Source of the DNA: Bacillus sp. BA3
Lineage (GTDB): Bacteria; Bacillota; Bacilli; Bacillales; DSM-1321
Assembly (NCBI GenBank): GCA_002835675.1
Contig: PIZR01000003.1
Coordinates: 62,001 to 126,000, forward strand
Direction: 5' to 3'
Length of the DNA stretch: 64,000 nt
Made by a program: the position numbers and the translations under genes. A model generated the notes under the pieces. That model was not told the origin of the DNA and searched no databases. It worked only from the letters and a program-made list of their open reading frames with translations. How positions within the stretch are numbered: position 1 is the stretch's first letter; the number at the start of each line of letters is the position of its first letter. Positions 1-64,000 of the stretch are shown piece by piece.

Positions 1-34
1 CATTCAAAGTCTTCTTATAAAACAGAGTAAAAAA

Positions 35-60
35 AACCGTCAGTAGCATACTGACGGTTT
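35..60 (+). terminator. Intrinsic terminator at left edge
   Basis: Perfect 10-bp stem (AACCGTCAGT / ACTGACGGTT) around a 5-base loop, ending in a short T run. It presumably ends a gene lying left of the window. A run of A on the other side would let it work on both strands. Confidence 0.75.
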
Positions 61-63
61 CAT

Positions 64-108
64 ACTTTAGACAACTCGATGAAAAATCGAATTGTCTAAA
101 GTTTTTTT
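64..108 (+). terminator. Second intrinsic terminator in tandem
   Basis: Long stem (ACTTTAGACAA...TTGTCTAAAGT, extended by TCGAT/ATCGA across one mismatch) followed by seven T residues. It lies directly behind the first hairpin, so the transcript entering from the left is stopped twice. Confidence 0.8.
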
Positions 109-297
109 AGGATCTATATACTGAAACAGTAAGTCGAATGGTGACGGTTTTTCGTATCATTTTCATTTTCATAACAGCCTTCGATATTTCCCGGGCTATT
201 CCCCTAAATTTCGCTAAGCATCACTAGCTGTTTTCTCTTTTTTGACAATACTTTCTTCATAACTATACAAATCAAATCGACTTCTCAGGAAATAAGT

Positions 298-462
298 ATC
301 AATCGATTCATGGAATGGAATGGCTTCTTACCGGAGTGGAATGAACAGGATCCTGTAGATGCCTTCGAGCGTAACCGAAATGAGATCACTTATAATCAAT
401 ATTAGCATAATCGCAACCCTTTCATTGAACATCCTGAATGGGCCTCCGCCATGTGGCAATGA
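298..462 (+). pseudogene. Decayed C-terminal fragment of Bsn-type extracellular nuclease (endonuclease I family)
   Basis: One reading frame encodes a short stretch typical of the C-terminus of Bsn/YurI-type secreted nucleases. It includes EWNEQDPVDAFERNRNE and, further on, HNRNPFIEHPEW, ending in TGA at 460-462. The two parts are separated by an in-frame TAG at 403-405, where a CAG codon (Q) would restore a QYQHNRNPF motif. Upstream the frame quickly loses similarity, and there is no start codon with an RBS, signal peptide or catalytic domain. I read it as the tail of a lost nuclease gene. The family call is by motif recollection and the decay is seen directly. Confidence 0.6.
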
Positions 463-470
463 TGAAACGA

Positions 471-502
471 ACAAGCTGTTCCTTATTTTTGGGACAGCTT
501 GT
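471..502 (+). terminator. Hairpin behind the nuclease remnant
   Basis: The arms ACAAGCTGTTCC and GGGACAGCTTGT pair with one mismatch, nine bases after the remnant's stop codon. The T run lies in the loop and not after the stem, so this is probably the eroded terminator of the lost gene. Confidence 0.45.
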
Positions 503-618
503 CCACTGTTAAATGTCTAAATTTTTAGAAAAATCACATAATTTTATTTTGTTTGTATAGCATTATAATTAGTTTCGAAAGATTATTATACGATGAAAAA
601 TTATAGGATCACTTTCGT

Positions 619-632
619 AGTAAGCGTTTTCA
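619..632 (+). promoter_or_regulatory. Candidate CcpA cre site
   Basis: AGTAAGCGTTTTCA matches 13 of 14 positions of the published cre consensus TGWAANCGNTNWCA, missing only the first T. It lies about 150 bp upstream of the amino-acid permease start in very AT-rich DNA. Catabolite control of an amino-acid permease is common in Bacillus. The binding itself is inference. Confidence 0.45.
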
Positions 633-778
633 TTTTTTACTTTACATTCTTCCTATTAAAATATATTATTTAGTTGTAATATTATGTGAAAAATCAATAA
701 ATAATATGTATTCTCCTCTACTAGTGATAAAATGCTAGATAGAGAAAATTAAACTCCAACATAGAAAAGGGGAAAATT

Positions 779-2146
779 ATGCAAAACTCCAAAGAATCTC
801 AACTACATAGAGGTTTGGAAGAAAGACATATCGCATTAATGTCTCTTGGCGCAGCCATTGGAGTCGGATTATTTCTCGGCTCGGCATCTGCGATTAAATT
901 AGCTGGTCCAGCCATCATCATTTCTTATGCCATTGGCGGACTTATGATCTATCTTATCATGCGTGCACTAGGTGAAATGGCGATAAAAAATCCAGTCGCA
1001 GGCTCTTTCAGTCGCTACGCAAGCGAATTTGTCGGTCCTCTTGCCGGATATATAACCGGATGGAATTACTGGTTCGTTTGGATCGCCACTTGTATGGCTG
1101 AAATTACTGCAGTCGGAATCTATATGCAGTTTTGGTTCCCTGATACTCCGCAATGGGCTTGGGCGTTAGCCGCACTCGCCATCATGACAACGATTAACTT
1201 TCTTGCTGTAAAAGCTTACGGTGAATTGGAGTTTTGGTTCGCCCTTATTAAAATCGTAACGATCATCCTAATGATCGTCCTTGGCTTTGGAATGATCATC
1301 TTTGGACTGGGGAATGGCGGAATCGCAGTCGGATTCGGCAACCTTGTTGAAAATGGAGGATTTTTCCCGAATGGAATTTCTGGTGTCATCCTCTCGTTCC
1401 AAATGGTCATGTTCGCCTATTTGGGAATTGAAATGCTCGGTGTTACCGCAGGTGAAGTTAAAAACCCTGAAAAATCTTTAAAAAGAGCCATCGATACCGT
1501 TTTTTATCGGATTTTACTTTTTTACGTTTTAGCTCTGACAGTCATTTTATCAATCACTCCATGGGATGAAATGAATGGGGAAAACAGCCCATTCGTTATG
1601 ATGTTTGATAAAATCGGTATTCCAGGCGCAGCAGGAATCATTCAGTTTGTCGTACTGACAGCAGCCCTTTCATCTTGTAACAGCGGGATCTTCAGTACAG
1701 GAAGAATGTTATTCAACCTAGCGCAGCAAGGTGAATCACCAAAAAGTTTCGAACGTACAACAAAGTCAGGCGTTCCTGGCGTTGCCATTATCGTTTCGGC
1801 TATCGTGCTTCTTTTCGGTGTTTACCTTAACTACATGGAAGCCGATAAAGTTTTCACTTACGTCACAAGTGTCGCTACATTCGGTGCACTCTGGACATGG
1901 GGAACCATACTTGTCACACAGATCATGTCTAGACGGAAAATGAGTCAGGGAGAAAAACAAGGCTTGTCTTACAAAATGCCTCTTTTCCCATTCACTTCTT
2001 ACTTAACTTTAGCCTTTTTAGTATTCGTAATGGTAGTACTCGGTTTTTCAGCAGATACAAGAATCGCTTTAATCGTTGGTCCGATTTGGATCTTACTGTT
2101 GGTAGCCCTGTATTATGTGACCGGCTTGCATAAACGGAAAAGATAA
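779..2146 (+). CDS. Amino-acid permease, APC superfamily (AAT type)
   Basis: 455-residue integral membrane protein that should import an amino acid by proton symport. The N-terminus has the family hallmark LHRGLEERHIALMSLGAAIGVGLFLGS, the first half-helix of the transport core. GEMAIKNPVAGSFSRYASEFVGP follows near residue 65. About 12 hydrophobic segments and the length fit the AAT subfamily (RocE, GabP, HutM, AapA, YtnA). The exact substrate cannot be read from sequence; alanine, proline or a related amino acid are candidates. The ATG start has AAAAGGGGAAAA just upstream. It is a single-gene unit with a candidate cre site in its leader and a terminator 6 bases behind the stop. Confidence 0.9.
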   Translation: MQNSKESQLHRGLEERHIALMSLGAAIGVGLFLGSASAIKLAGPAIIISYAIGGLMIYLIMRALGEMAIKNPVAGSFSRYASEFVGPLAGYITGWNYWFVWIATCMAEITAVGIYMQFWFPDTPQWAWALAALAIMTTINFLAVKAYGELEFWFALIKIVTIILMIVLGFGMIIFGLGNGGIAVGFGNLVENGGFFPNGISGVILSFQMVMFAYLGIEMLGVTAGEVKNPEKSLKRAIDTVFYRILLFYVLALTVILSITPWDEMNGENSPFVMMFDKIGIPGAAGIIQFVVLTAALSSCNSGIFSTGRMLFNLAQQGESPKSFERTTKSGVPGVAIIVSAIVLLFGVYLNYMEADKVFTYVTSVATFGALWTWGTILVTQIMSRRKMSQGEKQGLSYKMPLFPFTSYLTLAFLVFVMVVLGFSADTRIALIVGPIWILLLVALYYVTGLHKRKR

Positions 2147-2151
2147 ATGTC

Positions 2152-2185
2152 AGAGGGTGCCAATCTAATTGGCACCCTCTCTTTC
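2152..2185. terminator. Terminator between convergent genes
   Basis: Nearly perfect 13-bp stem AGAGGGTGCCAAT / ATTGGCACCCTCT. It lies between the permease stop and the oppositely directed lipoprotein gene's stop and probably serves both. Confidence 0.85.
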
Positions 2186-2190
2186 TGCCT

Positions 2191-3057
2191 TCACCTTTTA
2201 CCCCTTCTTTTGATCCCCCAATGGACCGCCGCACCAGCTCCGCCTAAAATAATGAGGATAGGCAAGTTTCCTATTATAAAAACAATGATTCCTGAACCCG
2301 CTTTAAGTAATAGATTCGCACTTGTTGCAAGTTGTTTCTTCGTTCTTTCCCATGTATTCAATTCCTTATTATCAATGCCCGGCACAAATATCCGGTCCTG
2401 TGATAACGTGATGGTAACCGTCGAATATGAGGTCTGGTTCTCAAGATACTTCATTTGCCCGGTCAGCTGCTCTATTTCTTCTTGCACCACGGCAAGATCG
2501 GATGATATTTTCAACAAATCTTCGGTCTTCTCAGCATCCTTCATGAATGCAAGCAACCTTTCCTCTACTGCTCTCTTTGACTTCAATCTTGCTTTTAAAT
2601 CTACATATTGCTCCGTTACATCCTGTCCTGTCACATTCCTTCCGACCACTTCTGAAGCCTCACCCTCGCTATCGGCTAGAAAATCCTGAAAATGGGCTTC
2701 AGGGACCCGAACAGTGATCGTTCCTTCCACCAGTTCTTCATCTTCCCTGTATACATTGGACTCGACAACATATCCGCCATATTCAGCCACCTTATTCTCA
2801 ATCTTCATTTGTGCCTTTTCGAGGTTCTTCACCTTCAACTCAAGCTGGGCTTGATGGATGACCTTTCTTTCATCCGTCACCCCTTCCTTTTCCGCCGCTT
2901 CTTCCTGTTGCACCATATTCCCGGAAATTGAAGCGTCCATTTTACTTTCCGCCTTTTCACCATGTGATTCAGATGCAGAATCATTTTTTTCATTACTGCT
3001 GCATCCAGCAAGTAAAAGGAACAAACTGAACATAAACATCACTATTTTACGGTTCAT
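2191..3057 (-). CDS. DUF4349-type lipoprotein
   Basis: The start at 3057 (MNRKIVMFMF) is chosen because AAGGGGGAA lies just upstream and a lipoprotein signal begins there. A longer frame exists but lacks an RBS. The lipobox LLLAGC puts the mature Cys near residue 19, so the protein is anchored to the outer membrane leaflet. A low-complexity acidic linker follows, then a DUF4349 region (VIHQAQLELKVKNLEKAQ...) with helical coiled-coil character between about residues 150 and 210. A C-terminal hydrophobic segment near residue 265 is followed by a basic tail (KRRGKR). The family has no firmly known function; its members sit in the envelope. A TspO gene is divergent at 3202. Confidence 0.85.
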   Translation of the reverse strand: MNRKIVMFMFSLFLLLAGCSSNEKNDSASESHGEKAESKMDASISGNMVQQEEAAEKEGVTDERKVIHQAQLELKVKNLEKAQMKIENKVAEYGGYVVESNVYREDEELVEGTITVRVPEAHFQDFLADSEGEASEVVGRNVTGQDVTEQYVDLKARLKSKRAVEERLLAFMKDAEKTEDLLKISSDLAVVQEEIEQLTGQMKYLENQTSYSTVTITLSQDRIFVPGIDNKELNTWERTKKQLATSANLLLKAGSGIIVFIIGNLPILIILGGAGAAVHWGIKRRGKR

Positions 3058-3201
3058 CGGTATTCCCCCTTTTCTTAATAGTACCGACGTAAAGTTTGGA
3101 AGAAAGTTACACTTCTTGATTAAAGGGGATGTTTTATTTTCAGAGTGAGAAGGTAAAGGTATAAGAACATACAAATAATGAAGAAAGAAGAGGATCGCTT
3201 T

Positions 3202-3660
3202 ATGAACTACGGAAAATTAGCTAAAAGTGTATTGGTACCTGTGGTTGGAGGCTCACTTGTGGGGATATTCGCCACAAGGAATTCAAAAGAAATTTATGAC
3301 AAACTCAAGAAACCTGCTTTTGCTCCTCCTTCCTGGACTTTCCCCGTTGCTTGGACCAGCCTTTATACAATCATGGGAATAGCGAAATATCGCATTGCAT
3401 CCAAAGAAAAAGAATCGAAGTCCGCTGAACGCCTCTATGATACTCAACTAGGGTTGAATTTCTTATGGTCTTTTTTATTCTTCAAATGGGGCTTGCGCGG
3501 AACAGCTTTTATTGAAATGGCTGCACTGCTGACCTTGATTACATTAACGGCATTCGAGTTTTATAAAATAGACCGTACATCCGGTTTAGCGATGGTTCCC
3601 TATATTGCTTGGGTCACCTTTGCATTGGGATTGAACTTTTCCATCTTCAGGAATAATTAA
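3202..3660 (+). CDS. tspO: TspO/MBR family tryptophan-rich sensory protein
   Basis: Small five-helix membrane protein of the translocator (TspO) family, which binds tetrapyrroles such as haem and protoporphyrin IX. The signature KKPAFAPPSWTFPVAWTSLY around residues 35-55 and GLNFLWSFLFF near residue 95 are the Trp- and Pro-rich ligand-binding stretches. The start at 3202 is preferred over the in-frame ATG at 3178 because AGAGGA lies 7 bases before it. The length (about 152 residues) is normal. It is divergent from the lipoprotein gene and followed by a terminator. Biological role in Bacillus remains unclear; oxidative or porphyrin stress is the usual suggestion. Confidence 0.9.
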   Translation: MNYGKLAKSVLVPVVGGSLVGIFATRNSKEIYDKLKKPAFAPPSWTFPVAWTSLYTIMGIAKYRIASKEKESKSAERLYDTQLGLNFLWSFLFFKWGLRGTAFIEMAALLTLITLTAFEFYKIDRTSGLAMVPYIAWVTFALGLNFSIFRNN

Positions 3661-3663
3661 TCA

Positions 3664-3705
3664 CAAAAAAGGAAGCGCCCCTTGTATTAAGGAGCGCTCT
3701 CTTTT
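3664..3705. terminator. Terminator after tspO
   Basis: The stem AGCGCCCCTT / AAGGAGCGCT (one mismatch) has A residues before it and TCTCTTTT after it, so it can act in both directions. Confidence 0.7.
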
Positions 3706-3709
3706 AGGT

Positions 3710-3806
3710 TTCACGAGTAAATATTGAAAACTCACGAGTAAATGTGCAATTTTCACGAGTAAATCCGCTTAACGAACGAGTAAATGCTCAGTTTTCACGA
3801 GTAAAC
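3710..3806. repeat. Five-unit 21-bp-periodic CACGAGTAAA array
   Basis: The core ACGAGTAAA starts at 3713, 3734, 3755, 3776 and 3797, exactly 21 bp apart each time. The bases between cores vary (TTTTCA or similar precedes most cores). It fills the gap between the tspO terminator and the 3' end of the convergent nucleotidase gene. The same core and period recur at 33806. Confidence 0.9.
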
Positions 3807-3811
3807 CTCTA

Positions 3812-6800
3812 TTAATTATTGATATTCGTAATCCTGCCTTCAATTTCAGCCGTGATCTTTCCGCCTTTAAAGGTTTCTTTTACATAGTTAACGAATGCTT
3901 CCAGGTCAGCATGTCCAAACACACGCTCTTTTCCTTTCAGGACGGTATAGTTATCACCGCCGCTTGCCATGAAATCATTGACGGCCACCGTGTATGTTTC
4001 GGTATCCTTGATAGGTGTTCCGTCCGCTTTCTCCAATAAGGTGACGCGTTCCGTGACAGGTTTACTGAAGTCGGCTGTATAGCTCAGTCCAGAAATTTGC
4101 AAGGTTTTCGGAGATCCTTCAACGATCCATTGCTGTTGAAGCAGCGTTTTCACTTCCGCTCCAGTCAGTTCCAGCTTAACCAATACGTTTCCGAACGGCT
4201 GGATTTTCGCTAAATCGGAAAAAGTGACTTCCCCCTTTGGAATATCTGCACGAATTCCGCCTGGATTCATGAAGGCAAAATCGGAATTCAAATCTGCCTT
4301 CATGGAATCGGCAATTAAATTCCCAAGGCCCGTTTCCTGCGTATACGCATTGGTTCTTAAAATTTTCTCATCCGTTGTCCCAAGCGGGGCTTTCAACTCG
4401 GGGAACATGTCTAGATAGTCGTTAATGAATTTCGTCGTCCCGGCATCAGGTGTGATGCCATCTTGTGTAACCGTGACAATCTCAGCTGACTTTTTGACAA
4501 TATCCTTTGTGTTTGGATCGATTTCCAAATCCACATCTTCAAAAGCCGTTCCATAAGAGTAAGCTTGTACAATCAATTTATTATCCACATAGTTGTTGAC
4601 CTTCGCATGATTATCTCCCGCTAAGATCACATCTACTTCATCATCCACTGCATTAGCAAGATCAGCCACTTCGCCTGTAATGACCCCTTCCTTTTCAGTG
4701 CCTGGGTCATGTGAGATGATCACAATCGATTTGACGCCTTTTTCTTTCAACTCATTAACTGCCTTATTTACGGCAGGTGCCTGTTCTATGAATTCTACAT
4801 TCTTAATGCCATCCGGACTTACTTTTTGAGGTGTGGCATTCGTGACTACACCTATGAACCCAATATCAACCCCGCCGACCTTTTTTATGACGTAAGGGTC
4901 CAAAATCGGTTTTTTCGTGTCTTTATATACGACATTGGCAACTACATATGGAAAGTTCAATTTATCGAATACCACATCGGATGTTGGCGACTTTCCGCCA
5001 TTGATTTGAGCCATCAGGGTTTCTACCCCTTTGTCGAACTCATGGTTCCCGACAGTTCCGACATCGAATTTCATATCATTCAAAAACTGAAGCGTCGGTT
5101 TGTCCTGGATTAAAGAAGAAACGGGTGCACTTGCACCTACAGCATCCCCTGCCGAAAGTAAAAGTGTATTTTCAGGGTTTTCAGCTTTACGCTGCTTCAA
5201 GTGCGCAGCTAAATAATCGGCACGCCCTTGTTTGATACCGCCAAAATCGGAAGTGGTATCAAGCTGGCCGTGAAGATCATTGATCCCGAGCAGTTGCACC
5301 TTAACGTTTTCTTTTCCCAAATTATATTTGTAAATGCCAAAGCCTTTATCATCCTTTTTGCCTGTATAGGAAATCGGGCTGTCTTCATTTAAATATTCCG
5401 CACCTTTAGGTGATGAGGTGAAAGTAACGTCCACCTTACCTGAAATCGGGGCAATCGACCAGTTATTATCAGCAGTTGGATTGATCTCACCCTCTTGTGT
5501 GATGTAATCCATCAAGATCTGGCGATTTTCATCCGCAGAGTCAACTACATATTCGCTGCCCTTGACTCCCGGGAAATTCCCCCCGCCCGAAGCACGGTAA
5601 TTATTCGTCACGACAATGAATTCTTGATTCGGGTCCACTGGTTCACCATTATATTTCAAATCTGCAATCCTGCTTGAATCCGTCACTTTTATCCCTTTTT
5701 CATCATAGCGCGGAGCCTTGGTGACATCGATTTGATACGTAACGCCGTCAATCACATCAAAGTTATAAACGGCAAACTTTCCATTAAGCAGCTCCTGTTC
5801 CTCAGACTTGGCAGGATCGATTGTATTATATTTCCCGGCAGACATTTCTAGCCACTCTTTAACAACTGACCCTTTGATCTTGATTGCCTTCAAGGTATTA
5901 TCGTATAAATATAAATCACCGGCGCTGCGAATGGTCAGTCCGCCTTCCTTGATTTCGGTGAATTCCTCGACTCCATTGCGACCCGCTTTGAAAGGGGCTC
6001 CTACAGAGAGAATCGGCAAGTCCTTGTATTCAGGACGGTTGCTTTGGATGTATTTTTCTACATACCATTTCTGTGCGCTCGTCACGACCTGTACGGAAGG
6101 ATCGTCTTGCACAAGGGCGAAGTAACTATGAATTGGAGCTGTAGTCGTTCCAATTGGCGTGTTGACATACTTGATCGTTCCTTCGTGATCCTTCTTCACG
6201 GCTTTGACGACAGATGCATCTTCAGCCGCTTTTTTTCCTGTTATTTTATCGTTGATTGCACGTGTTGATGAATCGGAATTGACGACTTTCCATTTCCCCT
6301 TGATATTCTGGATATCAAGATCGATGATCCCGAGATTACTGCCGCCATATCCTGCTTGAACGGCTGGTACACCATTGATGGTACCCTTTTTATTATCCAC
6401 GCCTTTAAGGACTTTTCCTTGGCTATCTTTGAATAGGCTGTCTAAAGAAGCCTCATCTTGTGCCGGAAAGACCTTATGCGTGTGGGAGAAAGTGATGGCA
6501 TCGATGCCGGATACCTTGCTTAATGAATAGATGACATCCTCGGTATTCTTGGTATCGCCATTAAATCCGGAATGCGTGAGCGCCACGATGACATCCGCGC
6601 CCTTTTTCTTCATTTCAGGTACATATTTTTTTGCAGTCGTGATGATTTCTTTTGTAATGACCTTACCTTCAAGGTTCGTTTTATCCCAATCCATGATTTG
6701 CGGAGGGGCAAATCCAATGTAGCCTATTTTTACTGATTTTTCTTTTCCATTGATGTCCTTTACTTTCTTTGTGACGATTTTATAAGGAGTATATTTATTT

Positions 6801-7630
6801 TTATCATTCTTTGAATCATTGTCTTTATCTTTTTTATAAACATTGGCATTGACATAAGGGAAGTTCGCATCATTGATGGCCTCTTCCAAATAAGCTAAAC
6901 CATAATTGAATTCATGATTGCCGAATGTGGCCACATCATAGTCTAGCAAGTTCATCGCTTTATAGACAGGATGGACTTCACCCTTTTTCAGCGGCGCTAT
7001 TTTCGCTTTGTACGTACCTAGCGGCGTCCCTTGAATAAGGTCGCCGTTATCCACTAAAACGCTATTTTTCACTTCTTTTCGTGCCTGTTTGATTAAAGAA
7101 GCCGTGCGGGAAAAGCCGACAGAGTCCGATACGGCATCCTTATAATAATCATAGCTCACCAGATTAGTGTGTATATCTGTCGTTTCCATGATCCTTAGTT
7201 CAAAAGGTGCATCCGAAACGGAGGCTGCCAGGCTGTTGCCGAAGTTACTCGTATTGCCGTTATACTTGGAGACAACCGATACTTTGATCCAATAACCCGA
7301 TTTGTACGAGTTGAAGTACGCAGAGAACTTTTGGGCCGATTTAATATCCGCCTCAATGGCTGACTGTGAAATGACCTTCGTCCCATTCATTAATTGAAAG
7401 ACAACGGTTTCATTTCCTTTGTTCCCTTTTTTCGGTGTGACCGTTACAGTCGCTTTGGTGCCTTTTGAGTAATTAACAGTAGGAGCTGAAATCGTAAATG
7501 GTTCAGTCTTGGCCGGTTTCTTATTAGACTCTTTGGCGGATGTCTCCCCCGGTACGGCAAATGGGGCTGTAATTAAACTCACAGCAAGAATCGGGGCGAG
7601 CATCTTATTAACATGCATTTTGAACGACAT
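3812..7630 (-). CDS. yfkN: Bifunctional 2',3'-cyclic nucleotide phosphodiesterase / 5'-nucleotidase (YfkN-like)
   Basis: 1272-residue secreted enzyme with a signal peptide (cleavage after ETSA, near residue 32). A small beta domain precedes the first calcineurin-like metallophosphatase domain (METTDIHTN near 150, GNHEFNYG, SHTHKVFP) and its 5'-nucleotidase C domain (to about 730). A second pair follows (INDLHGQLD near 790, GNHEFDKG, ISHDPGT, AGDNHAK, then FMNPGGIRADIP). This is a CpdB-plus-UshA fusion as in B. subtilis YfkN, used to salvage phosphate and nucleosides from extracellular nucleotides. B. subtilis YfkN is longer and carries a sortase signal; this protein stops at ITNINN with none. 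The RBS AGAAAGG is present. Single-gene unit. Confidence 0.92.
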   Translation of the reverse strand: MSFKMHVNKMLAPILAVSLITAPFAVPGETSAKESNKKPAKTEPFTISAPTVNYSKGTKATVTVTPKKGNKGNETVVFQLMNGTKVISQSAIEADIKSAQKFSAYFNSYKSGYWIKVSVVSKYNGNTSNFGNSLAASVSDAPFELRIMETTDIHTNLVSYDYYKDAVSDSVGFSRTASLIKQARKEVKNSVLVDNGDLIQGTPLGTYKAKIAPLKKGEVHPVYKAMNLLDYDVATFGNHEFNYGLAYLEEAINDANFPYVNANVYKKDKDNDSKNDKNKYTPYKIVTKKVKDINGKEKSVKIGYIGFAPPQIMDWDKTNLEGKVITKEIITTAKKYVPEMKKKGADVIVALTHSGFNGDTKNTEDVIYSLSKVSGIDAITFSHTHKVFPAQDEASLDSLFKDSQGKVLKGVDNKKGTINGVPAVQAGYGGSNLGIIDLDIQNIKGKWKVVNSDSSTRAINDKITGKKAAEDASVVKAVKKDHEGTIKYVNTPIGTTTAPIHSYFALVQDDPSVQVVTSAQKWYVEKYIQSNRPEYKDLPILSVGAPFKAGRNGVEEFTEIKEGGLTIRSAGDLYLYDNTLKAIKIKGSVVKEWLEMSAGKYNTIDPAKSEEQELLNGKFAVYNFDVIDGVTYQIDVTKAPRYDEKGIKVTDSSRIADLKYNGEPVDPNQEFIVVTNNYRASGGGNFPGVKGSEYVVDSADENRQILMDYITQEGEINPTADNNWSIAPISGKVDVTFTSSPKGAEYLNEDSPISYTGKKDDKGFGIYKYNLGKENVKVQLLGINDLHGQLDTTSDFGGIKQGRADYLAAHLKQRKAENPENTLLLSAGDAVGASAPVSSLIQDKPTLQFLNDMKFDVGTVGNHEFDKGVETLMAQINGGKSPTSDVVFDKLNFPYVVANVVYKDTKKPILDPYVIKKVGGVDIGFIGVVTNATPQKVSPDGIKNVEFIEQAPAVNKAVNELKEKGVKSIVIISHDPGTEKEGVITGEVADLANAVDDEVDVILAGDNHAKVNNYVDNKLIVQAYSYGTAFEDVDLEIDPNTKDIVKKSAEIVTVTQDGITPDAGTTKFINDYLDMFPELKAPLGTTDEKILRTNAYTQETGLGNLIADSMKADLNSDFAFMNPGGIRADIPKGEVTFSDLAKIQPFGNVLVKLELTGAEVKTLLQQQWIVEGSPKTLQISGLSYTADFSKPVTERVTLLEKADGTPIKDTETYTVAVNDFMASGGDNYTVLKGKERVFGHADLEAFVNYVKETFKGGKITAEIEGRITNINN

Positions 7631-8083
7631 ACTTCACAACCTTTCTATTTTTGTAAAATGCTAGAATAATATATCATGATTTTGTCGAATAAACGCCAAA
7701 ATTTTCCTTAATATTACGAATTTTGAATAAACGGTACCTTTTACCTATTTTCATTCAGTGAACACGGACCTTTTTTCCTTCAAATATATATAAAGGCTGG
7801 CCCATGCACATGAGCCAGCCTGCTTAATGAAATGCTTACTGAAGAATCCAATAAATCATCTAAACCATTGAAACAAATTAAATTCGTTACTATTCTTTAT
7901 CGTTTTCTTCATCTATTAATTTTTTTCATTCGTTTTTTTTGCCAAGCCTCTATAAACTAGGTTTCATCAAAACAAAAGAGTAATTTAACGTAACTCAAAA
8001 TAAAAGTCATAAAAATGTCACTTATGTAAAAATTTTTCGGCATATATAATTACATTTATGCTTAAAAGAAAGGATGTTTTTAT
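7631..8083. other. Divergent intergenic region with one hairpin
   Basis: 453 bp of AT-rich DNA between the nucleotidase and the DUF2798 gene. The only clear structure is a perfect 8-bp stem (AGGCTGGC 7794-7801 / GCCAGCCT 7814-7821). On the minus strand it is followed by TTTATATATA, so it could be a terminator remnant or a leader structure of the nucleotidase mRNA. No ORF with an RBS was found. Confidence 0.5.
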
Positions 8084-8569
8084 TTGCCTAGTAATAAAAA
8101 GGAAGGCATAATCTTTGGACTTTTTATGTGTTTTGGTATGGTCCTTATTATGTCAGTTTACAACACAGCTTTACACGGCTTGTCATCGTTTACCGTAGGG
8201 GGTGCAGTAATTCAATTTGCGGTAACATTTATCGTCGCTTTTATTGCAGAGTCAATAGTTGAACCGAAGGCGCGTAAACTTGCATTATCACTGCCTTATG
8301 ATAAATCGAAAGAATCCAACTTTATTATTGCAATTGCCTTTTGCATGGTCCCTGTAATGGTCCTTATTATGTCAGTATATGGGCTTATTTTAACTAGTTT
8401 AATGATGGGGATTGAGGGTTCAATCTTCATAGCTTACCTTAAAACAGTTGGTCTAAACTTTATCGTGGCGCTACCATCACAGTTACTGATTGTTGGACCA
8501 ATCTCACGCTGGTTATTAACTAAATACATTAAACCAGCGACACAAAAGCCAAAATTAACAAAAGTTTGA
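8084..8569 (+). CDS. DUF2798 duplicated membrane protein
   Basis: 161-residue membrane protein with four hydrophobic segments arranged as two copies of one two-helix unit. CFGMVLIMSVYNTALHG in the first half matches FCMVPVMVLIMSVYGLILT in the second. This is the DUF2798 architecture, whose function is unknown. Translation starts at TTG (8084), supported by AGAAAGGATG 7 bases upstream; no in-frame ATG lies nearby. It is a stand-alone gene followed by a terminator. A transporter-like or membrane-stress role would be guesswork. Confidence 0.85.
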   Translation: MPSNKKEGIIFGLFMCFGMVLIMSVYNTALHGLSSFTVGGAVIQFAVTFIVAFIAESIVEPKARKLALSLPYDKSKESNFIIAIAFCMVPVMVLIMSVYGLILTSLMMGIEGSIFIAYLKTVGLNFIVALPSQLLIVGPISRWLLTKYIKPATQKPKLTKV

Positions 8570-8602
8570 GTGCGTAAATATTAATATATATGACAAATAA
8601 AT

Positions 8603-8635
8603 AAAAAGGATTAAGCTAATACGCTAATCCTTTTT
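8603..8635. terminator. Terminator after DUF2798 gene
   Basis: AAAAAGGATTA...TAATCCTTTTT inverted repeat with A and T tracts on both sides, able to stop transcription in both directions. Confidence 0.75.
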
Positions 8636-8773
8636 ATTTAATATGTTATAACCTACTGCGTTAAGACGAATCATGAATTGACCTGTCCCATCCAGACCAA
8701 GGCGTTTTCCTGTGAAGCGACCATTATATCCAATATGGATTCCCTGCTTGTCCTCCTTCCATAATCCCTTTTT
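8624..8773 (-). pseudogene. Possible 3' remnant of an unknown gene
   Basis: A minus-strand frame of 50 codons ends in TAG inside the terminator hairpin and reads like protein (HIGYNGRFTGKRLGLDGTG, then FMIRLNAVGYNILNKK). It has no start codon with an RBS and is closed upstream by TAA at 8774-8776. I do not recognise the family. It may be the tail of a deleted gene or chance; evidence is only the composition and the terminator placed correctly behind it. Confidence 0.25.
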
Positions 8774-8799
8774 TTATTACCAGTTTTAAAACATAAAGA

Positions 8800-9258
8800 C
8801 TATAAATCCCGATCTATTAAACTGGCGGATACCGGTTCGATGCCCATCTCCCTCGACCAAATGGACAGCTGGCCTATATGGTGAATTTCGTGCGCTATCA
8901 GATGGCGCAGTATCCTGCCTTTTTCGTATGTCCCCTCCATCCAAGCTGGCTGAATCATTCCATTCTCTTCTTCAATAGCATGCGAGTTCAAATATTCAAT
9001 GATCTCAGAATGATAACTAGCGGATAAATCTTCGACCTTTTCGATCGTATCATAAGCTTCCAAATCGATCGCGACATCAGGCTTCCCTTGTATGGCCCTG
9101 ATCCAGCTGCATTCGACATCGATAATATGGGCGAGTGTCTTCAATATATTCCCCATCCCTCCTGTGCGCTGCCGTTTCAGCTCCTCATTCGGTAAGGACC
9201 GGCACCACTTGAACCACTCATTTCGCACCTGCCAGTTATAATTGAATAAGATCAACAT
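8800..9258 (-). CDS. DinB-family protein (putative metal-dependent four-helix bundle)
   Basis: About 152 residues, mostly helical. The typical DinB features are an N-terminal helix ending in W(F)KW, HIIDVECSWIRAIQG near residue 55, and the C-terminal HEIHHIGQLSIW motif. The conserved His residues would hold a divalent metal. Family members include thiol transferases and many proteins of unknown activity, so no substrate is assigned. The start at 9258 (MLILFNYNW) is chosen because GGAGG lies 9 bases upstream; a longer frame runs back into the GNAT gene without an RBS. It follows the GNAT gene on the same strand after about 40 bp and is probably co-transcribed with it. Confidence 0.82.
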   Translation of the reverse strand: MLILFNYNWQVRNEWFKWCRSLPNEELKRQRTGGMGNILKTLAHIIDVECSWIRAIQGKPDVAIDLEAYDTIEKVEDLSASYHSEIIEYLNSHAIEEENGMIQPAWMEGTYEKGRILRHLIAHEIHHIGQLSIWSREMGIEPVSASLIDRDL

Positions 9259-9298
9259 CCATCCCTGCCTCCTAACACTCTTTGTCGTCAAGCATCCT

Positions 9299-10117
9299 TC
9301 AGCCTTTGTATTGATAATAATCCTGTCTTTGAATGGTTTTGAATCCACAAGATTCATAGAGTCTTAAAGCATGCCCATTAGTCGCCTCTACCTCGAGAAA
9401 AATATCATATCCCAACTGGCATTGTTCGGCTACGACCTTTTTCAATGCCTTTCTGCCAAGTCCTTTTCCCTGGTATTTTGGCAAAATGGAAAATCCATAA
9501 ATCCACGCTTCCCGGCCAGAGTGATCAACACGGATCTTACCGACTGCAAGACCACCCTTTTCAATCATCATGGTTTTCAGAGTATCCTCATAGAGGATGC
9601 GCTGATAATAATCCTTCGCCTCTTGTTTCGTAAATTGGAAACATTGAATATCCAGCTGAATTTCCGTTTCCTCATCATCCCTCCGTGAAGGGCGAACGAC
9701 TGCATCACCATAATCATCAAGCTCCGTTTCGGACCATTTCATTTGAAACTCAGAAAAAGCAAACTCACAATTGAGCTGCTTCAAAAATCCTGTCCCTGAA
9801 TGGGATTGAGCAGGTGAGTTCAAAAGAATCAACTTATAGTTGCGCTCTGCGGCACTCCTTATGGCCTCTTCCATCAGCTTTGTAAAAATGCCTTGCCTAC
9901 GGAAATCAGGATGCACCATTCCGCACATCTCCACTTTGTTTCCAAAATCGTATAGACCTAGAAAACCAACAAGCTTCAATCCATCATAGTGAAAAAAGTC
10001 ATTCTTATTCACACCATTTCGACTGCGAAGCGTTTCCCAGTTCAGCTTTAAAGTAAAACCTTCCCGTTCACATTCATGCTGCAGGATCTGAATATCTTCT
10101 AGCTGTTGACTTTTCAT
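9299..10117 (-). CDS. Double-domain GNAT N-acetyltransferase
   Basis: 272 residues from the ATG at 10117, chosen for AAGGGGTGG 8 bases upstream. Two GNAT folds are visible. The first carries HPDFRRQGIFTKLMEEA (acetyl-CoA pyrophosphate loop) near residue 77. The second carries LPKYQGKGLGRKALKKV near residue 213 and ends with ATNGHALRLYESCGFKT. Both loops keep the Q/R-x-x-G-x-G/I form, so both may bind acetyl-CoA, although in such tandem proteins often one half is inactive. Substrate unknown. Probably the first gene of a two-gene unit with the DinB-family gene. Confidence 0.85.
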   Translation of the reverse strand: MKSQQLEDIQILQHECEREGFTLKLNWETLRSRNGVNKNDFFHYDGLKLVGFLGLYDFGNKVEMCGMVHPDFRRQGIFTKLMEEAIRSAAERNYKLILLNSPAQSHSGTGFLKQLNCEFAFSEFQMKWSETELDDYGDAVVRPSRRDDEETEIQLDIQCFQFTKQEAKDYYQRILYEDTLKTMMIEKGGLAVGKIRVDHSGREAWIYGFSILPKYQGKGLGRKALKKVVAEQCQLGYDIFLEVEATNGHALRLYESCGFKTIQRQDYYQYKG

Positions 10118-10529
10118 TTTTTCCCACCCCTTTTCCATATTATCAGTTTATTACCAAACAATAAGAAAAGCAGCACCCTTTTACTCGGATGCCGCATACT
10201 TCTATAAGTTTATTGATGAATGTTGTTTTTTTAAAAGTATTTTCACTTTAATCCATAAAACTAAAATCGTATGAGGGGAGGATTTCCTATCTAATTCCAT
10301 TGACGGATGAATTATAGTAGTAAAATGATTCCAAATGACGATTATTTTTTACCTATTTTGTGCTATATTCCAAATAATGGTTTATTATTTTTTTATTTGA
10401 GTGTAAGGGAGGGGTTTAGCAAAGTCTTGATTTTCAGATAGTACCCATTTCTTTATACCCGAATTCCGGACCCTTTTTTGAATAGAATCCGAAATTCGGT
10501 GTTTATCACCTGGCACATACGCCCTGAGG
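10118..10529. other. Gene-free stretch with a long inverted repeat
   Basis: 412 bp of AT-rich sequence between the GNAT gene start and the yvrJ stop. The main structure is a 12-bp inverted repeat with one mismatch (CCGAATTCCGGA 10459-10470 and TCCGAAATTCGG 10488-10499) around a 17-base loop. It lies about 30 bp behind yvrJ on the minus strand and may act as its terminator, though no T run follows the stem. No convincing ORF. Confidence 0.5.
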
Positions 10530-10694
10530 TTATCGTTTTTTCGTTTTATGAGCGGACTTTTTTAAGTTCTCTACGTCCGTTGTCAGTTCTTTTAATTGTT
10601 TACCGAAGCGGAAGAGCAAAAACATAGAAACGACGAATGGATAGCCAAATTCGCTAACTAATGAAACCCACATAGTAGCATCCTCAATCATCAT
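10530..10694 (-). CDS. yvrJ: YvrJ-family small membrane peptide
   Basis: A 54-residue ORF: MMIEDATMWVSLVSEFGY, one hydrophobic segment (PFVVSMFLLFRFG), then a charged tail with KQLKELTTDVENLKK and a basic end. This matches the YvrJ family (one N-terminal membrane helix plus a short amphipathic tail). AGGGGTGAAGAGG lies directly upstream of the double ATG; the first (10694) or second (10691) may be used. In B. subtilis yvrJ lies beside the sigma factor genes sigO-rsoA and belongs to their regulon. Here it is again next to them, transcribed divergently. Function unknown. Confidence 0.75.
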   Translation of the reverse strand: MMIEDATMWVSLVSEFGYPFVVSMFLLFRFGKQLKELTTDVENLKKSAHKTKKR

Positions 10695-10771
10695 CCTCTT
10701 CACCCCTTTTCTTGTATCTGATATCTAAAGTGAAACTTGTTTAAAAAAATCAATCTAGCACTATTGATTCA

Positions 10772-10801
10772 TGGAAAAAAGAACGAATGTTCGTATATAA
10801 T
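10772..10801 (+). promoter_or_regulatory. sigO promoter with LexA-like box in the spacer
   Basis: A perfect -10 hexamer TATAAT (10796-10801) has a weak -35 (TGGAAA, 10772-10777) at 18 bp. The spacer holds AGAACGAATGTTCG (10780-10793), which fits the Bacillus LexA/DinR half-site arrangement GAAC-N4-GTTC with 13 of 14 positions of CGAACN4GTTCG allowed by degeneracy. Bound LexA would cover the promoter. The box is seen; SOS control is inference. Confidence 0.5.
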
Positions 10802-10850
10802 TGATTTATTCCCCTTGTCTATCACTTTATCAATTAAAGGAGGGATAACA

Positions 10851-11474
10851 ATGAACCAATTAACTTCTCATTTTTTTTCTCATTCATTGGAGTTTCTGCA
10901 GCAACAGTACTCATCTTTCTTTGAACAACCCATCATTCAAGTATTTTTACAGAACCCAGAGCATTTAAAGATTTTCACTGAAACTCTTGATTCCCCTTCT
11001 TCCCACAACATTTGCCATCTCAACGAGACTTTCAAAATTTTCTATTACCGGGCTAAAGTATACAAATACATGTGCTCCTTAATTTACTTTTTCTCTGTTG
11101 ATTTTGATAAAAGGGCACGGAAACAGCGGGAACGTTATCGAATGGTACTTGATGCGGCACCAAGGGATACTGGCGGATTCATCGATCGAATCGGCACTAT
11201 GGACGTTCAACTTGAAAAGATGGGGGAAACGAATGAACTCGCTTCACACATAAGTGATGAAGAGATGATAAAAGCCTTGAAAAAGTTAACAGCCAAACAA
11301 AGCCTGGTTCTGACCATGATCTTTTCCTACGGCCTATCCAACAAGGAAATTGCTGCCTATTTCCATGAGTCGCCACAGAATATCTCAAGCATCCGTAAAC
11401 AAGCTCTAAAAAAACTTCGAAAGCACTATATGGATGAGGTATATGTTAGAAAGGAGAAAAGCCATTGTGGATAA
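10851..11474 (+). CDS. sigO: RNA polymerase sigma factor SigO-like (YvrI), larger subunit
   Basis: 207 residues from the ATG at 10851, which has the strong RBS AAAGGAGGGATAACA; a longer upstream frame has none. The C-terminus is a clear sigma region 4: KALKKLTAKQSLVLTMIFSYG, then LSNKEIAAYFHESPQNISS as the helix-turn-helix, then IRKQALKKLRKHY. The N-terminal half lacks an obvious region 2. In B. subtilis, YvrI supplies -35 recognition and needs the partner RsoA for -10 function. The next gene overlaps the 3' end, as there. The known B. subtilis regulon includes the oxalate decarboxylase gene and is induced by acid; no oxdC is visible in this window. Confidence 0.8.
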   Translation: MNQLTSHFFSHSLEFLQQQYSSFFEQPIIQVFLQNPEHLKIFTETLDSPSSHNICHLNETFKIFYYRAKVYKYMCSLIYFFSVDFDKRARKQRERYRMVLDAAPRDTGGFIDRIGTMDVQLEKMGETNELASHISDEEMIKALKKLTAKQSLVLTMIFSYGLSNKEIAAYFHESPQNISSIRKQALKKLRKHYMDEVYVRKEKSHCG

Positions 11475-11685
11475 AAAACTGTCAAAAGAAGAATTAATGG
11501 ATCTAATCGACTCTTTGAATCCTAAAATAAAAAAATCGTTAAAAAACACGAACTATCAAGATCGGAATGATCTGGAGCAAGAAATTAAACTCAAGATCAT
11601 TGAATCATATGAAAAAATCGCAGCAATCGAGGCCCCAAATTTCGAGGAGTTCCTTGCAGAATTCCTTACTAAACAAAAACAATGA
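11467..11685 (+). CDS. rsoA: RsoA-like co-sigma factor (YvrHa), smaller subunit
   Basis: 72-residue protein starting at GTG (11467) with GGAG about 10 bases before it. It overlaps the last 8 bases of sigO, implying translational coupling. The segment LNPKIKKSLKNTNYQDRNDL followed by EQEIKLKIIESYEKI resembles the first helices of sigma region 2 and the helix-turn-helix 16 group. In B. subtilis, RsoA joins SigO to make a functional two-polypeptide sigma factor. Size, overlap and partner all agree with that pair. Followed by a strong terminator. Confidence 0.75.
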   Translation: MDKKLSKEELMDLIDSLNPKIKKSLKNTNYQDRNDLEQEIKLKIIESYEKIAAIEAPNFEEFLAEFLTKQKQ

Positions 11686-11729
11686 AAAAGTACCAAGTCC
11701 AGAGCAAGGATGCTGGGCTTGGTACTTTT
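11686..11729. terminator. Strong terminator after rsoA
   Basis: AAAAAGTACCAAGTCC ... GGGCTTGGTACTTTTTT forms a stem of about 14 bp with T tracts at both ends. It serves rsoA and, from the other strand, the acylase gene including its lost tail. Confidence 0.9.
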
Positions 11730-11739
11730 TTTCTGAATA

Positions 11740-11838
11740 TCAGTATGATGGTTTCAATGTCAGCGTATCACCTTTTGGGTCGTCTAAAGTGGTTTTATGA
11801 TAAGTACCTTCTGCCCAATCATCAAGCTGATCGTGGTA
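11740..11838 (-). pseudogene. Untranslated tail of the acylase gene behind an amber codon
   Basis: Directly behind the TAG (11839-11841) the same frame stays open for 32 codons, beginning YHDQLDDWAEGTYH and ending LKPSY before TGA at 11740-11742. YHDQ..W..G.YH is the normal C-terminal motif of penicillin-acylase-family proteins. This stretch is therefore the original gene end, cut off by one nonsense codon. Confidence 0.75.
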
Positions 11839-14109
11839 CTACTCACTTTTCACGTTACCTGATTGACCAGGGCCAACAAGGTGATATCCTTGATTCATGT
11901 CGGCCAGGTCGATGACAAATCTCCAGGACCCGCCATGATTAACGGTTCCATCATCTAAAAATGCCGCCGCCTGTACGGTGACACTGCTGCCGCCTACCGG
12001 CATTCCGCCGCCGCTGTTAAATACATAATTTAATGGGGCGACACTCGAGAGCGGGTGGTTAAACCTGACCTGATGATAGTCTCCCCATTCCCAATCAGCT
12101 ATATCGTCACCTTGTGATTCTCCCAGTTCCGTTAATGTCTCCTGCAGCGACTTGGCAAGCACCTGCTCAAGTCCGCCCGCCTCATCAATCCAAGGGCCCG
12201 GCTTACCGTCCAGTGCCCGCCTTAGTAGTTCATCGACGGCCGACCGCCTTCCATTAAAGAGGTTGAGGGTTTCCTCAGGTATTTCTTCCTTAAGCAGAAC
12301 ATCACCTATTTTTCGCATCCAGACATTAAAGATCATCGGTGCCGCTTCATCAACGGAATCAATATGATTCCATTTTTTCAGAATCGTTAGTGCCTGGTCT
12401 TCCTTTTTCCCAGATGGACCTTTCAATACCTCCACGAATTGAGGAACAAACTCCTTAGCTTGCAAATTCACTGTATCCATCTGCAGGCTTTGCATATCCT
12501 CGGCCGTAAGCTTTTTATTGGCTTTTAAAAACTCCTGTATCCTCATCTGACGGTACGGCTGTGCCCAGTTATTGCTGATGTGGTAAGGATAATCATCTGA
12601 GATGACTTTATTATTCGCCGTCGAAATGAATCCCTCTTCCGGATTCACCGTTTTTGGAAGTTCATCAAAGGGAATATAGCCTTTCCACTCAAATTCATCC
12701 GTCCAGCCAGGTACAGGCAGCATACTATCGCCTTTTTTCCTGATTGGGATTTTCCCATTCGCCTTATAGGCAATGGTCCCGTCGACTGAGGCAAAGACAA
12801 AATTCTGGGCCGGCGTTTCGAATTGCAAGAGGGCCTTTTCGAATTCTTTCCAGCTTCCCGCTTTATTCATATTCAGTACCGCTTCAAGCTCGGCAGATGG
12901 ATCAAGTGCCGTCCACCTTAATGCAAGCACGGTATCTTTTCCGCTTTTCCCAGCAAACTCGGAGACAACCGGTCCATGGCGGGTAACCGTCACTTTATAG
13001 TCGAGTGTTTTACCACCCTTCACCTTTATGGGTTCGTCCAAGATTTCAGCTTTTTCCCAGTTACCTTTGTAGGAGAATTCTTTCTCGTTTTCCGGGTTTC
13101 TCCTCTCAATATACAGATCCTGTACATCCGGACCGGTATTGGTCACACCCCAAGCCACCTTTTCGTTATGACCGAGGATGATGCCCGGAATCCCGGCAAA
13201 AATAACACCGCTCACATTGACCGACGGGGCCTCCAAGTGCATTTGATACCAAACGGACGGTGTAGCTAATCCCAGATGGGGGTCATCGGCCAATAACGGC
13301 TGACCGGAATCCGTTTTCTTGCCTGAAACTACCCAGTTATTGCTGCCGTTGAATTCATAAGGAATAACGGCCCCGGCAAAACTTTTTTCAATATCCAGTT
13401 CTTCCTTGCTGATGATATATGGAGCGCTCTTTGGATAATTAGGGAATAAATCATATGCTTTTTCCTTTGGGAACGTTTGCAGCAAATACTGCCTAAACGC
13501 CTGATCTTCCCAGTTCCCACCTAAATCAAAGGCCATATATTTACCGATGGTCAGAGAATCGACGGGTGTCCACGACTCTGGTTCGTATCCAAGCAGAGTG
13601 AACTCCGCCGGCCATTTCCCATTCTCCTTCAATTCATTGATATAAAGATTTACCCCCTCGGCAAACACATCCAAGGCATCTTTCCCGTCACTTGAATACG
13701 CTGCATAAGAGGCTTCAGCCGCCCGCCTCAACCCAAGTGTACGGAAATACTTATCGTTTTTGACGGTTTTCTCACCAATCACTTCACTCAATCTTCCTGA
13801 AGCCTGACGCCTGCTTAAATCCATTTGAAATAAACGATCCTGTGCTTGGATATACCCTTGGGCTAAATACAAATCATGTTCATTCGCTGCGTTGATATGC
13901 GGGACCCCACTTGAATCCCTCACCACCGTAACCGGTTTCAAAAGACCTGGAAGCGATATTTCCCCCTTCGTTTCCGGCAAGGCTCTTGAAAGAAATACAT
14001 TTGCAGCAATCAAGACAGACAGCAAAAGTATCATCATGATTCCAAAACTCCATAGCACCCGCTTTCTCCACTTCCGTTTTGGCTTTTGCTGAGGTACGGC
14101 AACTTCCAT
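11839..14109 (-). CDS. Penicillin acylase family protein (Ntn hydrolase), truncated by amber stop
   Basis: 756 residues: a basic N-terminus, one membrane helix at about 19-40, then the alpha subunit, the autoprocessing site with catalytic Ser256 (FNG/SNNWVVSG) and the beta subunit. Relatives hydrolyse amide bonds of penicillins or N-acyl-homoserine lactones; the substrate here is unknown. The protein would be membrane-anchored facing outward. The frame is closed by TAG right after PGQSGNVKSE, whereas 32 more in-frame codons encode the family's usual C-terminus. Either the protein works shortened, the TAG is read through, or the gene is becoming a pseudogene; a sequence error is also possible. 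RBS GGGAGATG is present. Confidence 0.85.
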   Translation of the reverse strand: MEVAVPQQKPKRKWRKRVLWSFGIMMILLLSVLIAANVFLSRALPETKGEISLPGLLKPVTVVRDSSGVPHINAANEHDLYLAQGYIQAQDRLFQMDLSRRQASGRLSEVIGEKTVKNDKYFRTLGLRRAAEASYAAYSSDGKDALDVFAEGVNLYINELKENGKWPAEFTLLGYEPESWTPVDSLTIGKYMAFDLGGNWEDQAFRQYLLQTFPKEKAYDLFPNYPKSAPYIISKEELDIEKSFAGAVIPYEFNGSNNWVVSGKKTDSGQPLLADDPHLGLATPSVWYQMHLEAPSVNVSGVIFAGIPGIILGHNEKVAWGVTNTGPDVQDLYIERRNPENEKEFSYKGNWEKAEILDEPIKVKGGKTLDYKVTVTRHGPVVSEFAGKSGKDTVLALRWTALDPSAELEAVLNMNKAGSWKEFEKALLQFETPAQNFVFASVDGTIAYKANGKIPIRKKGDSMLPVPGWTDEFEWKGYIPFDELPKTVNPEEGFISTANNKVISDDYPYHISNNWAQPYRQMRIQEFLKANKKLTAEDMQSLQMDTVNLQAKEFVPQFVEVLKGPSGKKEDQALTILKKWNHIDSVDEAAPMIFNVWMRKIGDVLLKEEIPEETLNLFNGRRSAVDELLRRALDGKPGPWIDEAGGLEQVLAKSLQETLTELGESQGDDIADWEWGDYHQVRFNHPLSSVAPLNYVFNSGGGMPVGGSSVTVQAAAFLDDGTVNHGGSWRFVIDLADMNQGYHLVGPGQSGNVKSE

Positions 14110-14239
14110 CGATTCATCTCCCTCTCTCTCCCCATAAAACTCTCTTTCTTTCTATTTAAGATATTCCGCGTTTCCACCCATCTTTCCTACCATCATCCTT
14201 ACATTCTCTCTTTTTATTTCAGTAAGGCTGGAAAGGTTC

Positions 14240-14296
14240 AAGGACGAATTTTTCCTGGGCAAGGTCGAATTTCTACCGCGAAATTGCTCGATAAAC
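14240..14296. repeat. Degenerate 21-bp-type CGA(A/T) array
   Basis: CGAATTTTT at 14245 and CGAATTTCT at 14266 are 21 bp apart, followed by CGATAAAC at 14289. On the other strand these read like the TTTATTCG / ATTCGACC cores of the array at the right edge of the window. Copies are eroded. Confidence 0.4.
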
Positions 14297-14310
14297 ATTA
14301 AATCAAATGC

Positions 14311-14336
14311 AAAAACACCGATACAATGTATCGATG
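14311..14336 (-). terminator. Terminator of the 145-residue gene
   Basis: The perfect stem CGATACA/TGTATCG extends by ACA/TGT with wobble, and on the minus strand is followed by GTTTTTG. It lies 12 bp behind the stop at 14349. Confidence 0.7.
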
Positions 14337-14348
14337 TGGCAGGGAATT

Positions 14349-14786
14349 CTAGCTATTTGCAATAATGTATTCAATGACTTTATCTGCATCGTCTGTATAA
14401 AAGAGAGCTTTATCAAAGTCATGGGCCGCCTTCGTCTCGGCTTCCATGTATTCAATCACGGAAAGGAGACCAAGTAGCCTCTTCCATTTATGAGTTTTCT
14501 CGAGAAGTTTTCTTTCCTTTTTTATATCCTCTGGTATGAATTCATTAATGATAAAACATGGGTCGGAAAATGAGGGGTCCCGAAAACGCTCGTTCAAGGC
14601 TCGCAATTTATCCCGATCCCATTCGGCCCTTACCAAGTCCGATATGACCGAGACATTTTGGACCGAGTTGAGGATGCGTCTGGACAAAATATCATATTCT
14701 TCGTCCTCCAAGCCTTTATCCGTCATGATTCCTACACAATACCATTTTTCGTTATGATCAGGTTCTTCATTTTTCTTAAAAAACAC
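14349..14786 (-). CDS. Conserved hypothetical protein, charged and helical
   Basis: 145 residues starting at GTG (14786), with AAGGTGG 7 bases upstream. The protein is soluble and rich in charged residues. WYCVGIMTDKGLEDEEYDIL near residue 15 and a long middle helix (EDIKKERKLLEKTHKWKRLL) are the most distinctive stretches. No signal peptide, membrane segment, cysteine pair or known catalytic motif is visible. I do not recognise the family. Own terminator behind it; upstream neighbour is the STAS-domain gene on the same strand, with a terminator between them, so it is its own unit. Confidence 0.7.
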   Translation of the reverse strand: MFFKKNEEPDHNEKWYCVGIMTDKGLEDEEYDILSRRILNSVQNVSVISDLVRAEWDRDKLRALNERFRDPSFSDPCFIINEFIPEDIKKERKLLEKTHKWKRLLGLLSVIEYMEAETKAAHDFDKALFYTDDADKVIEYIIANS

Positions 14787-14930
14787 TCTTCGTCCACCTT
14801 CCTTACACGCTTTACATTATTCACTTTACTTAAATGAAAATCAACATGCCCTTACGCCATTAACTATATCATGAAGAAATATCGATGGACGATAAAGTAT
14901 GAAAGCTTCCTGGGAACTACATGGCATAGA

Positions 14931-14957
14931 AAAAAGATACCCTAAAATAGGATACCT
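14931..14957 (-). terminator. Terminator of the STAS-domain gene
   Basis: On the minus strand GGTATCC...GGGTATC forms a stem with two G-U pairs, followed by TTTTTTC. It directly follows the stop at 14961. Confidence 0.65.
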
Positions 14958-14960
14958 CCA

Positions 14961-15824
14961 TCATACTGGCTGAAGAGCCAGCCCTCTTTGTTTAAACAGA
15001 TATTCCAGTGCCTGCCTGAATGATAGGAAGGCTTTTACCTGATTTGCGAAATCAAGTTTGACGATCTCTTTCACGGCATCAGGGGCAAAGCCGACAAACA
15101 TCGTTTCCGTACCCATCAACGCCAGTGCCCCCACTAATTGATCCAACAGGGAGAGCATATTGCTTTCCTTCGTAAAGTTAATTCCGGAGAAATCCATGAT
15201 CAGTACTTCCGCATGCAGATCTGCACATTTTTGCAGTACCGTCGATTGCATCGACTCCATTCTCCAATCGTCAATTCGTCCGATCAACGGTAGGAGCAGC
15301 ACATCCTTTAATACGGTCTGAACGATCGGGGTGGACAATTCTTCCATGACTTCTTGGTTTTCTTTTATCTTCTGCAAAGAATCGTTTGCCATTTTCGCCA
15401 TTTCTTTATAATGATTCACGTAACTGATACTCACACAGTGTATGAACTGGTCCAGGATTGCATCAATTATCGAGCTTGCCTTTAGCAGAATTTCAATCGA
15501 ATAATAGCGATTGCTTACTTCTTCTTCAATGAAACTCCAGAAAAGGTTACGCACAAGCTGAGCTTCCTCAATATTCTTATCTAAAGGAATGCCCATATCC
15601 ACGATGCGCTTACCTATTTCCATACCCGTTATTTTCATACTTTCCATTGCCTGTGCCTTTCCATGAATCAAGGCATCTGCATGAATTTGAATAAGCTTTG
15701 ACCGTACCTCTTTACTGGTTTCAAAATCATAGAGCGGTTCCTCTTCTTCAAACAACTCGATATGCCCCACTAAGATATATTTAAATTTTTCAATTTTTTC
15801 ACCGATCATTCTTAATTCTTCCAT
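14961..15824 (-). CDS. RsbR-type stressosome protein with STAS domain
   Basis: 287 residues from the ATG at 15824 (GGGAGG 5 bases upstream). An N-terminal helical sensor domain, about residues 1-150 and of the non-haem-globin type in RsbR paralogues, is joined by the linker EVMEELSTPIVQTVLKDVLL to a C-terminal STAS domain (LPLIGRIDDWRMESM..., then LHAEVLIMDFSGINF). In Bacillus such proteins form the stressosome with RsbS and control SigB through RsbT. The phospho-acceptor region that normally reads VDT after the DxxG strand is here FTKESNM, with Thr and Ser shifted by about one residue. No rsbS/rsbT lies nearby. Confidence 0.82.
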   Translation of the reverse strand: MEELRMIGEKIEKFKYILVGHIELFEEEEPLYDFETSKEVRSKLIQIHADALIHGKAQAMESMKITGMEIGKRIVDMGIPLDKNIEEAQLVRNLFWSFIEEEVSNRYYSIEILLKASSIIDAILDQFIHCVSISYVNHYKEMAKMANDSLQKIKENQEVMEELSTPIVQTVLKDVLLLPLIGRIDDWRMESMQSTVLQKCADLHAEVLIMDFSGINFTKESNMLSLLDQLVGALALMGTETMFVGFAPDAVKEIVKLDFANQVKAFLSFRQALEYLFKQRGLALQPV

Positions 15825-15969
15825 GTAGACCTCCCATACAGGGCTTTTATCACATTTTATCAAATAATGAATGGTTAAGGATATAAAATCCTTCTATTAC
15901 CAATATGATAATAGACGTTTACCCTTTTCTTTATAAGGGTATTATGCTATATGACTTGGAGGGATTATC

Positions 15970-16113
15970 ATGAAAAAAGATCAACAAGACTTCGAATCTG
16001 AAAACATGAGCGATTTAGTAGAACTCATAAACAGTAAAAATAACAGCCGCAGAATCTTGGATGTACTACGGCGTAATAAAAAGGCTAAAAGTAAAAGCAA
16101 AGATAAAAAATGA
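15970..16113 (+). CDS. Small basic protein, 47 residues
   Basis: ATG at 15970 has a near-perfect RBS (GGAGG, 7 bases before it), and the stop is immediately followed by a strong terminator, so the gene is complete and expressed alone. The protein begins MKKDQQDFESENMSDLVELI and ends in a lysine- and serine-rich tail (RRNKKAKSKSKDKK), suggesting nucleic-acid or membrane-surface contact. No family recognised. The larger minus-strand frame across it lacks an RBS and overlaps the terminator. Confidence 0.7.
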   Translation: MKKDQQDFESENMSDLVELINSKNNSRRILDVLRRNKKAKSKSKDKK

Positions 16114-16146
16114 AAAAACCCAGTCCAAAATGGTCTGGGTTTTTTC
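16114..16146 (+). terminator. Terminator of the 47-residue gene
   Basis: AAAAAACCCAG...CTGGGTTTTTT perfect stem with a T run, beginning at the base after the stop codon. Confidence 0.9.
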
Positions 16147-16152
16147 ATTGGA

Positions 16153-16194
16153 TAAAATAAAAGTGCTGAGTTTGTTGTATTAAGCAATCTCAGC
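16153..16194 (-). terminator. Terminator of the 109-residue gene
   Basis: On the minus strand GCTGAG...CTCAGC with an 18-base loop is followed by ACTTTTATTTT. It lies about 30 bp behind the stop at 16223. Confidence 0.6.
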
Positions 16195-16222
16195 TCTCCC
16201 GTCATTAACTATTGAAAAGCCA

Positions 16223-16552
16223 CTACCTTTTTCTCCGGATTTCCTTCACATGGTTTCCTTCAGTGGTAATATAGACTGTTTCATCAATTTTGTATGTTAA
16301 ATAACGGTCACAATCAATTTCCAACGTTTTCCCATTGCTGAATTTCATTGCGCAATTGGATCCCTCTTCGGTTTCCGTAACATCAATGACTTCGTTCGTC
16401 TTAAAACCGACTGCCTTGCCATCGGAGAAATGAGGATAGTATTTTTCAACAATCTCCACCTTTTCCAATCTGCCCGGACTTGTTAAGTATACAACGAATA
16501 ATATAATTAAAACGGCTATTAACCCAATGAGAATTACTGCTTTTCGATTCAC
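16223..16552 (-). CDS. Small membrane-anchored hypothetical protein
   Basis: 109 residues starting at GTG (16552), with AGAGGGT somewhat far upstream (about 11 bases). One N-terminal membrane helix (ILIGLIAVLIILFVVYL) is followed by an extracellular domain of about 80 residues. That domain has two cysteines (SNCAMKF and IDCDRYL) that could form a disulfide, and a basic end (RRKR). The domain alternates short beta-strand-like stretches. Family not recognised. It stands alone between a terminator and the MFS gene. Confidence 0.7.
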   Translation of the reverse strand: MNRKAVILIGLIAVLIILFVVYLTSPGRLEKVEIVEKYYPHFSDGKAVGFKTNEVIDVTETEEGSNCAMKFSNGKTLEIDCDRYLTYKIDETVYITTEGNHVKEIRRKR

Positions 16553-16651
16553 TCTATCTATTACCCTCTTCTCTTATCAATCTATTATTCAATATCCATT
16601 TTCACTAGATTATATTCAGCATTCCGGAAAAACATGATAGAAAAGATCATT

Positions 16652-17842
16652 TTATTTAACGATTCTCTTTTCAACCATCACCACACAAGCGGCAGCCAGG
16701 ATGATCAGGATCGAGACAGCCGAGATGACCCCTCCCCAGCCGAACTTCATCAGGACTATACCGCCTGATGCCCCCACTATACTTGATCCCGCATAGTAAA
16801 ACAGGAGATATAAAGCGGATGCTTGTGCCTTTTCACTCTTATCAGCCAAGCTTCCGACCCAGCTGCTCGCAATTGAATGTGCTCCAAAAAAGCCAAATGT
16901 AAACAGTGCAAGCCCCATTATTTTCAGCAAAAGCGGATCCAATAGGGTTAAAAGGGCGCCCATCAGCATAATAGCGATTCCGGTAAGAAGTACAATCCTT
17001 CGAGTATATTGATCGGCGAGCTTTCCCATCCATGTAGAACTAAATGTCCCCACAAGATAGATTATGAAAATGAAGCCAATCAATGTTTGTGATAAATGAT
17101 ATGGCGGTCCCATTAAAGGTATACCCACAAAGTTATAAACGGTAACGAACGAGCCCATTAATAGGAAGGCCATGCCGAATAAGAGTACTAGTCCGCTATT
17201 CCTTAAGTTATTGATCAGGGAGGTTTTGATTCTCGACAAAGAGACTCCTGCGCGGACGGCATGCTGTGAAGGCGGAAGCATCCACCAAAAGGCCAGACTG
17301 ATGATCAAACTTAAAGCCCCAAGGCTTCCAATCGCTATGTTCCACGAGAAATGGTCGGTCAGCACGCCGACAATCAGCCTGCCAGCCAATCCCCCGATAC
17401 TCGAACCGCTCACATAGATTCCCATCACATAGCCAAGGCTTTTCGGATGAAATTCTTCATTGATATAGGCCATCGCAATGGCCGGGAAACCCGCAAGCAC
17501 GGCTCCTTGAATCGCCCGTATCGCAATTAGGATGTATAGATCATCCTGGATGAAGCTGACACATATGGATAACAATGCAGACAAGGTGAGCGCCGTCCCC
17601 ATTATTTTTTTCCTATCGATATTTTCTGAAAAAAAAGAAACAAGCAATAAACAGAGTGCAAGCGTTCCTGTTGCGAAAGATAATGTAAGGCTTGCCATTG
17701 CAGGAGAGACTCCGAATTGCTTTGCGAAAACCGGAATGACCGGTTGGGTACTATACAGATCCGCAAACGTTACAAAGCTACCAAGAAATAAAGCCAAGAT
17801 TGTTTTCCTGAATGATTTACCAGCAGGCTCGATATAATTCAC
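16652..17842 (-). CDS. MFS transporter (YnfM/YybF type)
   Basis: 396 residues with 12 hydrophobic segments, the size of DHA1-type major facilitator efflux pumps. LYSTQPVIPVFAKQFGVSPAM in helix 1 and the following loop, and the helix 5 stretch VSGSSIGGLAGR, are typical of the YnfM/YybF group. Substrates of that group are mostly unknown; sugar or drug efflux is suggested for relatives. Start is GTG (17842) with a weak GAAGGG about 11 bases upstream. Single-gene unit; a terminator lies upstream toward steT. Confidence 0.85.
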   Translation of the reverse strand: MNYIEPAGKSFRKTILALFLGSFVTFADLYSTQPVIPVFAKQFGVSPAMASLTLSFATGTLALCLLLVSFFSENIDRKKIMGTALTLSALLSICVSFIQDDLYILIAIRAIQGAVLAGFPAIAMAYINEEFHPKSLGYVMGIYVSGSSIGGLAGRLIVGVLTDHFSWNIAIGSLGALSLIISLAFWWMLPPSQHAVRAGVSLSRIKTSLINNLRNSGLVLLFGMAFLLMGSFVTVYNFVGIPLMGPPYHLSQTLIGFIFIIYLVGTFSSTWMGKLADQYTRRIVLLTGIAIMLMGALLTLLDPLLLKIMGLALFTFGFFGAHSIASSWVGSLADKSEKAQASALYLLFYYAGSSIVGASGGIVLMKFGWGGVISAVSILIILAAACVVMVEKRIVK

Positions 17843-17953
17843 TTTTGTTCAGACCCTTCACTATTTAACTTCCCCCCTATGTTAATACGAACTTCCCGAG
17901 TTGTCTATTTCACCACTTTTGTCCAACGGAAAAATTTCATTCAAGCAACTTAT

Positions 17954-17989
17954 AAAAAAAACCTTCACTGCATGCAGTGAAGGTTTTTT
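17954..17989. terminator. Terminator of the SteT-like gene
   Basis: Perfect palindrome AACCTTCACTG CAT GCAGTGAAGGTT with A and T runs on both sides, directly behind the stop at 17992. Confidence 0.9.
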
Positions 17990-17991
17990 CA

Positions 17992-19314
17992 TTAATTTGA
18001 ACGTTTACCATCCCGCTCACTTTTCTTAAGGAGCCAATACACTGGCATACCTATAATGAGGATGATCACCGAGTACAGGGCATTTAAAGGTGTTTGGATT
18101 AATGTGCTTAAAACAATGTATATTGCGCCAGCAATCGCCACGATGGGGATGAATGGGTAAAACGGCACTTTATACGTTTTTGCATCCGGATCTTTCCTGC
18201 GTAAGATGAAGACCGCAAAGAAAGCTAATCCATAAAAACAGAAGACAGAGAATACGGCCATATTGGTAAGTTTGTCAGGGTCTGTTGCAACCATCATGAT
18301 GATTGCAATGATCACTTGCAATACCGTCGCATTTATAGGCGTTTTGAACTTGGGCGATATTTTTCCGATTTGTTTATGGCCTGGCATCATTTTATCAGTC
18401 GCCATCGCCAAGGTAATGCGTGGAAAGGTCAAAAGCTTTCCGTTCAAGCAACCGAAGATTGAAATCGCAATTCCGATCGATATCAATTTCCCGCCAAATT
18501 CACCGAATAAAAGCGTTGCCGCAACATTCGCTGCATTCGTACCATGCGCTATGACTCCCTCCGCCCCCAATACAGAAAGCATGGCAAGATTCACACCCAA
18601 GTAAGCGACCATGACCACGACCAATCCCGTTATGATTGCCCGCGGCAGCGTTTTCTGCGGATTTTTCATTTCCCCTGCCATGAAGCCGACATTCATCCAG
18701 CCATCATACGCCCAGAGCGTAGCCAAAATCGCACCGGCCATACTGATTTTCATTGAACTTTCGCTATCGACATTGAATACAGGCATATCACCTTGTGCGA
18801 TACCGAACACCGCTATGAAAATAATTGGGATCAATTTAGCAACGGTTGATAAGGTTTGGATGATACCGCCGTATTTTGTACCCAGCAAGTTCATGCCTGC
18901 TATGAATACGATCGTAAGAATCCCTATCGCCAAAGAGTAGCTTGAAGCAATCTTAAATATTCCTGCAACTAATAACCCAAAGTATAAACTGAGTGCGCCC
19001 ATGACTGCAGGTCCGTATACCAATGTCTGAACCCAGCCGCATAGGAATCCCCATGCTTTACCGTACACTTCTTCCATATAGACATATAAGCCGCCCGTTT
19101 TAGGAATCCGTGTACTCACTTCCGCAATCGTCAACCCGCTTGCAAGGGTAATCAGACCGCCTATCAGCCAAGCTAACAAAGCCATGGTTGAATTACCGCT
19201 TAATTCAAGCACGTCACCAGGTCTCATGAAAATACCAGAACCGATAACTGTTCCAACTACAATAGATGTTCCAACCCAAAAGCCAATCGTTTTCTTCAAT
19301 TGGTCATTTCTCAT
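17992..19314 (-). CDS. steT: Serine/threonine exchanger-type permease (SteT-like, LAT family)
   Basis: 440 residues from the ATG at 19314, which has GGGGAGGAC as RBS. The 12-helix APC permease carries the hallmark TIGFWVGTSIVVGTVIGSGIF in helix 1 and RIPKTGGLYVYMEEVYG with FLCGWVQTLVYGPAVMGALS after it, very close to B. subtilis SteT. SteT exchanges L-serine, L-threonine and aromatic amino acids across the membrane. Assignment to SteT and not another LAT paralogue is by overall resemblance. Single-gene unit. A -10 TATAAT (complement of 19358-19363) lies upstream, and a GTACA-CA-TGTAC inverted repeat lies in the leader (19331-19342). Confidence 0.85.
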   Translation of the reverse strand: MRNDQLKKTIGFWVGTSIVVGTVIGSGIFMRPGDVLELSGNSTMALLAWLIGGLITLASGLTIAEVSTRIPKTGGLYVYMEEVYGKAWGFLCGWVQTLVYGPAVMGALSLYFGLLVAGIFKIASSYSLAIGILTIVFIAGMNLLGTKYGGIIQTLSTVAKLIPIIFIAVFGIAQGDMPVFNVDSESSMKISMAGAILATLWAYDGWMNVGFMAGEMKNPQKTLPRAIITGLVVVMVAYLGVNLAMLSVLGAEGVIAHGTNAANVAATLLFGEFGGKLISIGIAISIFGCLNGKLLTFPRITLAMATDKMMPGHKQIGKISPKFKTPINATVLQVIIAIIMMVATDPDKLTNMAVFSVFCFYGLAFFAVFILRRKDPDAKTYKVPFYPFIPIVAIAGAIYIVLSTLIQTPLNALYSVIILIIGMPVYWLLKKSERDGKRSN

Positions 19315-19689
19315 GTTGTCCTCCCCAGGTGTACACATGTACTTTATTTATACTAAAATTATATCATATAAATTATATGGAAATAGTTTATGTAATCATT
19401 TGAATATTACAAAAAATACCCAAACACGTTGGTACCATTACGCTCAGGGAGCTTTATTACATTTATATTTTTTTTACTAATTATGTCTGGAACTACACTA
19501 AAAACCGAATATTTTTTTATTATAAAAGGAATTATTGATATTAAACTCAATAATAACGAATTAAAAACCCAAAAACCCAATTATCATTCGTCATGAATTT
19601 CATGGGAATCCTGCCTATTTTCGGACACATAAAAAAACCACCCCGCATCGACGGGGTGGTCACTCTCCTCTTTCAAGCTTCATTTCGTA
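19315..19689. other. AT-rich intergenic stretch with steT promoter elements
   Basis: 375 bp. Near its left end lie the steT leader with the 5-bp-arm inverted repeat GTACACATGTAC (19331-19342) and a minus-strand TATAAT (19358-19363). The right end holds the uppP terminator. Between them are AT-rich bases with no ORF or RBS that I can support. Confidence 0.6.
19631..19660 (-). terminator. Terminator of uppP
   Basis: ACCACCCCG CATCGA CGGGGTGGT, a perfect 9-bp GC-rich stem followed on the minus strand by seven T residues. Confidence 0.9.
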
Positions 19690-20517
19690 TTACCAAATAA
19701 TGAATAGAAGCACAACCGCCAAGACGATCCGGTAAATGGCAAAAGGAGTCAATTTAACTTTATTGATTAAAATCAAGAAAAAGCGGATACAGAATAATGC
19801 AAAGATAAATGCACTGATGAAACCTGCAATAAAGAACGGCAGAACTTCAGGTGTGAAGCTTTCCCAGTATTTCACGATTTTCAACAAGCTGGCACCAGCC
19901 ATGATCGGCACTGCCATGATGAATGTGAAATCGGAAGCCGCCCGATAGCTCATACCCAAAAGCACTCCACCTGAAATGGTCGAGCCTGAACGTGAGAATC
20001 CCGGCCATAGTGACAAACATTGAATTAACCCTACACCAAAGGCCTGTTTATAAGTGATTTGGTCAACCGTCTCTGCAGTCAGCTTTGGACGGAATTTATC
20101 CGCAGCAATCATCAAAAATGCGCCTAAGAACAATCCGACGATAACCGTCTTCATCGTAAATAAATGATCATCAATATAATCTTCGAATAATAGACCTAAA
20201 ACGCCCGCCGGCAACAATCCGACAATGATCTGCAATAGGTTAAGCTTTTGGCCGTTCACAGCCGATGTGCCTTTCAGCTTCCTTAAACCAAGCAAGTCCA
20301 TGAATCGTCCCCAGAAGAGCACGACAACGGCGAGTATCGAACCAAGCTGGATGACCACCTTGAAGGCATTGGCCACTTCACTCCCGAAAAGTTCTTTCGA
20401 ATTCAGCCATAAATCATCAACGATAATCATATGCCCTGTAGACGATACAGGAGCAAATTCAGTTAATCCTTCTACAAGACCAAGGATAACTGCAACAAAA
20501 ATTTCCCACATATTCAT
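19690..20517 (-). CDS. uppP: Undecaprenyl-diphosphatase UppP (BacA family)
   Basis: 275 residues from the ATG at 20517, chosen for AGGTG 6 bases upstream; a GTG three codons earlier overlaps that RBS. Integral membrane enzyme that recycles the lipid carrier undecaprenyl pyrophosphate to the monophosphate for peptidoglycan and teichoic acid synthesis and gives bacitracin resistance. The catalytic motifs are intact: EGLTEFAPVSSTGHM near residue 17 and FSRSGSTISGG near residue 170, with about eight membrane segments. Single gene between the SteT-like gene and the divergent GDPD gene. Confidence 0.95.
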   Translation of the reverse strand: MNMWEIFVAVILGLVEGLTEFAPVSSTGHMIIVDDLWLNSKELFGSEVANAFKVVIQLGSILAVVVLFWGRFMDLLGLRKLKGTSAVNGQKLNLLQIIVGLLPAGVLGLLFEDYIDDHLFTMKTVIVGLFLGAFLMIAADKFRPKLTAETVDQITYKQAFGVGLIQCLSLWPGFSRSGSTISGGVLLGMSYRAASDFTFIMAVPIMAGASLLKIVKYWESFTPEVLPFFIAGFISAFIFALFCIRFFLILINKVKLTPFAIYRIVLAVVLLFIIW

Positions 20518-20664
20518 TTTATTCACCTCATAATTTGAACACCTATTTATGGAAATATCATATGTATTTTACTCGTTGTTTAAAATATTGTCTATTAAAC
20601 ATTGCTGAAACAATTCAAGCGTACATGTATGATAGGGTTCAAGATAAAGTTTAAAGGGGAAGTG

Positions 20665-21414
20665 ATGATTTTGCAAAACATATTGATTTTCGCCCATAGA
20701 GGGTCCAAGGGTACGCATCCTGAAAATACCATGGCAGCATTTCAAAAGGCGGCAGAAATCGGGGCAGAGGGGATCGAGTTCGATGTCCACCTCAGTTCTG
20801 ACGGGGAATTGGTCATCATCCATGACGAAACACTTGATCGAACGACCACCCTTACAGGTTATGTACAAGATCATTCGGCACAAAAACTGAAAACGGCTGA
20901 TGCCGGGAGTAAATTTTCCAATGAATTCCTTGGGGAGCGGATTCCTTTTTTAATGGACGTTTTCGACTGGGCTATGGGAAATGCTTTATTGATGAATATC
21001 GAAATCAAAACGGATAACCTCGCTTACAAAGGAATTGAACAGAAGATCATTGATTTAATTCGTCAATATGGAATGGAAAATCGGGTGATCCTCTCTTCCT
21101 TCAACCATCAATCCATTGAAAAAGTGAAGATGCTTGCCCCAGATCTTGAACGTGCATTATTGTTCGAGGGATTACCTGAAAACTTCGAAGAAATCTTACG
21201 TGATAAAAAAGAGTCGGGTTTTCATCCAGATAAAAACAGCCTGACTCCAGCAGTTAATGAAAAAGCGAAAAAACTTGGATATAAAATCCGGCCTTGGGTC
21301 GCCAATGATGAAGCCGACATCGTCAGGCTCGCAGAGTTTGGTGTCGACGTTATCATGACCGATTTCCCTGAAAGGGCAATCAAGATTTTAAAGGCAAGGC
21401 AGGCAACTAGCTGA
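20665..21414 (+). CDS. Glycerophosphodiester phosphodiesterase (cytoplasmic, UgpQ type)
   Basis: 249 residues from the ATG at 20665 (AAAGGGG 5 bases before it). Splits glycerophosphodiesters from phospholipid turnover into glycerol 3-phosphate and an alcohol. The TIM-barrel GDPD motifs are complete: FAHRGSKGTHPENTMAAF at the N-terminus (catalytic His), GIEFDVHLSSDG and VIIHDETLDRTT (metal-binding Glu/Asp and second His), MNIEIKT, and RPWVAND...DVIMTDFP at the end. No signal peptide, so it acts in the cytoplasm, unlike secreted GlpQ. A terminator follows. Confidence 0.92.
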   Translation: MILQNILIFAHRGSKGTHPENTMAAFQKAAEIGAEGIEFDVHLSSDGELVIIHDETLDRTTTLTGYVQDHSAQKLKTADAGSKFSNEFLGERIPFLMDVFDWAMGNALLMNIEIKTDNLAYKGIEQKIIDLIRQYGMENRVILSSFNHQSIEKVKMLAPDLERALLFEGLPENFEEILRDKKESGFHPDKNSLTPAVNEKAKKLGYKIRPWVANDEADIVRLAEFGVDVIMTDFPERAIKILKARQATS

Positions 21415-21421
21415 ACAATGC

Positions 21422-21452
21422 GAAAGAGAAGGAGCGATGCTCCTTCTCTTTC
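21422..21452. terminator. Terminator between GDPD and SASP genes
   Basis: GAAAGAGAAGGAGC GAT GCTCCTTCTCTTTC, a perfect 14-bp stem. It lies between convergent genes and probably serves both. Confidence 0.9.
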
Positions 21453-21474
21453 TAATCCATTTTTATTCAGTTAA

Positions 21475-21678
21475 TTAACGAGAATATCCGCCTAATTGTT
21501 GCTCAGCCATTTGCACTAAACGTTTTGTGATTTCCCCACCAACAGATCCGTTAGCGCGAGAAGTAGTGTCAGCACCTAGGTTTACACCAAATTCACTAGC
21601 GATTTCATTCTTCATTTGTTGTAGAGCTTGCTCTGCACCAGCTACTACTAGTTGATTGCTGTTATTGTTGTTTGCCAT
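21475..21678 (-). CDS. Small acid-soluble spore protein, alpha/beta type
   Basis: 67-residue DNA-binding protein of dormant spores. It coats and protects spore DNA and is degraded at germination by the GPR protease. The cleavage site sequence [10 protein letters not shown] and the second conserved block [18 protein letters not shown] are intact. Length and the Asn-rich start ([11 protein letters not shown]) are typical of the SspA-D group. An excellent RBS (GGAGGTG) lies 7-8 bases before the ATG. SigG-dependent expression in the forespore is expected from the family; I could not place a convincing SigG promoter by eye. Confidence 0.95.
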
Positions 21679-21843
21679 GTGTTTTCACCTCCTACTAATA
21701 TTAATTAGCATTTTAGGCTTAAATTATTATTGCCAATTTATTGTATTTTTTCATCTGTGTTTCTCACAATCCTTAGCTCTTTATCATGAATTCCATTTTA
21801 TGCTCATAAACTGTTAGGAAACTTTCAGTAGGAGGGAAAAGAA

Positions 21844-23130
21844 TTGCAAATACATGTGGTTAGGCCAGGCCAGACGTTATATGGCATCGCCCAGACATAC
21901 AGCGTAACCGTTGACAGGCTCGTTGAATCAAATAAGATCCCTAACCCAAATAATCTTGTTTCGGGGCAGGCCCTTGTCATTCCAATCGTCGGCAGTTATT
22001 ATTTCGTTCAACCGGGTGATAGTCTTTATTCCATTTCCCAAAGGGTTGATGTCCCTGTTCAAGAATTGGCAAATATAAATGGCATTTCCGAAAATCAAAT
22101 CCTATCCGTTGGATACCGGCTCTATATTCCGGCTCGGAGGAAAAGGACCGCCGAATTCAACGGCTATGTCGAGCCAAGGGGTACGACGGTTGCACCGGCC
22201 CTTGAGACGGCCGCCAGGGAAGCAGCACCCTATTTAACCTACTTAGCCCCTTTCAGCTTCCAGGCGCTACGAGACGGCTCCTTAAAAGAGCCATTGCTCA
22301 ATGAATTCCCTGCCATCGCCAGAGAAAATAAAAATGTCCTGATGATGGTGATCACGAATCAGGAGAATGACCAATTCAGCGATGAGCTCGGGCGAATCAT
22401 CTTAACGAATACTTCCGTTCAGAATAAGTTCCTGAACAATATCGTTACAACGGCAAAGAAATATGGTTTCCGCGATATCCACTTTGACTTTGAGTATTTA
22501 CGCCCAGCCGACAGAGAAGCCTATAATCAATTTCTCCGAAAAGCCAGGGATCGCTTCAAGAAGGAAGGATGGTTCATTTCCACGGCACTGGCCCCTAAAA
22601 CAAGTGCTGAGCAAAAAGGCCGTTGGTATGAGGCCCATGACTATAAAGCACATGGTGAAATCGTCGACTTCGTCATCATCATGACATATGAATGGGGATA
22701 TAGCGGCGGACCCCCAATGGCAGTGTCACCAATTGGACCTGTTCGGGATGTTCTCGAATATGCCGTCACCGATATTCCTTCCAACAAGATCATGATGGGG
22801 CAAAATCTATATGGCTATGATTGGACCCTGCCTTTTGTACAGGGATCCACTGCCAGGGCCGTGAGTCCGCAGCAAGCCATCCAGATTGCGGCGGACAATG
22901 ATGTTTCCATCGAGTATGATGAAACCGCACAGGCCCCGCACTTCAATTATACCGATATTGAGGATAGGAAGCATGAGGTGTGGTTTGAAGATGCCAGATC
23001 GATTCAGGCAAAATTCGATTTACTCAAAGAATTGAACTTAAGGGGAATGAGTTATTGGAAGCTCGGCTTAGCCTTCCCCCAAAACTGGCTGCTCATCAGT
23101 GATAACTTCAACGTACGGAGAAGGGTTTAA
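21844..23130 (+). CDS. sleL: Spore cortex-lytic N-acetylglucosaminidase (SleL/YaaH)
   Basis: 428 residues. Two LysM peptidoglycan-binding modules (residues about 2-48 and 51-96: HVVRPGQTLYGIAQTYSVTV and YFVQPGDSLYSISQRVDVPV) precede a family 18 glycosidase domain. The active-site strand is DIHFDFEYLRP, with the catalytic Glu near residue 219. Length and layout match B. subtilis YaaH and B. cereus/anthracis SleL, which trim cortex fragments during germination. Start is TTG (21844) with GGAGGG 7 bases upstream. No signal peptide, as usual for this spore-coat-associated enzyme. It lies next to an SASP gene, divergent from it. Confidence 0.92.
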   Translation: MQIHVVRPGQTLYGIAQTYSVTVDRLVESNKIPNPNNLVSGQALVIPIVGSYYFVQPGDSLYSISQRVDVPVQELANINGISENQILSVGYRLYIPARRKRTAEFNGYVEPRGTTVAPALETAAREAAPYLTYLAPFSFQALRDGSLKEPLLNEFPAIARENKNVLMMVITNQENDQFSDELGRIILTNTSVQNKFLNNIVTTAKKYGFRDIHFDFEYLRPADREAYNQFLRKARDRFKKEGWFISTALAPKTSAEQKGRWYEAHDYKAHGEIVDFVIIMTYEWGYSGGPPMAVSPIGPVRDVLEYAVTDIPSNKIMMGQNLYGYDWTLPFVQGSTARAVSPQQAIQIAADNDVSIEYDETAQAPHFNYTDIEDRKHEVWFEDARSIQAKFDLLKELNLRGMSYWKLGLAFPQNWLLISDNFNVRRRV

Positions 23131-23216
23131 GAAAAGATAAAGGAATACCGAAGCTCAAACGGGCATATAATCAATCATCGAGCATGAAGTCCATTCAGGA
23201 TACGTGACTCAGCACC

Positions 23217-23249
23217 AAAAGCCTTCCGACATCTTCCGGAGGGCTTTTA
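23217..23249 (+). terminator. Terminator after sleL
   Basis: AAAAGCCTTCCG...CCGGAGGGCTTTT inverted repeat (one mismatch) with a downstream T run. It argues against a start of the K+ channel gene upstream of this point. Confidence 0.75.
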
Positions 23250-23374
23250 TCATTTACTATAATTCGATAGGCAAGATGCCGATATTCATCATTCAAAGTT
23301 TGTCTGTCCGGACCCTTATGAGCCAAGCCTTTTTTGACCATACTATAAGGAACAGCTCAAAGGGTGTGAAAAAA

Positions 23375-24367
23375 ATGATTCGAATCGGTCCATACATCAG
23401 CACCGTTCCCAGATTTCCGCGTTTCATCAGATTGCTTTCCATCATCGCATTATTTTTACTATCATTCGGGGTCTTGATCCACATTGTGGAGCCGAAGAGA
23501 TTCCCCACCTTACTTGATGGCATCTGGTGGGCAATCGTGACGATGTCAACGGTCGGCTATGGAGATTTCACTCCCGTGACCAATCTTGGCAAAATCATTG
23601 GGATGGTCCTCATTTTGTCAGGGGCCGGCCTGATTACTTCTTATTTTGCGTACATCGCTAAAATTTCCATATCCAATGAACAGCAATTTCTAACAGGAAA
23701 GAAAGTATTCGGCGGCGGCGGACATATTATCATTGTGGGCTGGAATGGCCGTTCCAAGAGAATCATCCAAAACATTCATGATCGTAAGCACCATCAATCC
23801 ATTGTCCTTATCGATGATACACTGCAAAAGCACCCGCTTCCAAGGACGAATATCCACTTTATCCAAGGAAAAGCTACATTGGATTCCGTTTTGCAGAAAG
23901 CCAATATTAAACAAGCCATACGCGTCCTTATTACGGCTGACCTTAAGCAAGACGAGCTGCAAACGGATATGTTCTCAATATTAACGTTACTGGCTGTCAA
24001 AGGTCTGAATCCTCATGTGTATTGTCTTGTGGAAATATTGACGCATGAACAAAAGGAAAATGCTTTACGGGCTGGAGCGGACGGTATAGTCGAAACGAAT
24101 AAATTTGCGAGTGAGTATATGCAGGAGTGCTTATCTAAGGGGATCATTGTGGAAGCAGAAGAACAAAAAGATCAGGATGGATTGAGCCTCAAACAGCTGC
24201 CCATCCAGGATGACTGGGTGAAATTGACGTTTAAACAGCTGAACGTTAAGCTATTCGATCAAGACATTTTATTGGTCGGCATCATTTCAGGAGGCAAGAC
24301 CTTAATCAAGCCCCCCGGAGATGTAATCATACATCGTGATGACACTCTAATCATCATTGATGATTAA
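23375..24367 (+). CDS. yugO: Potassium channel with RCK domain (YugO-like)
   Basis: 330 residues from the ATG at 23375 (AAAGGGTG upstream), the usual YugO length; the open frame extends further back, but through a terminator. Two membrane helices flank the pore loop with the K+ selectivity filter TMSTVGYGDFTPV (near residue 57). A cytoplasmic RCK-N nucleotide-binding domain (HIIIVGWNGRSKRII) and an RCK-C domain follow. In B. subtilis YugO mediates K+ efflux in biofilm electrical signalling and is paired with mstX; no mstX precedes it here. Its stop codon overlaps that of yugN by three bases on the opposite strand. Confidence 0.92.
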   Translation: MIRIGPYISTVPRFPRFIRLLSIIALFLLSFGVLIHIVEPKRFPTLLDGIWWAIVTMSTVGYGDFTPVTNLGKIIGMVLILSGAGLITSYFAYIAKISISNEQQFLTGKKVFGGGGHIIIVGWNGRSKRIIQNIHDRKHHQSIVLIDDTLQKHPLPRTNIHFIQGKATLDSVLQKANIKQAIRVLITADLKQDELQTDMFSILTLLAVKGLNPHVYCLVEILTHEQKENALRAGADGIVETNKFASEYMQECLSKGIIVEAEEQKDQDGLSLKQLPIQDDWVKLTFKQLNVKLFDQDILLVGIISGGKTLIKPPGDVIIHRDDTLIIIDD

Positions 24368-24768
24368 TGTAATAAAAGCTTTTCCAAATCCCGGACAAGC
24401 GTCTTTCCTAATGAGATATAGTTTTCCGGAAATTCGGCATCCGGATTTTCAGGCTCGGCAAATTGATTGAAGGAAGCGGAGAGGTTTCCGATATTTCCTT
24501 CATCATCAATCCCGTCCTCGTACTTATGAGATAACAAAAACGGCTGTAAGAGTTTGACCATTACCCCGTCCTGATCGAGTGAACCATCAACAGCCTTGAA
24601 AGGGATCCGTAAGAATTGGTAGCCATCACTGTCATCAATCTTATAATCAAAAGACCCGTGGTCATAATCCCATCCTCCGCCTATCGCATATCCTTCCGGT
24701 TTTAACTTCGTCTCCAGATCGAACAAACCGAATGTTTTCCCTTCCAATTGAGAAGAAATTTTAATCAT
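24364..24768 (-). CDS. yugN: YugN-like family protein
   Basis: 134 residues, soluble and acidic. The protein is recognised by overall resemblance to the YugN-like family: start MIKISSQLEGKTFGLFDLE, the GYAIGGGWDYDHGSFDYKI stretch near residue 26, and ENYISLGKTLVRDLEKLL at the end. No catalytic motif or known function. In B. subtilis yugN lies between pgi and mstX-yugO; here it lies between pgi and yugO but converges on yugO, with stop codons sharing bases. GAGG about 9 bases upstream of the ATG. Confidence 0.85.
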   Translation of the reverse strand: MIKISSQLEGKTFGLFDLETKLKPEGYAIGGGWDYDHGSFDYKIDDSDGYQFLRIPFKAVDGSLDQDGVMVKLLQPFLLSHKYEDGIDDEGNIGNLSASFNQFAEPENPDAEFPENYISLGKTLVRDLEKLLLH

Positions 24769-24940
24769 TGTATAAAACCTCTTTCGCTAATTTTCTATTA
24801 GCTTAACCAAAGTGCCATAAAAAAAACCTGGCCTTATTGTTCCTTCAATTGGAAAAAGGAATGGGCGTTCCAAGCAATCCTTACGCTTTTGTGAAGTTTC
24901 CTTCTCTTCACCTAACACTGCTTTTGCTTTTCAAACAGAG

Positions 24941-24985
24941 AAAAAGGCATCATGCTGGATGTATTTCCAGCTTGATGCCTTTTTT
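24941..24985 (-). terminator. Terminator of pgi
   Basis: AAAAAGGCATCA..GCTGG / CCAGC..TGATGCCTTTTTT, a long stem with T tracts at both ends directly behind the pgi stop. Confidence 0.9.
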
Positions 24986-24986
24986 A

Positions 24987-26333
24987 TTATAAGCGCTGTT
25001 CGAGCTCAGCTTTTTTCTTTTCATAACCAGGCTTGCCTAAAAGAGCAAACATGTTCACCTTATAGGCTTCCACTCCAGGCTGATCAAATGGATTTACACC
25101 CAATAAGTATCCGCTCATCGCACAAGCTTTCTCGAAGAAATATACAAGGTAGCCAAAAGTATAAGCATCGAGTTGCGGAACCGTTACGATCAGGTTTGGA
25201 ACGCCACCGTCCGTATGGGCTAACAGCGTACCCTCAAATGCTTTATTATTCACGAATTGCACCGACTCACCTGTAAGGTAATTCAGGCCATCCAAATCAT
25301 TTTCCGCTTCTTCAATCAAGATTTCATGACGGGCCTTCTCCACTTTGATGACTGTTTCAAAAAGGTCACGCCGTCCTTCCTGAACATACTGCCCTAATGA
25401 ATGCAGGTCAGTCGAAAAGTTGGCCGATGAAGGGAATATCCCTTTTTGATCCTTTCCTTCACTTTCTCCAAATAATTGTTTCCACCACTCAGAGAAGTAT
25501 TGAAGTCCAGGCTCATAGTTTATCAGCATTTCAATCGTTTTCCCTTTATTGTAAAGGATATTCCGAACCGCCGCATATTGGTATGCCTGATTCTCACCTA
25601 GCTCGGAAGAACTGAAGTCCGTCCTAGCACGCTCGGCTCCCTCCATGATTTGATCGATATCCGCCCCGCTGACCGCAATCGGAAGCAGTCCTACAGCCGT
25701 TAAGACCGAGTAACGTCCGCCAACATCATCAGGAATGACGAAAGTTTGGAAACCTTCCTCCGTTGCTACCGTTTTTAATGCGCCCTTTTCTTTATCCGTG
25801 GTCGCATAAATGCGGCTCTTAGCTTCTTCAACACCGTATTTTTGCTCCAGCAGTTTCCGGAAAATCCTGAATGCCAGTGCAGGCTCCGTGGTCGTACCGG
25901 ATTTAGAGATGACATTGATCGAGAAATCCCTATTTTCCAATAGGTCCATTACGTCCTGCATATATGTAGAGCTTATATTATTACCCACAAATAAAATTTG
26001 CGGTGCATTTCTTTTATCCGACGGTAAAATGTTATAAAAACTATGTTGAAGCATTTCAACTGCCGCTCGTGCTCCCAGGTATGATCCGCCGATACCGATA
26101 ACCAGCAACACATCTGAATCTTCTTTTATTTTCGCTGCCGCTTCCTTGATCCTTGAAAACTCTTCTTTATCATAATTGGCGGGTAAATCAAGCCAGCCAA
26201 GATATTCATTGCCTGCCCCTGTCTGCTCATGCAGGGAATGGTGTGCCACTTTTACAGCATCCTGTAAATAGGTAATCTCATGCTCCCCGAAAAACGGCAG
26301 GGCTTTTGAATAATCGAAACGAATATGGGCCAT
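24987..26333 (-). CDS. pgi: Glucose-6-phosphate isomerase
   Basis: 448 residues, the Gram-positive short form. Interconverts glucose 6-phosphate and fructose 6-phosphate in glycolysis and gluconeogenesis. Conserved blocks: [20 protein letters not shown] near residue 75, [17 protein letters not shown] (phosphate-binding), [16 protein letters not shown], and the C-terminal signature [20 protein letters not shown] followed by GVEAYK with the active-site Lys. AAGGAGG precedes the ATG. Monocistronic: a terminator lies behind it and another behind the upstream alcohol dehydrogenase gene. Confidence 0.97.
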
Positions 26334-26439
26334 TCAAATTCCTCCTTGGATTCTTTAGTTTCCCTTTCACTTTATCTGATGTAATTCTCATAATCAAGAA
26401 ATCGATCAAGTAAATAACGAATTATGACTATAAAGTAAT

Positions 26440-26461
26440 CTCCCACCTGACAAGGCGGGAG
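26440..26461 (-). terminator. Hairpin behind the alcohol dehydrogenase gene
   Basis: CTCCCGCCT TGTC AGGTGGGAG on the minus strand (one G-T mismatch), with a weak AT-rich tail. Probable terminator separating the gene from pgi. Confidence 0.55.
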
Positions 26462-26480
26462 AAAGGATCATATCACTTTT

Positions 26481-27644
26481 TTATAATGAAGCCCGTAAAA
26501 TGGCAAGGACATCTTCACGGTTCAGGACTTTGAATCGTCCAAACTCCCCTCTGTTCATCGCTTTATCAGCCATGACTTCCAATTGTGAGTCATCGATGCC
26601 ATAGTCCGAAAGATTGGTCGGTGCCCCTAAGCTGCTCCAAAATGCCCTAAGTCTTTCAATGCCTTCAAGGGCCGCTTCCTCATCCGTTTTACCTTCCGGA
26701 CCTACATGGAAAACACGGACTGCAACTTGTTTAAAGCGTGCGACATTTTCATGGAGCACATGCTTCATCCAATTAGGGAATAAGATGGCCAATCCTCCTG
26801 CATGCGGGATGTCATAAACAGCTGAAACGGCATGTTCAATGTTATGCGTTGCCCAATCACCGCTGTAACCAACCCCAAGCGACCCATTCAAGGCTAGATT
26901 TCCAGCATATAGGATAGTGGCCCGGTGCTCGTAATCTTCCAGGTTTTCCAATAACTTAGGGGCGGTTTCAATCACCGTCGATAACAGCGATTCACAAAAA
27001 CGGTCTTGAAGCGGCGCATGCGTTTCCGGATGGAAGTACGTTTCGAATACATGTGACATCATATCGACCATTCCGTATACCGTTTGATCTTTCGGTACCG
27101 AAAAAGTGTTTTCAGGATCCAAAATGGAGAATTGCGGAAATACCAACGGACTTCCCCATCCATATTTCTCTTTCGTTTCCCAGTTTGTTATGACAGATCC
27201 GGAATTCGCTTCAGAGCCGGTTGCCGCTAAAGTCAGTACCGTTCCGAATGGAAGGGCCTCTTCGACTGGTGCCTTCTTGATGACAAGATCCCATGGATCT
27301 CCCTCATATTTAGCACCTGCAACGATGGCCTTTGTAGCGTCTATGACGCTTCCTCCTCCAACGGCAAGGACAAATTCGATACCATATTCTTTACAAAGGT
27401 CAACACCTTTACGGACTGTTGAGATGCGTGGATTCGGTTCAACTCCGGAAAGTTCGTGCACCTCTGCATCGATTTCTTTCAAGACATTGACCACTTTTTC
27501 ATATAAGCCATTTTTCTTTATGCTTCCCCCGCCATATACAAGTAGAACTTTATCGCCATACGCAGGAATTTCAGCTTTAAGGCTTTCAAGCTGACCTTTC
27601 CCGAAGATTACTTTAGTAGGATTTTTATAAGTGAAATTCTCCAA
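26481..27644 (-). CDS. Iron-containing alcohol dehydrogenase (YugJ/YugK, butanol dehydrogenase type)
   Basis: 387 residues from TTG at 27644 (AAGGAGAG 7-8 bases before it), the length of B. subtilis YugJ. NAD(P)H-dependent reduction of aldehydes to alcohols is expected. Seen are the dinucleotide-binding [16 protein letters not shown], the family stretch [19 protein letters not shown], and the metal-binding His cluster [23 protein letters not shown] and [16 protein letters not shown]. subtilis has two neighbouring paralogues, yugJ and yugK, at this spot; here there is only one, so I give no symbol. Confidence 0.92.
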
Positions 27645-27846
27645 TGGATATCTCTCCTTTATGACACATTGACTCCGTTTTTGAATTGTCGACAGTGCCA
27701 AGTGCTAGTTTTTCTTTTATTCATTATGACCAATGTTCCATTTAAATACAAAATATCCGCCCGGAACTTTTGAGTAGATGTATATTTACATGATGGAAAA
27801 GCATGATAAGTAAAGAACTGATTTTTTCAAAAAAGGAGGCTGTACA

Positions 27847-28080
27847 ATGAGTGGAATACAAAGAACTGCACTTGTTCTTACAATAATTGGGGCAATCAAC
27901 TGGGGTTTAATAGGTTTTTTCCAATTTGACTTAGTCGCTTCGATTTTCGGAGGGCAAGATGCTGGATTGGCCCGTATCGTTTATGGATTGGTTGGAATTG
28001 CCGGTCTCATTAATCTTGGTCTTCTCTTCAAACCAAGTCCTGAAATTTCCAGAGAGCCTGAAACCAAACCGACTCGTTGA
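27847..28080 (+). CDS. yuzA: YuzA, DUF378 small membrane protein
   Basis: 77 residues with two membrane helices (LVLTIIGAINWGLIGFF and IVYGLVGIAGLINLGLLF) and a short charged tail. GAINWGLIGF...DLVASIFGG is the DUF378 hallmark. Function unknown. Excellent RBS (AAGGAGG). The position between yugI and yugJ/K is as in B. subtilis. Single-gene unit with its own terminator. Confidence 0.9.
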   Translation: MSGIQRTALVLTIIGAINWGLIGFFQFDLVASIFGGQDAGLARIVYGLVGIAGLINLGLLFKPSPEISREPETKPTR

Positions 28081-28116
28081 GATCATGACAATGGACAATG
28101 TCTCTGTTCGATAAAA

Positions 28117-28156
28117 TAAAGCCGGACCATGGATAAACTCATGACCCGGCTTTATT
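28117..28156 (+). terminator. Terminator of yuzA
   Basis: AAAGCCGG...CCGGCTTT stem, with the inner GTCAT-like bases partly paired, followed by ATTTC. Confidence 0.7.
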
Positions 28157-28193
28157 TCATTCATATGCCCTGCTACCAGCCATGACAATGGAC

Positions 28194-28227
28194 AAAAAAA
28201 CCGGCTGATCTAAGGATCGGCCGGTTC
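28194..28227 (-). terminator. Terminator of yugI
   Basis: AACCGGC.GATC / GATC.GCCGGTT stem with seven T residues following on the minus strand, directly behind yugI. Confidence 0.9.
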
Positions 28228-28235
28228 AAAAAAAA

Positions 28236-28640
28236 TTATTTTTTGATTAAGTCTTCGCGTTGAGATTGTTCAATCCACTCTTGAAGTTTGTCTTTCAATG
28301 TGTTGAAACCTTCAGTAGATTCGATGTGAGATGTCGCTTTAACAGATGCTTGGCGTTTTTTCGGAGCTTTTTTCGGAGCTTCAGTACGCTCAGGAGCTTC
28401 TTCTGTAGCGCGGATCGATAAGCCGATTTTTCCAGCAGCTGAATCGATGGAAAGTACTTTAACTTTCACTTCATCGCCCACTTTTAAATGTTCGTTGATA
28501 TCTTTAACGAAGCCGTGAGTAATTTCAGAAATATGAACTAAACCTTGAGTTGAATCGTCTAGAGCAACAAATGCACCGTATGGTTGAATACCAGTTACTT
28601 TACCAGCAACTACCGCACCAATTTCGAATTTTTCAGACAT
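28236..28640 (-). CDS. yugI: S1-domain RNA-binding protein, general stress protein 13
   Basis: 134 residues. One S1 RNA-binding domain (residues 6-78: GAVVAGKVTGIQPYGAFVAL, GLVHISEI, LKVGDEVKVKVLSID) is followed by a Lys/Ala/Pro-rich linker (KKAPKKRQ) and a short helical tail. Orthologue of B. subtilis YugI (GSP13), a ribosome-associated general stress protein. RBS GGAGTG. The promoter upstream looks like a housekeeping SigA type (TTGATT-17-TATAAT); I found no SigB-type promoter. Confidence 0.92.
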   Translation of the reverse strand: MSEKFEIGAVVAGKVTGIQPYGAFVALDDSTQGLVHISEITHGFVKDINEHLKVGDEVKVKVLSIDSAAGKIGLSIRATEEAPERTEAPKKAPKKRQASVKATSHIESTEGFNTLKDKLQEWIEQSQREDLIKK

Positions 28641-28990
28641 GGTAACACTCCTATTTTATATATATTTTTTCGTCTTTTCACGCAATAAAAAATTATATCA
28701 CATAATTGGAAAATAATCAAAGTTAAGTATACCATACTTTTTAGGATTTTACTCATTAAAAATGTTTGTTTTTTGGAAATAATAAATATTATAAGATCTT
28801 TATTTATAACTTATCCTAATAATTTGCAAATAACCTCTATTTCCCTTAATTTATTTACTCATTTTTCTAAAGATTGTAATATTAAAACACTATTCAATTC
28901 CGCATAATCATAGTAAGATGAGAAAATGTTTTAAAAATTTAGTAATATGCAGCTAGATATTTTTTTTACATCTAAAGGAGATTTTCCATC
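28641..28990. other. Divergent intergenic region
   Basis: 350 bp, very AT-rich, between yugI and the SNF transporter gene. It holds the yugI promoter. For the right-hand gene I see the RBS (AAAGGAG) but no promoter I would defend. No ORF or repeat. Confidence 0.6.
28692..28720 (-). promoter_or_regulatory. SigA-type promoter of yugI
   Basis: On the minus strand TTGATT, 17 bp, TATAAT, with a TG dinucleotide one base before the -10 (extended -10). The distance to the start codon is about 50 bp. Confidence 0.75.
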
Positions 28991-30334
28991 ATGTCAAAAC
29001 AAGATCAATGGACTTCAAAACTCGGGTTCATCCTGGCAGCCGCGGGATCCGCTATTGGATTGGGCGCCATTTGGAAGCTCCCATATATGACTGGGCTAAA
29101 TGGAGGAGGGGTCTTTTTCCTGCTCTTCATTTTATTCACCCTGCTTATCGGTGCACCGATATTAATAGCGGAATTCACGATTGGCCGCAATGCACAGAAA
29201 GATGCCATTAGCGCATATAAACATATCGCCCCGGGGAAGCCTTGGGCATTGATCGGATATGGCGGTGTCGTCGCTTCCATCATTCTGCTTTCCTTCTTCA
29301 GTGTTGTTGGAGGCTGGATCATCTCTTATTTAGCGAGAAGCTTTACAGGTTCCCTCTCAAACTTGACTCAAGAAGAATATGGAAACTTCTTCAATAAGAT
29401 AATCAGTAATCCTTATGAAACGGTCATCGCTCAGTTATTATTCATGGTCTTTACCATTTGGGTCGTGCAAGGCGGCGTTTCCAAGGGAATTGAAAAAGTG
29501 AATAAATATATGATGCCTTCCTTGTTCATCCTTTTCATCATTCTTCTTATCCGTTCCTTGACTCTGGATGGAGCGATGGAGGGTGTTAAATTCTTCTTGA
29601 AGCCGGACTTTTCCGCATTAACAGGGGAAACGATCCTATTGGCACTGGGCCAATCCTTCTTTGCACTAAGTGTCGGTGTTTCCGTGATGGTAACCTACGC
29701 GTCCTATTTAAGCAAAAAAGAAGATATTACAAAATCGGCCTTTTCGGTAGTTGGACTGAATATCTTCATTTCCTTGCTGGCTGGTTTGGTCATCTTCCCG
29801 GCTGTTTTTGCACTAGGCTTCAGCCCTTCGAGCGGGCCTGGACTGGTATTTGTCGTGTTGCCAGCCGTTTTCAATGAAATGGCTCTTGGTGGGATCTTCA
29901 TGTTCATTTTCTTCATATTATTATTATTTGCCACCCTTACGACGGCATTCTCCATTCTCGAAATCGTCGTTGCCGCCATGATAAAGGGTGATGCTGCAAA
30001 GCGTAAGAAGGCTTCTTGGATAGCTGGTATCACAGTCTTCTTAATTGGGATTCCAAGCGCATTATCATTCGGGGTGCTTTCGGATGTGAAGATTTTCAAT
30101 TTATCCATATTTGATTTCGCTGATTATCTGACAAGCAATATCGCGCTGCCAGTCGGCGCCTTGTTCATATCCCTTTTCATCGGCTATCAAATGAAAAGGA
30201 TCGAGGTACAAAAGGAGTTCGAATCAGGCGCTGATTCCGGACGATCACTTTTTAAACTTTGGTACTTCCTGATTCGCTACATCGTGCCGATCATGATCAT
30301 ACTCGTATTCCTTAAGTCAACTAATCTCATTTAA
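28991..30334 (+). CDS. Sodium:neurotransmitter symporter family (SNF/NSS) transporter
   Basis: 447 residues with about 11 membrane segments, the bacterial NSS form (LeuT, YhdH, YocR type). The N-terminal motif WTSKLGFILAAAGSAIGLGAIWKLPYMTGLNGGG contains the unwound helix 1 that holds sodium and the amino-acid substrate. Substrate is probably an amino acid. AAAGGAG precedes the ATG. No such gene lies in the B. subtilis yugI-alaT interval, so this and the following regulator are local additions. A terminator follows. Confidence 0.9.
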   Translation: MSKQDQWTSKLGFILAAAGSAIGLGAIWKLPYMTGLNGGGVFFLLFILFTLLIGAPILIAEFTIGRNAQKDAISAYKHIAPGKPWALIGYGGVVASIILLSFFSVVGGWIISYLARSFTGSLSNLTQEEYGNFFNKIISNPYETVIAQLLFMVFTIWVVQGGVSKGIEKVNKYMMPSLFILFIILLIRSLTLDGAMEGVKFFLKPDFSALTGETILLALGQSFFALSVGVSVMVTYASYLSKKEDITKSAFSVVGLNIFISLLAGLVIFPAVFALGFSPSSGPGLVFVVLPAVFNEMALGGIFMFIFFILLLFATLTTAFSILEIVVAAMIKGDAAKRKKASWIAGITVFLIGIPSALSFGVLSDVKIFNLSIFDFADYLTSNIALPVGALFISLFIGYQMKRIEVQKEFESGADSGRSLFKLWYFLIRYIVPIMIILVFLKSTNLI

Positions 30335-30342
30335 CATTCAAC

Positions 30343-30376
30343 ATGCCGTTTCGATATTTATCGATGCGGCATTTTT
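30343..30376 (+). terminator. Terminator of the SNF gene
   Basis: ATGCCG..CGAT / ATCG..CGGCAT stem followed by seven T residues. Confidence 0.85.
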
Positions 30377-30474
30377 TTCACAAAACCTACATATTCCGTT
30401 ACTTCCCCTAAGTAATAATATGGTAAAATAATTACATAATAAAAATATATTTCCTGAAAAAGGAGTGTCTGACC

Positions 30475-30828
30475 ATGTCAAATATCGCGAAGAATATCCG
30501 GCAATACCGAGAAGATCACAACCTCACTCAACAGGAACTGGCTTTGAAATTGCGCATCGGCACGAAGAAAATCGAAAAGTATGAATCAGGTGAATCGGTT
30601 CCTGATACACAAACCATTTTACGGCTTTCCACCGTTCTTGACATTCCGGCTTCAGAATTCCTGAAAGATGCCCAAACCGGTAACCCAGCTGGTATCGACG
30701 AGGACATAAAAAAACTGATTGACGAAATCGGAACCAAAAAAGCGGAGCTCATTCTAAGAACAGCTAAGGACTTTAGCGAAGAACAAATTCTGAAAGTTAT
30801 GCATACTTTATATAATACACAAGCTTAA
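30475..30828 (+). CDS. XRE-family HTH transcriptional regulator
   Basis: 117 residues. The N-terminal helix-turn-helix of the Cro/CI type spans residues 4-60 (NIRQYREDHNLTQQELALKL, then KKIEKYESGESVPDTQTILR). A short C-terminal helical part (KKLIDEIGTKKAELILRTA) probably serves dimerisation. Strong RBS AAGGAG. It is a single gene between terminators, so its targets cannot be inferred from an operon; the SNF transporter upstream is the nearest candidate but belongs to another transcript. Confidence 0.85.
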   Translation: MSNIAKNIRQYREDHNLTQQELALKLRIGTKKIEKYESGESVPDTQTILRLSTVLDIPASEFLKDAQTGNPAGIDEDIKKLIDEIGTKKAELILRTAKDFSEEQILKVMHTLYNTQA

Positions 30829-30944
30829 TTCAAAAAATGGGTCGTAGTATGTGTATTTTTTTTCACGGTACTGGATATACTATGATTAACACTTTCTATG
30901 TTAATCCATTAGATTAACTCTTTTTTCTAATTCCCCCTATGGAA

Positions 30945-30982
30945 AGGGATCCGGCTGCTAAAGGCCGGATCCCTATTTTTTT
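30945..30982. terminator. Bidirectional terminator between XRE gene and alaT
   Basis: AGGGATCCGGC / GCCGGATCCCT perfect 11-bp stem followed by ATTTTTTT. It lies just behind the alaT stop on the other strand. Confidence 0.9.
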
Positions 30983-30986
30983 GCTT

Positions 30987-32156
30987 TTATTGACAATGAT
31001 TCTTCATGAAACGTTCCATTCTTCGAAGCGCCTCTTGAAGCTGTTCCATCGAGGATGCATAAGAACAGCGGATATGGCCTTCACCGCTTTCCCCGAACAC
31101 ATCTCCCGGTACAACGGCAACAAGTTCTTCCGTCAGAAGTTTTTCAGCAAATTCCATCGAAGTCATCCCCGTCTTCTCGATTGATGGAAAAGCATAAAAA
31201 GCCCCGCCAGGATTATGGCAATCCAACCCCATATCGTTAAATGATTTCACGATATAATTTCGTCTTCTCCGATAACTGCGACGCATTTCTTCCACATCCT
31301 GCATACCGTTCTTTAATGCTTCCAATGCAGCATGCTGCGCAACGGTCGGCGCACACATCATCGCATATTGGTGAAGCTTAAGCATCGCTTCCGAAATTTC
31401 CTTAGGTGCACAAACGAACCCAAGACGCCATCCAGTCATCGCAAACCCTTTCGAAAACCCATTGATGACGATTGTCCGCTCAAGCATGCCGTCAATGGCA
31501 GCAAAAGAAGTGAATTCCTCATCATAAGCAAGTTCGGCATAGATTTCATCGGAAATCACCAGCAAGTCATGCTTTTTAACGATGTCAGCAAGCATCACTA
31601 ATTCTTCCTGCCCAAGCTGGGTTCCCGTCGGGTTATTCGGTGAACAGATTAAAACGGCCTTCGTTTTAGGTGTGATAGCCGCTTCGAGTTGTTGGGGAGT
31701 CAACTTAAAGTCTTCTTCCTTGGATGTTTGGACTGTGACCGGTATTCCCCCTGCCATGGTCACAAGCGGTGCATAGGCGACGAAACAAGGTTCGACGACA
31801 ATGACTTCTTCACCTGGATTCAAGATGGTCCTCAGGGCAATATCCAGGGCCTGGCTTGCTCCGACAGTGACAATGATTTGATCGTCCGGTCTATACGAAA
31901 CATGGAACTGCTTCTCCATATACCAGCTGATTTCCGACCTTAATTCAAATAATCCGGCATTGGCCGTATATGAGGTATATCCTTCCTCCAAGGAGTTGAT
32001 CGCCGCTTCCCTTACTGCCCAAGATGTAACGAAATCCGGTTCACCCACACCAAGCGAGACGACCCCTTCCAAATTGGCTGCCAAGTCGAAAAAGCGGCGG
32101 ATGCCTGATGGTTTAAGCTCTGCAATCGTTTTTGAAACATAACTCGTTTTAATCAT
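30987..32156 (-). CDS. alaT: Aminotransferase class I/II, AlaT (YugH)
   Basis: 389 residues, PLP-dependent transaminase of fold type I. The PLP lysine is in VINGFSKGFAMTGWRLGFVC. Other anchors are CSPNNPTGTQLG (Asn) and ISDEIYAELAYD (Asp, Tyr), with the C-terminal RCSYASS arginine binding the carboxylate. B. subtilis AlaT makes alanine from pyruvate and glutamate. The ATG overlaps the alaR stop in an ATGA, so the two genes are translationally coupled, the same alaR-alaT pair as in B. subtilis. Confidence 0.92.
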   Translation of the reverse strand: MIKTSYVSKTIAELKPSGIRRFFDLAANLEGVVSLGVGEPDFVTSWAVREAAINSLEEGYTSYTANAGLFELRSEISWYMEKQFHVSYRPDDQIIVTVGASQALDIALRTILNPGEEVIVVEPCFVAYAPLVTMAGGIPVTVQTSKEEDFKLTPQQLEAAITPKTKAVLICSPNNPTGTQLGQEELVMLADIVKKHDLLVISDEIYAELAYDEEFTSFAAIDGMLERTIVINGFSKGFAMTGWRLGFVCAPKEISEAMLKLHQYAMMCAPTVAQHAALEALKNGMQDVEEMRRSYRRRRNYIVKSFNDMGLDCHNPGGAFYAFPSIEKTGMTSMEFAEKLLTEELVAVVPGDVFGESGEGHIRCSYASSMEQLQEALRRMERFMKNHCQ

Positions 32157-32653
32157 GGTGACACCACTATCCGCTTATCTTCTTCAGTTTGATCAAAAAT
32201 GGTGCCATCATGCTTGTACTTTTTCATAATGAAGTGAGTCGTCGTAGAAATGACGGAATCCAGTGTCGAAAGTTTTTCCGAAACAAAGCTTGCCACTTCG
32301 TTCATCGAACGTCCTTCGACAATGACTGAAAGATCATAAGCCCCAGACATTAAATAAACGGACTCGACTTCTTTGAACTTGTAAATCCTTTTTGCAACAT
32401 CATCGAAACCGACGCCGCGTTTTGGAGTGACTTTTACATCGATCATCGCTGTGACACCATGGTATTCATCCACTTTAGCCCAGTTAATGACTGTTAAGTA
32501 ACGTACAATGACCCGCATATCTTCTAATTTCTTCAATGTTATTTCAATGTCCGATTCTGATTGATCGGTCATTTTAGCCAAATCCTTCAGATCAATCCGG
32601 CTGTTATTTTCAATGATTCTCAAGACTTCCAATTCCTCTTCATTCAAGTGCAT
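32153..32653 (-). CDS. alaR: Lrp/AsnC-type regulator AlaR (YugG)
   Basis: 166 residues: N-terminal winged helix-turn-helix (LNEEELEVLRIIENNSRIDL, then LAKMTDQSESDIEITLKKLE) and C-terminal RAM/AsnC ligand-binding domain (VTAMIDVKVTPKRGVGF, YLMSGAYDLSVIVEG). AlaR activates alaT in response to alanine in B. subtilis. RBS AAAGGGGGG. First gene of the alaR-alaT operon. An inverted repeat in the divergent region upstream (32832-32869) may be an operator. Confidence 0.9.
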   Translation of the reverse strand: MHLNEEELEVLRIIENNSRIDLKDLAKMTDQSESDIEITLKKLEDMRVIVRYLTVINWAKVDEYHGVTAMIDVKVTPKRGVGFDDVAKRIYKFKEVESVYLMSGAYDLSVIVEGRSMNEVASFVSEKLSTLDSVISTTTHFIMKKYKHDGTIFDQTEEDKRIVVSP

Positions 32654-32831
32654 TGGAAAACCCCCCTTTTGGAATTCACTAATTTAGCTGTGATGGTTTG
32701 GCTGGCAGATAGTCTCACGAATTACCTTATTAGACTTTTTAAAAAACCTATATGACAATATAATTTAATAAGTCCTATGCTGTCAGGATAAACTTACACT
32801 ATTATATCAAAATTGGCTGGTGACCTGTTAT

Positions 32832-32869
32832 AGTAATTGTATTTTTTCATCGTTATTATTACAATTACT
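32832..32869. promoter_or_regulatory. Perfect 10-bp inverted repeat in alaR-yugF divergent region
   Basis: AGTAATTGTA (32832-32841) and TACAATTACT (32860-32869), 18 bases apart. It lies in the 305-bp gap between alaR and yugF. Lrp-type regulators often bind repeated sites of this AT-rich kind, so an AlaR operator is possible. The rest of the gap is AT-rich with no ORF. Confidence 0.4.
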
Positions 32870-32958
32870 GTTATGCAACAGTATTAAAGGACCTTTTTTG
32901 GAATATTCAGGTTAACATGGGTTTTTATCATTGACCAATAACGGAGGAGGAGCTTTTT

Positions 32959-33801
32959 TTGGAAAGTCATACAATCAAAGGTGTCGAACGGGTGGGTGAC
33001 ATCGAAATCTATTTTGAATATGACCGAATCGATGATTCTCTCCCCACCCTTGTCCTGCTTCACGGATTTTTGTCATCGAGCTTCAGTTTCCGTAAATTAG
33101 TCCCCTATTTAATCAAGGAATACAATGTGATCTCCATCGACCTCCCGCCATTCGGGCAAAGCGGAAAAGATTATCGATATACATATTCATTCCGAAACAT
33201 CGCTAAATCCGTCGTTCTATTCTTGGAGGGAAAAGGCATCAGGAAATTCAGTATCATCGGCCATTCCATGGGCGGGCAGATTTCCCTGCAGCTCATCAAG
33301 TCATATCCTGATCTTGCAGACCATGCCATTCTACTTGCCGGTTCAGGCTATCAGCCCGGCTATTCGGAAAAAATGAAGATGGTCAGTTACCTGCCTTTCT
33401 TTTCATACGGGATAAAACGGTATCTGCAAAAGTCAGGTATCGAAAAGAACTTGAAAAATGTCGTCCATGACCCGGCGATGATTGACGATGAAATGCGGCA
33501 GGGATACCTAGGGCCATTCATTAAGAAGCATGATATTTTCCGGGCATTGGGGAGGATGCTTCGAGATAAGGAAATCGATTTGTTGAAGGAGGACCTTAGT
33601 GGTATTCATACACCATGCCTGCTTATTTGGGGAAGGCATGACCGAGTGGTGCCTTTGAGTATTGGCGAAAGGCTCCATGAAGACCTTCCTAATTCCGAGC
33701 TTGTTGTCATTGAGGATTCCGGGCACCTTCTTCCAGAGGAGAAACCGGAAGAAGTGTATCAACTAATTAAGGGGTTTCTTGGGGTGGCCACCCCAACGTA
33801 A
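32959..33801 (+). CDS. yugF: Alpha/beta hydrolase YugF
   Basis: 280 residues, alpha/beta-hydrolase fold. Oxyanion stretch LLHGFLSSSFSF near residue 33, nucleophile elbow IIGHSMGGQIS (Ser near 103), acid in WGRHDRVVP and catalytic His in DSGHLLPEEKP complete the triad. Substrate unknown; the closest group is the YugF/haloalkane-dehalogenase-like hydrolases. Start is TTG (32959) behind GGAGGAGGAG. Divergent from alaR as in B. subtilis. A repeat array and a terminator follow. Confidence 0.9.
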   Translation: MESHTIKGVERVGDIEIYFEYDRIDDSLPTLVLLHGFLSSSFSFRKLVPYLIKEYNVISIDLPPFGQSGKDYRYTYSFRNIAKSVVLFLEGKGIRKFSIIGHSMGGQISLQLIKSYPDLADHAILLAGSGYQPGYSEKMKMVSYLPFFSYGIKRYLQKSGIEKNLKNVVHDPAMIDDEMRQGYLGPFIKKHDIFRALGRMLRDKEIDLLKEDLSGIHTPCLLIWGRHDRVVPLSIGERLHEDLPNSELVVIEDSGHLLPEEKPEEVYQLIKGFLGVATPT

Positions 33802-33804
33802 ACT

Positions 33805-33855
33805 CACGAGTAAATCGCCGAAACTCTCGAGTAAAACAGCAAAACTCTCGAGTAA
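33805..33855. repeat. Three-unit 21-bp CGAGTAAA array
   Basis: Cores ACGAGTAAA at 33806, TCGAGTAAA at 33827 and TCGAGTAAA at 33848, exactly 21 bp apart. They begin 4 bases after the yugF stop codon, in the gap between convergent yugF and yugE. Same core and period as the array at 3713. Confidence 0.85.
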
Positions 33856-33874
33856 AGAGCAAAAAAAACCGTAA

Positions 33875-33907
33875 AAAAGGTGCCCCTGATTTCTGGGTAC
33901 ACCCTTT
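33875..33907. terminator. Imperfect hairpin between yugF and yugE
   Basis: AAAGGTGCCC...GGGTACACCCTTT pairs with a small bulge and has A residues on the left, so it mainly fits yugE termination on the minus strand. Confidence 0.5.
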
Positions 33908-33914
33908 GTCACCT

Positions 33915-34175
33915 TTAGATCGAACAGCTGGCATCATTCTTAATGATCAGCAGCTTTTGAGCAATTTCCAGGCACTTATCCATCTGAACGGATTCATCGA
34001 ACGAGAACTCGTAAATGGATTTTATCTTTTCCGCCAGTTCCTTTGGATCATCTATATTCCGGATTGCTACGACCGTATCGGCAATTTCCGGCTCATATAG
34101 ATCCCATCCTATCTTGAAAGGGTCCCATTCTTGCAAAACGGCAACCAATGCTAAATTCATTTGCTGTGTATCCAT
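33915..34175 (-). CDS. yugE: YugE, DUF1871 family protein
   Basis: 86 residues, all helical. LVAVLQEWDPFKIGWDLYEPEIADTV is the DUF1871 hallmark, with a conserved EWDPF motif, and YEFSFDESVQMDKC follows. Function unknown; B. subtilis YugE has the same size and neighbours (yugF, patB). AGGTG about 8-9 bases upstream of the ATG. Confidence 0.88.
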   Translation of the reverse strand: MDTQQMNLALVAVLQEWDPFKIGWDLYEPEIADTVVAIRNIDDPKELAEKIKSIYEFSFDESVQMDKCLEIAQKLLIIKNDASCSI

Positions 34176-34276
34176 AAAATCATCACCTGCTCAATATTTT
34201 CAAAGAACATGATATCATAGTATCATAACAACAGGCTTTTCGCGAAGACGACAAATTTTATTCGGTGGTGGATATT

Positions 34277-35452
34277 TTGAACAAGTCAATATTTGAAGAA
34301 CAAATCAACAGGGAAAATTCAGGGTCTGCAAAATGGGATAAAAACTTCCTCACATCCTTATATGGGCGCGAGGATGTTCTGCCAATGTGGGTTGCCGATA
34401 TGGACTTCCCATCTCCTGAGGGCATTCAAAAGGCATTGATGGAACGCTTGAATCATCCGATTTTCGGTTATACCGTCCCTTCTGAAACGGTCTTCACTGA
34501 AATTCAAAGCTGGCTTAGAGACCGGCACTCCTGGCAAATCGATAAAGATTGGATTTCATTCAGCTCCGGCGTAGTTTCCGCAATCGGTACAACGATCCAA
34601 GCATTCACGAACCCGGGCGATAAAATATTGTTACAATCTCCCGTTTATACACCATTTTTTGATATGATCAAAAATAATGACCGGGAAGTGGTCAATAGTC
34701 CCCTTATCATTGAAAATGACCGCTTTGAGATCGATTTCACTGATTTTGAGGACAAGCTGAAAAGCGGAGTGAAACTATTCCTTTTTTGCAGTCCGCATAA
34801 CCCCGGCGGACGCGTTTGGACAAAGGATGAACTCTTACGGATCGGGGAGCTATGTGAAAAATATGATGTAGTCATCGTCAGTGATGAGATACATGCTGAT
34901 TTATTCCATACAACATCAAGGCATTATCCGATCGGCTCGCTTTCAGAAAAATTAGCGGACATAACCGTTACATTGATGGCGCCAAGCAAAACATTCAATA
35001 TTGCCGGCCTTCAGGCTTCATTCCTGATCACAAGTAATGAAAAGTTGCAGAAGCTTTTGCAAAAGGCTCAAACTAAACTGGCCTTCCATGGTCTTAACAT
35101 CTTTGCCTTAACAGCAATGGAAGCTGCGTATCGGGAGGGCTTGGAATGGCTTGAAGACATGATTGGCTACATTGAGGAGAATATAAAAGTGGCAGAGGAA
35201 TTCATTGCAGCCGAAATTCCTTCACTGCATGTCATGCATCCGGATGCCTCTTACCTTTTATGGATTGACTGCCGTGACCTTGGATTGACCGACAAGGAAA
35301 TCAAGGATCGACTTATCCATCAAGGGAAGCTCGCATTGGAGCCTGGTTCTAAATACGGACCTGGCGGAGAAGGTTTCGTCAGAATGAATCTCGGTTGTTC
35401 ACGCAGCGTTCTGATGGATGGGCTAAACCGTTTGAAATTGGCTTTTTCTTAA
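34277..35452 (+). CDS. patB: PatB/MalY-type cystathionine beta-lyase (aminotransferase fold)
   Basis: PLP enzyme cleaving the C-S bond of cystathionine or cysteine-type substrates. Motifs: KWDKNFL and MWVADMDFPSPE at the N-terminus (MalY/PatB signature), CSPHNPGGRVW, VIVSDEIHADL, and the PLP lysine in MAPSKTFNIAGLQ. TTG at 34277 is preferred because GGTGG precedes it and the N-terminus then matches the PatB length. GTG at 34265 is in frame but has no RBS. 391 residues. Divergent from yugE; strong terminator behind. Confidence 0.88.
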   Translation: MNKSIFEEQINRENSGSAKWDKNFLTSLYGREDVLPMWVADMDFPSPEGIQKALMERLNHPIFGYTVPSETVFTEIQSWLRDRHSWQIDKDWISFSSGVVSAIGTTIQAFTNPGDKILLQSPVYTPFFDMIKNNDREVVNSPLIIENDRFEIDFTDFEDKLKSGVKLFLFCSPHNPGGRVWTKDELLRIGELCEKYDVVIVSDEIHADLFHTTSRHYPIGSLSEKLADITVTLMAPSKTFNIAGLQASFLITSNEKLQKLLQKAQTKLAFHGLNIFALTAMEAAYREGLEWLEDMIGYIEENIKVAEEFIAAEIPSLHVMHPDASYLLWIDCRDLGLTDKEIKDRLIHQGKLALEPGSKYGPGGEGFVRMNLGCSRSVLMDGLNRLKLAFS

Positions 35453-35454
35453 AT

Positions 35455-35492
35455 AAAAAAGAACCAGGCTTAGAATCCTGGTTCTTCTTTTT
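35455..35492. terminator. Bidirectional terminator between patB and yteA
   Basis: AAGAACCAGG CTTAGAAT CCTGGTTCTT, a perfect 10-bp stem flanked by A and T runs. Confidence 0.9.
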
Positions 35493-36247
35493 CAATCTTT
35501 TTCTTCATCCACATAAGGATCATGCTCATATCGGGGCAAATCCCCAAATGAGGTTTGGATATTTTCTTCAAATAGTTCTTCCTTCAATTCTTCATATTGC
35601 GAGTTCGGATAAACCGTTATCTCTTTACCGTATATATCCACACCAACGAAATTTTCATAATTTTCGACATAGCCGACATTTTCCTCGGACTCCACATACA
35701 TATCTTCATAATCGTTTGGCGGATTTACAAAATCGGAAGGCGATTCAGATGTTCCATAACTGGCAACATCCTGCCAAGAATCCTCCGCGTCGTACGCAAC
35801 CGATTCGTGACGGTCGTCAAAATCAAACCTTCCAAACGGCGGTCCCAAAACTTCCTCTTCGACCGGCCGATTGTCCGAAGTTTCCTGTGATGGGGTATGC
35901 TCGACACAATAAGTCGTAGTAGGGATGGCGTTCAAACGTTCAAGAGGTATTTCCTTTGAACAAACCTGGCATTTTCCATAATCACCTGTCTTGATGGCAG
36001 AAAGCGCCCTTTCAATATCCCTTATTTCATCCCGATCATGCTCGGAAAGGGCCAAATCCTTTTCCCGTTCATATAACTCGGTTCCTTCATCTCCGGGATG
36101 ATTATCGTAACTCGATAACTCACCAGTCGAATCCTCCAAGCTTCTTCTTAAATCATAGTTGCCTGAATCATTTAATCGCTCTTCCAACTCTTGCTTCGTT
36201 TGCTGCAATTGCTGTTGAAATTCTTTAAGCTGCTGATTGGATAGCAT
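35492..36247 (-). CDS. yteA: YteA-type TraR/DksA zinc-finger sporulation protein
   Basis: 251 residues from the ATG at 36247 (AAAGG 9 bases upstream; an ATG three codons earlier overlaps the RBS). The N-terminal coiled coil (LKEFQQQLQQTKQELEERL) is followed by ELSSYDNHPGDEGTELYERE, a YteA hallmark, and a TraR/DksA zinc finger. The finger keeps CQVC and a later C-x-x-H (YCVEH) in place of the usual second Cys pair. The long acidic C-terminal part contains GVDIYGKEITVYPNS. Genes of this family are expressed under sporulation sigma factors; molecular role unclear. Confidence 0.87.
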   Translation of the reverse strand: MLSNQQLKEFQQQLQQTKQELEERLNDSGNYDLRRSLEDSTGELSSYDNHPGDEGTELYEREKDLALSEHDRDEIRDIERALSAIKTGDYGKCQVCSKEIPLERLNAIPTTTYCVEHTPSQETSDNRPVEEEVLGPPFGRFDFDDRHESVAYDAEDSWQDVASYGTSESPSDFVNPPNDYEDMYVESEENVGYVENYENFVGVDIYGKEITVYPNSQYEELKEELFEENIQTSFGDLPRYEHDPYVDEEKD

Positions 36248-36389
36248 GTGCAACATCCTTTCAAATCGTTCTTCCCTCTAGTATTTCTCTCTTCCCGCCA
36301 TTCCATAAAGGTACTTTTTTCCTTAGGAATAATTTAATTCAGATAACAGAAGCTAAATTAGAAATTTTAATTTCAAGGAGGGCTTCCAT

Positions 36390-37247
36390 TTGTATTTCTA
36401 TAAGGAAGATTTAATCAATATGATCGTTCCCGATAAGCCTGATCCGAATGCAGCAAAAGTACTTCAGGAAACACTTGGAGGGCAATTCGGTGAAATGCGG
36501 ACGATGATGCAGTATTCTTTCCAAAGCGCCAATTTCCGTGGCAAGGCTAAAAAATATCGTGATTTACTCCGTGGTGTTTTCTTGGAAGAAATCAGCCACG
36601 TTGAACTTGTCCAATCAACCATCAACCAGCTGCTGAATGGTGCTGGCGGGGATATGCCTGGAGATGTCGCTACCGACGGCGCCCCATTGGATGAAGTCAT
36701 CAAAGGCGGCGCAAACCCTCACCATTTCATCATCGGAGCAAAAGCCTCCCTACCTGTCGATGCTGGCGGCAATCCATGGAATGGATCATGGGTTTATGAT
36801 CACGGTAATCTTGTGGCAAACCTTTTGAACAATGTCATGCTTGAATCTACTGGTGTCCTGCAAAAGTCCAGGATTTATGAAATGAGTTCCAATAAAACAA
36901 TGCGCGAAACACTGGCATTTTTAATGGTTCGCGACAATGCCCACCAAAATGCATTTGCCAAGGCATTGGAAACACTTGGGGTCGACTGGGGGAAAATCTT
37001 CCCTGTACCTAATTATGATTTGAACAAATATCCTGAATGCCGCAAATATGTGGATTTAGGCTACCATAATGCCCAATTCAATTTCAGATTGGATCCAACT
37101 CAAATCGGCGATATTTTCAAAGGGGAAACACCGAGCCGAAATGGCGGAAACCTTGCTGTTACAGAGCCGCCAAAAGGATTCCCGGTACCTGAAATGCCGG
37201 ATATGCCAAATGAACATAGCCCTGGCTTGAGTGATTTGAACAATTAA
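36390..37247 (+). CDS. Manganese catalase (YdbD-like)
   Basis: 285 residues, four-helix-bundle di-manganese catalase that breaks down hydrogen peroxide. Metal ligands visible: Glu35 (GGQFGEMRTMMQY), Glu and His in FLEEISHVELV (about 67 and 70), the Glu in NVMLESTGVL, and His in VRDNAHQNAF. The C-terminal Pro-rich tail is typical. The start is TTG at 36390 with AAGGAGGG 7 bases before it. It resembles B. subtilis YdbD more than the shorter spore-coat CotJC. Divergent from yteA. Confidence 0.92.
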   Translation: MYFYKEDLINMIVPDKPDPNAAKVLQETLGGQFGEMRTMMQYSFQSANFRGKAKKYRDLLRGVFLEEISHVELVQSTINQLLNGAGGDMPGDVATDGAPLDEVIKGGANPHHFIIGAKASLPVDAGGNPWNGSWVYDHGNLVANLLNNVMLESTGVLQKSRIYEMSSNKTMRETLAFLMVRDNAHQNAFAKALETLGVDWGKIFPVPNYDLNKYPECRKYVDLGYHNAQFNFRLDPTQIGDIFKGETPSRNGGNLAVTEPPKGFPVPEMPDMPNEHSPGLSDLNN

Positions 37248-37289
37248 AAAAGAAGGCGAACACATCATACTGTGTTCGCCTTCTTTTTT
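37246..37289. terminator. Terminator between catalase and yvbH genes
   Basis: AAAAAAGAAGGCGAACACA...TGTGTTCGCCTTCTTTTTT long perfect stem. Overlaps both stop regions and works on both strands. Confidence 0.9.
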
Positions 37290-37902
37290 AATTATTGATA
37301 TATTTTTCAAAAACAAAGCCAAAATCTTTCACATGGTACTTTTTCCGGCTGTCCATCAACCATTCGAAAGCTGCGGAATTAATTTCCTTGAAGCTTGCAG
37401 CCATTTGGCTTCCATCAGTGCGAACCTGGTTCAAAGTGGAAGAAGCAAGGTTTACGCTTTGTTGGGCATATTGAAGGGCAAACTCATTCTCATGGCAAAT
37501 TTCCGATATTTTCACGAGTGATTTGAACAAGTCCTTTAATTCTTCTATGAATTTCTTATGAACATCAATGGAGAAAGTCTTTGCACCGATCGAAAATTTA
37601 ATTTCCGCATCCAAATCCACGGTCCCTGCGGTTTCAAGCGTGGCATTTGATATAGTATACTGGCTGTAGCTATATCTTGTAAGTGTACGCTTTTTGCTTA
37701 TCGCACTAGTGCCGTCCAAATGTATGAACGCTTGATTCGTGAAACAGTACTCATCCGTTTTTGATTTAATCAGGAAATAAATTTTTTCCCCATCTTCATG
37801 CATGATATAGTCATCTGCATCTACCTTGTCATAATCAGCAGGACTAATCACACTTCCAATATCACTAAGACCAAGGGCATCTGCCGCCATTTTCTTGAAC
37901 AT
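37288..37902 (-). CDS. yvbH: YvbH-like PH-domain protein
   Basis: 204 residues from the ATG at 37902 (AGGGGG 6 bases upstream). An N-terminal bacterial PH domain (about 1-120: KIYFLIKSKTDEYCFTNQAF, TRYSYSQYTIS) is followed by the YvbH-like oligomerisation helices (KKFIEELKDLFKSLVKISEI, QQSVNLASSTLN). Function unknown; the fold suggests a ring-forming cytoplasmic protein. Single-gene unit with terminator. Confidence 0.85.
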   Translation of the reverse strand: MFKKMAADALGLSDIGSVISPADYDKVDADDYIMHEDGEKIYFLIKSKTDEYCFTNQAFIHLDGTSAISKKRTLTRYSYSQYTISNATLETAGTVDLDAEIKFSIGAKTFSIDVHKKFIEELKDLFKSLVKISEICHENEFALQYAQQSVNLASSTLNQVRTDGSQMAASFKEINSAAFEWLMDSRKKYHVKDFGFVFEKYINN

Positions 37903-37942
37903 CCCTATTCCCCCTATCAATATCCAGGTGAATTACACCTTT

Positions 37943-38419
37943 TTATAAGTATTTCTCCAGTATTATCTCGTCTCGGATCGGAATTCCATCAAAACTGTAA
38001 AATGGAATCTCCGGCTTGATTTTCCGTGATTCTTCCACGGCATTTTTTACGACTTCCGATATGACATAACCACGCTTTTGAAAAAACTTCAATGCCTTTA
38101 AATTATCGTTCGTTGTAATCGCTTTAATAGTATGGCAATTTTTTTCCTTAGCGATATTTTCCATCACATAAAGCAATGATGAGCCAACACCTTGATTCTC
38201 ATGCTCACTGTTCAAAGAGATGATCTGACATACATGGTCGGATAATTTGTAAGTTCCCAACCCCGTGATTTTTTCATTCTCGTCCATTACCCCAAAGCCC
38301 TCAAGTTCCGCATAATGAAACAAGCCTCTTGAAAAAACGACTTGGGTCGTCTCCCAGTGCTGAATGAAAAAATCCTTGACCGTATCTGCCGCAATCATTC
38401 TTTTAGCTACGATTTGCAT
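37943..38419 (-). CDS. GNAT family N-acetyltransferase
   Basis: 158 residues, single GNAT domain. The acetyl-CoA loop is SLNSEHENQGVGSSLLYVM near residue 70, followed by TIKAITTNDNLKALKFFQKR, the usual motif B. The resemblance is to YvbK-like acetyltransferases; substrate unknown. ATG at 38419 is taken as start, with GGGGG about 11 bases upstream; TTG two codons earlier would have better spacing and is a real alternative. It lies 40 bp upstream of yvbH on the same strand and may share its transcript. Confidence 0.83.
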   Translation of the reverse strand: MQIVAKRMIAADTVKDFFIQHWETTQVVFSRGLFHYAELEGFGVMDENEKITGLGTYKLSDHVCQIISLNSEHENQGVGSSLLYVMENIAKEKNCHTIKAITTNDNLKALKFFQKRGYVISEVVKNAVEESRKIKPEIPFYSFDGIPIRDEIILEKYL

Positions 38420-38590
38420 AACCAATTACGCCCCCAAAATTTCTCTCTATGCTTATAGTATAAAATGCTTATGCTGATAAGGGAACATTTAATTCTTTAC
38501 GCCCTTCTAACAAAACATAATACCATTCATATTCAGATAATCAATATTCAAAAAACGGGGCACCCTAGTGATGCACGGCATCTTCCGGGT

Positions 38591-38815
38591 TCAAGAGATG
38601 GTATCATCCTTTAAACGCTGGTTCCTTTTGGTGACCTCATCTTCGAATTGCTTCGTTTTCATTTCTTCCTTCTTTGAATATCTTATAATTGCCCTCATCG
38701 TAAAAACGGCTGCCACTAAAAAAATGAAGCAAGTTATACCAGCTGAGATATATTCAGTCTTATCTTCCGGAAAGTAAAGAAACAAACCTAGTAAAGCATG
38801 ATTGAGAAAATCCAT
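38591..38815 (-). CDS. Small membrane protein, unknown
   Basis: 74 residues from the ATG at 38815 (AAGG 9 bases upstream; earlier in-frame ATGs lack spacing). Two hydrophobic helices (ALLGLFLYF and ITCFIFLVAAVFTMRAII) are followed by a charged tail (KKEEMKTKQFEDEVTKRNQRL) that probably lies in the cytoplasm. No family recognised. Coding character is supported by the RBS and the membrane-plus-charged-tail layout only. Confidence 0.6.
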   Translation of the reverse strand: MDFLNHALLGLFLYFPEDKTEYISAGITCFIFLVAAVFTMRAIIRYSKKEEMKTKQFEDEVTKRNQRLKDDTIS

Positions 38816-38910
38816 CCGATACATCCTTCCTGATAGGGAATTAAACTGCATTATCCCATTATATCAATTACCAGAACAATCCACTAGTGGGCTTAATCCA
38901 CTAAACCCCG

Positions 38911-38948
38911 AAAAAAAAGAGAGGCACTGAGCCCCTCGCTTCTCTTTT
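38911..38948 (-). terminator. Terminator of ppiB
   Basis: AAAAGAGAGG...TCTCTTTT with an inner GGC/GCC pair. On the minus strand it ends in eight T residues directly behind the ppiB stop. Confidence 0.75.
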
Positions 38949-38950
38949 AT

Positions 38951-39541
38951 TTATAAAATGGTGATCCCTTTTATGACCACGTCCACTGCAGGCTTGTCTC
39001 CCGCAACTGTCTCCACGTTAGCAATCGTATCAACAACGTCCATGCCTTCGACCACTTGTCCAAAGACAGAGTGTTTATGATCCAGCCATGGTGTGCCGCC
39101 TTGCTCCATATAAGCACTGATGATTTCTTCCGGATAACCGGCTTGCTTCATTTGCTCACCCATCCTGCTGTCTACATGCTGGGCTTGTACGACGAAGAAT
39201 TGGCTGCCGTTTGTTCCCGGGCCTGCATTTGCCATGGAAAGAGCTCCGCGCAAATTGAATAATTGCATGGAGAACTCGTCCTCAAATGGAGTTCCCCAGA
39301 TACTTTCTCCACCCATTCCAGTGCCTGTCGGATCTCCGCCTTGTAGCATGAAATCCTTGATGACACGGTGAAAGATGATTCCTTCGTAATAACCGTTTTC
39401 AGCATGTGTCAAGAAATTCTCCACTGTCTTCGGAGCCAGTTCAGGGAATAGTTTAATTTTAATATCGCCCATCGTCGTTTGCATGATGACCGCTTTTTCA
39501 TTTTCCAAAACTTCACTTGTTAATTGTGGAAAGTTTGTCAT
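38951..39541 (-). CDS. ppiB: Peptidyl-prolyl cis-trans isomerase (cyclophilin)
   Basis: 196 residues, cyclophilin fold. Speeds proline isomerisation during protein folding in the cytoplasm. Catalytic and ligand residues are in the motifs [21 protein letters not shown] (Arg), [19 protein letters not shown] (Phe, Gln) and [15 protein letters not shown] (the usual Trp is absent). It is longer than B. subtilis PpiB (143 residues) because of an extra N-terminal segment and the insert [18 protein letters not shown], a form seen in other Firmicutes. RBS GAGG. Confidence 0.93.
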
Positions 39542-39719
39542 TGTTCATAACCTCTTTCTTTTTAAAATTAAATGGCATGAAACACCATTTTTCATCTTCA
39601 TTTGTACACTTTACACGATTTTCATAAAAAAAGCATCTTTACGAAATTGAACAAATTCGCTGTGAAAAATCGTCGTTCTTATGTATCATGAAGGAAGTTA
39701 AAAGAAAGGTGGTAGGGAA

Positions 39720-40106
39720 ATGTCAGAACAGGATTTTAAAATCGGCGATAAGGTTACCGCCATATATAAAACTGGAAAATACATCGGGGAAGTCACCGAT
39801 ATCAGACCTGCTGCATATCTTGTTAAAGTGTTGGCTGTCTTGAAGCATCCCATGCAGGGAGATCTTCATAACCCGAAGCAAACGGAAGTGTCCATGTTCC
39901 ATCAGCGGCGTGCTCTAGCTTATCGGGAGCAAACCAATGTACCAAAGAATATGGTCAGGAACTTTAATGAGGAGATTCCTGAGTATAAGGAATCCTTAAG
40001 AGAAGCTGTTGAGAAAATGAAAGGCACTTTAAGCGAAGTCCAAACAGAATGGAATGATAAAAGCTTACAGTTGCTTGAAGATCTAGAGACGGATTATTTT
40101 AAATAA
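39720..40106 (+). CDS. kapB: Kinase-associated protein KapB
   Basis: 128 residues, same length as B. subtilis KapB. Diagnostic stretches: GDKVTAIYKTGKYIGEVTDI near residue 9, YLVKVLAVLKHPMQGDLHNP near residue 34, and FHQRRALAYREQTNVP. The N-terminal part is an SH3-like barrel. KapB is needed for signalling by the sporulation kinase KinB. It is called a lipoprotein in the literature, but no signal peptide or lipobox is visible here. In B. subtilis kinB precedes kapB; here the upstream neighbour is ppiB on the other strand. RBS AAAGGTGG. Confidence 0.92.
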   Translation: MSEQDFKIGDKVTAIYKTGKYIGEVTDIRPAAYLVKVLAVLKHPMQGDLHNPKQTEVSMFHQRRALAYREQTNVPKNMVRNFNEEIPEYKESLREAVEKMKGTLSEVQTEWNDKSLQLLEDLETDYFK

Positions 40107-40114
40107 AGCATGAT

Positions 40115-40150
40115 AAAAGCCAAATCAGTAGTATATGATTTGGCTTTTAT
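40115..40150. terminator. Terminator between kapB and kapD
   Basis: AAAAGCCAAATCA...TGATTTGGCTTTT perfect 13-bp stem. It overlaps the kapD stop and works on both strands. Confidence 0.9.
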
Positions 40151-40770
40151 AACGCTAAATGATTCAATACTTTTGATAAATCAATGCGATCGCCAATTGT
40201 CGTCGGTTCATGATTTTTCATATAACTTTTATCTTTCTCCACTAACTTAAAGATATTATATGTCGTAATCGCATCATCCAGCGCCCGGTGATGCTTGCCT
40301 GTCCCTTCTTTGCCATAGGCCTGTACAGCTTTCCAAAGCCCGGTTTGATTTTGATCACCGAAAAAGCGTTTATACTCCAGGCAAAGATCACTTTGTTTCC
40401 CTGAAAAAGGGAAATCCAATCCTGCTTTCTGACAGTTCTGGCGAAGTACCTTCATGTCCATATTTCCCCAGGTAACAATCGTCGTCGGGTGCTGCTCATC
40501 TATTTTCTTCAATAAATTAACCAGCTCTTCAAATGAAATCCCCTGGTCCACCTGATCCTGGGTAATGTTCAAGAACTTTTTGCATCTTCCCGTTAAAACT
40601 GGAAATTTCATTGGGTTAACAAAAGATGAGAATTGTTCCTGAATGGTCTCATTAATGACGGTGACTAAGCCCACCTCAATGATTTCCGGATAAAACCCTA
40701 CTGGATTGGCTTTTCCTTCCGGCATCGTAAATTCAAAATCAATGAATACATATTGCTGTTGTTCCTCCAT
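40147..40770 (-). CDS. kapD: KapD, DEDDh 3'-5' exonuclease-like sporulation inhibitor
   Basis: 207 residues from the ATG at 40770 (AAGGGGG upstream); the open frame extends further but without an RBS. Exonuclease fold with all acidic motifs: FIDFEFTMPEG (first D and E), TWGNMDMKVLR (second D), and HHRALDDAITT (His and last D). B. subtilis KapD inhibits the KinA pathway to sporulation; the domain suggests action on RNA. Neighbours kapB and pbpD are as in B. subtilis. Confidence 0.92.
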   Translation of the reverse strand: MEEQQQYVFIDFEFTMPEGKANPVGFYPEIIEVGLVTVINETIQEQFSSFVNPMKFPVLTGRCKKFLNITQDQVDQGISFEELVNLLKKIDEQHPTTIVTWGNMDMKVLRQNCQKAGLDFPFSGKQSDLCLEYKRFFGDQNQTGLWKAVQAYGKEGTGKHHRALDDAITTYNIFKLVEKDKSYMKNHEPTTIGDRIDLSKVLNHLAL

Positions 40771-41030
40771 TTTTATGACCCCCTTCATATTCGTGACATC
40801 AACATATAAACAAAAAATGGTTTTTTTCTCATAGACTATTATAACAGAAGATTTAGAAAGTTTTTCGTAACACACCATCTGGATAGCTATTGCCGTCATA
40901 CCTAATTTATCCAAAACTATTTATTGTCTACCTTATTTGGATTATGATGGATGAATGAATCAAAAGTACCGTTTTTTCATTCCTTCAATCCTAGGACATA
41001 CTAAAAATATATTAGTTAGGAAGTTGAACT

Positions 41031-42890
41031 ATGCGCACGTATCTTGGTTATATCACGATTTTCCTCTTGATTCCCGTCTTGATCCTTTTCATTTTCCTTT
41101 CCTATCAGGAGTGGTCCTTAGCGCAATCTCCCTATCATGTACTCGACGAGCGAATTCCCATTGAATCGATAGAACTGGCTCAGGATAGTTACATAAAGGC
41201 CGCAAATGGAAAGGTCATCAGTGAAATTTCCACTGGTGAGAAACGGACTTACCTTAAACTTGAAGACATCCCCCTATTCCTGGAAAATCTATTCATCGTT
41301 ACAGAGGATCAGAAATTTTATGATCATGCAGGCGTTGACCTATCCGGCATAAGCAGGGCGCTTCTTATCAATTCGCAAAATAAAACAATCGAACAAGGCG
41401 GCAGTACCATTACCCAGCAACTGGCCAGGAATGTTTATCTTTCACATGATAGGACGTATAACCGAAAACTCAGTGAACTCATTTACGCCTATCAGATAGA
41501 GCGAAAAAAATCAAAACCGGAAATCATGGAGCTGTATTTGAATGCCATATATTTCAGTAATGGAGCTTATGGAATCGAAGCTGCTTCCCAATATTATTTC
41601 AGTAAAGCGACTGAAGAGTTATCCAAGGCGGAACTTGCCTTCCTGGCCGCAATCCCTAATAATCCGGAAAACTATAACCCTCTTAAACATTTCGATGAGA
41701 CGAAAAAGCGCCAGGAAAGATTACTGAAACAAATGGTGGCCGAAGGTGATTTAGAGCAGGCCGAGTACGAGAAGCTTATCAAAAGTACGATTAAATTAGA
41801 CTTGTCCACCCCGGTCGACTTATATCCCGATTATGTGGCATATGTTCATCAGGAATTGAAAAACCTGGTGGCATCCTCCGAGGGTCTTGATAAATCTCTG
41901 CAAAGCCCTGAAGTCGCCATCCGTAAGAAAGCGGAAGCTGAGCTGGATAAAAAGGTCAAAAAGCTTTTGAATTCCGGTGTAACCATCCATACCGCACTCG
42001 ATACCAAGCTGCAATCACAGTCAAAGACTGCCTTACAATCAAAAATCGGTGTCAATGATATCGAGGGAGCTTTAGTGGTTATACAGCATCATACGCACGA
42101 GCTTGTCTCTTTGATTGGGGGAAAAGATTATAAAATAAATTCTTTCAACCGTGCATACCAAAGCTCTAGGCAGCCAGGATCAGCCATTAAGCCGCTTCTC
42201 GATTATGCTCCCTATTTGGAGGAAACGGATGCTGACATCAATCAGCTAGTTAGCGGTGCAAGCTATTGCAGCAATAGCTATTGTCCAAAGAATTATAGCG
42301 GTGACAGCTACGGGATGGTCACACTAAGAACTGCCTTCGCTCAGTCCTATAATACACCCGCCATTAGAATTTTTGAAAAGACGGGGGTGGAAACGAGTTT
42401 CAAGTACCTCGATGCTTTCGACTTTAAAAAGGTGAGCAACAAAGACCACCATACGAGTTCGGCCATAGGTGGATTCGAATATGGCATGAGTCCCCTTGAA
42501 CTGACAAATGCCTATACTTCCTTCAATGACGGAAACTATCAGCCAGCCCGCGCCATTATTAAAGTCACCGATCAAGAAGGTAAGGTCCTTTATAAATGGA
42601 AAGACCGCCCCAAGGAAATTTGGAGCCAAAGCACCGTAGCCAAGATGCGGCAGCTGCTCCATGAAACGATCATTTCCGGGACAGCCCGCAAAGCCTACTT
42701 TCCTACAGAATATGTCGGCGGTAAAACCGGTACGACCAATGATGTGAAAGACTTGTGGTTTGTCGGCCTGACAGCAAACTATACAACGGGGGTTTGGATT
42801 GGAAGGGACAAGCCATCCAATCTACAATCCATTTATTCACATACACCCCATGTATTGATTTGGAAAGATATCAGCCAGACTGCCGAGTGA
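41031..42890 (+). CDS. pbpD: Class A penicillin-binding protein 4 (PbpD)
   Basis: 619 residues. N-terminal membrane anchor (6-27), then a glycosyltransferase 51 domain with EDQKFYDHAGVD (catalytic Glu near 88) and GGSTITQQLARNVYL. The transpeptidase domain has SRQPGSAIKP (active Ser), SYNTP and GGKTGTTND. Both peptidoglycan polymerisation and cross-linking activities look intact. The two cysteines in SYCSNSYCPKN near residue 413 could form an outside disulfide. Length is close to B. subtilis PbpD. AGGAAG precedes the ATG. Divergent from kapD; terminator directly behind. Confidence 0.94.
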   Translation: MRTYLGYITIFLLIPVLILFIFLSYQEWSLAQSPYHVLDERIPIESIELAQDSYIKAANGKVISEISTGEKRTYLKLEDIPLFLENLFIVTEDQKFYDHAGVDLSGISRALLINSQNKTIEQGGSTITQQLARNVYLSHDRTYNRKLSELIYAYQIERKKSKPEIMELYLNAIYFSNGAYGIEAASQYYFSKATEELSKAELAFLAAIPNNPENYNPLKHFDETKKRQERLLKQMVAEGDLEQAEYEKLIKSTIKLDLSTPVDLYPDYVAYVHQELKNLVASSEGLDKSLQSPEVAIRKKAEAELDKKVKKLLNSGVTIHTALDTKLQSQSKTALQSKIGVNDIEGALVVIQHHTHELVSLIGGKDYKINSFNRAYQSSRQPGSAIKPLLDYAPYLEETDADINQLVSGASYCSNSYCPKNYSGDSYGMVTLRTAFAQSYNTPAIRIFEKTGVETSFKYLDAFDFKKVSNKDHHTSSAIGGFEYGMSPLELTNAYTSFNDGNYQPARAIIKVTDQEGKVLYKWKDRPKEIWSQSTVAKMRQLLHETIISGTARKAYFPTEYVGGKTGTTNDVKDLWFVGLTANYTTGVWIGRDKPSNLQSIYSHTPHVLIWKDISQTAE

Positions 42891-42926
42891 AAAAAGAAGG
42901 TGCCGCAATGGCACCTTCTTTTTTAT
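42891..42926. terminator. Terminator between pbpD and yufK
   Basis: AAAAAGAAGGTGCC GCAAT GGCACCTTCTTTTT, starting right after the pbpD stop. Symmetrical tracts let it serve yufK too. Confidence 0.92.
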
Positions 42927-42928
42927 GG

Positions 42929-43486
42929 CTATATGGGAAGGCTTGCAATGACGCTGTTATAAAGCTTCAATCCTGCATAAGTGACTATTGAAATCAGTGC
43001 CGTCCAAACGAAGATTGGAAAGAAAACCAATCCCACTAACCTCGACAAGTTCAGGCTCGGGCTTAACTTATTGACAAAATAAATTAAAGCAACGACATTC
43101 GTTGCGATAAAGATGGACCCAAGCCCGATGATGAATTGAACACTGAACAATGAACAGGCACCGCCAATCACATATATGACAGACCCCTTTCTTACACTGT
43201 TCAGGGCTTTACCTTCGGAATCCATGGAAAAGAATAATAAAGACAGCTCCAATACCGTATCGGAGATCAGCTTCAATGCGGCAAAAACCATAAAGAATAA
43301 TAAGAGCAATACGATCAGCAGCGCCAGCTTAATGCCGGTTTCAGAAAAAAACTCCAGCATCCCTTGGTAGATTCCCAAATTCCCAAATAAAGAGAGCATT
43401 TGCATTTCCCCATAAATGGCAAAGGAGAGGCTGAATAGTAGAATTGAAATGATTGGTAAATAGCTAAGTAAATATGTGTTTTTCAT
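42929..43486 (-). CDS. yufK: YufK-like membrane protein (DUF5366 type)
   Basis: 185 residues from the ATG at 43486 (GGAG 5 bases upstream). Five or six hydrophobic segments, beginning MKNTYLLSYLPIISILLFSL, with a central cytoplasmic loop (SMDSEGKALNSVRKGS). No catalytic motif. The yufK identity rests on the N-terminal sequence, the length and the position next to pbpD and the mrp operon. Function unknown. Confidence 0.75.
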   Translation of the reverse strand: MKNTYLLSYLPIISILLFSLSFAIYGEMQMLSLFGNLGIYQGMLEFFSETGIKLALLIVLLLLFFMVFAALKLISDTVLELSLLFFSMDSEGKALNSVRKGSVIYVIGGACSLFSVQFIIGLGSIFIATNVVALIYFVNKLSPSLNLSRLVGLVFFPIFVWTALISIVTYAGLKLYNSVIASLPI

Positions 43487-43818
43487 GATTTCTCCATCCA
43501 CGCGTCTTTTATCCTATATTATGCAAGATAATCCATCATTTCACAATGAATACTCTACTAATTCACCCTGGAAAAACTTTTTTCAATAAATTTTTCAGGA
43601 CGGTTTCCCCTCCTTTTCTACCTATATATAAAACATCATTCAAGTTGGCCTTCACCGTTTTTAATGCCATGCAAACCCACATAAATTGCGTTATACTTTT
43701 AAGCGAGACAAGCATTCGATAATAAAATACATATTCAACGAAGATTTCCTAACGTCTAGGATTGCGCGAAAAAAGCATAATAAGACGACTGACTTCGTTT
43801 TAAAAAAGGGGGGAGTTT
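43487..43818. other. Leader region of the mrp operon
   Basis: 332 bp between yufK and mrpA, divergent. AT-rich. A TATACT at about 43691 could be a -10 but lacks a good -35. No ORF with an RBS other than mrpA itself (AAAAAGGGGGGAG). No riboswitch-like structure that I can defend. Confidence 0.5.
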
Positions 43819-46224
43819 ATGTCTTTACTTCATTGGGCGGTATTATCACCGTTTCTATTAGCACTTATTGTACCGATATTGTACAAACTATTTCGACAAA
43901 TACATACAGGATGGTTTGTTTTGATTTTACCGATTCTCCTTTTCACCTATTTTTCAAGGTTCATTTCCTTGACCAAACAAGGGGATATCATTATGGAAAG
44001 GGCAACATGGATTCCTTCTCTCGGAATTCATGTTGATTTCTATGTAGATGGACTAGGGCTTTTGTTCGCCTTGCTCATTACAGGTATAGGTTCACTCGTC
44101 GTTCTGTATTCAATTTTCTATTTATCGAAAGAGAAAGAAAAGCTGAACCAATTTTACGTCTTCCTTTTACTTTTCATGGGAGCAATGCTTGGTGTCGTCC
44201 TATCCGATAACCTAATTGTCCTTTATTCGTTTTGGGAATTCACGAGTTTATCATCTTTTCTATTGATAGGATATTGGAATGAAAGGGAGCGTTCACGTTA
44301 TGGAGCGCAGAAATCCCTGCTGATCACTGTGCTTGGAGGCTTAAGCATGCTTGGTGGCATCATTCTCCTTTCCGTTATGGGGAACACATTCAGCATACGT
44401 GAATTGATTGCCCAAAGCGGGGAACTTATGGACCACTCGCTCTTCGTTCCTGCACTTTTGCTTGTGCTGCTAGGCGCGTTCACTAAATCCGCACAGTTTC
44501 CTTTCCATATCTGGCTTCCTGACGCTATGGAAGCCCCGACACCGGTCAGTGCTTACCTTCATTCCGCCACAATGGTCAAGGCCGGAATTTATTTGGTTGC
44601 CCGATTAAGCCCTGTTTTTGCAGAATCAGGATTATGGTTCTTGCTCGTTTCGATCGCCGGATTGATCACCCTGTTCTGGGGTTCATTCTCTGCTATCAAG
44701 CAGACTGATTTAAAGGGGATTCTCGCTTTTTCCACCATCAGTCAGCTCGGATTGATCATGTCGCTTTTGGGACTTGGTGCGGCGGCCCTTCACTATGAAT
44801 CTTTAGGGGAAAATATATACTTGGCAGCTACTGTTGCAGCAGTATTCCACTTGATTAATCATGCGACCTTCAAAGGCAGCCTTTTCATGGTTGCAGGCAT
44901 CATTGATCATGAAACCGGTACACGTGATATCAGAAAGCTAGGCGGATTGATGCAGTTGATGCCGATCACTTTCACCGTCGCTGTCATAGGTGCTTTTTCA
45001 ATGGCTGGACTTCCGCCCTTCAATGGTTTTTTAAGCAAGGAAATGTTTTTGGCCAGCATGGTGAATGTATTGGAATTGAATATCTTCAATATGGAGACAT
45101 GGGGGGTCCTGTTCCCTGTGGTGGCATGGGTAGCCAGTGTATTCACTTTTATTTATAGCATGATCGTCGTGCTCAAACCCTTTACAGGCAAACTTCAGTT
45201 ACAACTATTGGACAAGAAGCCCCACGAGGCGCCGATCGGGATGCTGATATCCCCGATCATCCTTGCTTCGTTGGTCATCGTTTTCGGTATTTTTCCAAAC
45301 TTGCTATCTTCATCAATCATTAAACCTGCGGTAGCCGGCATACAGCCAAGCTTGGCGGGACCGGACTTCCAAGTCCATATCGCCTTCTGGCATGGATTCC
45401 AACCTGAAGTATGGATGACCATCGGCATCATAGCATTTGGAATCCTTTTATACAAAACGCTTCCGAAGTGGCAAAAGATTACCCAGTGGATTCCTGAACG
45501 TATATCCCTGAATGCGTTGTATGATAACGGGGTTAGAGGGCTCGAACGCTCAGCTTCCATCGTCATGAAAGTGTTAATGACAGGTTCGATTCGGACTTAT
45601 CTGCTTTCAATCTTCCTTTTCTTCATTCTTTCCTTGGGCTTTTCGCTCTATCGGAAGGATGCATTTAAATTGGATACAGGGAATTTTGCCCCGATCGGCA
45701 TATATGAATTGGTATTAGCTGCGATCATCGTGATTGGCTCGATCGCCATTCTGTTTGCAAAATCCCGTTTAACTTCCATTATCATCTTAGGAGCCGTCGG
45801 TTATACGATTTCCCTATTTTTCGTTTTGCTGCGGGCACCGGATTTAGCCTTGACTCAACTAGTCATCGAAACGATTTCGGTATCGCTGTTTTTGCTCTGT
45901 TTCTTCCACCTTCCGTTAATGGCAAGCAGAAAGGAAGAACGGATGACATTCAAGTTGAATAATGCCCTGATATCCATTGGTGTAGGAGTCATCGTGACAT
46001 TGATTGCCTTATCGGCACATAGCAATAAACTATTTGATTCCATCTCCAGTTACTATCTTGAAAATGCTTATAAGGAAGCAGGCGGGAAAAACGTCGTAAA
46101 TGTCATTCTCGTTGACTTCCGCGGACTTGATACGATGTTTGAAATCAGTGTCCTTTCCATCGCTGCGCTCGGAATATTCGCGATGATCAAATTGCGTTTG
46201 ACAGGGGGGAAAGATAAATCATGA
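43819..46224 (+). CDS. mrpA: Na+/H+ antiporter subunit MrpA
   Basis: 801 residues with about 20 membrane helices. Homologous to respiratory complex I subunit NuoL plus an MrpA-specific C-terminal extension. Key stretches are WEFTSLSSFLLIGYW (conserved Glu), KSAQFPFHIWLPDAMEAPTPVSAYLHSAT (Lys, His of the proton path) and INHATFKGSLFMVAG. First gene of the seven-gene mrp operon, whose products form one membrane complex exchanging Na+ for H+ and giving alkali and sodium tolerance. ATG preceded by GGGGGGAG. Confidence 0.97.
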   Translation: MSLLHWAVLSPFLLALIVPILYKLFRQIHTGWFVLILPILLFTYFSRFISLTKQGDIIMERATWIPSLGIHVDFYVDGLGLLFALLITGIGSLVVLYSIFYLSKEKEKLNQFYVFLLLFMGAMLGVVLSDNLIVLYSFWEFTSLSSFLLIGYWNERERSRYGAQKSLLITVLGGLSMLGGIILLSVMGNTFSIRELIAQSGELMDHSLFVPALLLVLLGAFTKSAQFPFHIWLPDAMEAPTPVSAYLHSATMVKAGIYLVARLSPVFAESGLWFLLVSIAGLITLFWGSFSAIKQTDLKGILAFSTISQLGLIMSLLGLGAAALHYESLGENIYLAATVAAVFHLINHATFKGSLFMVAGIIDHETGTRDIRKLGGLMQLMPITFTVAVIGAFSMAGLPPFNGFLSKEMFLASMVNVLELNIFNMETWGVLFPVVAWVASVFTFIYSMIVVLKPFTGKLQLQLLDKKPHEAPIGMLISPIILASLVIVFGIFPNLLSSSIIKPAVAGIQPSLAGPDFQVHIAFWHGFQPEVWMTIGIIAFGILLYKTLPKWQKITQWIPERISLNALYDNGVRGLERSASIVMKVLMTGSIRTYLLSIFLFFILSLGFSLYRKDAFKLDTGNFAPIGIYELVLAAIIVIGSIAILFAKSRLTSIIILGAVGYTISLFFVLLRAPDLALTQLVIETISVSLFLLCFFHLPLMASRKEERMTFKLNNALISIGVGVIVTLIALSAHSNKLFDSISSYYLENAYKEAGGKNVVNVILVDFRGLDTMFEISVLSIAALGIFAMIKLRLTGGKDKS

Positions 46225-46643
46225 AGCAAAATGACCTGATTCTCCAAACTGTTACGAAAGTCGCCGCCTTTGTTATCTTGCTGTTTGCGGTGGCCATCTT
46301 TTTAGGCGGGCATTATTCGCCAGGTGGCGGGTTTGTCGGCGGTTTAATGACTTCAGCCGCCATAGTCCTGCTGTTGCTCGCTTTCGACATCAAAACCGTC
46401 ACCGGCATCTTGCCGATTGACTATAAATTAATGATCGGGTCAGGCTTGTTCATATCAAGCCTGACCGTGGCCGGCGGACTGGTGTTCGGGGTGCCCCTCA
46501 TGACACATGTTTATCATTATGTTGATTTACCGCTTCTTGGGCATATCTCGCTTCATACCGCGGTACTTTTTGATCTAGGTGTTTATCTTGTGGTTGTTGG
46601 TGTAACGATGACCATTATTCAAACGATAGGGGAGAGTGAATAA
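46221..46643 (+). CDS. mrpB: Na+/H+ antiporter subunit MrpB
   Basis: 140 residues, four membrane helices, with [22 protein letters not shown] near residue 27 as the family hallmark. The ATG overlaps the mrpA stop (ATGA), so translation is coupled. Required for the assembled Mrp complex. Confidence 0.95.
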
Positions 46644-46984
46644 TGGAACTTTTAATGGCCATTGTCATTGGAATACTATTTATGTGTGCGACCTATTTAA
46701 TGCTTTCCAAAAGCATATTAAGAATCATTATCGGTACAGGGCTTCTAAGTCACGGCGCCCACCTTTTGATTTTGACGATGGGCGGTTTGAAAGGCGGTTC
46801 CGTTCCATTGCTGAGTGATGAAGCTGCATCCTATGTCGACCCGCTTCCGCAAGCGCTTATCTTGACGGCGATCGTCATCAGTTTCGGAGTCACATCATTT
46901 CTGCTGGTACTTGCTTATCGGACCTACCAGGAACTCGGTACGGATGACATGGAAGAAATGAGAGGTACGGAAGCGAATGAATAA
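46643..46984 (+). CDS. mrpC: Na+/H+ antiporter subunit MrpC
   Basis: 113 residues, three membrane helices, homologous to complex I Nuo[13 protein letters not shown] and [21 protein letters not shown] are conserved. It starts at the last base of the mrpB stop (TAATG). The C-terminus is acidic ([11 protein letters not shown]-like). Confidence 0.95.
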
Positions 46985-48458
46985 TCTTACTTTCCTGCCT
47001 GTTTTATGGCCGCTTTTCACAGGCATCCTTCTCATTTTCTTTGCCAAAAAAATCAAGCTGCAAAGAGGGATATCCCTTACTTCCTCTCTTATCGGGATTG
47101 TGATTTCCCTATATCTAGTATTTACGGTCCATACTCAAGGGATCCTGACTTTAGGTGTCGGCAGCTGGGATGCGCCATTCGGGATCGTGATCGTCGCAGA
47201 TATTCTTTCTTCGCTGCTCGTACTGACCACGAATGTCATTGGATTTGCAATACTGCTTTACTCGTTTTACTCCATAGGGGAAGAACGTGAAAGACATTAT
47301 TATTATCCTGTATTTCAATTTTTACTGATTGGAGTGAACGGTGCCTTCCTAACGGGGGATCTTTTCAATCTATTCGTATTTTTCGAAGTCATGCTGATGG
47401 CTTCCTACGTGCTGCTGGTACTGGGAGGTACGAAAATCCAGCTGAGGGAATCATTGAAGTATATCATCGTCAATGTACTATCCTCTTCCTTTTTCGTCAT
47501 TATGGTGGCGTATCTTTATTCAGTTCTAGGCACATTGAACATGGCTGACATCAGCCAGAGGATAGCGGAAGTCAACCAGCCTGGTATCATCTCGGTGATA
47601 GCGATTGGGTTTCTGATCGTATTCGGTTTGAAGGGAGCCATTTTCCCGCTCTTCCAATGGCTTCCAGGTTCCTATTATGCTCCGCCCATTCCAGTGATGG
47701 CCCTTTTCGGGGCATTGCTGACAAAGGTCGGGATCTATTCCATTTTCAGGACCTATACACTCATGTTTTATCATGACCAGGATTTCACCCATACTTTCCT
47801 TGCGATACTTGCTATCTTGACCATCATCATCGGTGTCATTGGTGCGGTAGCCTATTGGGATGTAAAAAAAATCATCATTTACAATATCATCATCGCAGTC
47901 GGGGTTATCCTATTCGGCATCTCCGTAATGAATGAACAGGCTTTATCGGGATCCATTCTATATATCATTCATGACATGCTGATCAAGGCTGCACTCTTCC
48001 TTCTGGTTGGCATCATGATCAAAATCAGCGGATCGGATGATCTACGGAACATGGGCGGCCTGATCAAGCAATACCCGGCCGTCGCATGGACCTTCTTCAT
48101 AGCTGCCATATCATTGGCGGGAATTCCGCCGTTCAGCGGTTTTGCCGGCAAGCTCCTGATTCTTCAAGGAGCAGCAGAAAATGGGGCCTACTTAGGAATG
48201 GCCGTTGTCTTGCTTTCGAGCTTGATGGTCCTATATTCCGTCATGAAAATATTCATGAATGGCTTTTGGGGAACTCCAAAAGCTGATTATGCCTTAACTA
48301 ATAAAACGGTAAATAAAATGCTGGTTCCTGCCGTACTCCTTGTCATCATTTCCGTTTTATTCGGAGTAGGAACAGAATCAATATACCCATTCATAACGCA
48401 AGCTGTAGATTCATTAATGAATCCCGAAATCTATAACAAAGCGGTTTTAAAGGAGTAG
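46977..48458 (+). CDS. mrpD: Na+/H+ antiporter subunit MrpD
   Basis: 493 residues, 14 membrane helices, homologous to complex I NuoN/Nuo[18 protein letters not shown] carries the conserved Glu near residue 137. [22 protein letters not shown] has the conserved Lys near 219, and [15 protein letters not shown] a second Lys. Overlaps mrpC by 8 bases. Confidence 0.96.
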
Positions 48459-48464
48459 TGCCTG

Positions 48465-48941
48465 ATGTCATTCCAAATTTTACTGAATGTGTTCCTTGCG
48501 GTTATCTGGATGTTTTTGAAAAATGAGTTTAACGGGAGCACTTTTATCATCGGATATATATTGGGGCTCGGCATCATGTTCGTCTTCCGTCATTTTTTCA
48601 ATGATCGTTTTTACTTGAAAAGGGTGAATGCCGTCTTTATATTGCTGCTCATATTCGCAAGGGAACTCATACTTTCCAACATTAGCGTCCTTAAGGCCGT
48701 GCTTAAACCGAACCTGGATATGAGACCCGGCATATTCGCATTTGAAACCGTGCTGACCAAGGATTGGGAAATTACGATACTATCGAATCTAATTACCCTG
48801 ACACCAGGAACACTTGTCGTTGAAGTATCGGAAGATAATCGGATTCTTTATATCCACGCGATGGATATTGCCGACAAGGTCGAGGCCGTGGACAGCATTA
48901 AAAATACATTTGAAAAAGCGATTATGGAGGTGAGCAAATAA
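48465..48941 (+). CDS. mrpE: Na+/H+ antiporter subunit MrpE
   Basis: 158 residues. Two or three N-terminal membrane helices (WMFLKNEFNGSTFIIGYILG) are followed by a soluble domain, with the family motif NLITLTPGTLVVEVSED near residue 107. Six bases after mrpD. Confidence 0.95.
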   Translation: MSFQILLNVFLAVIWMFLKNEFNGSTFIIGYILGLGIMFVFRHFFNDRFYLKRVNAVFILLLIFARELILSNISVLKAVLKPNLDMRPGIFAFETVLTKDWEITILSNLITLTPGTLVVEVSEDNRILYIHAMDIADKVEAVDSIKNTFEKAIMEVSK

Positions 48942-49225
48942 TGTTCGATCTAATGCTTAAAATCGCGCTGCTAGGTGTTTCGCTTTCCATGATTGGATTC
49001 TTATACCGTTTAATCAAAGGGCCTTCCGTACCGGATCGGGTCATCGCACTCGATGCAATGGGAATCAATCTTATCGCAATCGTTGCACTTGCCTCCATTG
49101 TCATGGATACAAGCGCATATCTGGAAGCCATTCTTCTGCTCGGAATCCTATCTTTCATCGGAACGGTCGCTTTCGCCAAATTCCTTGAGAAAGGGGAGAT
49201 AATCGAAGATGACCGCAATCGCTGA
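48941..49225 (+). CDS. mrpF: Na+/H+ antiporter subunit MrpF
   Basis: 94 residues, three membrane helices. KGPSVPDRVIALDAMGINLI is the family signature. It starts on the last base of the mrpE stop (TAATG). MrpF of B. subtilis has also been linked to bile-salt (cholate) efflux. Confidence 0.95.
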   Translation: MFDLMLKIALLGVSLSMIGFLYRLIKGPSVPDRVIALDAMGINLIAIVALASIVMDTSAYLEAILLLGILSFIGTVAFAKFLEKGEIIEDDRNR

Positions 49226-49547
49226 AATCCTATCGGCCCTATTCCTATTAATGGGAGTCTTTCTCTTTTTAGTCTCGGCTTTCGGCATCATCCGGCTGCC
49301 CGACGTCTATACAAGAAATCACGCTGCCTCAAAAAGCTCGACACTTGGAATCATGTTCATCCTGATCGGCACCTTGTTATATTTTTATTATAAACATAGC
49401 CATTTCGATTTCAGGGTCGTGCTCGCAATCATCTTTATCTTCATGACCAGCCCTGTTGCCGGACATTTAATCATGCGCTCGGCTTACCATACTGGCGTAA
49501 AAATGTGGGATCGGAGTGTACAGGATGATTTAAAGAAAACCCGGTGA
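49209..49547 (+). CDS. mrpG: Na+/H+ antiporter subunit MrpG
   Basis: 112 residues, three membrane helices. FGIIRLPDVYTRNHAASKSSTLG is the MnhG/PhaG signature, and TSPVAGHLIMRSAY follows. Overlaps mrpF by 17 bases. Slightly shorter at the C-terminus than the B. subtilis protein. Last gene of the operon; terminator 13 bases behind. Confidence 0.95.
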   Translation: MTAIAEILSALFLLMGVFLFLVSAFGIIRLPDVYTRNHAASKSSTLGIMFILIGTLLYFYYKHSHFDFRVVLAIIFIFMTSPVAGHLIMRSAYHTGVKMWDRSVQDDLKKTR

Positions 49548-49560
49548 TTCCTGCCATTGC

Positions 49561-49595
49561 AAAAGAGCTGCCCTGATTACAGGAGCAGCTCTTTT
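49561..49595. terminator. Terminator of the mrp operon
   Basis: AAAAGAGCTGC CCTGATTACAGG AGCAGCTCTTTT, strong stem with symmetrical tracts. Also serves the MOSC gene from the other strand. Confidence 0.92.
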
Positions 49596-49600
49596 CTGCC

Positions 49601-50320
49601 TCAATCCTTTAAAAATACCTCATCGCCCACTCTGATTTCACCTGTTTGCATGACCGAGGCATATACGCCAAAATGATTTTTCCTTTCCTTGACCACAGTT
49701 TTCAAAAGTGATGGATCTCTCTGGGAATCGCTTGGATCGACAGTTATGATCATACAGCGTTCACAATGCCTTTTGATCTCCAATTCCACTTCATTTCCGA
49801 TTAGAATCCTTTTTCCGAACCATTTCTCTTCTACAAAGGGCGTTTTGTTCACTAGAGATAGCACTAAATTTTGCCTGAATCTCCTGCCATCCAGTTCTTT
49901 TCCCCAAAGTTTTGTCAATTCGCCAATCGAGGCATCACTGACAAGCAGGATGTTTTCTTCTTCAATCGCTCCTAACGGAATATGTGCAGGGTGATAAACA
50001 ACGGGTGCTGCCTCCTGTTTCAACAATCGGTCCATTTCCTCCTGAAAGGCTCCCTCTCCCCATGTCAGCACGTTTCCTGAAGGAGTCTTCACTTTGATTT
50101 CCGGATATTGGCCAAGGGTTTCCTCACCAGAAAAAACAGCTTGATAACGGACCATTTCCGGGACTTGGGTTATCGTCAGGAACTTCCCATTTTTATCTTT
50201 AAAGGCATGGCTGCGATCTCCATATAGTCCATAGTCCATCACCTTCGTTTTCTGTACCTGTTCACCAGTGAATGATTTTACAGGATGACGGGTGATTTCT
50301 TGTATATGACCCACCAGCAT
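49601..50320 (-). CDS. MOSC domain protein (YcbX-like, molybdenum-dependent reductase type)
   Basis: 239 residues from the ATG at 50320 (AAGAGG 7 bases upstream). An N-terminal MOSC beta-barrel (HIQEITRHPVKSFTGEQVQK, GLYGDRSHAF) is joined to a MOSC domain with the conserved Cys of the cofactor site in KRHCERCMIITVDPSD. Relatives (YcbX, mARC) reduce N-hydroxylated compounds using molybdenum cofactor. The gene faces mrpG. Confidence 0.85.
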   Translation of the reverse strand: MLVGHIQEITRHPVKSFTGEQVQKTKVMDYGLYGDRSHAFKDKNGKFLTITQVPEMVRYQAVFSGEETLGQYPEIKVKTPSGNVLTWGEGAFQEEMDRLLKQEAAPVVYHPAHIPLGAIEEENILLVSDASIGELTKLWGKELDGRRFRQNLVLSLVNKTPFVEEKWFGKRILIGNEVELEIKRHCERCMIITVDPSDSQRDPSLLKTVVKERKNHFGVYASVMQTGEIRVGDEVFLKD

Positions 50321-50418
50321 AAAAAAACCTCTTTTCATACAATAGTCTACTGCCATCTTATACTTAAACCGGACACTGTAGAATCATTGCGTCCCTTTAT
50401 TGAAATCGTTCTTTTGAT

Positions 50419-50817
50419 TCACTTTGGCTTTGGTAAGTCGATAACCGCCAATGTACAGCGTGAAATGCAGATAAGATGATCCTCTTCATCACGGATTTTC
50501 ACGTCCCACACCATCGTCGTCTTCCCGCGATGGATGATGTTCCCTTCTGCGGTAACAACACCGGAACGGACGCCCCTAACATGATTTGCATTGATTTCAA
50601 GGCCGACGACAGCTTGTTTTGTACTATCTACCAGCATCATTCCTCCAAAGCTTGCAACGGATTCCGCAAGGGCAACGGACGCTCCCCCATGCAATAAACC
50701 ATACGGCTGCCTAGTCCGTTCATCCACAGGCATCGTCGCAATGACTTTCCCCTCGCCGACTTCTTTCATTTCAATCCCAAGCGTGCCTATCAATGACTTT
50801 TCAATATTTCTCTCCAT
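50419..50817 (-). CDS. yuxO: YuxO-like hotdog-fold thioesterase (PaaI/MenI type)
   Basis: 132 residues from the ATG at 50817 (GGGGGT upstream); the longer frame has no RBS. Hotdog fold with PYGLLHGGASVALAESVASFGG, where the Glu is the expected catalytic residue, and GLEINANHVRGVRSGVV. Candidate for 1,4-dihydroxy-2-naphthoyl-CoA hydrolysis in menaquinone synthesis, as suggested for YuxO/MenI; that part is inference. In B. subtilis yuxO also lies next to the mrp operon, beside comA; no comA is visible here. Confidence 0.85.
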   Translation of the reverse strand: MERNIEKSLIGTLGIEMKEVGEGKVIATMPVDERTRQPYGLLHGGASVALAESVASFGGMMLVDSTKQAVVGLEINANHVRGVRSGVVTAEGNIIHRGKTTMVWDVKIRDEEDHLICISRCTLAVIDLPKPK

Positions 50818-50883
50818 CCCATTACCCCCGACTCTCATGTTTTTTTTACCAAAAAATGAATCACTATTCATAATAGTATACAT

Positions 50884-50915
50884 AAAAAGGATGACCCAAG
50901 TCTATCAAGTCATCC
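50884..50915 (-). terminator. Terminator of the ribA-ribD-monooxygenase-HAD operon
   Basis: On the minus strand GGATGAC, 13 bases, GTCATCC, then TTTTTATG. It lies about 20 bases behind the HAD gene stop and separates that operon from yuxO. Confidence 0.75.
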
Positions 50916-50933
50916 GGCAATAATGTAAATGTA

Positions 50934-51497
50934 TTATTTGGAGAGGATTTCTTTTAATTCAAACCAGCTTGTCAGTCTCGGAATATCCAATTCCCTGTTA
51001 TAGGAGTTATCCATTGCATACACTTTCGTTGGAATATCCAATAAAGTTTCCAGCACCGCCGGTTTATCATCAAAATAATAATCCAATTCCAATTTGCGGA
51101 TCGTATCAATTTTTTCATGATCCTTCATCCCACAGTAAAAATGGTCATCCTTAACCGGAAAGCCGTTTTCGATCAGCCATTTTTTCGTCCGTTCACCATG
51201 CTCCGCTTTTCTGGCGGTAATGTAATAGATTTCATGGCCATCACGCTCAAGCTCCTGCAGCGTTTCCACTGCGCCCTCGAAGGCTGGACAGGATGAATAA
51301 TACACTTCATCGGCAAGGCTGTTCCACATTTTGCCCCCAGCCTCTTTATCAAGCCCGAAAGCTTCATGGATCTCCAACGTCTTTAAAGCTCTGAATTTCG
51401 TTAACTCTATATTCGTCTTAAGCTTTTCATTATAAAGATGGAACGCGAACTCCCTCAAGTTAATAAGGGTATCGTCAATATCAAAACCGAATTTCAT
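50934..51497 (-). CDS. HAD-superfamily 5'-nucleotidase-like phosphatase (YqfW/NT5C type)
   Basis: 187 residues from the ATG at 51497 (GGAG 8 bases upstream). HAD phosphatase motifs in order: FGFDIDDTLINLRE (nucleophile Asp), YYITARKAEHGERTKKWL (Thr and Lys region) and LDYYFDDKPAVLE (acidic pair). Most similar to the NT5C-like nucleotidase YqfW. It starts 15 bases behind the monooxygenase stop and is last in the four-gene unit, so it may remove the phosphate from the ribitylamino-pyrimidine phosphate that RibA plus RibD would produce; this is inference. Confidence 0.85.
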   Translation of the reverse strand: MKFGFDIDDTLINLREFAFHLYNEKLKTNIELTKFRALKTLEIHEAFGLDKEAGGKMWNSLADEVYYSSCPAFEGAVETLQELERDGHEIYYITARKAEHGERTKKWLIENGFPVKDDHFYCGMKDHEKIDTIRKLELDYYFDDKPAVLETLLDIPTKVYAMDNSYNRELDIPRLTSWFELKEILSK

Positions 51498-51512
51498 ATC
51501 CTTCACTCCTAT

Positions 51513-52610
51513 TCAAACATAAGCTGCGGCAAACTGTGATGCGAAGGACATTTCCTTGTCCACCTGAATGGCCTGTAATCTTTCAATCTCGGCTTTTCTT
51601 TTTGGCTCAGCCATTTTAAGTCCAAGGAAGCCAGTATCCCCCTGCAGGATGCAGCCAGAAATAAGCTCGGCCAATATATCGGCATCCTTCATGGCACAAT
51701 TGAGTCCGAACGCACCTGTAGGTGTCATCGTATGGGCTGCATCACCTAATAAAGCAACGCCATCCTTTGTCCACGTTTCACAATAGCTGCTGTAAACATC
51801 CAATAAAATGAAGTCCTGCCAAGAGCGGATATTTTCATACACAACCTTTTTTAATTCAGGGAAGGCAAAAAGCAAATCTTCTATGAACGGTTCAAAATGC
51901 TGTTTTCGCAAATGGGGATATGAACCATGTTCTATATTCCAGCCAATTTGGATGAAACCTCCAGCCTGGGTAAAGAGGGCAACCTGGGAGCCATTGACCA
52001 ATGCCATCTTGATCGAAGGCTTCCACCCCTCCGGAGCAGGAATTTTTGCCCACAGTAAATCATAGCCATGATTTTTAATCACTACTGGTATCTCCGCTTT
52101 TTTTCTAACGATGGAAAATCTGCCGTCCGCTCCGATTATTAATGAACTCTGCACTTCCAGGTCATTTCCGCCATTTCGAGCCTTGACTCCCGTAAAACGG
52201 CCCATTTCATCCTGTATCAAGTCAGTAACCTTCGTATTCATCATCAATTTAAAAGAGTCCAGCTTTATGGCTTGATTCAATATAGCTGTAAGCAGATGAT
52301 TTTGAGGGACATGTATCCCAACATGATCGACCGGCCATTCAGGGAAAATCCTTTTGAATATTTCGCCGTCATGCCAATATTCAATTTGTTCCATCCTTAG
52401 CAAGCCAAGTCTTTCCACACTCTCGAATAAACCGTGCTTTTTAAGAATGCCCTCTCCTTCATCGTTCAAGAACTCGCCCCTGAACTCCCTCGAAACCTCA
52501 GAATGCCTCTCAAGCAAAACGACTGAAATATCCTGCTTGGCCAATAGGTAAGCCAGCAGCGCTCCACCAGGACCTGATCCGACTATGCATACATCTGATT
52601 TAACCAACAT
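51513..52610 (-). CDS. FAD-dependent monooxygenase (UbiH/PHBH fold)
   Basis: 365 residues, group A flavoprotein hydroxylase. Rossmann dinucleotide loop VCIVGSGPGGALLAYLL at the N-terminus, middle motif IIGADGRFSIVRKKA near residue 160, and the FAD ribityl-binding GDAAHTMTPTGAFGLNCAMKD near residue 290. Such enzymes hydroxylate aromatic or heteroaromatic rings using NAD(P)H and oxygen. RBS AGGTGA. It follows ribD by 23 bases and precedes the HAD gene by 15. Its substrate may therefore be a pyrimidine or flavin-like compound made by the upstream genes; unproven. Confidence 0.88.
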   Translation of the reverse strand: MLVKSDVCIVGSGPGGALLAYLLAKQDISVVLLERHSEVSREFRGEFLNDEGEGILKKHGLFESVERLGLLRMEQIEYWHDGEIFKRIFPEWPVDHVGIHVPQNHLLTAILNQAIKLDSFKLMMNTKVTDLIQDEMGRFTGVKARNGGNDLEVQSSLIIGADGRFSIVRKKAEIPVVIKNHGYDLLWAKIPAPEGWKPSIKMALVNGSQVALFTQAGGFIQIGWNIEHGSYPHLRKQHFEPFIEDLLFAFPELKKVVYENIRSWQDFILLDVYSSYCETWTKDGVALLGDAAHTMTPTGAFGLNCAMKDADILAELISGCILQGDTGFLGLKMAEPKRKAEIERLQAIQVDKEMSFASQFAAAYV

Positions 52611-52633
52611 GCTTCTTCACCTGTTGTCTATTT

Positions 52634-53728
52634 TTATTTAGGATAAGCCGTGATGCGTATGTCCTCACCAAACGTTTCCACGCCAGAGAAGGAAACATCC
52701 ATCGCTTCATCCATCGTATCCACATTCATTCCAGTAAACGGTGTTAGTGAGTTTCTTCCGCCCAATAGTTTAGGGGCTATATAAATCAAGAATTTATCGA
52801 TGAGCCCTTCCCTAAGGAATGAGGCATTCACTTCGCTTCCGCCTTCCAGCAAGACATCCGTAATCCCCTTTTTATACAGCTCTTCCATCAAAGCCCTTAG
52901 ATTTAGTCCCGTCTCGTTTTTGGGGACGAAAATTAATTCGATCCCTCTTTCACGTAGAAGGTCCATTTTATCCGCAGGTGCATTTTCCTGCGTCACGATC
53001 AAGGTTTTCGCATCTGATGCTTGTACAACATTGGCATCCAAGGGAACCCGTAATTCACTGTCTAAAATGACTCGGATCGGATTTTTCCCTCCACCCGCCG
53101 GAAGTCTGGTCGTCAGTGATGGATCATCGGCCAACACAGTCCCGATACCAACTAGAATGGCATCCACCTCATCACGCAGCAAATGAACGGAGTGACGTGA
53201 TTCTTCTCCTGTTATCCATTTTGAATGACCTGTGTGGGTTGCAAGTTTTCCATCGAGCGTCATCGCATACTTCGATATGACAAATGGACGATTCGTCAGC
53301 ATATTGTGAATGAAACGCTCATTCAGCCTTTGAGCTTCCTTTTCAAGGACGCCAACTTCCACTTCAATGCCCGCATCCTTTATGATCGATATCCCCCTGC
53401 CGGCTACTTCCGGATTCGGATCTTGAGTAGCCACGACAACCCGCCGGACACCTGATTCTTTCACCAAATTTGCACAAGGAGGTGTCTTTCCATAATGGGA
53501 ACAAGGCTCAAGAGTCACATATAGCGTTGCACCTTCTGCATACTCACCCGCCATTTTGAAAGCATGTACTTCCGCATGCGGTTCACCCGCTTTACGGTGA
53601 ATCCCTGTCCCGGCTATTACACCGTCTTTGACTATGACTGCACCGACCACCGGATTCGGATTCGTCTTTCCTTTAGCACTGGCTGCCAAATCCAGTGCCA
53701 GCTTCATGTAATATTGATCATCATTCAT
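52634..53728 (-). CDS. ribD: Riboflavin biosynthesis deaminase/reductase RibD
   Basis: 364 residues from the ATG at 53728 (AAGGAGAG 9 bases upstream). The N-terminal deaminase domain has the zinc ligands in HAEVHAF and PCSHYGKTPPCANL. The C-terminal reductase domain carries RPFVISKYAMTLDGKLATHTG, DEVDAILVGIGTVLADDPSLT and DVLLEGGSEVNASFL. It turns the RibA product into 5-amino-6-ribitylaminouracil 5'-phosphate. Here it is 13 bases behind ribA and not in a ribDEAH cluster, so it may be a second copy serving another pathway. Confidence 0.93.
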   Translation of the reverse strand: MNDDQYYMKLALDLAASAKGKTNPNPVVGAVIVKDGVIAGTGIHRKAGEPHAEVHAFKMAGEYAEGATLYVTLEPCSHYGKTPPCANLVKESGVRRVVVATQDPNPEVAGRGISIIKDAGIEVEVGVLEKEAQRLNERFIHNMLTNRPFVISKYAMTLDGKLATHTGHSKWITGEESRHSVHLLRDEVDAILVGIGTVLADDPSLTTRLPAGGGKNPIRVILDSELRVPLDANVVQASDAKTLIVTQENAPADKMDLLRERGIELIFVPKNETGLNLRALMEELYKKGITDVLLEGGSEVNASFLREGLIDKFLIYIAPKLLGGRNSLTPFTGMNVDTMDEAMDVSFSGVETFGEDIRITAYPK

Positions 53729-53741
53729 ACTATAGCTCTCC

Positions 53742-54491
53742 TTATACAATCAAAGTTGGCTTCTTTTGAGGAATATGTCCAGACTTCTTAACTTTTGTAT
53801 CGAGATAGAAACTATTATCTTCCGTCAAACCGCCCCAAAGCGGAATATGGTCCTTTGCCGCAAGTCCATGCTTCATGAGGGCATCCAGCTTTTTGGGGTT
53901 GTTCGTGATTAAAGTCACAGGATCCTTGCGGAGTTCCCTCAACACGCGGATGGCTCCCTCGTAAGATCGCGTATCATCCTCGAATCCTAAAGCCTCATTC
54001 GCCTCGACCGTGTCATAACCTTCCTGCTGAAGCAAATAGGCAAGAGATTTTGAAAACAGGCCGATCCCTCTTCCTTCATGGTCCGCAAGGTAAAAAATGG
54101 CCCCGCACCCATGCTCGGCTATCATCTTCATAGATTGGTGGAGCTGGTAGCCGCAATCACAGCGTTTACTGCCGAAGATATCACCTGTGTGACAGATGCT
54201 ATGCATCCGGACAAGTGCATCCTCCGACTTTTTAAAGTCACCATATACCAATACGGAGGATTGCTGTCCGAAAGCGAGGTTGGCTTCCGAGAGCGAATCA
54301 AGCACCGCTTCCTTGCCATTATCCGCGCCATCAAGCTGTAGCCATGTATACCATTGGAAAACCGTTGAGAAATCTCCTTGCTCAACAGGCAGATTCACAG
54401 GCCCTACAAGGCATATATCAGCTTTTCCCGGTGTTTTTATGATATTCATTTTATCTATTAAAAGGTTTTTTGTTTCCTCGGTTATTTTCAT
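53742..54491 (-). CDS. ribA: GTP cyclohydrolase II (stand-alone RibA)
   Basis: 249 residues without the DHBP synthase domain that precedes it in the usual bifunctional Bacillus RibA (RibBA). Zinc-binding and catalytic residues are intact: RMHSICHTGDIFGSKRCDCG (three Cys), FYLADHEGRGIGLFSKSLAY (Asp, Arg) and DTRSYEGAIRVLREL, LITNNPKKLDALM. Opens the GTP ring to the diaminopyrimidinone ribosyl phosphate. AGGTGATG precedes the ATG. First gene of a four-gene operon with a strong SigA promoter. No FMN riboswitch can be recognised in the roughly 60-base leader. Confidence 0.92.
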   Translation of the reverse strand: MKITEETKNLLIDKMNIIKTPGKADICLVGPVNLPVEQGDFSTVFQWYTWLQLDGADNGKEAVLDSLSEANLAFGQQSSVLVYGDFKKSEDALVRMHSICHTGDIFGSKRCDCGYQLHQSMKMIAEHGCGAIFYLADHEGRGIGLFSKSLAYLLQQEGYDTVEANEALGFEDDTRSYEGAIRVLRELRKDPVTLITNNPKKLDALMKHGLAAKDHIPLWGGLTEDNSFYLDTKVKKSGHIPQKKPTLIV

Positions 54492-54547
54492 GTTAACATC
54501 ACCTATTTTTAATTTATAGTGTGCCTTCTCCTTACTTTAGGTAAGTA

Positions 54548-54576
54548 AGTATATTACTATACACTATACCTGTCAA
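54548..54576 (-). promoter_or_regulatory. Strong SigA promoter of the ribA operon with inverted repeat
   Basis: On the minus strand TTGACA (complement of 54571-54576), exactly 17 bp, TATACT (complement of 54548-54553). The spacer and -10 contain GTATA-GTAA-TATAC, an inverted repeat, preceded by a second TATAGT. A repressor bound there would block the promoter. The promoter match is nearly ideal; the operator is inference. Confidence 0.75.
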
Positions 54577-54744
54577 TGAAGCAGTTTACAAATAATAGTG
54601 TGTCTTTGATCATAATTTTCAAGAAGTTTTTTTGGAGAAGAAAGGTCATTCCAAACCGCTATCATATCGGCTGGCCTTTATACATATTTTAACGTATAAC
54701 GAAAACGTGTCTATAGACAGACTTAAGGAAAGGAAGAAAACCTT

Positions 54745-55140
54745 TTGGAGGATTTCCCTTATTTTTTATACGACCCTATCCTGTTTCCGCCTCACGCAGA
54801 AGCAATGAATATGAATCGGGAACGGGAAGGAACACTGCGTCCCTACTCGGCAACCAATCCGGATCTGCTAGTTAAATCGGCAAAGACCTCGCAATCCCTA
54901 ATGGTTGATGTAAAAAAAGTCATGGATACTTTAGCCACATCCAAACCCTTCTCGAACCGGTTGATGACTGCTGCCCAAGCATCACAAAAAAATGTCGTGA
55001 TCGATATGATCCGAAAGATAGGAATTAAGAACGAACCTGATATCACGTATAACCCCGATGGGATCCGTTTTGATTTCTATCCTAAAGCAGGGGAAGAAAA
55101 TTGCCATATCATCGTCAGCTTGAAATGGAGGGATGTATAA
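54745..55140 (+). CDS. Conserved hypothetical protein, 131 residues
   Basis: Start is TTG (54745) with GGAAAGGAAG about 9 bases upstream. The protein begins EDFPYFLYDPILFPPHAEA, has a helical middle part (QSLMVDVKKVMDTLATSKPF) and ends with a beta-rich part (GIRFDFYPKAGEENCHIIVS). Soluble, no signal peptide or known motif. I do not recognise the family. It lies alone between the divergent rib operon and the convergent pepA gene. Confidence 0.7.
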   Translation: MEDFPYFLYDPILFPPHAEAMNMNREREGTLRPYSATNPDLLVKSAKTSQSLMVDVKKVMDTLATSKPFSNRLMTAAQASQKNVVIDMIRKIGIKNEPDITYNPDGIRFDFYPKAGEENCHIIVSLKWRDV

Positions 55141-55163
55141 CGTTCGTCCAACACCTTTTTGGT

Positions 55164-55193
55164 AAAAAAACCGAAGCCTATTTTCGGCTTCGG
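55164..55193 (-). terminator. Terminator of pepA
   Basis: CCGAAGCC TATTTTC GGCTTCGG perfect 8-bp stem with seven T residues following on the minus strand. Confidence 0.9.
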
Positions 55194-55203
55194 ATATTTG
55201 GGT

Positions 55204-56709
55204 TCATCTTGTTTTCGTTTCAAAGGTTTCAACCAATAGTGCAAGCGTGCGTGCCATGACACCGGTAGCCCCCGCCGTGCACAATTCAGAGCTGCTCGAG
55301 GTGGTGGATGTTCCAGCAATATCCAGATGGACCCACGGAGTGTCTTCGGCAAATTCGCCGATGAAGGCCCCGCCCATGATCGCATGTCCTGCCCCTCCAG
55401 GTGAATTATTCAAATCCGCTATTTTACTGTTGCGTACCCGCTCTTTATCCTTTTCTGTAATCGGCAATCTCCAAATGGGCTCCCCGGCCTCCTCTGAGGC
55501 TTTGACCACTTGTTCATAGAATTCCGTGTCATTTGTCATTGCTCCCGTCATATCCATGCCCAGTGCGGTTATGACACCACCCGTTAAAGTGGCAACGTCA
55601 ATAAGATAGTCTGCACCATGATGTTTAGCGTATGTCATGGCATCCGCCAAAACCAGCCGGCCTTCCGCATCCGTATTCAATACCTCTATCGTCTTGCCGC
55701 TCATGGCAGTGATCACATCATCCGGCTTGAATGCATCACCGCTGATCATATTATCAGTGGAAGGAATGACAGCCACGACATTTTGGTCCGGTCCTAATTC
55801 GCCGATTATTTCCATTGCACCTAAAACAGCTGCCGCACCGCCCATATCCGTCTTCATTCCAACGATTCCGGCCTTCGTTTTCAATGAGTATCCACCCGTA
55901 TCGAATGTGATGCCTTTACCTACCAACCCGATAACATCCTTCCATTCATCCTTACCTTGATACTTCAGAACGATCATTTTCGGAGGCTCGACCGAACCTT
56001 GATTGACAGCAAGGAGTGCACCCATTCCCAACTTAAGCATATCCTCCTTCTCGAGGATCTCCACTTCAAAACCATAACGTTCACCCAAGGCAGATGAATA
56101 ATCCGCCAAATCCGTGGAAGTCAACAAATTGCCTGGCGTGTTGACCAATGTTCTCGCTGAATTTGTCGCCCTTCCGAAAATTCTCCCTACATGAAGCGCT
56201 GCACCGACCTCTTCTTGATCATATTCGCTGTATACCGTAATCGATTCAAGGCTTTTTTCGACCTGGTTCGATTTTTGCTTGTATCCGTCAAATTTATAGG
56301 AAGCAAGTTCGAAAGCCTCGGAACAAGCATGCGCTGCATCCAACGCATCCAGATTTTCAGTCGTGAATGTATCCAAAGCGATTGAAAGTGTCGTAATCTT
56401 GGATTCTTTTATCGTCTTACGAGCTTTTCCCAACGCTTCGCGGAGCGTTTCAAAGGATAGCTCCTTTTCCTTGCCCAACCCTACAAAAATCAATCTCTTT
56501 ATGCCTAATTTACCTAATGTATGTATTTTGACCACTGATTTTTTCCTGGAAGAGATTTCCCCCTCCTTCACTAACTCTGTTAGCTGGCCGTCCAATCGTT
56601 CATCTGCTTCTTTTCCTATGCCTGAGAATTTTACGGGTCTGTCAAATACGCCTAGAATCAGGCATTCGTCAATCAAATCTATATTCAAGGAATCTTTTAC
56701 TGTGAACAT
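55204..56709 (-). CDS. pepA: Leucyl aminopeptidase PepA (YuiE, M17 family)
   Basis: 501 residues, hexameric cytosolic metallo-aminopeptidase. The C-terminal catalytic domain carries [20 protein letters not shown] (metal-binding Lys and Asp), [13 protein letters not shown], and the family signature [13 protein letters not shown], with Arg in the active site. The N-terminal domain (about 1-170) is the variable regulatory/DNA-binding part. GGAGGAGG precedes the ATG. Position beside yuiD is as in B. subtilis yuiE. Confidence 0.95.
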
Positions 56710-56979
56710 TCTGCTACCTCCTCCATTCGATTACATTCATTATAACGAAATCTTCAAAAATTTTCGAATAAGGCCCGCAAATATAATAATAACAAGTGAT
56801 ATTGTTTAGAATGAGTGACTTTAGAGTAATAGTATAAGAAAGATCATATTTATACTTATACCAGCAGGGAATCGACAGGACTGAATGGAACTAATAATAA
56901 GGGCCTTATTCCGAGCAGGATGTAATTACCCATATATGGTTTTCATCTTTACTTATAACTAGAAAGAAGGCTGATACTC

Positions 56980-57462
56980 TTGGAATTATTACTCAACTTC
57001 CCTTTAATCGCAGCATTGATTGCCATTTTCTTTGCTCAATTCATTAAAGTGCCCATCCACTTCATAGCATTTCGTAAAGTGAACTGGTCACTCATTAACT
57101 CAACAGGCGGTATGCCAAGCTCCCACTCAGCGGCCGTGTCAGCCCTAACCGTAGCGGTAGGGATCGAAACCGGTATGAAATCCCCTGTATTTGCCGTTGC
57201 CGCGATTTTTGCAGTCATCACGATGTTCGATGCGACAGGTGTGAGACGGCAGGCAGGAGAACAGGCGGCCGTCTTGAACCAGCTCGTTACGGACTTCAAT
57301 ACATTTGTCGAGCAAGCAAAGAACTGGCAGAAAAAAGCAGATAAACAGAAACAGCAACAATTAAAGGAACTGTTGGGACATAAGCCAATCGAGGTATTTT
57401 TCGGAGCCTTGACCGGAGTATTCATTGCGCTGGCACTTCACTTTTTCATCTTTCAAGGGTAG
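56980..57462 (+). CDS. yuiD: YuiD, divergent PAP2 family membrane protein
   Basis: 160 residues, four membrane segments. NSTGGMPSSHSAAVSALTVAV near residue 40 resembles the phosphatase SH motif, and ATGVRRQAGEQAAVLN follows. The divergent PAP2 group keeps GMPSSHSA but lacks other acid-phosphatase residues, so activity is uncertain. Start TTG (56980) with AGAAGG 9 bases upstream. The stop TAG is followed 9 bases later by the next gene, so the two form an operon. Confidence 0.9.
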   Translation: MELLLNFPLIAALIAIFFAQFIKVPIHFIAFRKVNWSLINSTGGMPSSHSAAVSALTVAVGIETGMKSPVFAVAAIFAVITMFDATGVRRQAGEQAAVLNQLVTDFNTFVEQAKNWQKKADKQKQQQLKELLGHKPIEVFFGALTGVFIALALHFFIFQG

Positions 57463-57471
57463 GTGTTCAAT

Positions 57472-58260
57472 TTGAAAATAATATCTCTTTGCCCCAGCAA
57501 TACGGAACTCTGCACATATCTAGGGATTGAAGATCAGCTGATCGCCATCGATGACTACTCTGATTGGCCTGAAACCTTACAGCACCTTCCTAAGGTGGGG
57601 CCCGATTTATCCATTGATATCGATCATGTAGAATCACTAAAACCCGATTTGGTGTTGGCTTCACTAAGTGTACCGGGCATGGAAAAAAATATTGAGGGGC
57701 TAAAAGAACGGAACATCCCTCATATCATCTTCAACCCGCAATCACTTGAAGATATCGCAAAAGATTTACTGACCTTGGGCGATGCCATGAATCTTAAGGA
57801 AAAAGCAGAGGAACAGGCTGCCAAATTCCGTGATGCCATCCTTCAATACAAAAACGTCGCAGACAAAATCGAAACAAAGCCGTCGCTGTATTGGGAATGG
57901 TGGCCTAATCCCTTATTCAGCCCCGGGGGAGTTAATTGGTTATCCGAGATCAGCACGCTTGCGGGAGGATATAACCTTTTCGAAGATGTCGACATGGCAA
58001 GCATTCAAGTCACTTCCGAAGAGGTCCAAAAAAAGGATCCCGACCATATTTGCTTAGCTTGGGTCGGTGTCCCTTTACGAAAAGTAAACCCGGAGCTGGT
58101 CAAGAAACGGAAAGGGTGGACTGATATGAAGGCAGTCCGGAATAACAATATTCACATAATGGAAGAGCCTTTATTCTGCCGCCCCTCCCCGAGATTACTG
58201 GATGGGCTTTCCAAATTGGCAAAGACTCTGCATCCTGAAGCCTACAAAAGCATGGACTAA
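57472..58260 (+). CDS. BtuF-like cobalamin/metal-receptor fold protein without signal peptide
   Basis: About 262 residues. Periplasmic-binding-protein class III fold with one long backbone helix: IISLCPSNTELCTYLGIEDQ at the N-terminus, HLPKVGPDLSIDIDHVESLKPDLVLAS, then LYWEWWPNPLFSPGGVNWLSEI. It resembles BtuF and cobalamin-binding proteins. There is no signal sequence or lipobox, so it would stay in the cytoplasm, and no ABC permease lies nearby. TTG at 57472 is preferred for AGGTG 6 bases upstream; GTG at 57463 is the alternative. Two-gene unit with yuiD. Confidence 0.82.
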   Translation: MKIISLCPSNTELCTYLGIEDQLIAIDDYSDWPETLQHLPKVGPDLSIDIDHVESLKPDLVLASLSVPGMEKNIEGLKERNIPHIIFNPQSLEDIAKDLLTLGDAMNLKEKAEEQAAKFRDAILQYKNVADKIETKPSLYWEWWPNPLFSPGGVNWLSEISTLAGGYNLFEDVDMASIQVTSEEVQKKDPDHICLAWVGVPLRKVNPELVKKRKGWTDMKAVRNNNIHIMEEPLFCRPSPRLLDGLSKLAKTLHPEAYKSMD

Positions 58261-58289
58261 GGCGTCCCGAACGGAAAACAGACAATCAA

Positions 58290-58317
58290 AAAGGCTGCCT
58301 CAATTGAGGCAGCCTTT
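58290..58317. terminator. Terminator between BtuF-like gene and yuiC
   Basis: AAAGGCTGCCTCAATTGAGGCAGCCTTT is a perfect palindrome. Placed between convergent genes, it can serve both. Confidence 0.9.
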
Positions 58318-58338
58318 CGCTTTCACCTTTGTCCATCA

Positions 58339-59031
58339 TTAAAAAGCAAAGGAAGCTACATTATCGTTCAGTGTTTTCTGAGCGATTTTAGGCTTGAATA
58401 CCTGCCTGATCTTGGTTTCATTCAACTTGCTTAACTGTTCTTCGGATAACTCGCCGTTCCCTTTTTGGACAACATATACTTCAAGGGTTTTCTTCCCCCA
58501 ATTCTCATATACATCTTGTACCGTTTCGTAGTATAGATCCAGGTGGTTTCCTTTGATTGCACCACCCTTGTCCGCTACAACCCCATATCCATAGCCCGGA
58601 ATCCAAAGGATGGTTCCGAGAGGGAATACGGTAAGATCGGCGGCAATGGTGGAAAACAGATCCCGTTTCACCTTCACCCCTGAATAAGTGATACCATAGG
58701 ATGGGCTTTCCGGGTACTTTCCGGTAGATTCATACCCTGCTGTATATCCTGTAGCCAAGACTTCATGCTTCGGATATTTCGAAAGCTCGATTGCCTCCGC
58801 TATCGTCACGGGACCATCGCTCGTGGATGCGGATGCCATTAGCGTCGCCACTTGACCTCCACTATGGATGGCTTTATATTCGAGACCAAGCATTCGATGT
58901 TTTCTCATCACCTCTTCAAAAGGATGATCCACAGGCACGGCCCCAAAAACATGATTTAAGGTCGAGTCGATGGCCAAGATAAATAATATGATAATAGCAA
59001 CCCTCAAAAATAACGCCTTGACAATCTTCAT
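58339..59031 (-). CDS. yuiC: YuiC, 3D-domain putative lytic transglycosylase
   Basis: 230 residues from the ATG at 59031. The nearest GGAG is about 14 bases upstream, so the start is uncertain (GTG at 59046 is in frame). N-terminal signal/membrane segment ([16 protein letters not shown]), then a helical stretch and a C-terminal 3D domain named for three Asp: [25 protein letters not shown] and NHLDLYYET, all present. The domain occurs in Rpf/Sps-type muralytic enzymes, and YuiC has been studied as such an enzyme in B. subtilis. It acts outside the membrane. Confidence 0.88.
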
Positions 59032-59122
59032 ATGTATTAGTTCCACTCCTCTCACAAGGATATTTGTTCCCCTTCCAGAGTGAAAGTATTCATAAAGCAT
59101 GAAAAGATCTAATTTTTCTTAC

Positions 59123-59151
59123 AAAAAAGGCCCGTCCATAAATGACGGCCC
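59123..59151 (-). terminator. Terminator of yuiB
   Basis: On the minus strand GGGCCGTC ATTTATG GACGGGCC, then TTTTTTG. Ends the yuiB transcript before yuiC. Confidence 0.85.
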
Positions 59152-59160
59152 TTCTCATTA

Positions 59161-59478
59161 TTAAAACATTTGATATCCTTTATTCCTTAGAATCCTGATG
59201 ACCACACCAGCTAAAACCGCGCCAAGCAGCCCACTTGATAAAATGATGATGTCTGCCGTATGCAAGGAAGTGAGGTTCGTTCCAAGATTTGAAAAAGAAA
59301 TTCCCGGATTTCTAAAATATTCTATTAGCTTTGTTTCATTGACAATGATGATGAAGACAATTGGAAATAAGATGACCATGATCCACGAAGAACGAAAGAG
59401 CATATTCAGCAAAAAGCCAATTCCGAAAAACAATATGAAAAATAAGAGTATTGAGATAATTAAAACAGGCAATGGCAT
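59161..59478 (-). CDS. yuiB: YuiB membrane protein
   Basis: 105 residues with three membrane helices (LIISILLFFILFFGIGFLLN, IMVILFPIVFIIIV and IIILSSGLLGAVLAGVVI). MPLPVLIISILLFF and a gene order next to yuiC match B. subtilis YuiB. RBS AAGGAGGG is excellent. Function unknown. Confidence 0.87.
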   Translation of the reverse strand: MPLPVLIISILLFFILFFGIGFLLNMLFRSSWIMVILFPIVFIIIVNETKLIEYFRNPGISFSNLGTNLTSLHTADIIILSSGLLGAVLAGVVIRILRNKGYQMF

Positions 59479-59586
59479 GTTATTCTTGACCCTCCTTAAA
59501 AACCGACACCTTTAGTTTACTGAAAAAATAATTGCTGCGTCAACGACTTATACCAAATAATTCCGAAGAAAAGATAATTACCCAAA

Positions 59587-60069
59587 TCACATGAATAATT
59601 TATATGATGTATACCCAAATTGATCTCCCGGGTTCAATCCGTCAAGCATCGTCTGCATTCTCTCCTTTTTAAAAGCTAAAAGCTGTTCCAATAGTAATGA
59701 TTGCTTCCCTTCCTGCATGAGTAAATCAGGGTCATAAAATTTAGCTTCATATAGTTCATCCAACTGAGTGGTTACTTCAAAACTGACCGGTTTAAGTAAA
59801 AATATCAACATATTATCACTAATATTCCCTTTAATGACTCCGCTTCTCACTCCTACAATGCCTTCAATTTCTGTATGAATACCCGTCTCCTCCAACACTT
59901 CCCTTACGACAGCTTCATCGACGGTTTCATCACTTTTGACAAAACCTGCAGGAAGCGACCATTGCCCTTTCAATCCGCTATACCTTTTATTCACGACCAG
60001 CCATTCACCCTTATCAGATATCACAAGGCCGGACACTGCAAGCCAAACATTTTTGCATCGTTCCACCAA
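59587..60069 (-). CDS. Nudix hydrolase
   Basis: 160 residues. The Nudix box fits the G-x5-E-x7-REUXEEXGU pattern exactly: GFVKSDETVDEAVVREVLEE followed by TGI, near residues 42-64. Hydrolyses a nucleoside diphosphate linked to another group; the substrate is unknown. It begins with TTG (60069) or GTG one codon later, both served by GGGGGGAG. In B. subtilis the small yuiA lies between yumB and yuiB; I see no Cys-rich yuiA here, and this gene occupies that interval. Confidence 0.9.
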   Translation of the reverse strand: MVERCKNVWLAVSGLVISDKGEWLVVNKRYSGLKGQWSLPAGFVKSDETVDEAVVREVLEETGIHTEIEGIVGVRSGVIKGNISDNMLIFLLKPVSFEVTTQLDELYEAKFYDPDLLMQEGKQSLLLEQLLAFKKERMQTMLDGLNPGDQFGYTSYKLFM

Positions 60070-60215
60070 GAACCACTCCCCCCTATATTCATAGTAAACT
60101 TCAAACCGCAGAAGACCATACGATTAAGCTTCGTCATCCAAACCCCATTATATTCCACATAAGAACCGTGCATACTCCGATTGATGGCACGCTCACCCAT
60201 TGTTGGGATGTCAAT

Positions 60216-60252
60216 GAAAAAGCCATTCAGGGAAATTCCCCAAATGGCCTTT
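60216..60252 (-). terminator. Terminator of the NADH dehydrogenase gene
   Basis: On the minus strand GGCCATTTGGGG AATT TCCCTGAATGGC, a stem with two mismatches, followed by TTTTTC. Confidence 0.75.
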
Positions 60253-60270
60253 ATTTATATATAGAAAAAA

Positions 60271-61485
60271 TTAAAGGACGTTGAATTTACCTTTTTTAGC
60301 AACAAGGGAAGCTCCGCCAATCATTAACAACGCTCTGTTATCAACCATCTTCTTCAGGAATGATGCAGTCTTACCTGTAACTTTCTTGCCGAATACAACA
60401 CCAATCGCGTTGTCTTCACCAAGTGAACATACCGTTCCTTTGTTTTCGAAAGTGAACGTTTCAAGGTCACTTTCGTTACGAACCAATTTAGTCAGGTTCT
60501 TCGCAATGACCTCACCTTGCTGCATCGCGATTTGTGCGGTAGGTGGATATGGACGGTTTATTTCCTCGTTGATGATCAAAGCGCAGTCCCCTACGATAAA
60601 GATATCGTCATGACCCGGTGCCCGCATGTCAAGGTTCACTTTAATACGTCCGCGCATAGCTTCAAAACCGGAAGCCTCTATCACGGAGTTACCTCGTACG
60701 CCAGCTGCCCACACTACGGTTCCCGCTTTGATTTCTTCCACTTCATCTTCGCCTTTTGCCACGATGATGCCTTCAGGAGTCGCTCCCTTGATCGGTGTTC
60801 CGATTTTGAATTCGACACCTTTTTTCTCAAGGTAAGATACTGCATAATCCACCAATTCCGGATCGAAGCCAGGGAGGACGGCTGGTGCTGCCTCCACACA
60901 ATACATACGAACCTTTTGGAAATCGATGTCGTATTCTTTACAAAGTTCAGGGACACGGTTAGCCAATTCGCCTAGGAATTCGATTCCCGTAAATCCTGCT
61001 CCTCCAACAACGATCGTCAAGCGGTCTTCATTCTTTTCGACCTCAGAACTGTACGTAGCAAATTGCAATTGGATATGGTCACGGATTTTACGTGCCGTAT
61101 TCACGTTAGAAATAGAGAAAGCATATTCTTTTAGCCCTTGGATTCCAAACGTTTCCGATTCAGGTCCAAGTCCAATCACTAAGTAATCATAAGAAATTTC
61201 GCCGTTTTCAAGGATGACTTTTTTGGTCTCTGTTTTCACTTCCAAAACAGAATCCTGGATGAATTTAACTTTGTTGTTAATGACACTTTTGATAGGATAC
61301 CGCACACGATCATGATGAAGCGTTCCAGCCGATGCTTCATGCAGCCATGTTGTTTCATAGTGGTAATCATTTTTGTTAACTAATACGATTTCTGCTTCAT
61401 TTTGACCTAATGCCTTCTGTAAGCGAGTAACAGTCATCAATCCACCATAACCTGCTCCTAAAACAACGATAGTTGGCTTTTTCAA
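60271..61485 (-). CDS. yumB: Type II NADH dehydrogenase-like FAD oxidoreductase (YumB)
   Basis: 404 residues from TTG at 61485 (AAAGGTGG 10 bases upstream). Two dinucleotide folds: FAD-binding [17 protein letters not shown] at the N-terminus, and NAD(H)-binding [19 protein letters not shown] near residue 165. The Cys-free active centre follows the NDH-2 pattern, with [15 protein letters not shown] and [35 protein letters not shown] for quinone/FAD. NDH-2 moves electrons from NADH to menaquinone without pumping protons. The C-terminus is membrane-peripheral. A Rex-like site lies in its promoter region. Confidence 0.92.
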
Positions 61486-61959
61486 AAGTATTCTTCCACC
61501 TTTACGATATTTTCTTGTGATGCTTTCCATAACTAAAATATATTGTCTATCTTATTAATTTCCATTATAAAAAGCACTCTTATACATTTGTGACGTATTT
61601 CACGTAACACTTCGTAATTGTCATGAAAAATTCATAAAAATTTTACCAAATGATGTCTAAGTAAATATTAGTCTTTTTCCATACCTTTTTCAAGTAACAA
61701 ACCGAACTTTTTCGGGTTAAAATCACGCCGAAAAACGTTACTTTTCACCCGGCTGCTATCCATATTTTTACGATATGCTAACATTGGCAAAGGGCAATTT
61801 TCCCCACTTTTGAAAGAGGATAAAGAACATTCATCATGAAACCGCCTGTATATAGTCGAAACTTTCTCACTTTTCTAACATTCTCCGTTTTTTCAAAGAC
61901 CATCTATGTTAAAATAAGAGAATAAATTTCAGCAAACCTAGTATATCGGAGGGATAACG
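61486..61959. other. Divergent promoter region of yumB and yumC
   Basis: 474 bp of AT-rich DNA. The left part holds a minus-strand TATAAT (complement of 61564-61569) and the Rex-like site at 61588-61605, both for yumB. The right end holds the yumC RBS. A TTAAAAT near 61910 may be the yumC -10. No ORF or RNA structure that I can support. Confidence 0.55.
61588..61605 (-). promoter_or_regulatory. Rex-like operator upstream of yumB
   Basis: TTGTGACGTATTTCACGT resembles the Rex consensus TTGTGA-N6-TCACAA, matching 10 of 12 fixed bases. On the minus strand it lies just upstream of and partly over the -35 position for the TATAAT at 61564-61569. Rex senses NADH/NAD+ and represses ndh in B. subtilis, which fits this gene's role. 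Binding is inference. Confidence 0.45.
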
Positions 61960-62952
61960 TTGGAAGTTAATGAAAAAGTTTATGATATTACCATCATTGG
62001 CGGAGGCCCAGTTGGATTATTCACTGCATTTTATGGAGGAATGAGACAGGCATCCGTAAAAATCATCGAGAGCCTGCCACAATTAGGCGGACAATTGTCT
62101 GCCCTTTATCCTGAGAAGTACATCTACGATATCGCTGGTTTTCCCAAAGTGCGGGCTCAGGAGCTAGTGAATAACCTGAAGGAACAAATGGCAAAGTTCG
62201 AGCAGGATGTTGTCCTGGAGCAAGCCGTTCAAAAAGTGGAAAAGCAAGCTGATGGAGTTTTCAAGTTAACGACTGATAAAGAAATCCATTACTCCAAAAC
62301 GATTATCATCACAGCTGGAAATGGGGCTTTCCAACCCCGCCGCATCGAAATTGATGATGCAAAAAAATACGAACGCGGCAACCTTCACTATTTCATCGAC
62401 GACCTCAACCATTTTGCCGGCAAAAAAGTGGTGGTCTTCGGAGGTGGGGATTCAGCAGTGGACTGGGCCCTGATGCTGGAGCCTATCGCCGAGAAAGTGA
62501 GCATCATTCACAGAAGAGATAAGTTCCGTGCCCACGAACATAGTGTAGAAACACTTAAAAATTCAAAAGTTGAAATAAAGACTCCTTACATACCTTCAGA
62601 GTTGATTGGTACAGACGGACGGATCCATACAATTGTCATCAAGGATACGAACGGTGAAGATACAGAGACGATGGAAGTGGATGCAGTCATCGTTAACTAC
62701 GGCTTCGTTTCTTCTCTTGGTCCCATCAAGGAATGGGGACTTGATATCCAGAAAAACAGTATTTTGGTGAATTCCAGAATGGAAACGAATATCCCCGGAA
62801 TTTATGCAGCAGGTGACATTGCAACATATGATGGCAAAGTAAAATTAATTGCAAGCGGTTTTGGTGAGGCACCCACTGCCGTCAATCACGCCAAACAATA
62901 TATTGACCCAAAAGCAAAAGTTCAGCCGATGCATAGTTCCTCCATGTTTTAA
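61960..62952 (+). CDS. yumC: Ferredoxin/flavodoxin-NADP+ reductase, thioredoxin-reductase-like (YumC)
   Basis: 330 residues. FAD-binding [20 protein letters not shown] at the N-terminus, [24 protein letters not shown]-binding [17 protein letters not shown] near residue 155, and the C-terminal [33 protein letters not shown]. There is no CxxC redox pair, so it is an FNR and not a thioredoxin reductase. Passes electrons between NADPH and ferredoxin/flavodoxin; essential in B. subtilis. Start TTG (61960) behind GGAGGG. Terminator follows. Confidence 0.95.
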
Positions 62953-62961
62953 AAATTACGC

Positions 62962-62993
62962 AAAAACCCGACTTTCATAGCCGGGTTTTTTTA
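62962..62993 (+). terminator. Terminator of yumC
   Basis: AAAAACCCG...CGGGTTTTTTT with a 10-base loop, directly after the stop. Confidence 0.9.
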
Positions 62994-63012
62994 TTGTCCC
63001 CAATTCGGTTAT

Positions 63013-63044
63013 TGTGGATAACTTTTTTTCATTACTTATCCACA
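63013..63044. other. Pair of perfect inverted DnaA boxes
   Basis: TGTGGATAA (63013-63021) and TTATCCACA (63036-63044) are both exact copies of the 9-base DnaA consensus, in opposite orientation and 14 bases apart. They lie between the yumC terminator and the SDR gene. They could also fold into a 9-bp hairpin. Function as DnaA sites is inference. Confidence 0.6.
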
Positions 63045-63106
63045 GCGCTTCCCCTTGTCATTCTAAGGGTAAAGAGTAGGGGAAGCCATGAAAGGAGAAT
63101 GCATAA

Positions 63107-63748
63107 ATGAATATTTTAATTGCAGGAGCCAATGGAACGACAGGAAAGCAGATCATTGGGGAATTATCAAAAAATCCGCAAATGACTGTTTACGGAATGA
63201 TCCGGAAAGAGGAACAGGCCCAAACAATAAAAGCACTCGGCGGGCATCCAATCCTTGCTGATTTAGAGGGAAATGTGGATAAAGCAGTGGATAACATGGA
63301 GGCCATCATTTTTGCAGCCGGATCTGGACCAAAAACAGGGCCCGATAAAACGACAGCTGTGGATAAGAATGGAGCCATTAAACTGGTTGATGCCGCCAAG
63401 AAGAAGGGAATCGAACGTTTTGTCATGCTAAGCTCTGTCGGTTCCGATAATCCGGAACAAGCCCAAGAAGGAATGCACCATTATCTCGAAGCAAAGCATG
63501 ATGCCGATGAACATTTAAAAGCAAGTGGGCTGACATACACGATTGTCCGGCCGGTTGCTTTGACAAATGAACAAGCTATCGGAAAAATATTTGCGGATGA
63601 GAAAGTGGATCATACTGACAATTCCATTCCAAGAGCCGATGTCGCCGACGTTCTTGCAAAAACAATCACAGAAGAAAAAACATTCAATAAAACATTCGAG
63701 ATTTCCAGCGGCACCCTCCCAATCACGGAGGCCCTGCACAATATTTAA
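63107..63748 (+). CDS. NAD(P)-binding atypical SDR (YhfK-like)
   Basis: 213 residues. Rossmann loop ILIAGANGTTGKQIIGEL at the N-terminus, IIFAAGSGPKTGPDKTTAVD near 68, and FVMLSSVGSDNPEQ near 105. The Tyr-x3-Lys pair of classic SDRs is present only as HHYLEAKHDAD, the form of the atypical SDR5/YhfK group. Substrate unknown; stress-related NAD(P)H-dependent roles are suggested for relatives. RBS AAAGGAG, 9 bases before the ATG. Confidence 0.87.
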   Translation: MNILIAGANGTTGKQIIGELSKNPQMTVYGMIRKEEQAQTIKALGGHPILADLEGNVDKAVDNMEAIIFAAGSGPKTGPDKTTAVDKNGAIKLVDAAKKKGIERFVMLSSVGSDNPEQAQEGMHHYLEAKHDADEHLKASGLTYTIVRPVALTNEQAIGKIFADEKVDHTDNSIPRADVADVLAKTITEEKTFNKTFEISSGTLPITEALHNI

Positions 63749-63768
63749 AGCAGCAAATAACCATGAAA

Positions 63769-63794
63769 AAGGGCACTTTTTTTAGTGCCCCCTT
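63769..63794 (+). terminator. Hairpin after the SDR gene
   Basis: AAGGGCACT TTTTTT AGTGCCCCCTT. The T run is in the loop, so this stem is only a likely terminator; a second hairpin follows. Confidence 0.5.
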
Positions 63795-63846
63795 AGACCT
63801 TAGACTGTAGTCAAATTTGATGTTTGCCTGGTTTTTTCTTTAATAA

Positions 63847-63880
63847 GCGCTCCAGCTGTTTTCAGCTGGAGCGTTTATTC
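63847..63880 (+). terminator. Second hairpin after the SDR gene
   Basis: CGCTCCAGCTG TTTT CAGCTGGAGCG, a perfect 11-bp stem followed by TTTATT. The right arm runs directly into the repeat array. Confidence 0.7.
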
Positions 63881-64000
63881 GGCCGTCCTGGGGATTTATT
63901 CGACCGTCCTCGTACTTTATTCGACCTTCACGGCACTTTATTCGACCGTCCTCGAATTTATTCGACCTTCACGGCACTTTATTCGACCGTTCTCGAATTT
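63874..64000. repeat. TTTATTCGACC array, 20-21 bp period, running off the window
   Basis: TTTATTCG starts at 63874, 63895, 63916, 63937, 63957 and 63978, and the next TTT is at 63998. After the first unit, two unit types alternate: one ending CCGTCCTCG or close to it, and one ending CCTTCACGGCAC, the latter twice identical over 21 bases. The array continues beyond the window. Confidence 0.9.

Follow-up and report, generated by a model that had tools for sequence, protein, structure and literature searches.

Riboflavin synthesis in Bacillus is the textbook pathway under FMN-riboswitch control. The operon described here lies in a 64,000-nucleotide stretch of DNA from Bacillus sp. BA3 (contig PIZR01000003.1, positions 62,001 to 126,000; hereafter the window), and shares RibD and GTP cyclohydrolase II activities with the Bacillus-type ribDEAH operon. 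Unlike the latter, however, its RibA is a stand-alone protein of a separate clade, no riboswitch is present, a HAD phosphatase and an FAD monooxygenase (FMO) are included, and ribE, ribB and ribH of this genome are located on another contig. Toxoflavin gene clusters likewise contain a GTP cyclohydrolase II and a RibD-like enzyme, but their methyltransferase, FGE-like and WD40 partners are lacking in and beside the operon, the latter two of which are presumably linked to ToxC/ToxD. Further likeness was seen to the CatR/YodB (MarR/DUF24, HxlR family) quinone regulon of Bacillus subtilis with its catDE and azoR1 genes, namely an HxlR-type repressor with Cys7, a palindrome placed at the promoter, a DoxX-dioxygenase pair (we take CatD to be DoxX) and an FMN azoreductase. 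Riboflavin genes in such a regulon, however, were not found reported in open-access papers, nor was any link of quinone or catechol regulation to ribA or ribD. Duplicated riboflavin supply genes, lying apart from the main operon and regulated separately, are described for Vibrio cholerae and Aeromonas salmonicida in excerpts of two papers (PMC5312566, PMC10012899); unlike the duplicates in these excerpts, the window ribD is the only full-length copy.

Organization of the operon

Four minus-strand genes, encoding a stand-alone GTP cyclohydrolase II (RibA2), RibD, FMO and the HAD phosphatase, form the unit (Table 1), with gaps of 13, 23 and 15 bases when counted from the ATG codons. The genes, their enzyme families, the promoter, the spacings and the terminator had been described in an earlier sequence-only reading and were all borne out, as was the absence of the DHBP synthase half from RibA2, which consists of a GTP cyclohydrolase II domain only (249 aa). 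The failure of that reading to recognise an FMN riboswitch also held, since an Rfam scan of positions 48000-57500 against every family, up to E = 1, returned zero matches. The palindrome behind the -10 element was not mentioned in that reading, which missed regulation.

Table 1. Features of the operon and its neighbours, with positions counted from the first letter of the window
Feature	Position	Strand	Remarks
SigA-type promoter TTGACA-17-TATACT	54548..54576	-	11/12 consensus positions; kept in relatives
Operator-like palindrome CTTAC-N5-GTAAG, reading CTTACCTAAAGTAAG on the minus strand	54531..54545	.	two bases behind -10
ribA2, stand-alone GTP cyclohydrolase II, long N-terminal part, without DHBP synthase half	53742..54491	-	
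ribD, bifunctional deaminase/reductase	52634..53728	-	ATG 53728; frame open from TTG 53749
FMO, group A-type FAD monooxygenase, FAD_binding_3, 365 aa	51513..52610	-	
NT5C-like HAD phosphatase, candidate ARPP phosphatase	50934..51497	-	ATG 51497; frame open from GTG 51506
Intrinsic-terminator-like hairpin	50889..50915	-	11 pairs, then TTTTT
MOSC protein	49601-50356		operon neighbour
Hotdog thioesterase	50419-50883		operon neighbour
M17 peptidase	55204-56709		operon neighbour
Protein without any Pfam match	54745-55140		operon neighbour

Over the whole consensus scan, promoter-like sites (12 versus 8.8 ± 2.7 expected) and terminator-like sites (3 versus 3.9 ± 2.2 expected) were about as frequent as by chance. 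All 11 Peribacillus-type loci (L011-L020, L023) nevertheless retain the operon promoter. Gene order, which the earlier reading had proposed to compare across relatives, was conserved in 12 of the 13 loci returned by the search, comprising these 11 and a Kurthia locus (L021); the FMO gene of L023 was in three pieces, and L022 contained RibA and FMO only.

Cys100, Cys111 and Cys113 of RibA2, presumably the zinc cysteines, and its HEGRGIG stretch, presumably the catalytic region, were invariant in 10 of 10 RibA2 sequences and aligned with 2bz0, which we take to be the GTP cyclohydrolase II of E. coli. The HAD phosphatase was NT5C-like, with the deoxyribonucleotidase-like protein 3bwv as its nearest fold, and a PDB sequence search yielded nothing at E ≤ 0.01; in 43 of 102 loci its gene follows RibA at a distance of one to three genes. 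In B. subtilis, ARPP is dephosphorylated by YcsE, YwtE and YitU, according to an excerpt of PMC7062661, and the HAD enzyme is a candidate for this step. RibA2 would open GTP, RibD would deaminate and reduce the product, and the HAD enzyme would take off the phosphate, making ribA-ribD-phosphatase a putative supply module for 5-amino-6-ribitylaminouracil, a logic that had already been proposed correctly.

A split riboflavin pathway

The genome is of Peribacillus type, and the window ribD, which scored 407 bits with TIGR00326 (cut-off 156), was the only full-length RibD found; no other gene passed the cut-off in a listing that reached well below it. A second full riboflavin operon was rejected, the four other RibD_C matches lying in open frames of 113-249 aa (the ORFs of two were read directly). 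The rest of the pathway was found on contig C39, where ribE-ribB-ribH, encoding a lumazine-binding protein (ribE, PF00677), DHBP synthase (PF00926) and lumazine synthase (PF00885), lie behind an FMN riboswitch; these genes would complete the vitamin under riboswitch control. The sequence-only reading had proposed a search for a full ribDEAH operon with a riboswitch elsewhere in the genome, and had conceded that, with no other ribA or ribD and with ribE and ribH unlinked, the unit would simply hold the housekeeping genes. The riboswitch operon exists, but without ribA or ribD, and the conceded case is nearly realised, the exception being one further stand-alone RibA on contig C1 (L025; 57% identical to that of the window), at whose locus neither partner genes nor a 9/10 promoter box (see below) were found. 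As the sole full-length RibD is encoded here and ribE-ribB-ribH elsewhere, the window RibD is, judging by gene content, a housekeeping riboflavin enzyme, and RibA probably is too; given the second RibA, however, the latter may not be the sole source of its activity.

This arrangement was not confined to one genome. Of 35 same-genus genomes, 30 have their only full-length RibD next to RibA2, by our own reading of the search listings, and a fused RibBA is absent from 28 of the 30. In seven same-genus relatives the operon-type RibA was the only GTP cyclohydrolase II found, with FMO present (one of them, G025, is 87% complete, with a split FMO match). Intermediate states were also observed, G019 and G032 retaining ribE-ribBA-ribH without ribD, and G038 a 138-aa ribD remnant, and classic RibD-x-RibBA-x operons are present in relatives (L158-L163). 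In FastTree trees rooted on one classic sequence, RibA2 (support 0.925) and RibA2-linked RibD (support 0.982) each formed one clade with one outsider; under the first rooting, the classic sequences did not form a clade of their own.

A promoter palindrome shared with quinone detoxification genes

Loci were compared in a catalogue for which the RibA2 or FMO region was read in 82 of 112 RibA2 genomes and in 11 further genomes. ORFs were called mechanically as the longest non-overlapping frames and labelled after the best-matching of several queries (those for HxlR, XRE-cupin, VOC and LLM being taken from the first loci), with identity floors of 42% for FMO, 45% for HxlR and XRE-cupin, 33% for VOC and 50% for LLM; L049 (34% RibA) was left out of the RibA2 map. 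Genera are unevenly represented in it, with nine HxlR-FMO loci coming from one genus (g26).

A box CTTAC-N5-GTAAG matching at least 9/10 positions was found upstream of 29 of 101 RibA2 loci versus 11 of 554 background regions (8/10 was the best score in 43 of the latter), the pattern having been picked by eye from the first loci, which part of this count covers. Of 60 loci retrieved once the pattern had been fixed, 14 had the box, versus 8 of 281 (p 7e-7), and upon removal of genus g26 it was present in 7 of 52 (p 0.004); many box-bearing loci come from the window's own genus, and loci within one genus are not independent. The count left out four azapteridine-like loci and a classic operon (L053), and at L142, where the operon start was set at RibA, a box further upstream is therefore uncounted. 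When sorted by linked regulator, the 9/10 box was seen at 14 of 22 HxlR-linked loci, 0 of 14 XRE-cupin-linked loci and 15 of 65 loci with neither. As 72 of the 101 loci are without it, 14 of them having an XRE-cupin regulator instead, the link with the box holds for a subset.

The box recurs beside divergent YodB/CatR-type (HxlR) regulators, and also at the genome's own DoxX-VOC-AzoR (dioxygenase, FMN azoreductase) operon, where CTTACATAAAGTAAC matches at 9/10 positions and lies two bases behind the -10, with the spacing seen in the window. The operator-like site is thus shared with the genome's own catechol/quinone detoxification genes; the VOC protein, whose NCBIfam scores fell below cut-off, is predicted to cleave catechols. 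Genome-wide, an 11-letter version of the palindrome gave 4 matches versus 9 for the reversed control, which is not above chance. Its two other sites (L071, L073) lay inside unrelated ORFs.

In 16 of 102 loci an HxlR gene was located upstream of RibA2, at a distance of one or two genes, and in one locus downstream, at a distance of three to five (12 and 1 of 97 without the five loci that had supplied queries), and at six loci in relatives RibA2 was linked to both HxlR and a VOC dioxygenase. The HxlR protein encoded on contig C40 of the window's genome (PF01638, 106 bits) was 54-73% identical to these RibA2-linked regulators, versus at most 43% for the seven other HxlRs, and its best solved match was YodB. 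It carries a cysteine at position 7, in keeping with the Cys6/Cys7 rule for HxlR-family redox repressors given in excerpts of PMC6798810 and PMC6943732. Its gene is unlinked to the operon, and its own upstream region scores only 8/10 for the box.

From this genomic evidence, it is likely that the early, housekeeping half of riboflavin synthesis has moved from an FMN-riboswitch operon into an electrophile/quinone-stress regulon. A YodB/CatR-type (HxlR) repressor, most likely that of C40, would sit on the start-site palindrome and release the DNA once its N-terminal cysteine encounters a quinone or another such electrophile, whereupon transcription of the operon would climb together with that of the DoxX-dioxygenase-FMN-azoreductase operon. 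Because the latter has the same box, flavin supply would rise with the flavoenzymes that need it. With its early riboflavin genes off the riboswitch and joined to an oxygenase and a quinone-type box, this soil bacterium probably makes more flavin on meeting toxic aromatic compounds. The location outside the riboswitch of both the committed step and the only full-length ribD, with the site of quinone detoxification genes, would tie vitamin supply to electrophile defence, and such separate control may matter for riboflavin overproduction.

Role of the FAD monooxygenase

The FMO has the PHBH-type fold and the FAD motifs (GxGxxG, DG, GD) of a group A flavin hydroxylase, and the operon places its family in a genomic and regulatory setting. 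Ortholog-level matches were found in 34 of 397 genomes. By our own count from the genome survey, RibA2 is present in all ten genera that have FMO and adjoins it in eight of them (hypergeometric p 1.7e-5); five arrangements of the adjacent pair occur. This argues against the operon being ordinary, constitutive housekeeping riboflavin synthesis with FMO present by chance and a palindrome that is weak or unrelated, as does the conservation of the box both with and without FMO and its recurrence at the DoxX-VOC-AzoR operon. Such a reading would suit the housekeeping nature of RibA and RibD, the lack of the box at most RibA2 loci, and the absence of FMO from sister species that share the upstream synteny (e.g., L058, L059, L063, L069), but we consider it unlikely. 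FMO is nonetheless not needed for the core, since many RibA2-RibD-HAD operons lack it.

It is also decidedly doubtful that the substrate of FMO is a pyrimidine of the riboflavin pathway (DARPP, ARPP or 5-amino-6-ribitylaminouracil), turned into a new metabolite or removed as reactive overflow. In favour of this, all 34 FMO genomes have RibA2, RibA2-FMO pairs occur without RibD (L022, L031, L100, L126), and the nearest solved relative, the Bacillus niacini flavin monooxygenase (8uiu, 8urc, 8urd), has 2,6-dihydroxypyridine bound in 8urd; as this enzyme is only 31% identical to the window FMO, however, their substrates may differ. Against a pyrimidine substrate, FMO is unlinked in 12 of the 34 genomes (it adjoins RibA2 in the other 22), lies near only 18 of 102 RibA2 loci, and is grouped at L137 with a VOC dioxygenase and HxlR, while relatives of its fold act, by their structure titles, on phenols, kynurenine and pyridines. 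In favour of the proposed quinone-stress regulon, unlinked FMOs of genus g47 had the box at their own promoter in three of three loci read (of five); against it, none of five loci read from g79, the other genus with unlinked copies (seven genomes), had a 9/10 box. Within this regulon, FMO would be co-regulated and would hydroxylate phenolic or N-heteroaromatic compounds, and it may make an oxidised product.

Very improbable is a scheme in which the pyrimidine is itself the stress product. Together with RibD and the phosphatase, RibA2 would then overproduce 5-amino-6-ribitylaminouracil or an earlier ortho-diaminopyrimidine, whose condensation with ortho-quinones and dicarbonyls would act as a sacrificial trap, FMO would oxidise phenols or adducts, and flavin chemistry would double as quinone detoxification.

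That the unit is the start of a toxoflavin-type (7-azapteridine) or comparable antibiotic pathway, as the sequence-only reading suggested, has next to no likelihood, because the same RibD is the sole copy serving the vitamin and toxoflavin-type loci are built differently; a start of some other special pathway is not supported either. The GTP cyclohydrolase II and RibD-like pair is common to toxoflavin clusters in an excerpt of PMC5851621, but of the partners in its gene list no methyltransferase, ToxC or ToxD gene was found in or next to the operon beside the ToxB/ToxE-like pair. Toxoflavin-type loci do occur in the same order, where four azapteridine-like loci carry the FGE-sulfatase-like and WD40 proteins. 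A RibA (L086) and a RibD (L041) of these fall inside the RibA2-type clades, but the azapteridine-like RibA proteins are 42-52% identical to that of the window, versus 51% or more for the 98 other loci.

Riboflavin Genes of the Window's Genome and Genus

The four-gene unit proposed from the sequence alone, consisting of RibA, RibD, an FAD monooxygenase (FMO) and an NT5C-like HAD enzyme on the minus strand, was found again with intergenic gaps of 13, 23 and 15 bases, and both the TTGACA-17-TATACT promoter and a terminator-like hairpin were present. The reported lack of an FMN riboswitch also held, no RNA family match being obtained in 48000-57500, even at E = 1. As for gene order in relatives, all four genes, with flanks that were for the most part shared, were seen on eleven Peribacillus-type contigs, of thirteen loci matched by the monooxygenase, and the organism is on this ground presumed to be Peribacillus simplex-like. 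The aminopeptidase and thioesterase positions were also kept in three relatives lacking the FMO (loci L058, L059 and L069).

Features of the RibA-RibD-FMO-HAD operon and its flanks
Feature	Position	Strand	Remark
RibA	54491-53742	minus	
RibD	ATG 53728 to 52634	minus	
FAD monooxygenase (FMO)	52610-51513	minus	
NT5C-like HAD enzyme	ATG 51497 to 50934	minus	
Hotdog thioesterase	50419-50883		operon flank
MOSC protein	49601-50356		operon flank
Small ORF	54745-55140		operon flank; no Pfam match
M17 aminopeptidase	55204-56709		operon flank

The window corresponds to contig C13 of a 5.59 Mb genome, and its RibD is the only full-length RibD of that genome. Two stand-alone RibA proteins, 57% identical, were identified, one in the window and one on contig C1 (G000 C1:362447; L025:7358-8116), the latter an orphan adjoining what we take to be a rhamnose-type operon. 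An FMN riboswitch (119.7 bits) was located on contig C39, followed by ribE, ribB and ribH, with ribA and ribD both absent there. The single DHBP synthase of the genome, also on C39, is unfused. With one full-length RibD, two RibA and a C39 unit without either, it follows that housekeeping RibD comes from the window operon, and RibA from this operon and one other locus.

Among the 35 genomes searched in the genus, the only full-length RibD adjoins RibA2 (the stand-alone GTP cyclohydrolase II type of the window operon) in 30 by our reading, and the classic RibD-RibBA arrangement was found in five (G002, G003, G020, G024 and G028). Fused RibBA was read in seven, these five together with G019 and G032. 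Exactly one RibA of any kind, stand-alone, was present in thirteen genomes, seven of which also carry the FMO, counting G025, which is 87% complete and has a split FMO match. This match lies in two pieces (C1:531215-532230) and that of locus L023 in three (6001-7093), reflecting either broken genes or assembly errors. Intermediate states were seen as ribE-ribBA-ribH without ribD (G019 and G032) and as a classic operon with a 138-aa ribD remnant (G038). On the simplest account, a ribA2-ribD-HAD operon would have taken over, after which the old ribD and later the RibBA cyclohydrolase half would have been lost.

The RibA2 Module across the Order

RibA2, called by a profile match at E ≤ 1e-85, was detected in 112/397 genomes and 48/135 genera. 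In the 102 mapped loci, including four azapteridine-like (toxoflavin-type) ones, RibD directly followed RibA in 62, a HAD gene came within one to three genes in 43, and the FMO was nearby in 18. In the RibA2 tree, 101 sequences grouped in a single clade together with one azapteridine-like outsider (support 0.925); in that of the linked RibD, 65 sequences and one outsider did so (support 0.982). The azapteridine-type loci (L041, L086, L097 and L134; Bacillales), which are distinct from the window operon, encode RibA-like proteins at 42-52% to the window's together with FGE-sulfatase-like and WD40 proteins, and two of the four also RibD.

A Palindrome and Two Regulator Types

Two bases behind the -10 of the window promoter lies CTTACCTAAAGTAAG, a CTTAC-N5-GTAAG palindrome. 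Using this pattern, picked by eye on the first loci, a box of 9/10 or better was found at 29/101 RibA2 operons (absent at 72/101, and also from the orphan C1 RibA) versus 11/554 background regions, taken upstream of the other frames at these loci, and a perfect box at 10/101 versus 1/554. An earlier count over 45 loci gave 16 versus 4/351. In the 60 loci obtained after the pattern was chosen, the 9/10 box occurred in 14 versus 8/281 (p 7e-7), and in 7/52 later loci without genus g26 (p 0.004). The sampling of genera in the catalogue is uneven.

The box goes with HxlR-family (YodB/CatR-type) genes, being present at 14/22 loci with a linked HxlR, 0/14 with XRE-cupin and 15/65 with neither. In 16/102 loci an HxlR gene preceded RibA2 by one or two genes, and in one it lay three to five genes downstream (12/97 and 1/97 without the five query-giving loci). 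The first five HxlR intergenic regions had best scores of 8 to 10, with two sites of at least 8 in four. XRE-cupin genes near RibA2 (loci L031, L033, L039, L046, L048, L088, L098, L102, L104, L107, L110, L115, L126 and L136), often accompanied by VOC or LigB-type dioxygenases, DoxX or an MhqD-like esterase, represent a second regulator type for this same module. LigB-type dioxygenases, DoxX and MhqD-like esterases were mostly in these loci. A VOC dioxygenase accompanied HxlR and RibA2 in six loci (L040, L043, L054, L119, L137 and L144). The MhqD, LigB-type and VOC proteins score under the NCBIfam curated cut-offs for the named enzymes.

A Candidate Regulon and Its Proposed Mechanism

Eight HxlR genes were found in the window's genome, of which that on contig C40 shares 54-73% identity with the HxlRs linked to RibA2, against at most 43% for the others. 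The C40 gene is flanked by what are presumably a divergent nitric-oxide-synthase-like gene and a following thioredoxin-reductase-like gene (L081:114-1277, 1905-2837), and its own upstream region holds only an 8/10 site, which is no evidence. Its best solved match is YodB and it has Cys7; quinones are sensed by CatR via Cys7 and by YodB via Cys6 (PMC6798810, PMC6943732). On contig C2, a DoxX-VOC-azoreductase operon has TTGACA-17-TATAAT, two bases, then CTTACATAAAGTAAC, the same box spacing as at the window promoter, and its third gene encodes an FMN-dependent NADH-azoreductase (NF010075, 305 bits versus a cut-off of 188). The catDE genes of B. subtilis are under repression by both CatR and YodB, and their promoter has two CatR boxes (PMC6212828).

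It is most likely that quinones or other electrophiles would inactivate the HxlR repressor, upon which the early riboflavin enzymes and the FMO would rise together with the dioxygenase and the FMN azoreductase, and the supply of early riboflavin intermediates would be freed from riboswitch dependence. No report tying riboflavin genes to a CatR/YodB-type regulon was found in the open-access literature, a silence hinting that the link may be new. For an industrial strain of B. subtilis, GTP cyclohydrolase II and DHBP synthase are reported to be rate-limiting, which would account for the genomes where such loci hold RibA2 but no RibD.

Distribution of the Monooxygenase

The FMO profile search of 397 genomes gave 34 ortholog-level matches (530 bits or more; next 270) in ten genera by our count, a tally of 13 taking in weak matches. 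RibA2 was present in all 34 genomes, with the FMO adjacent to it in 22 and elsewhere in 12 (genera g79 and g47). The arrangements seen were RibA-RibD-FMO-HAD, RibA-RibD-HAD-FMO, FMO-RibA-RibD-HAD, RibA-FMO and VOC-FMO-RibA. The enzyme would hydroxylate either the aromatic compound causing the stress or, with lower probability, a pyrimidine of the pathway. For the unlinked g79 genes, no 9/10 box was seen in the five loci read, of seven; those of g47 had a like promoter layout in 3/3 loci read, of five.
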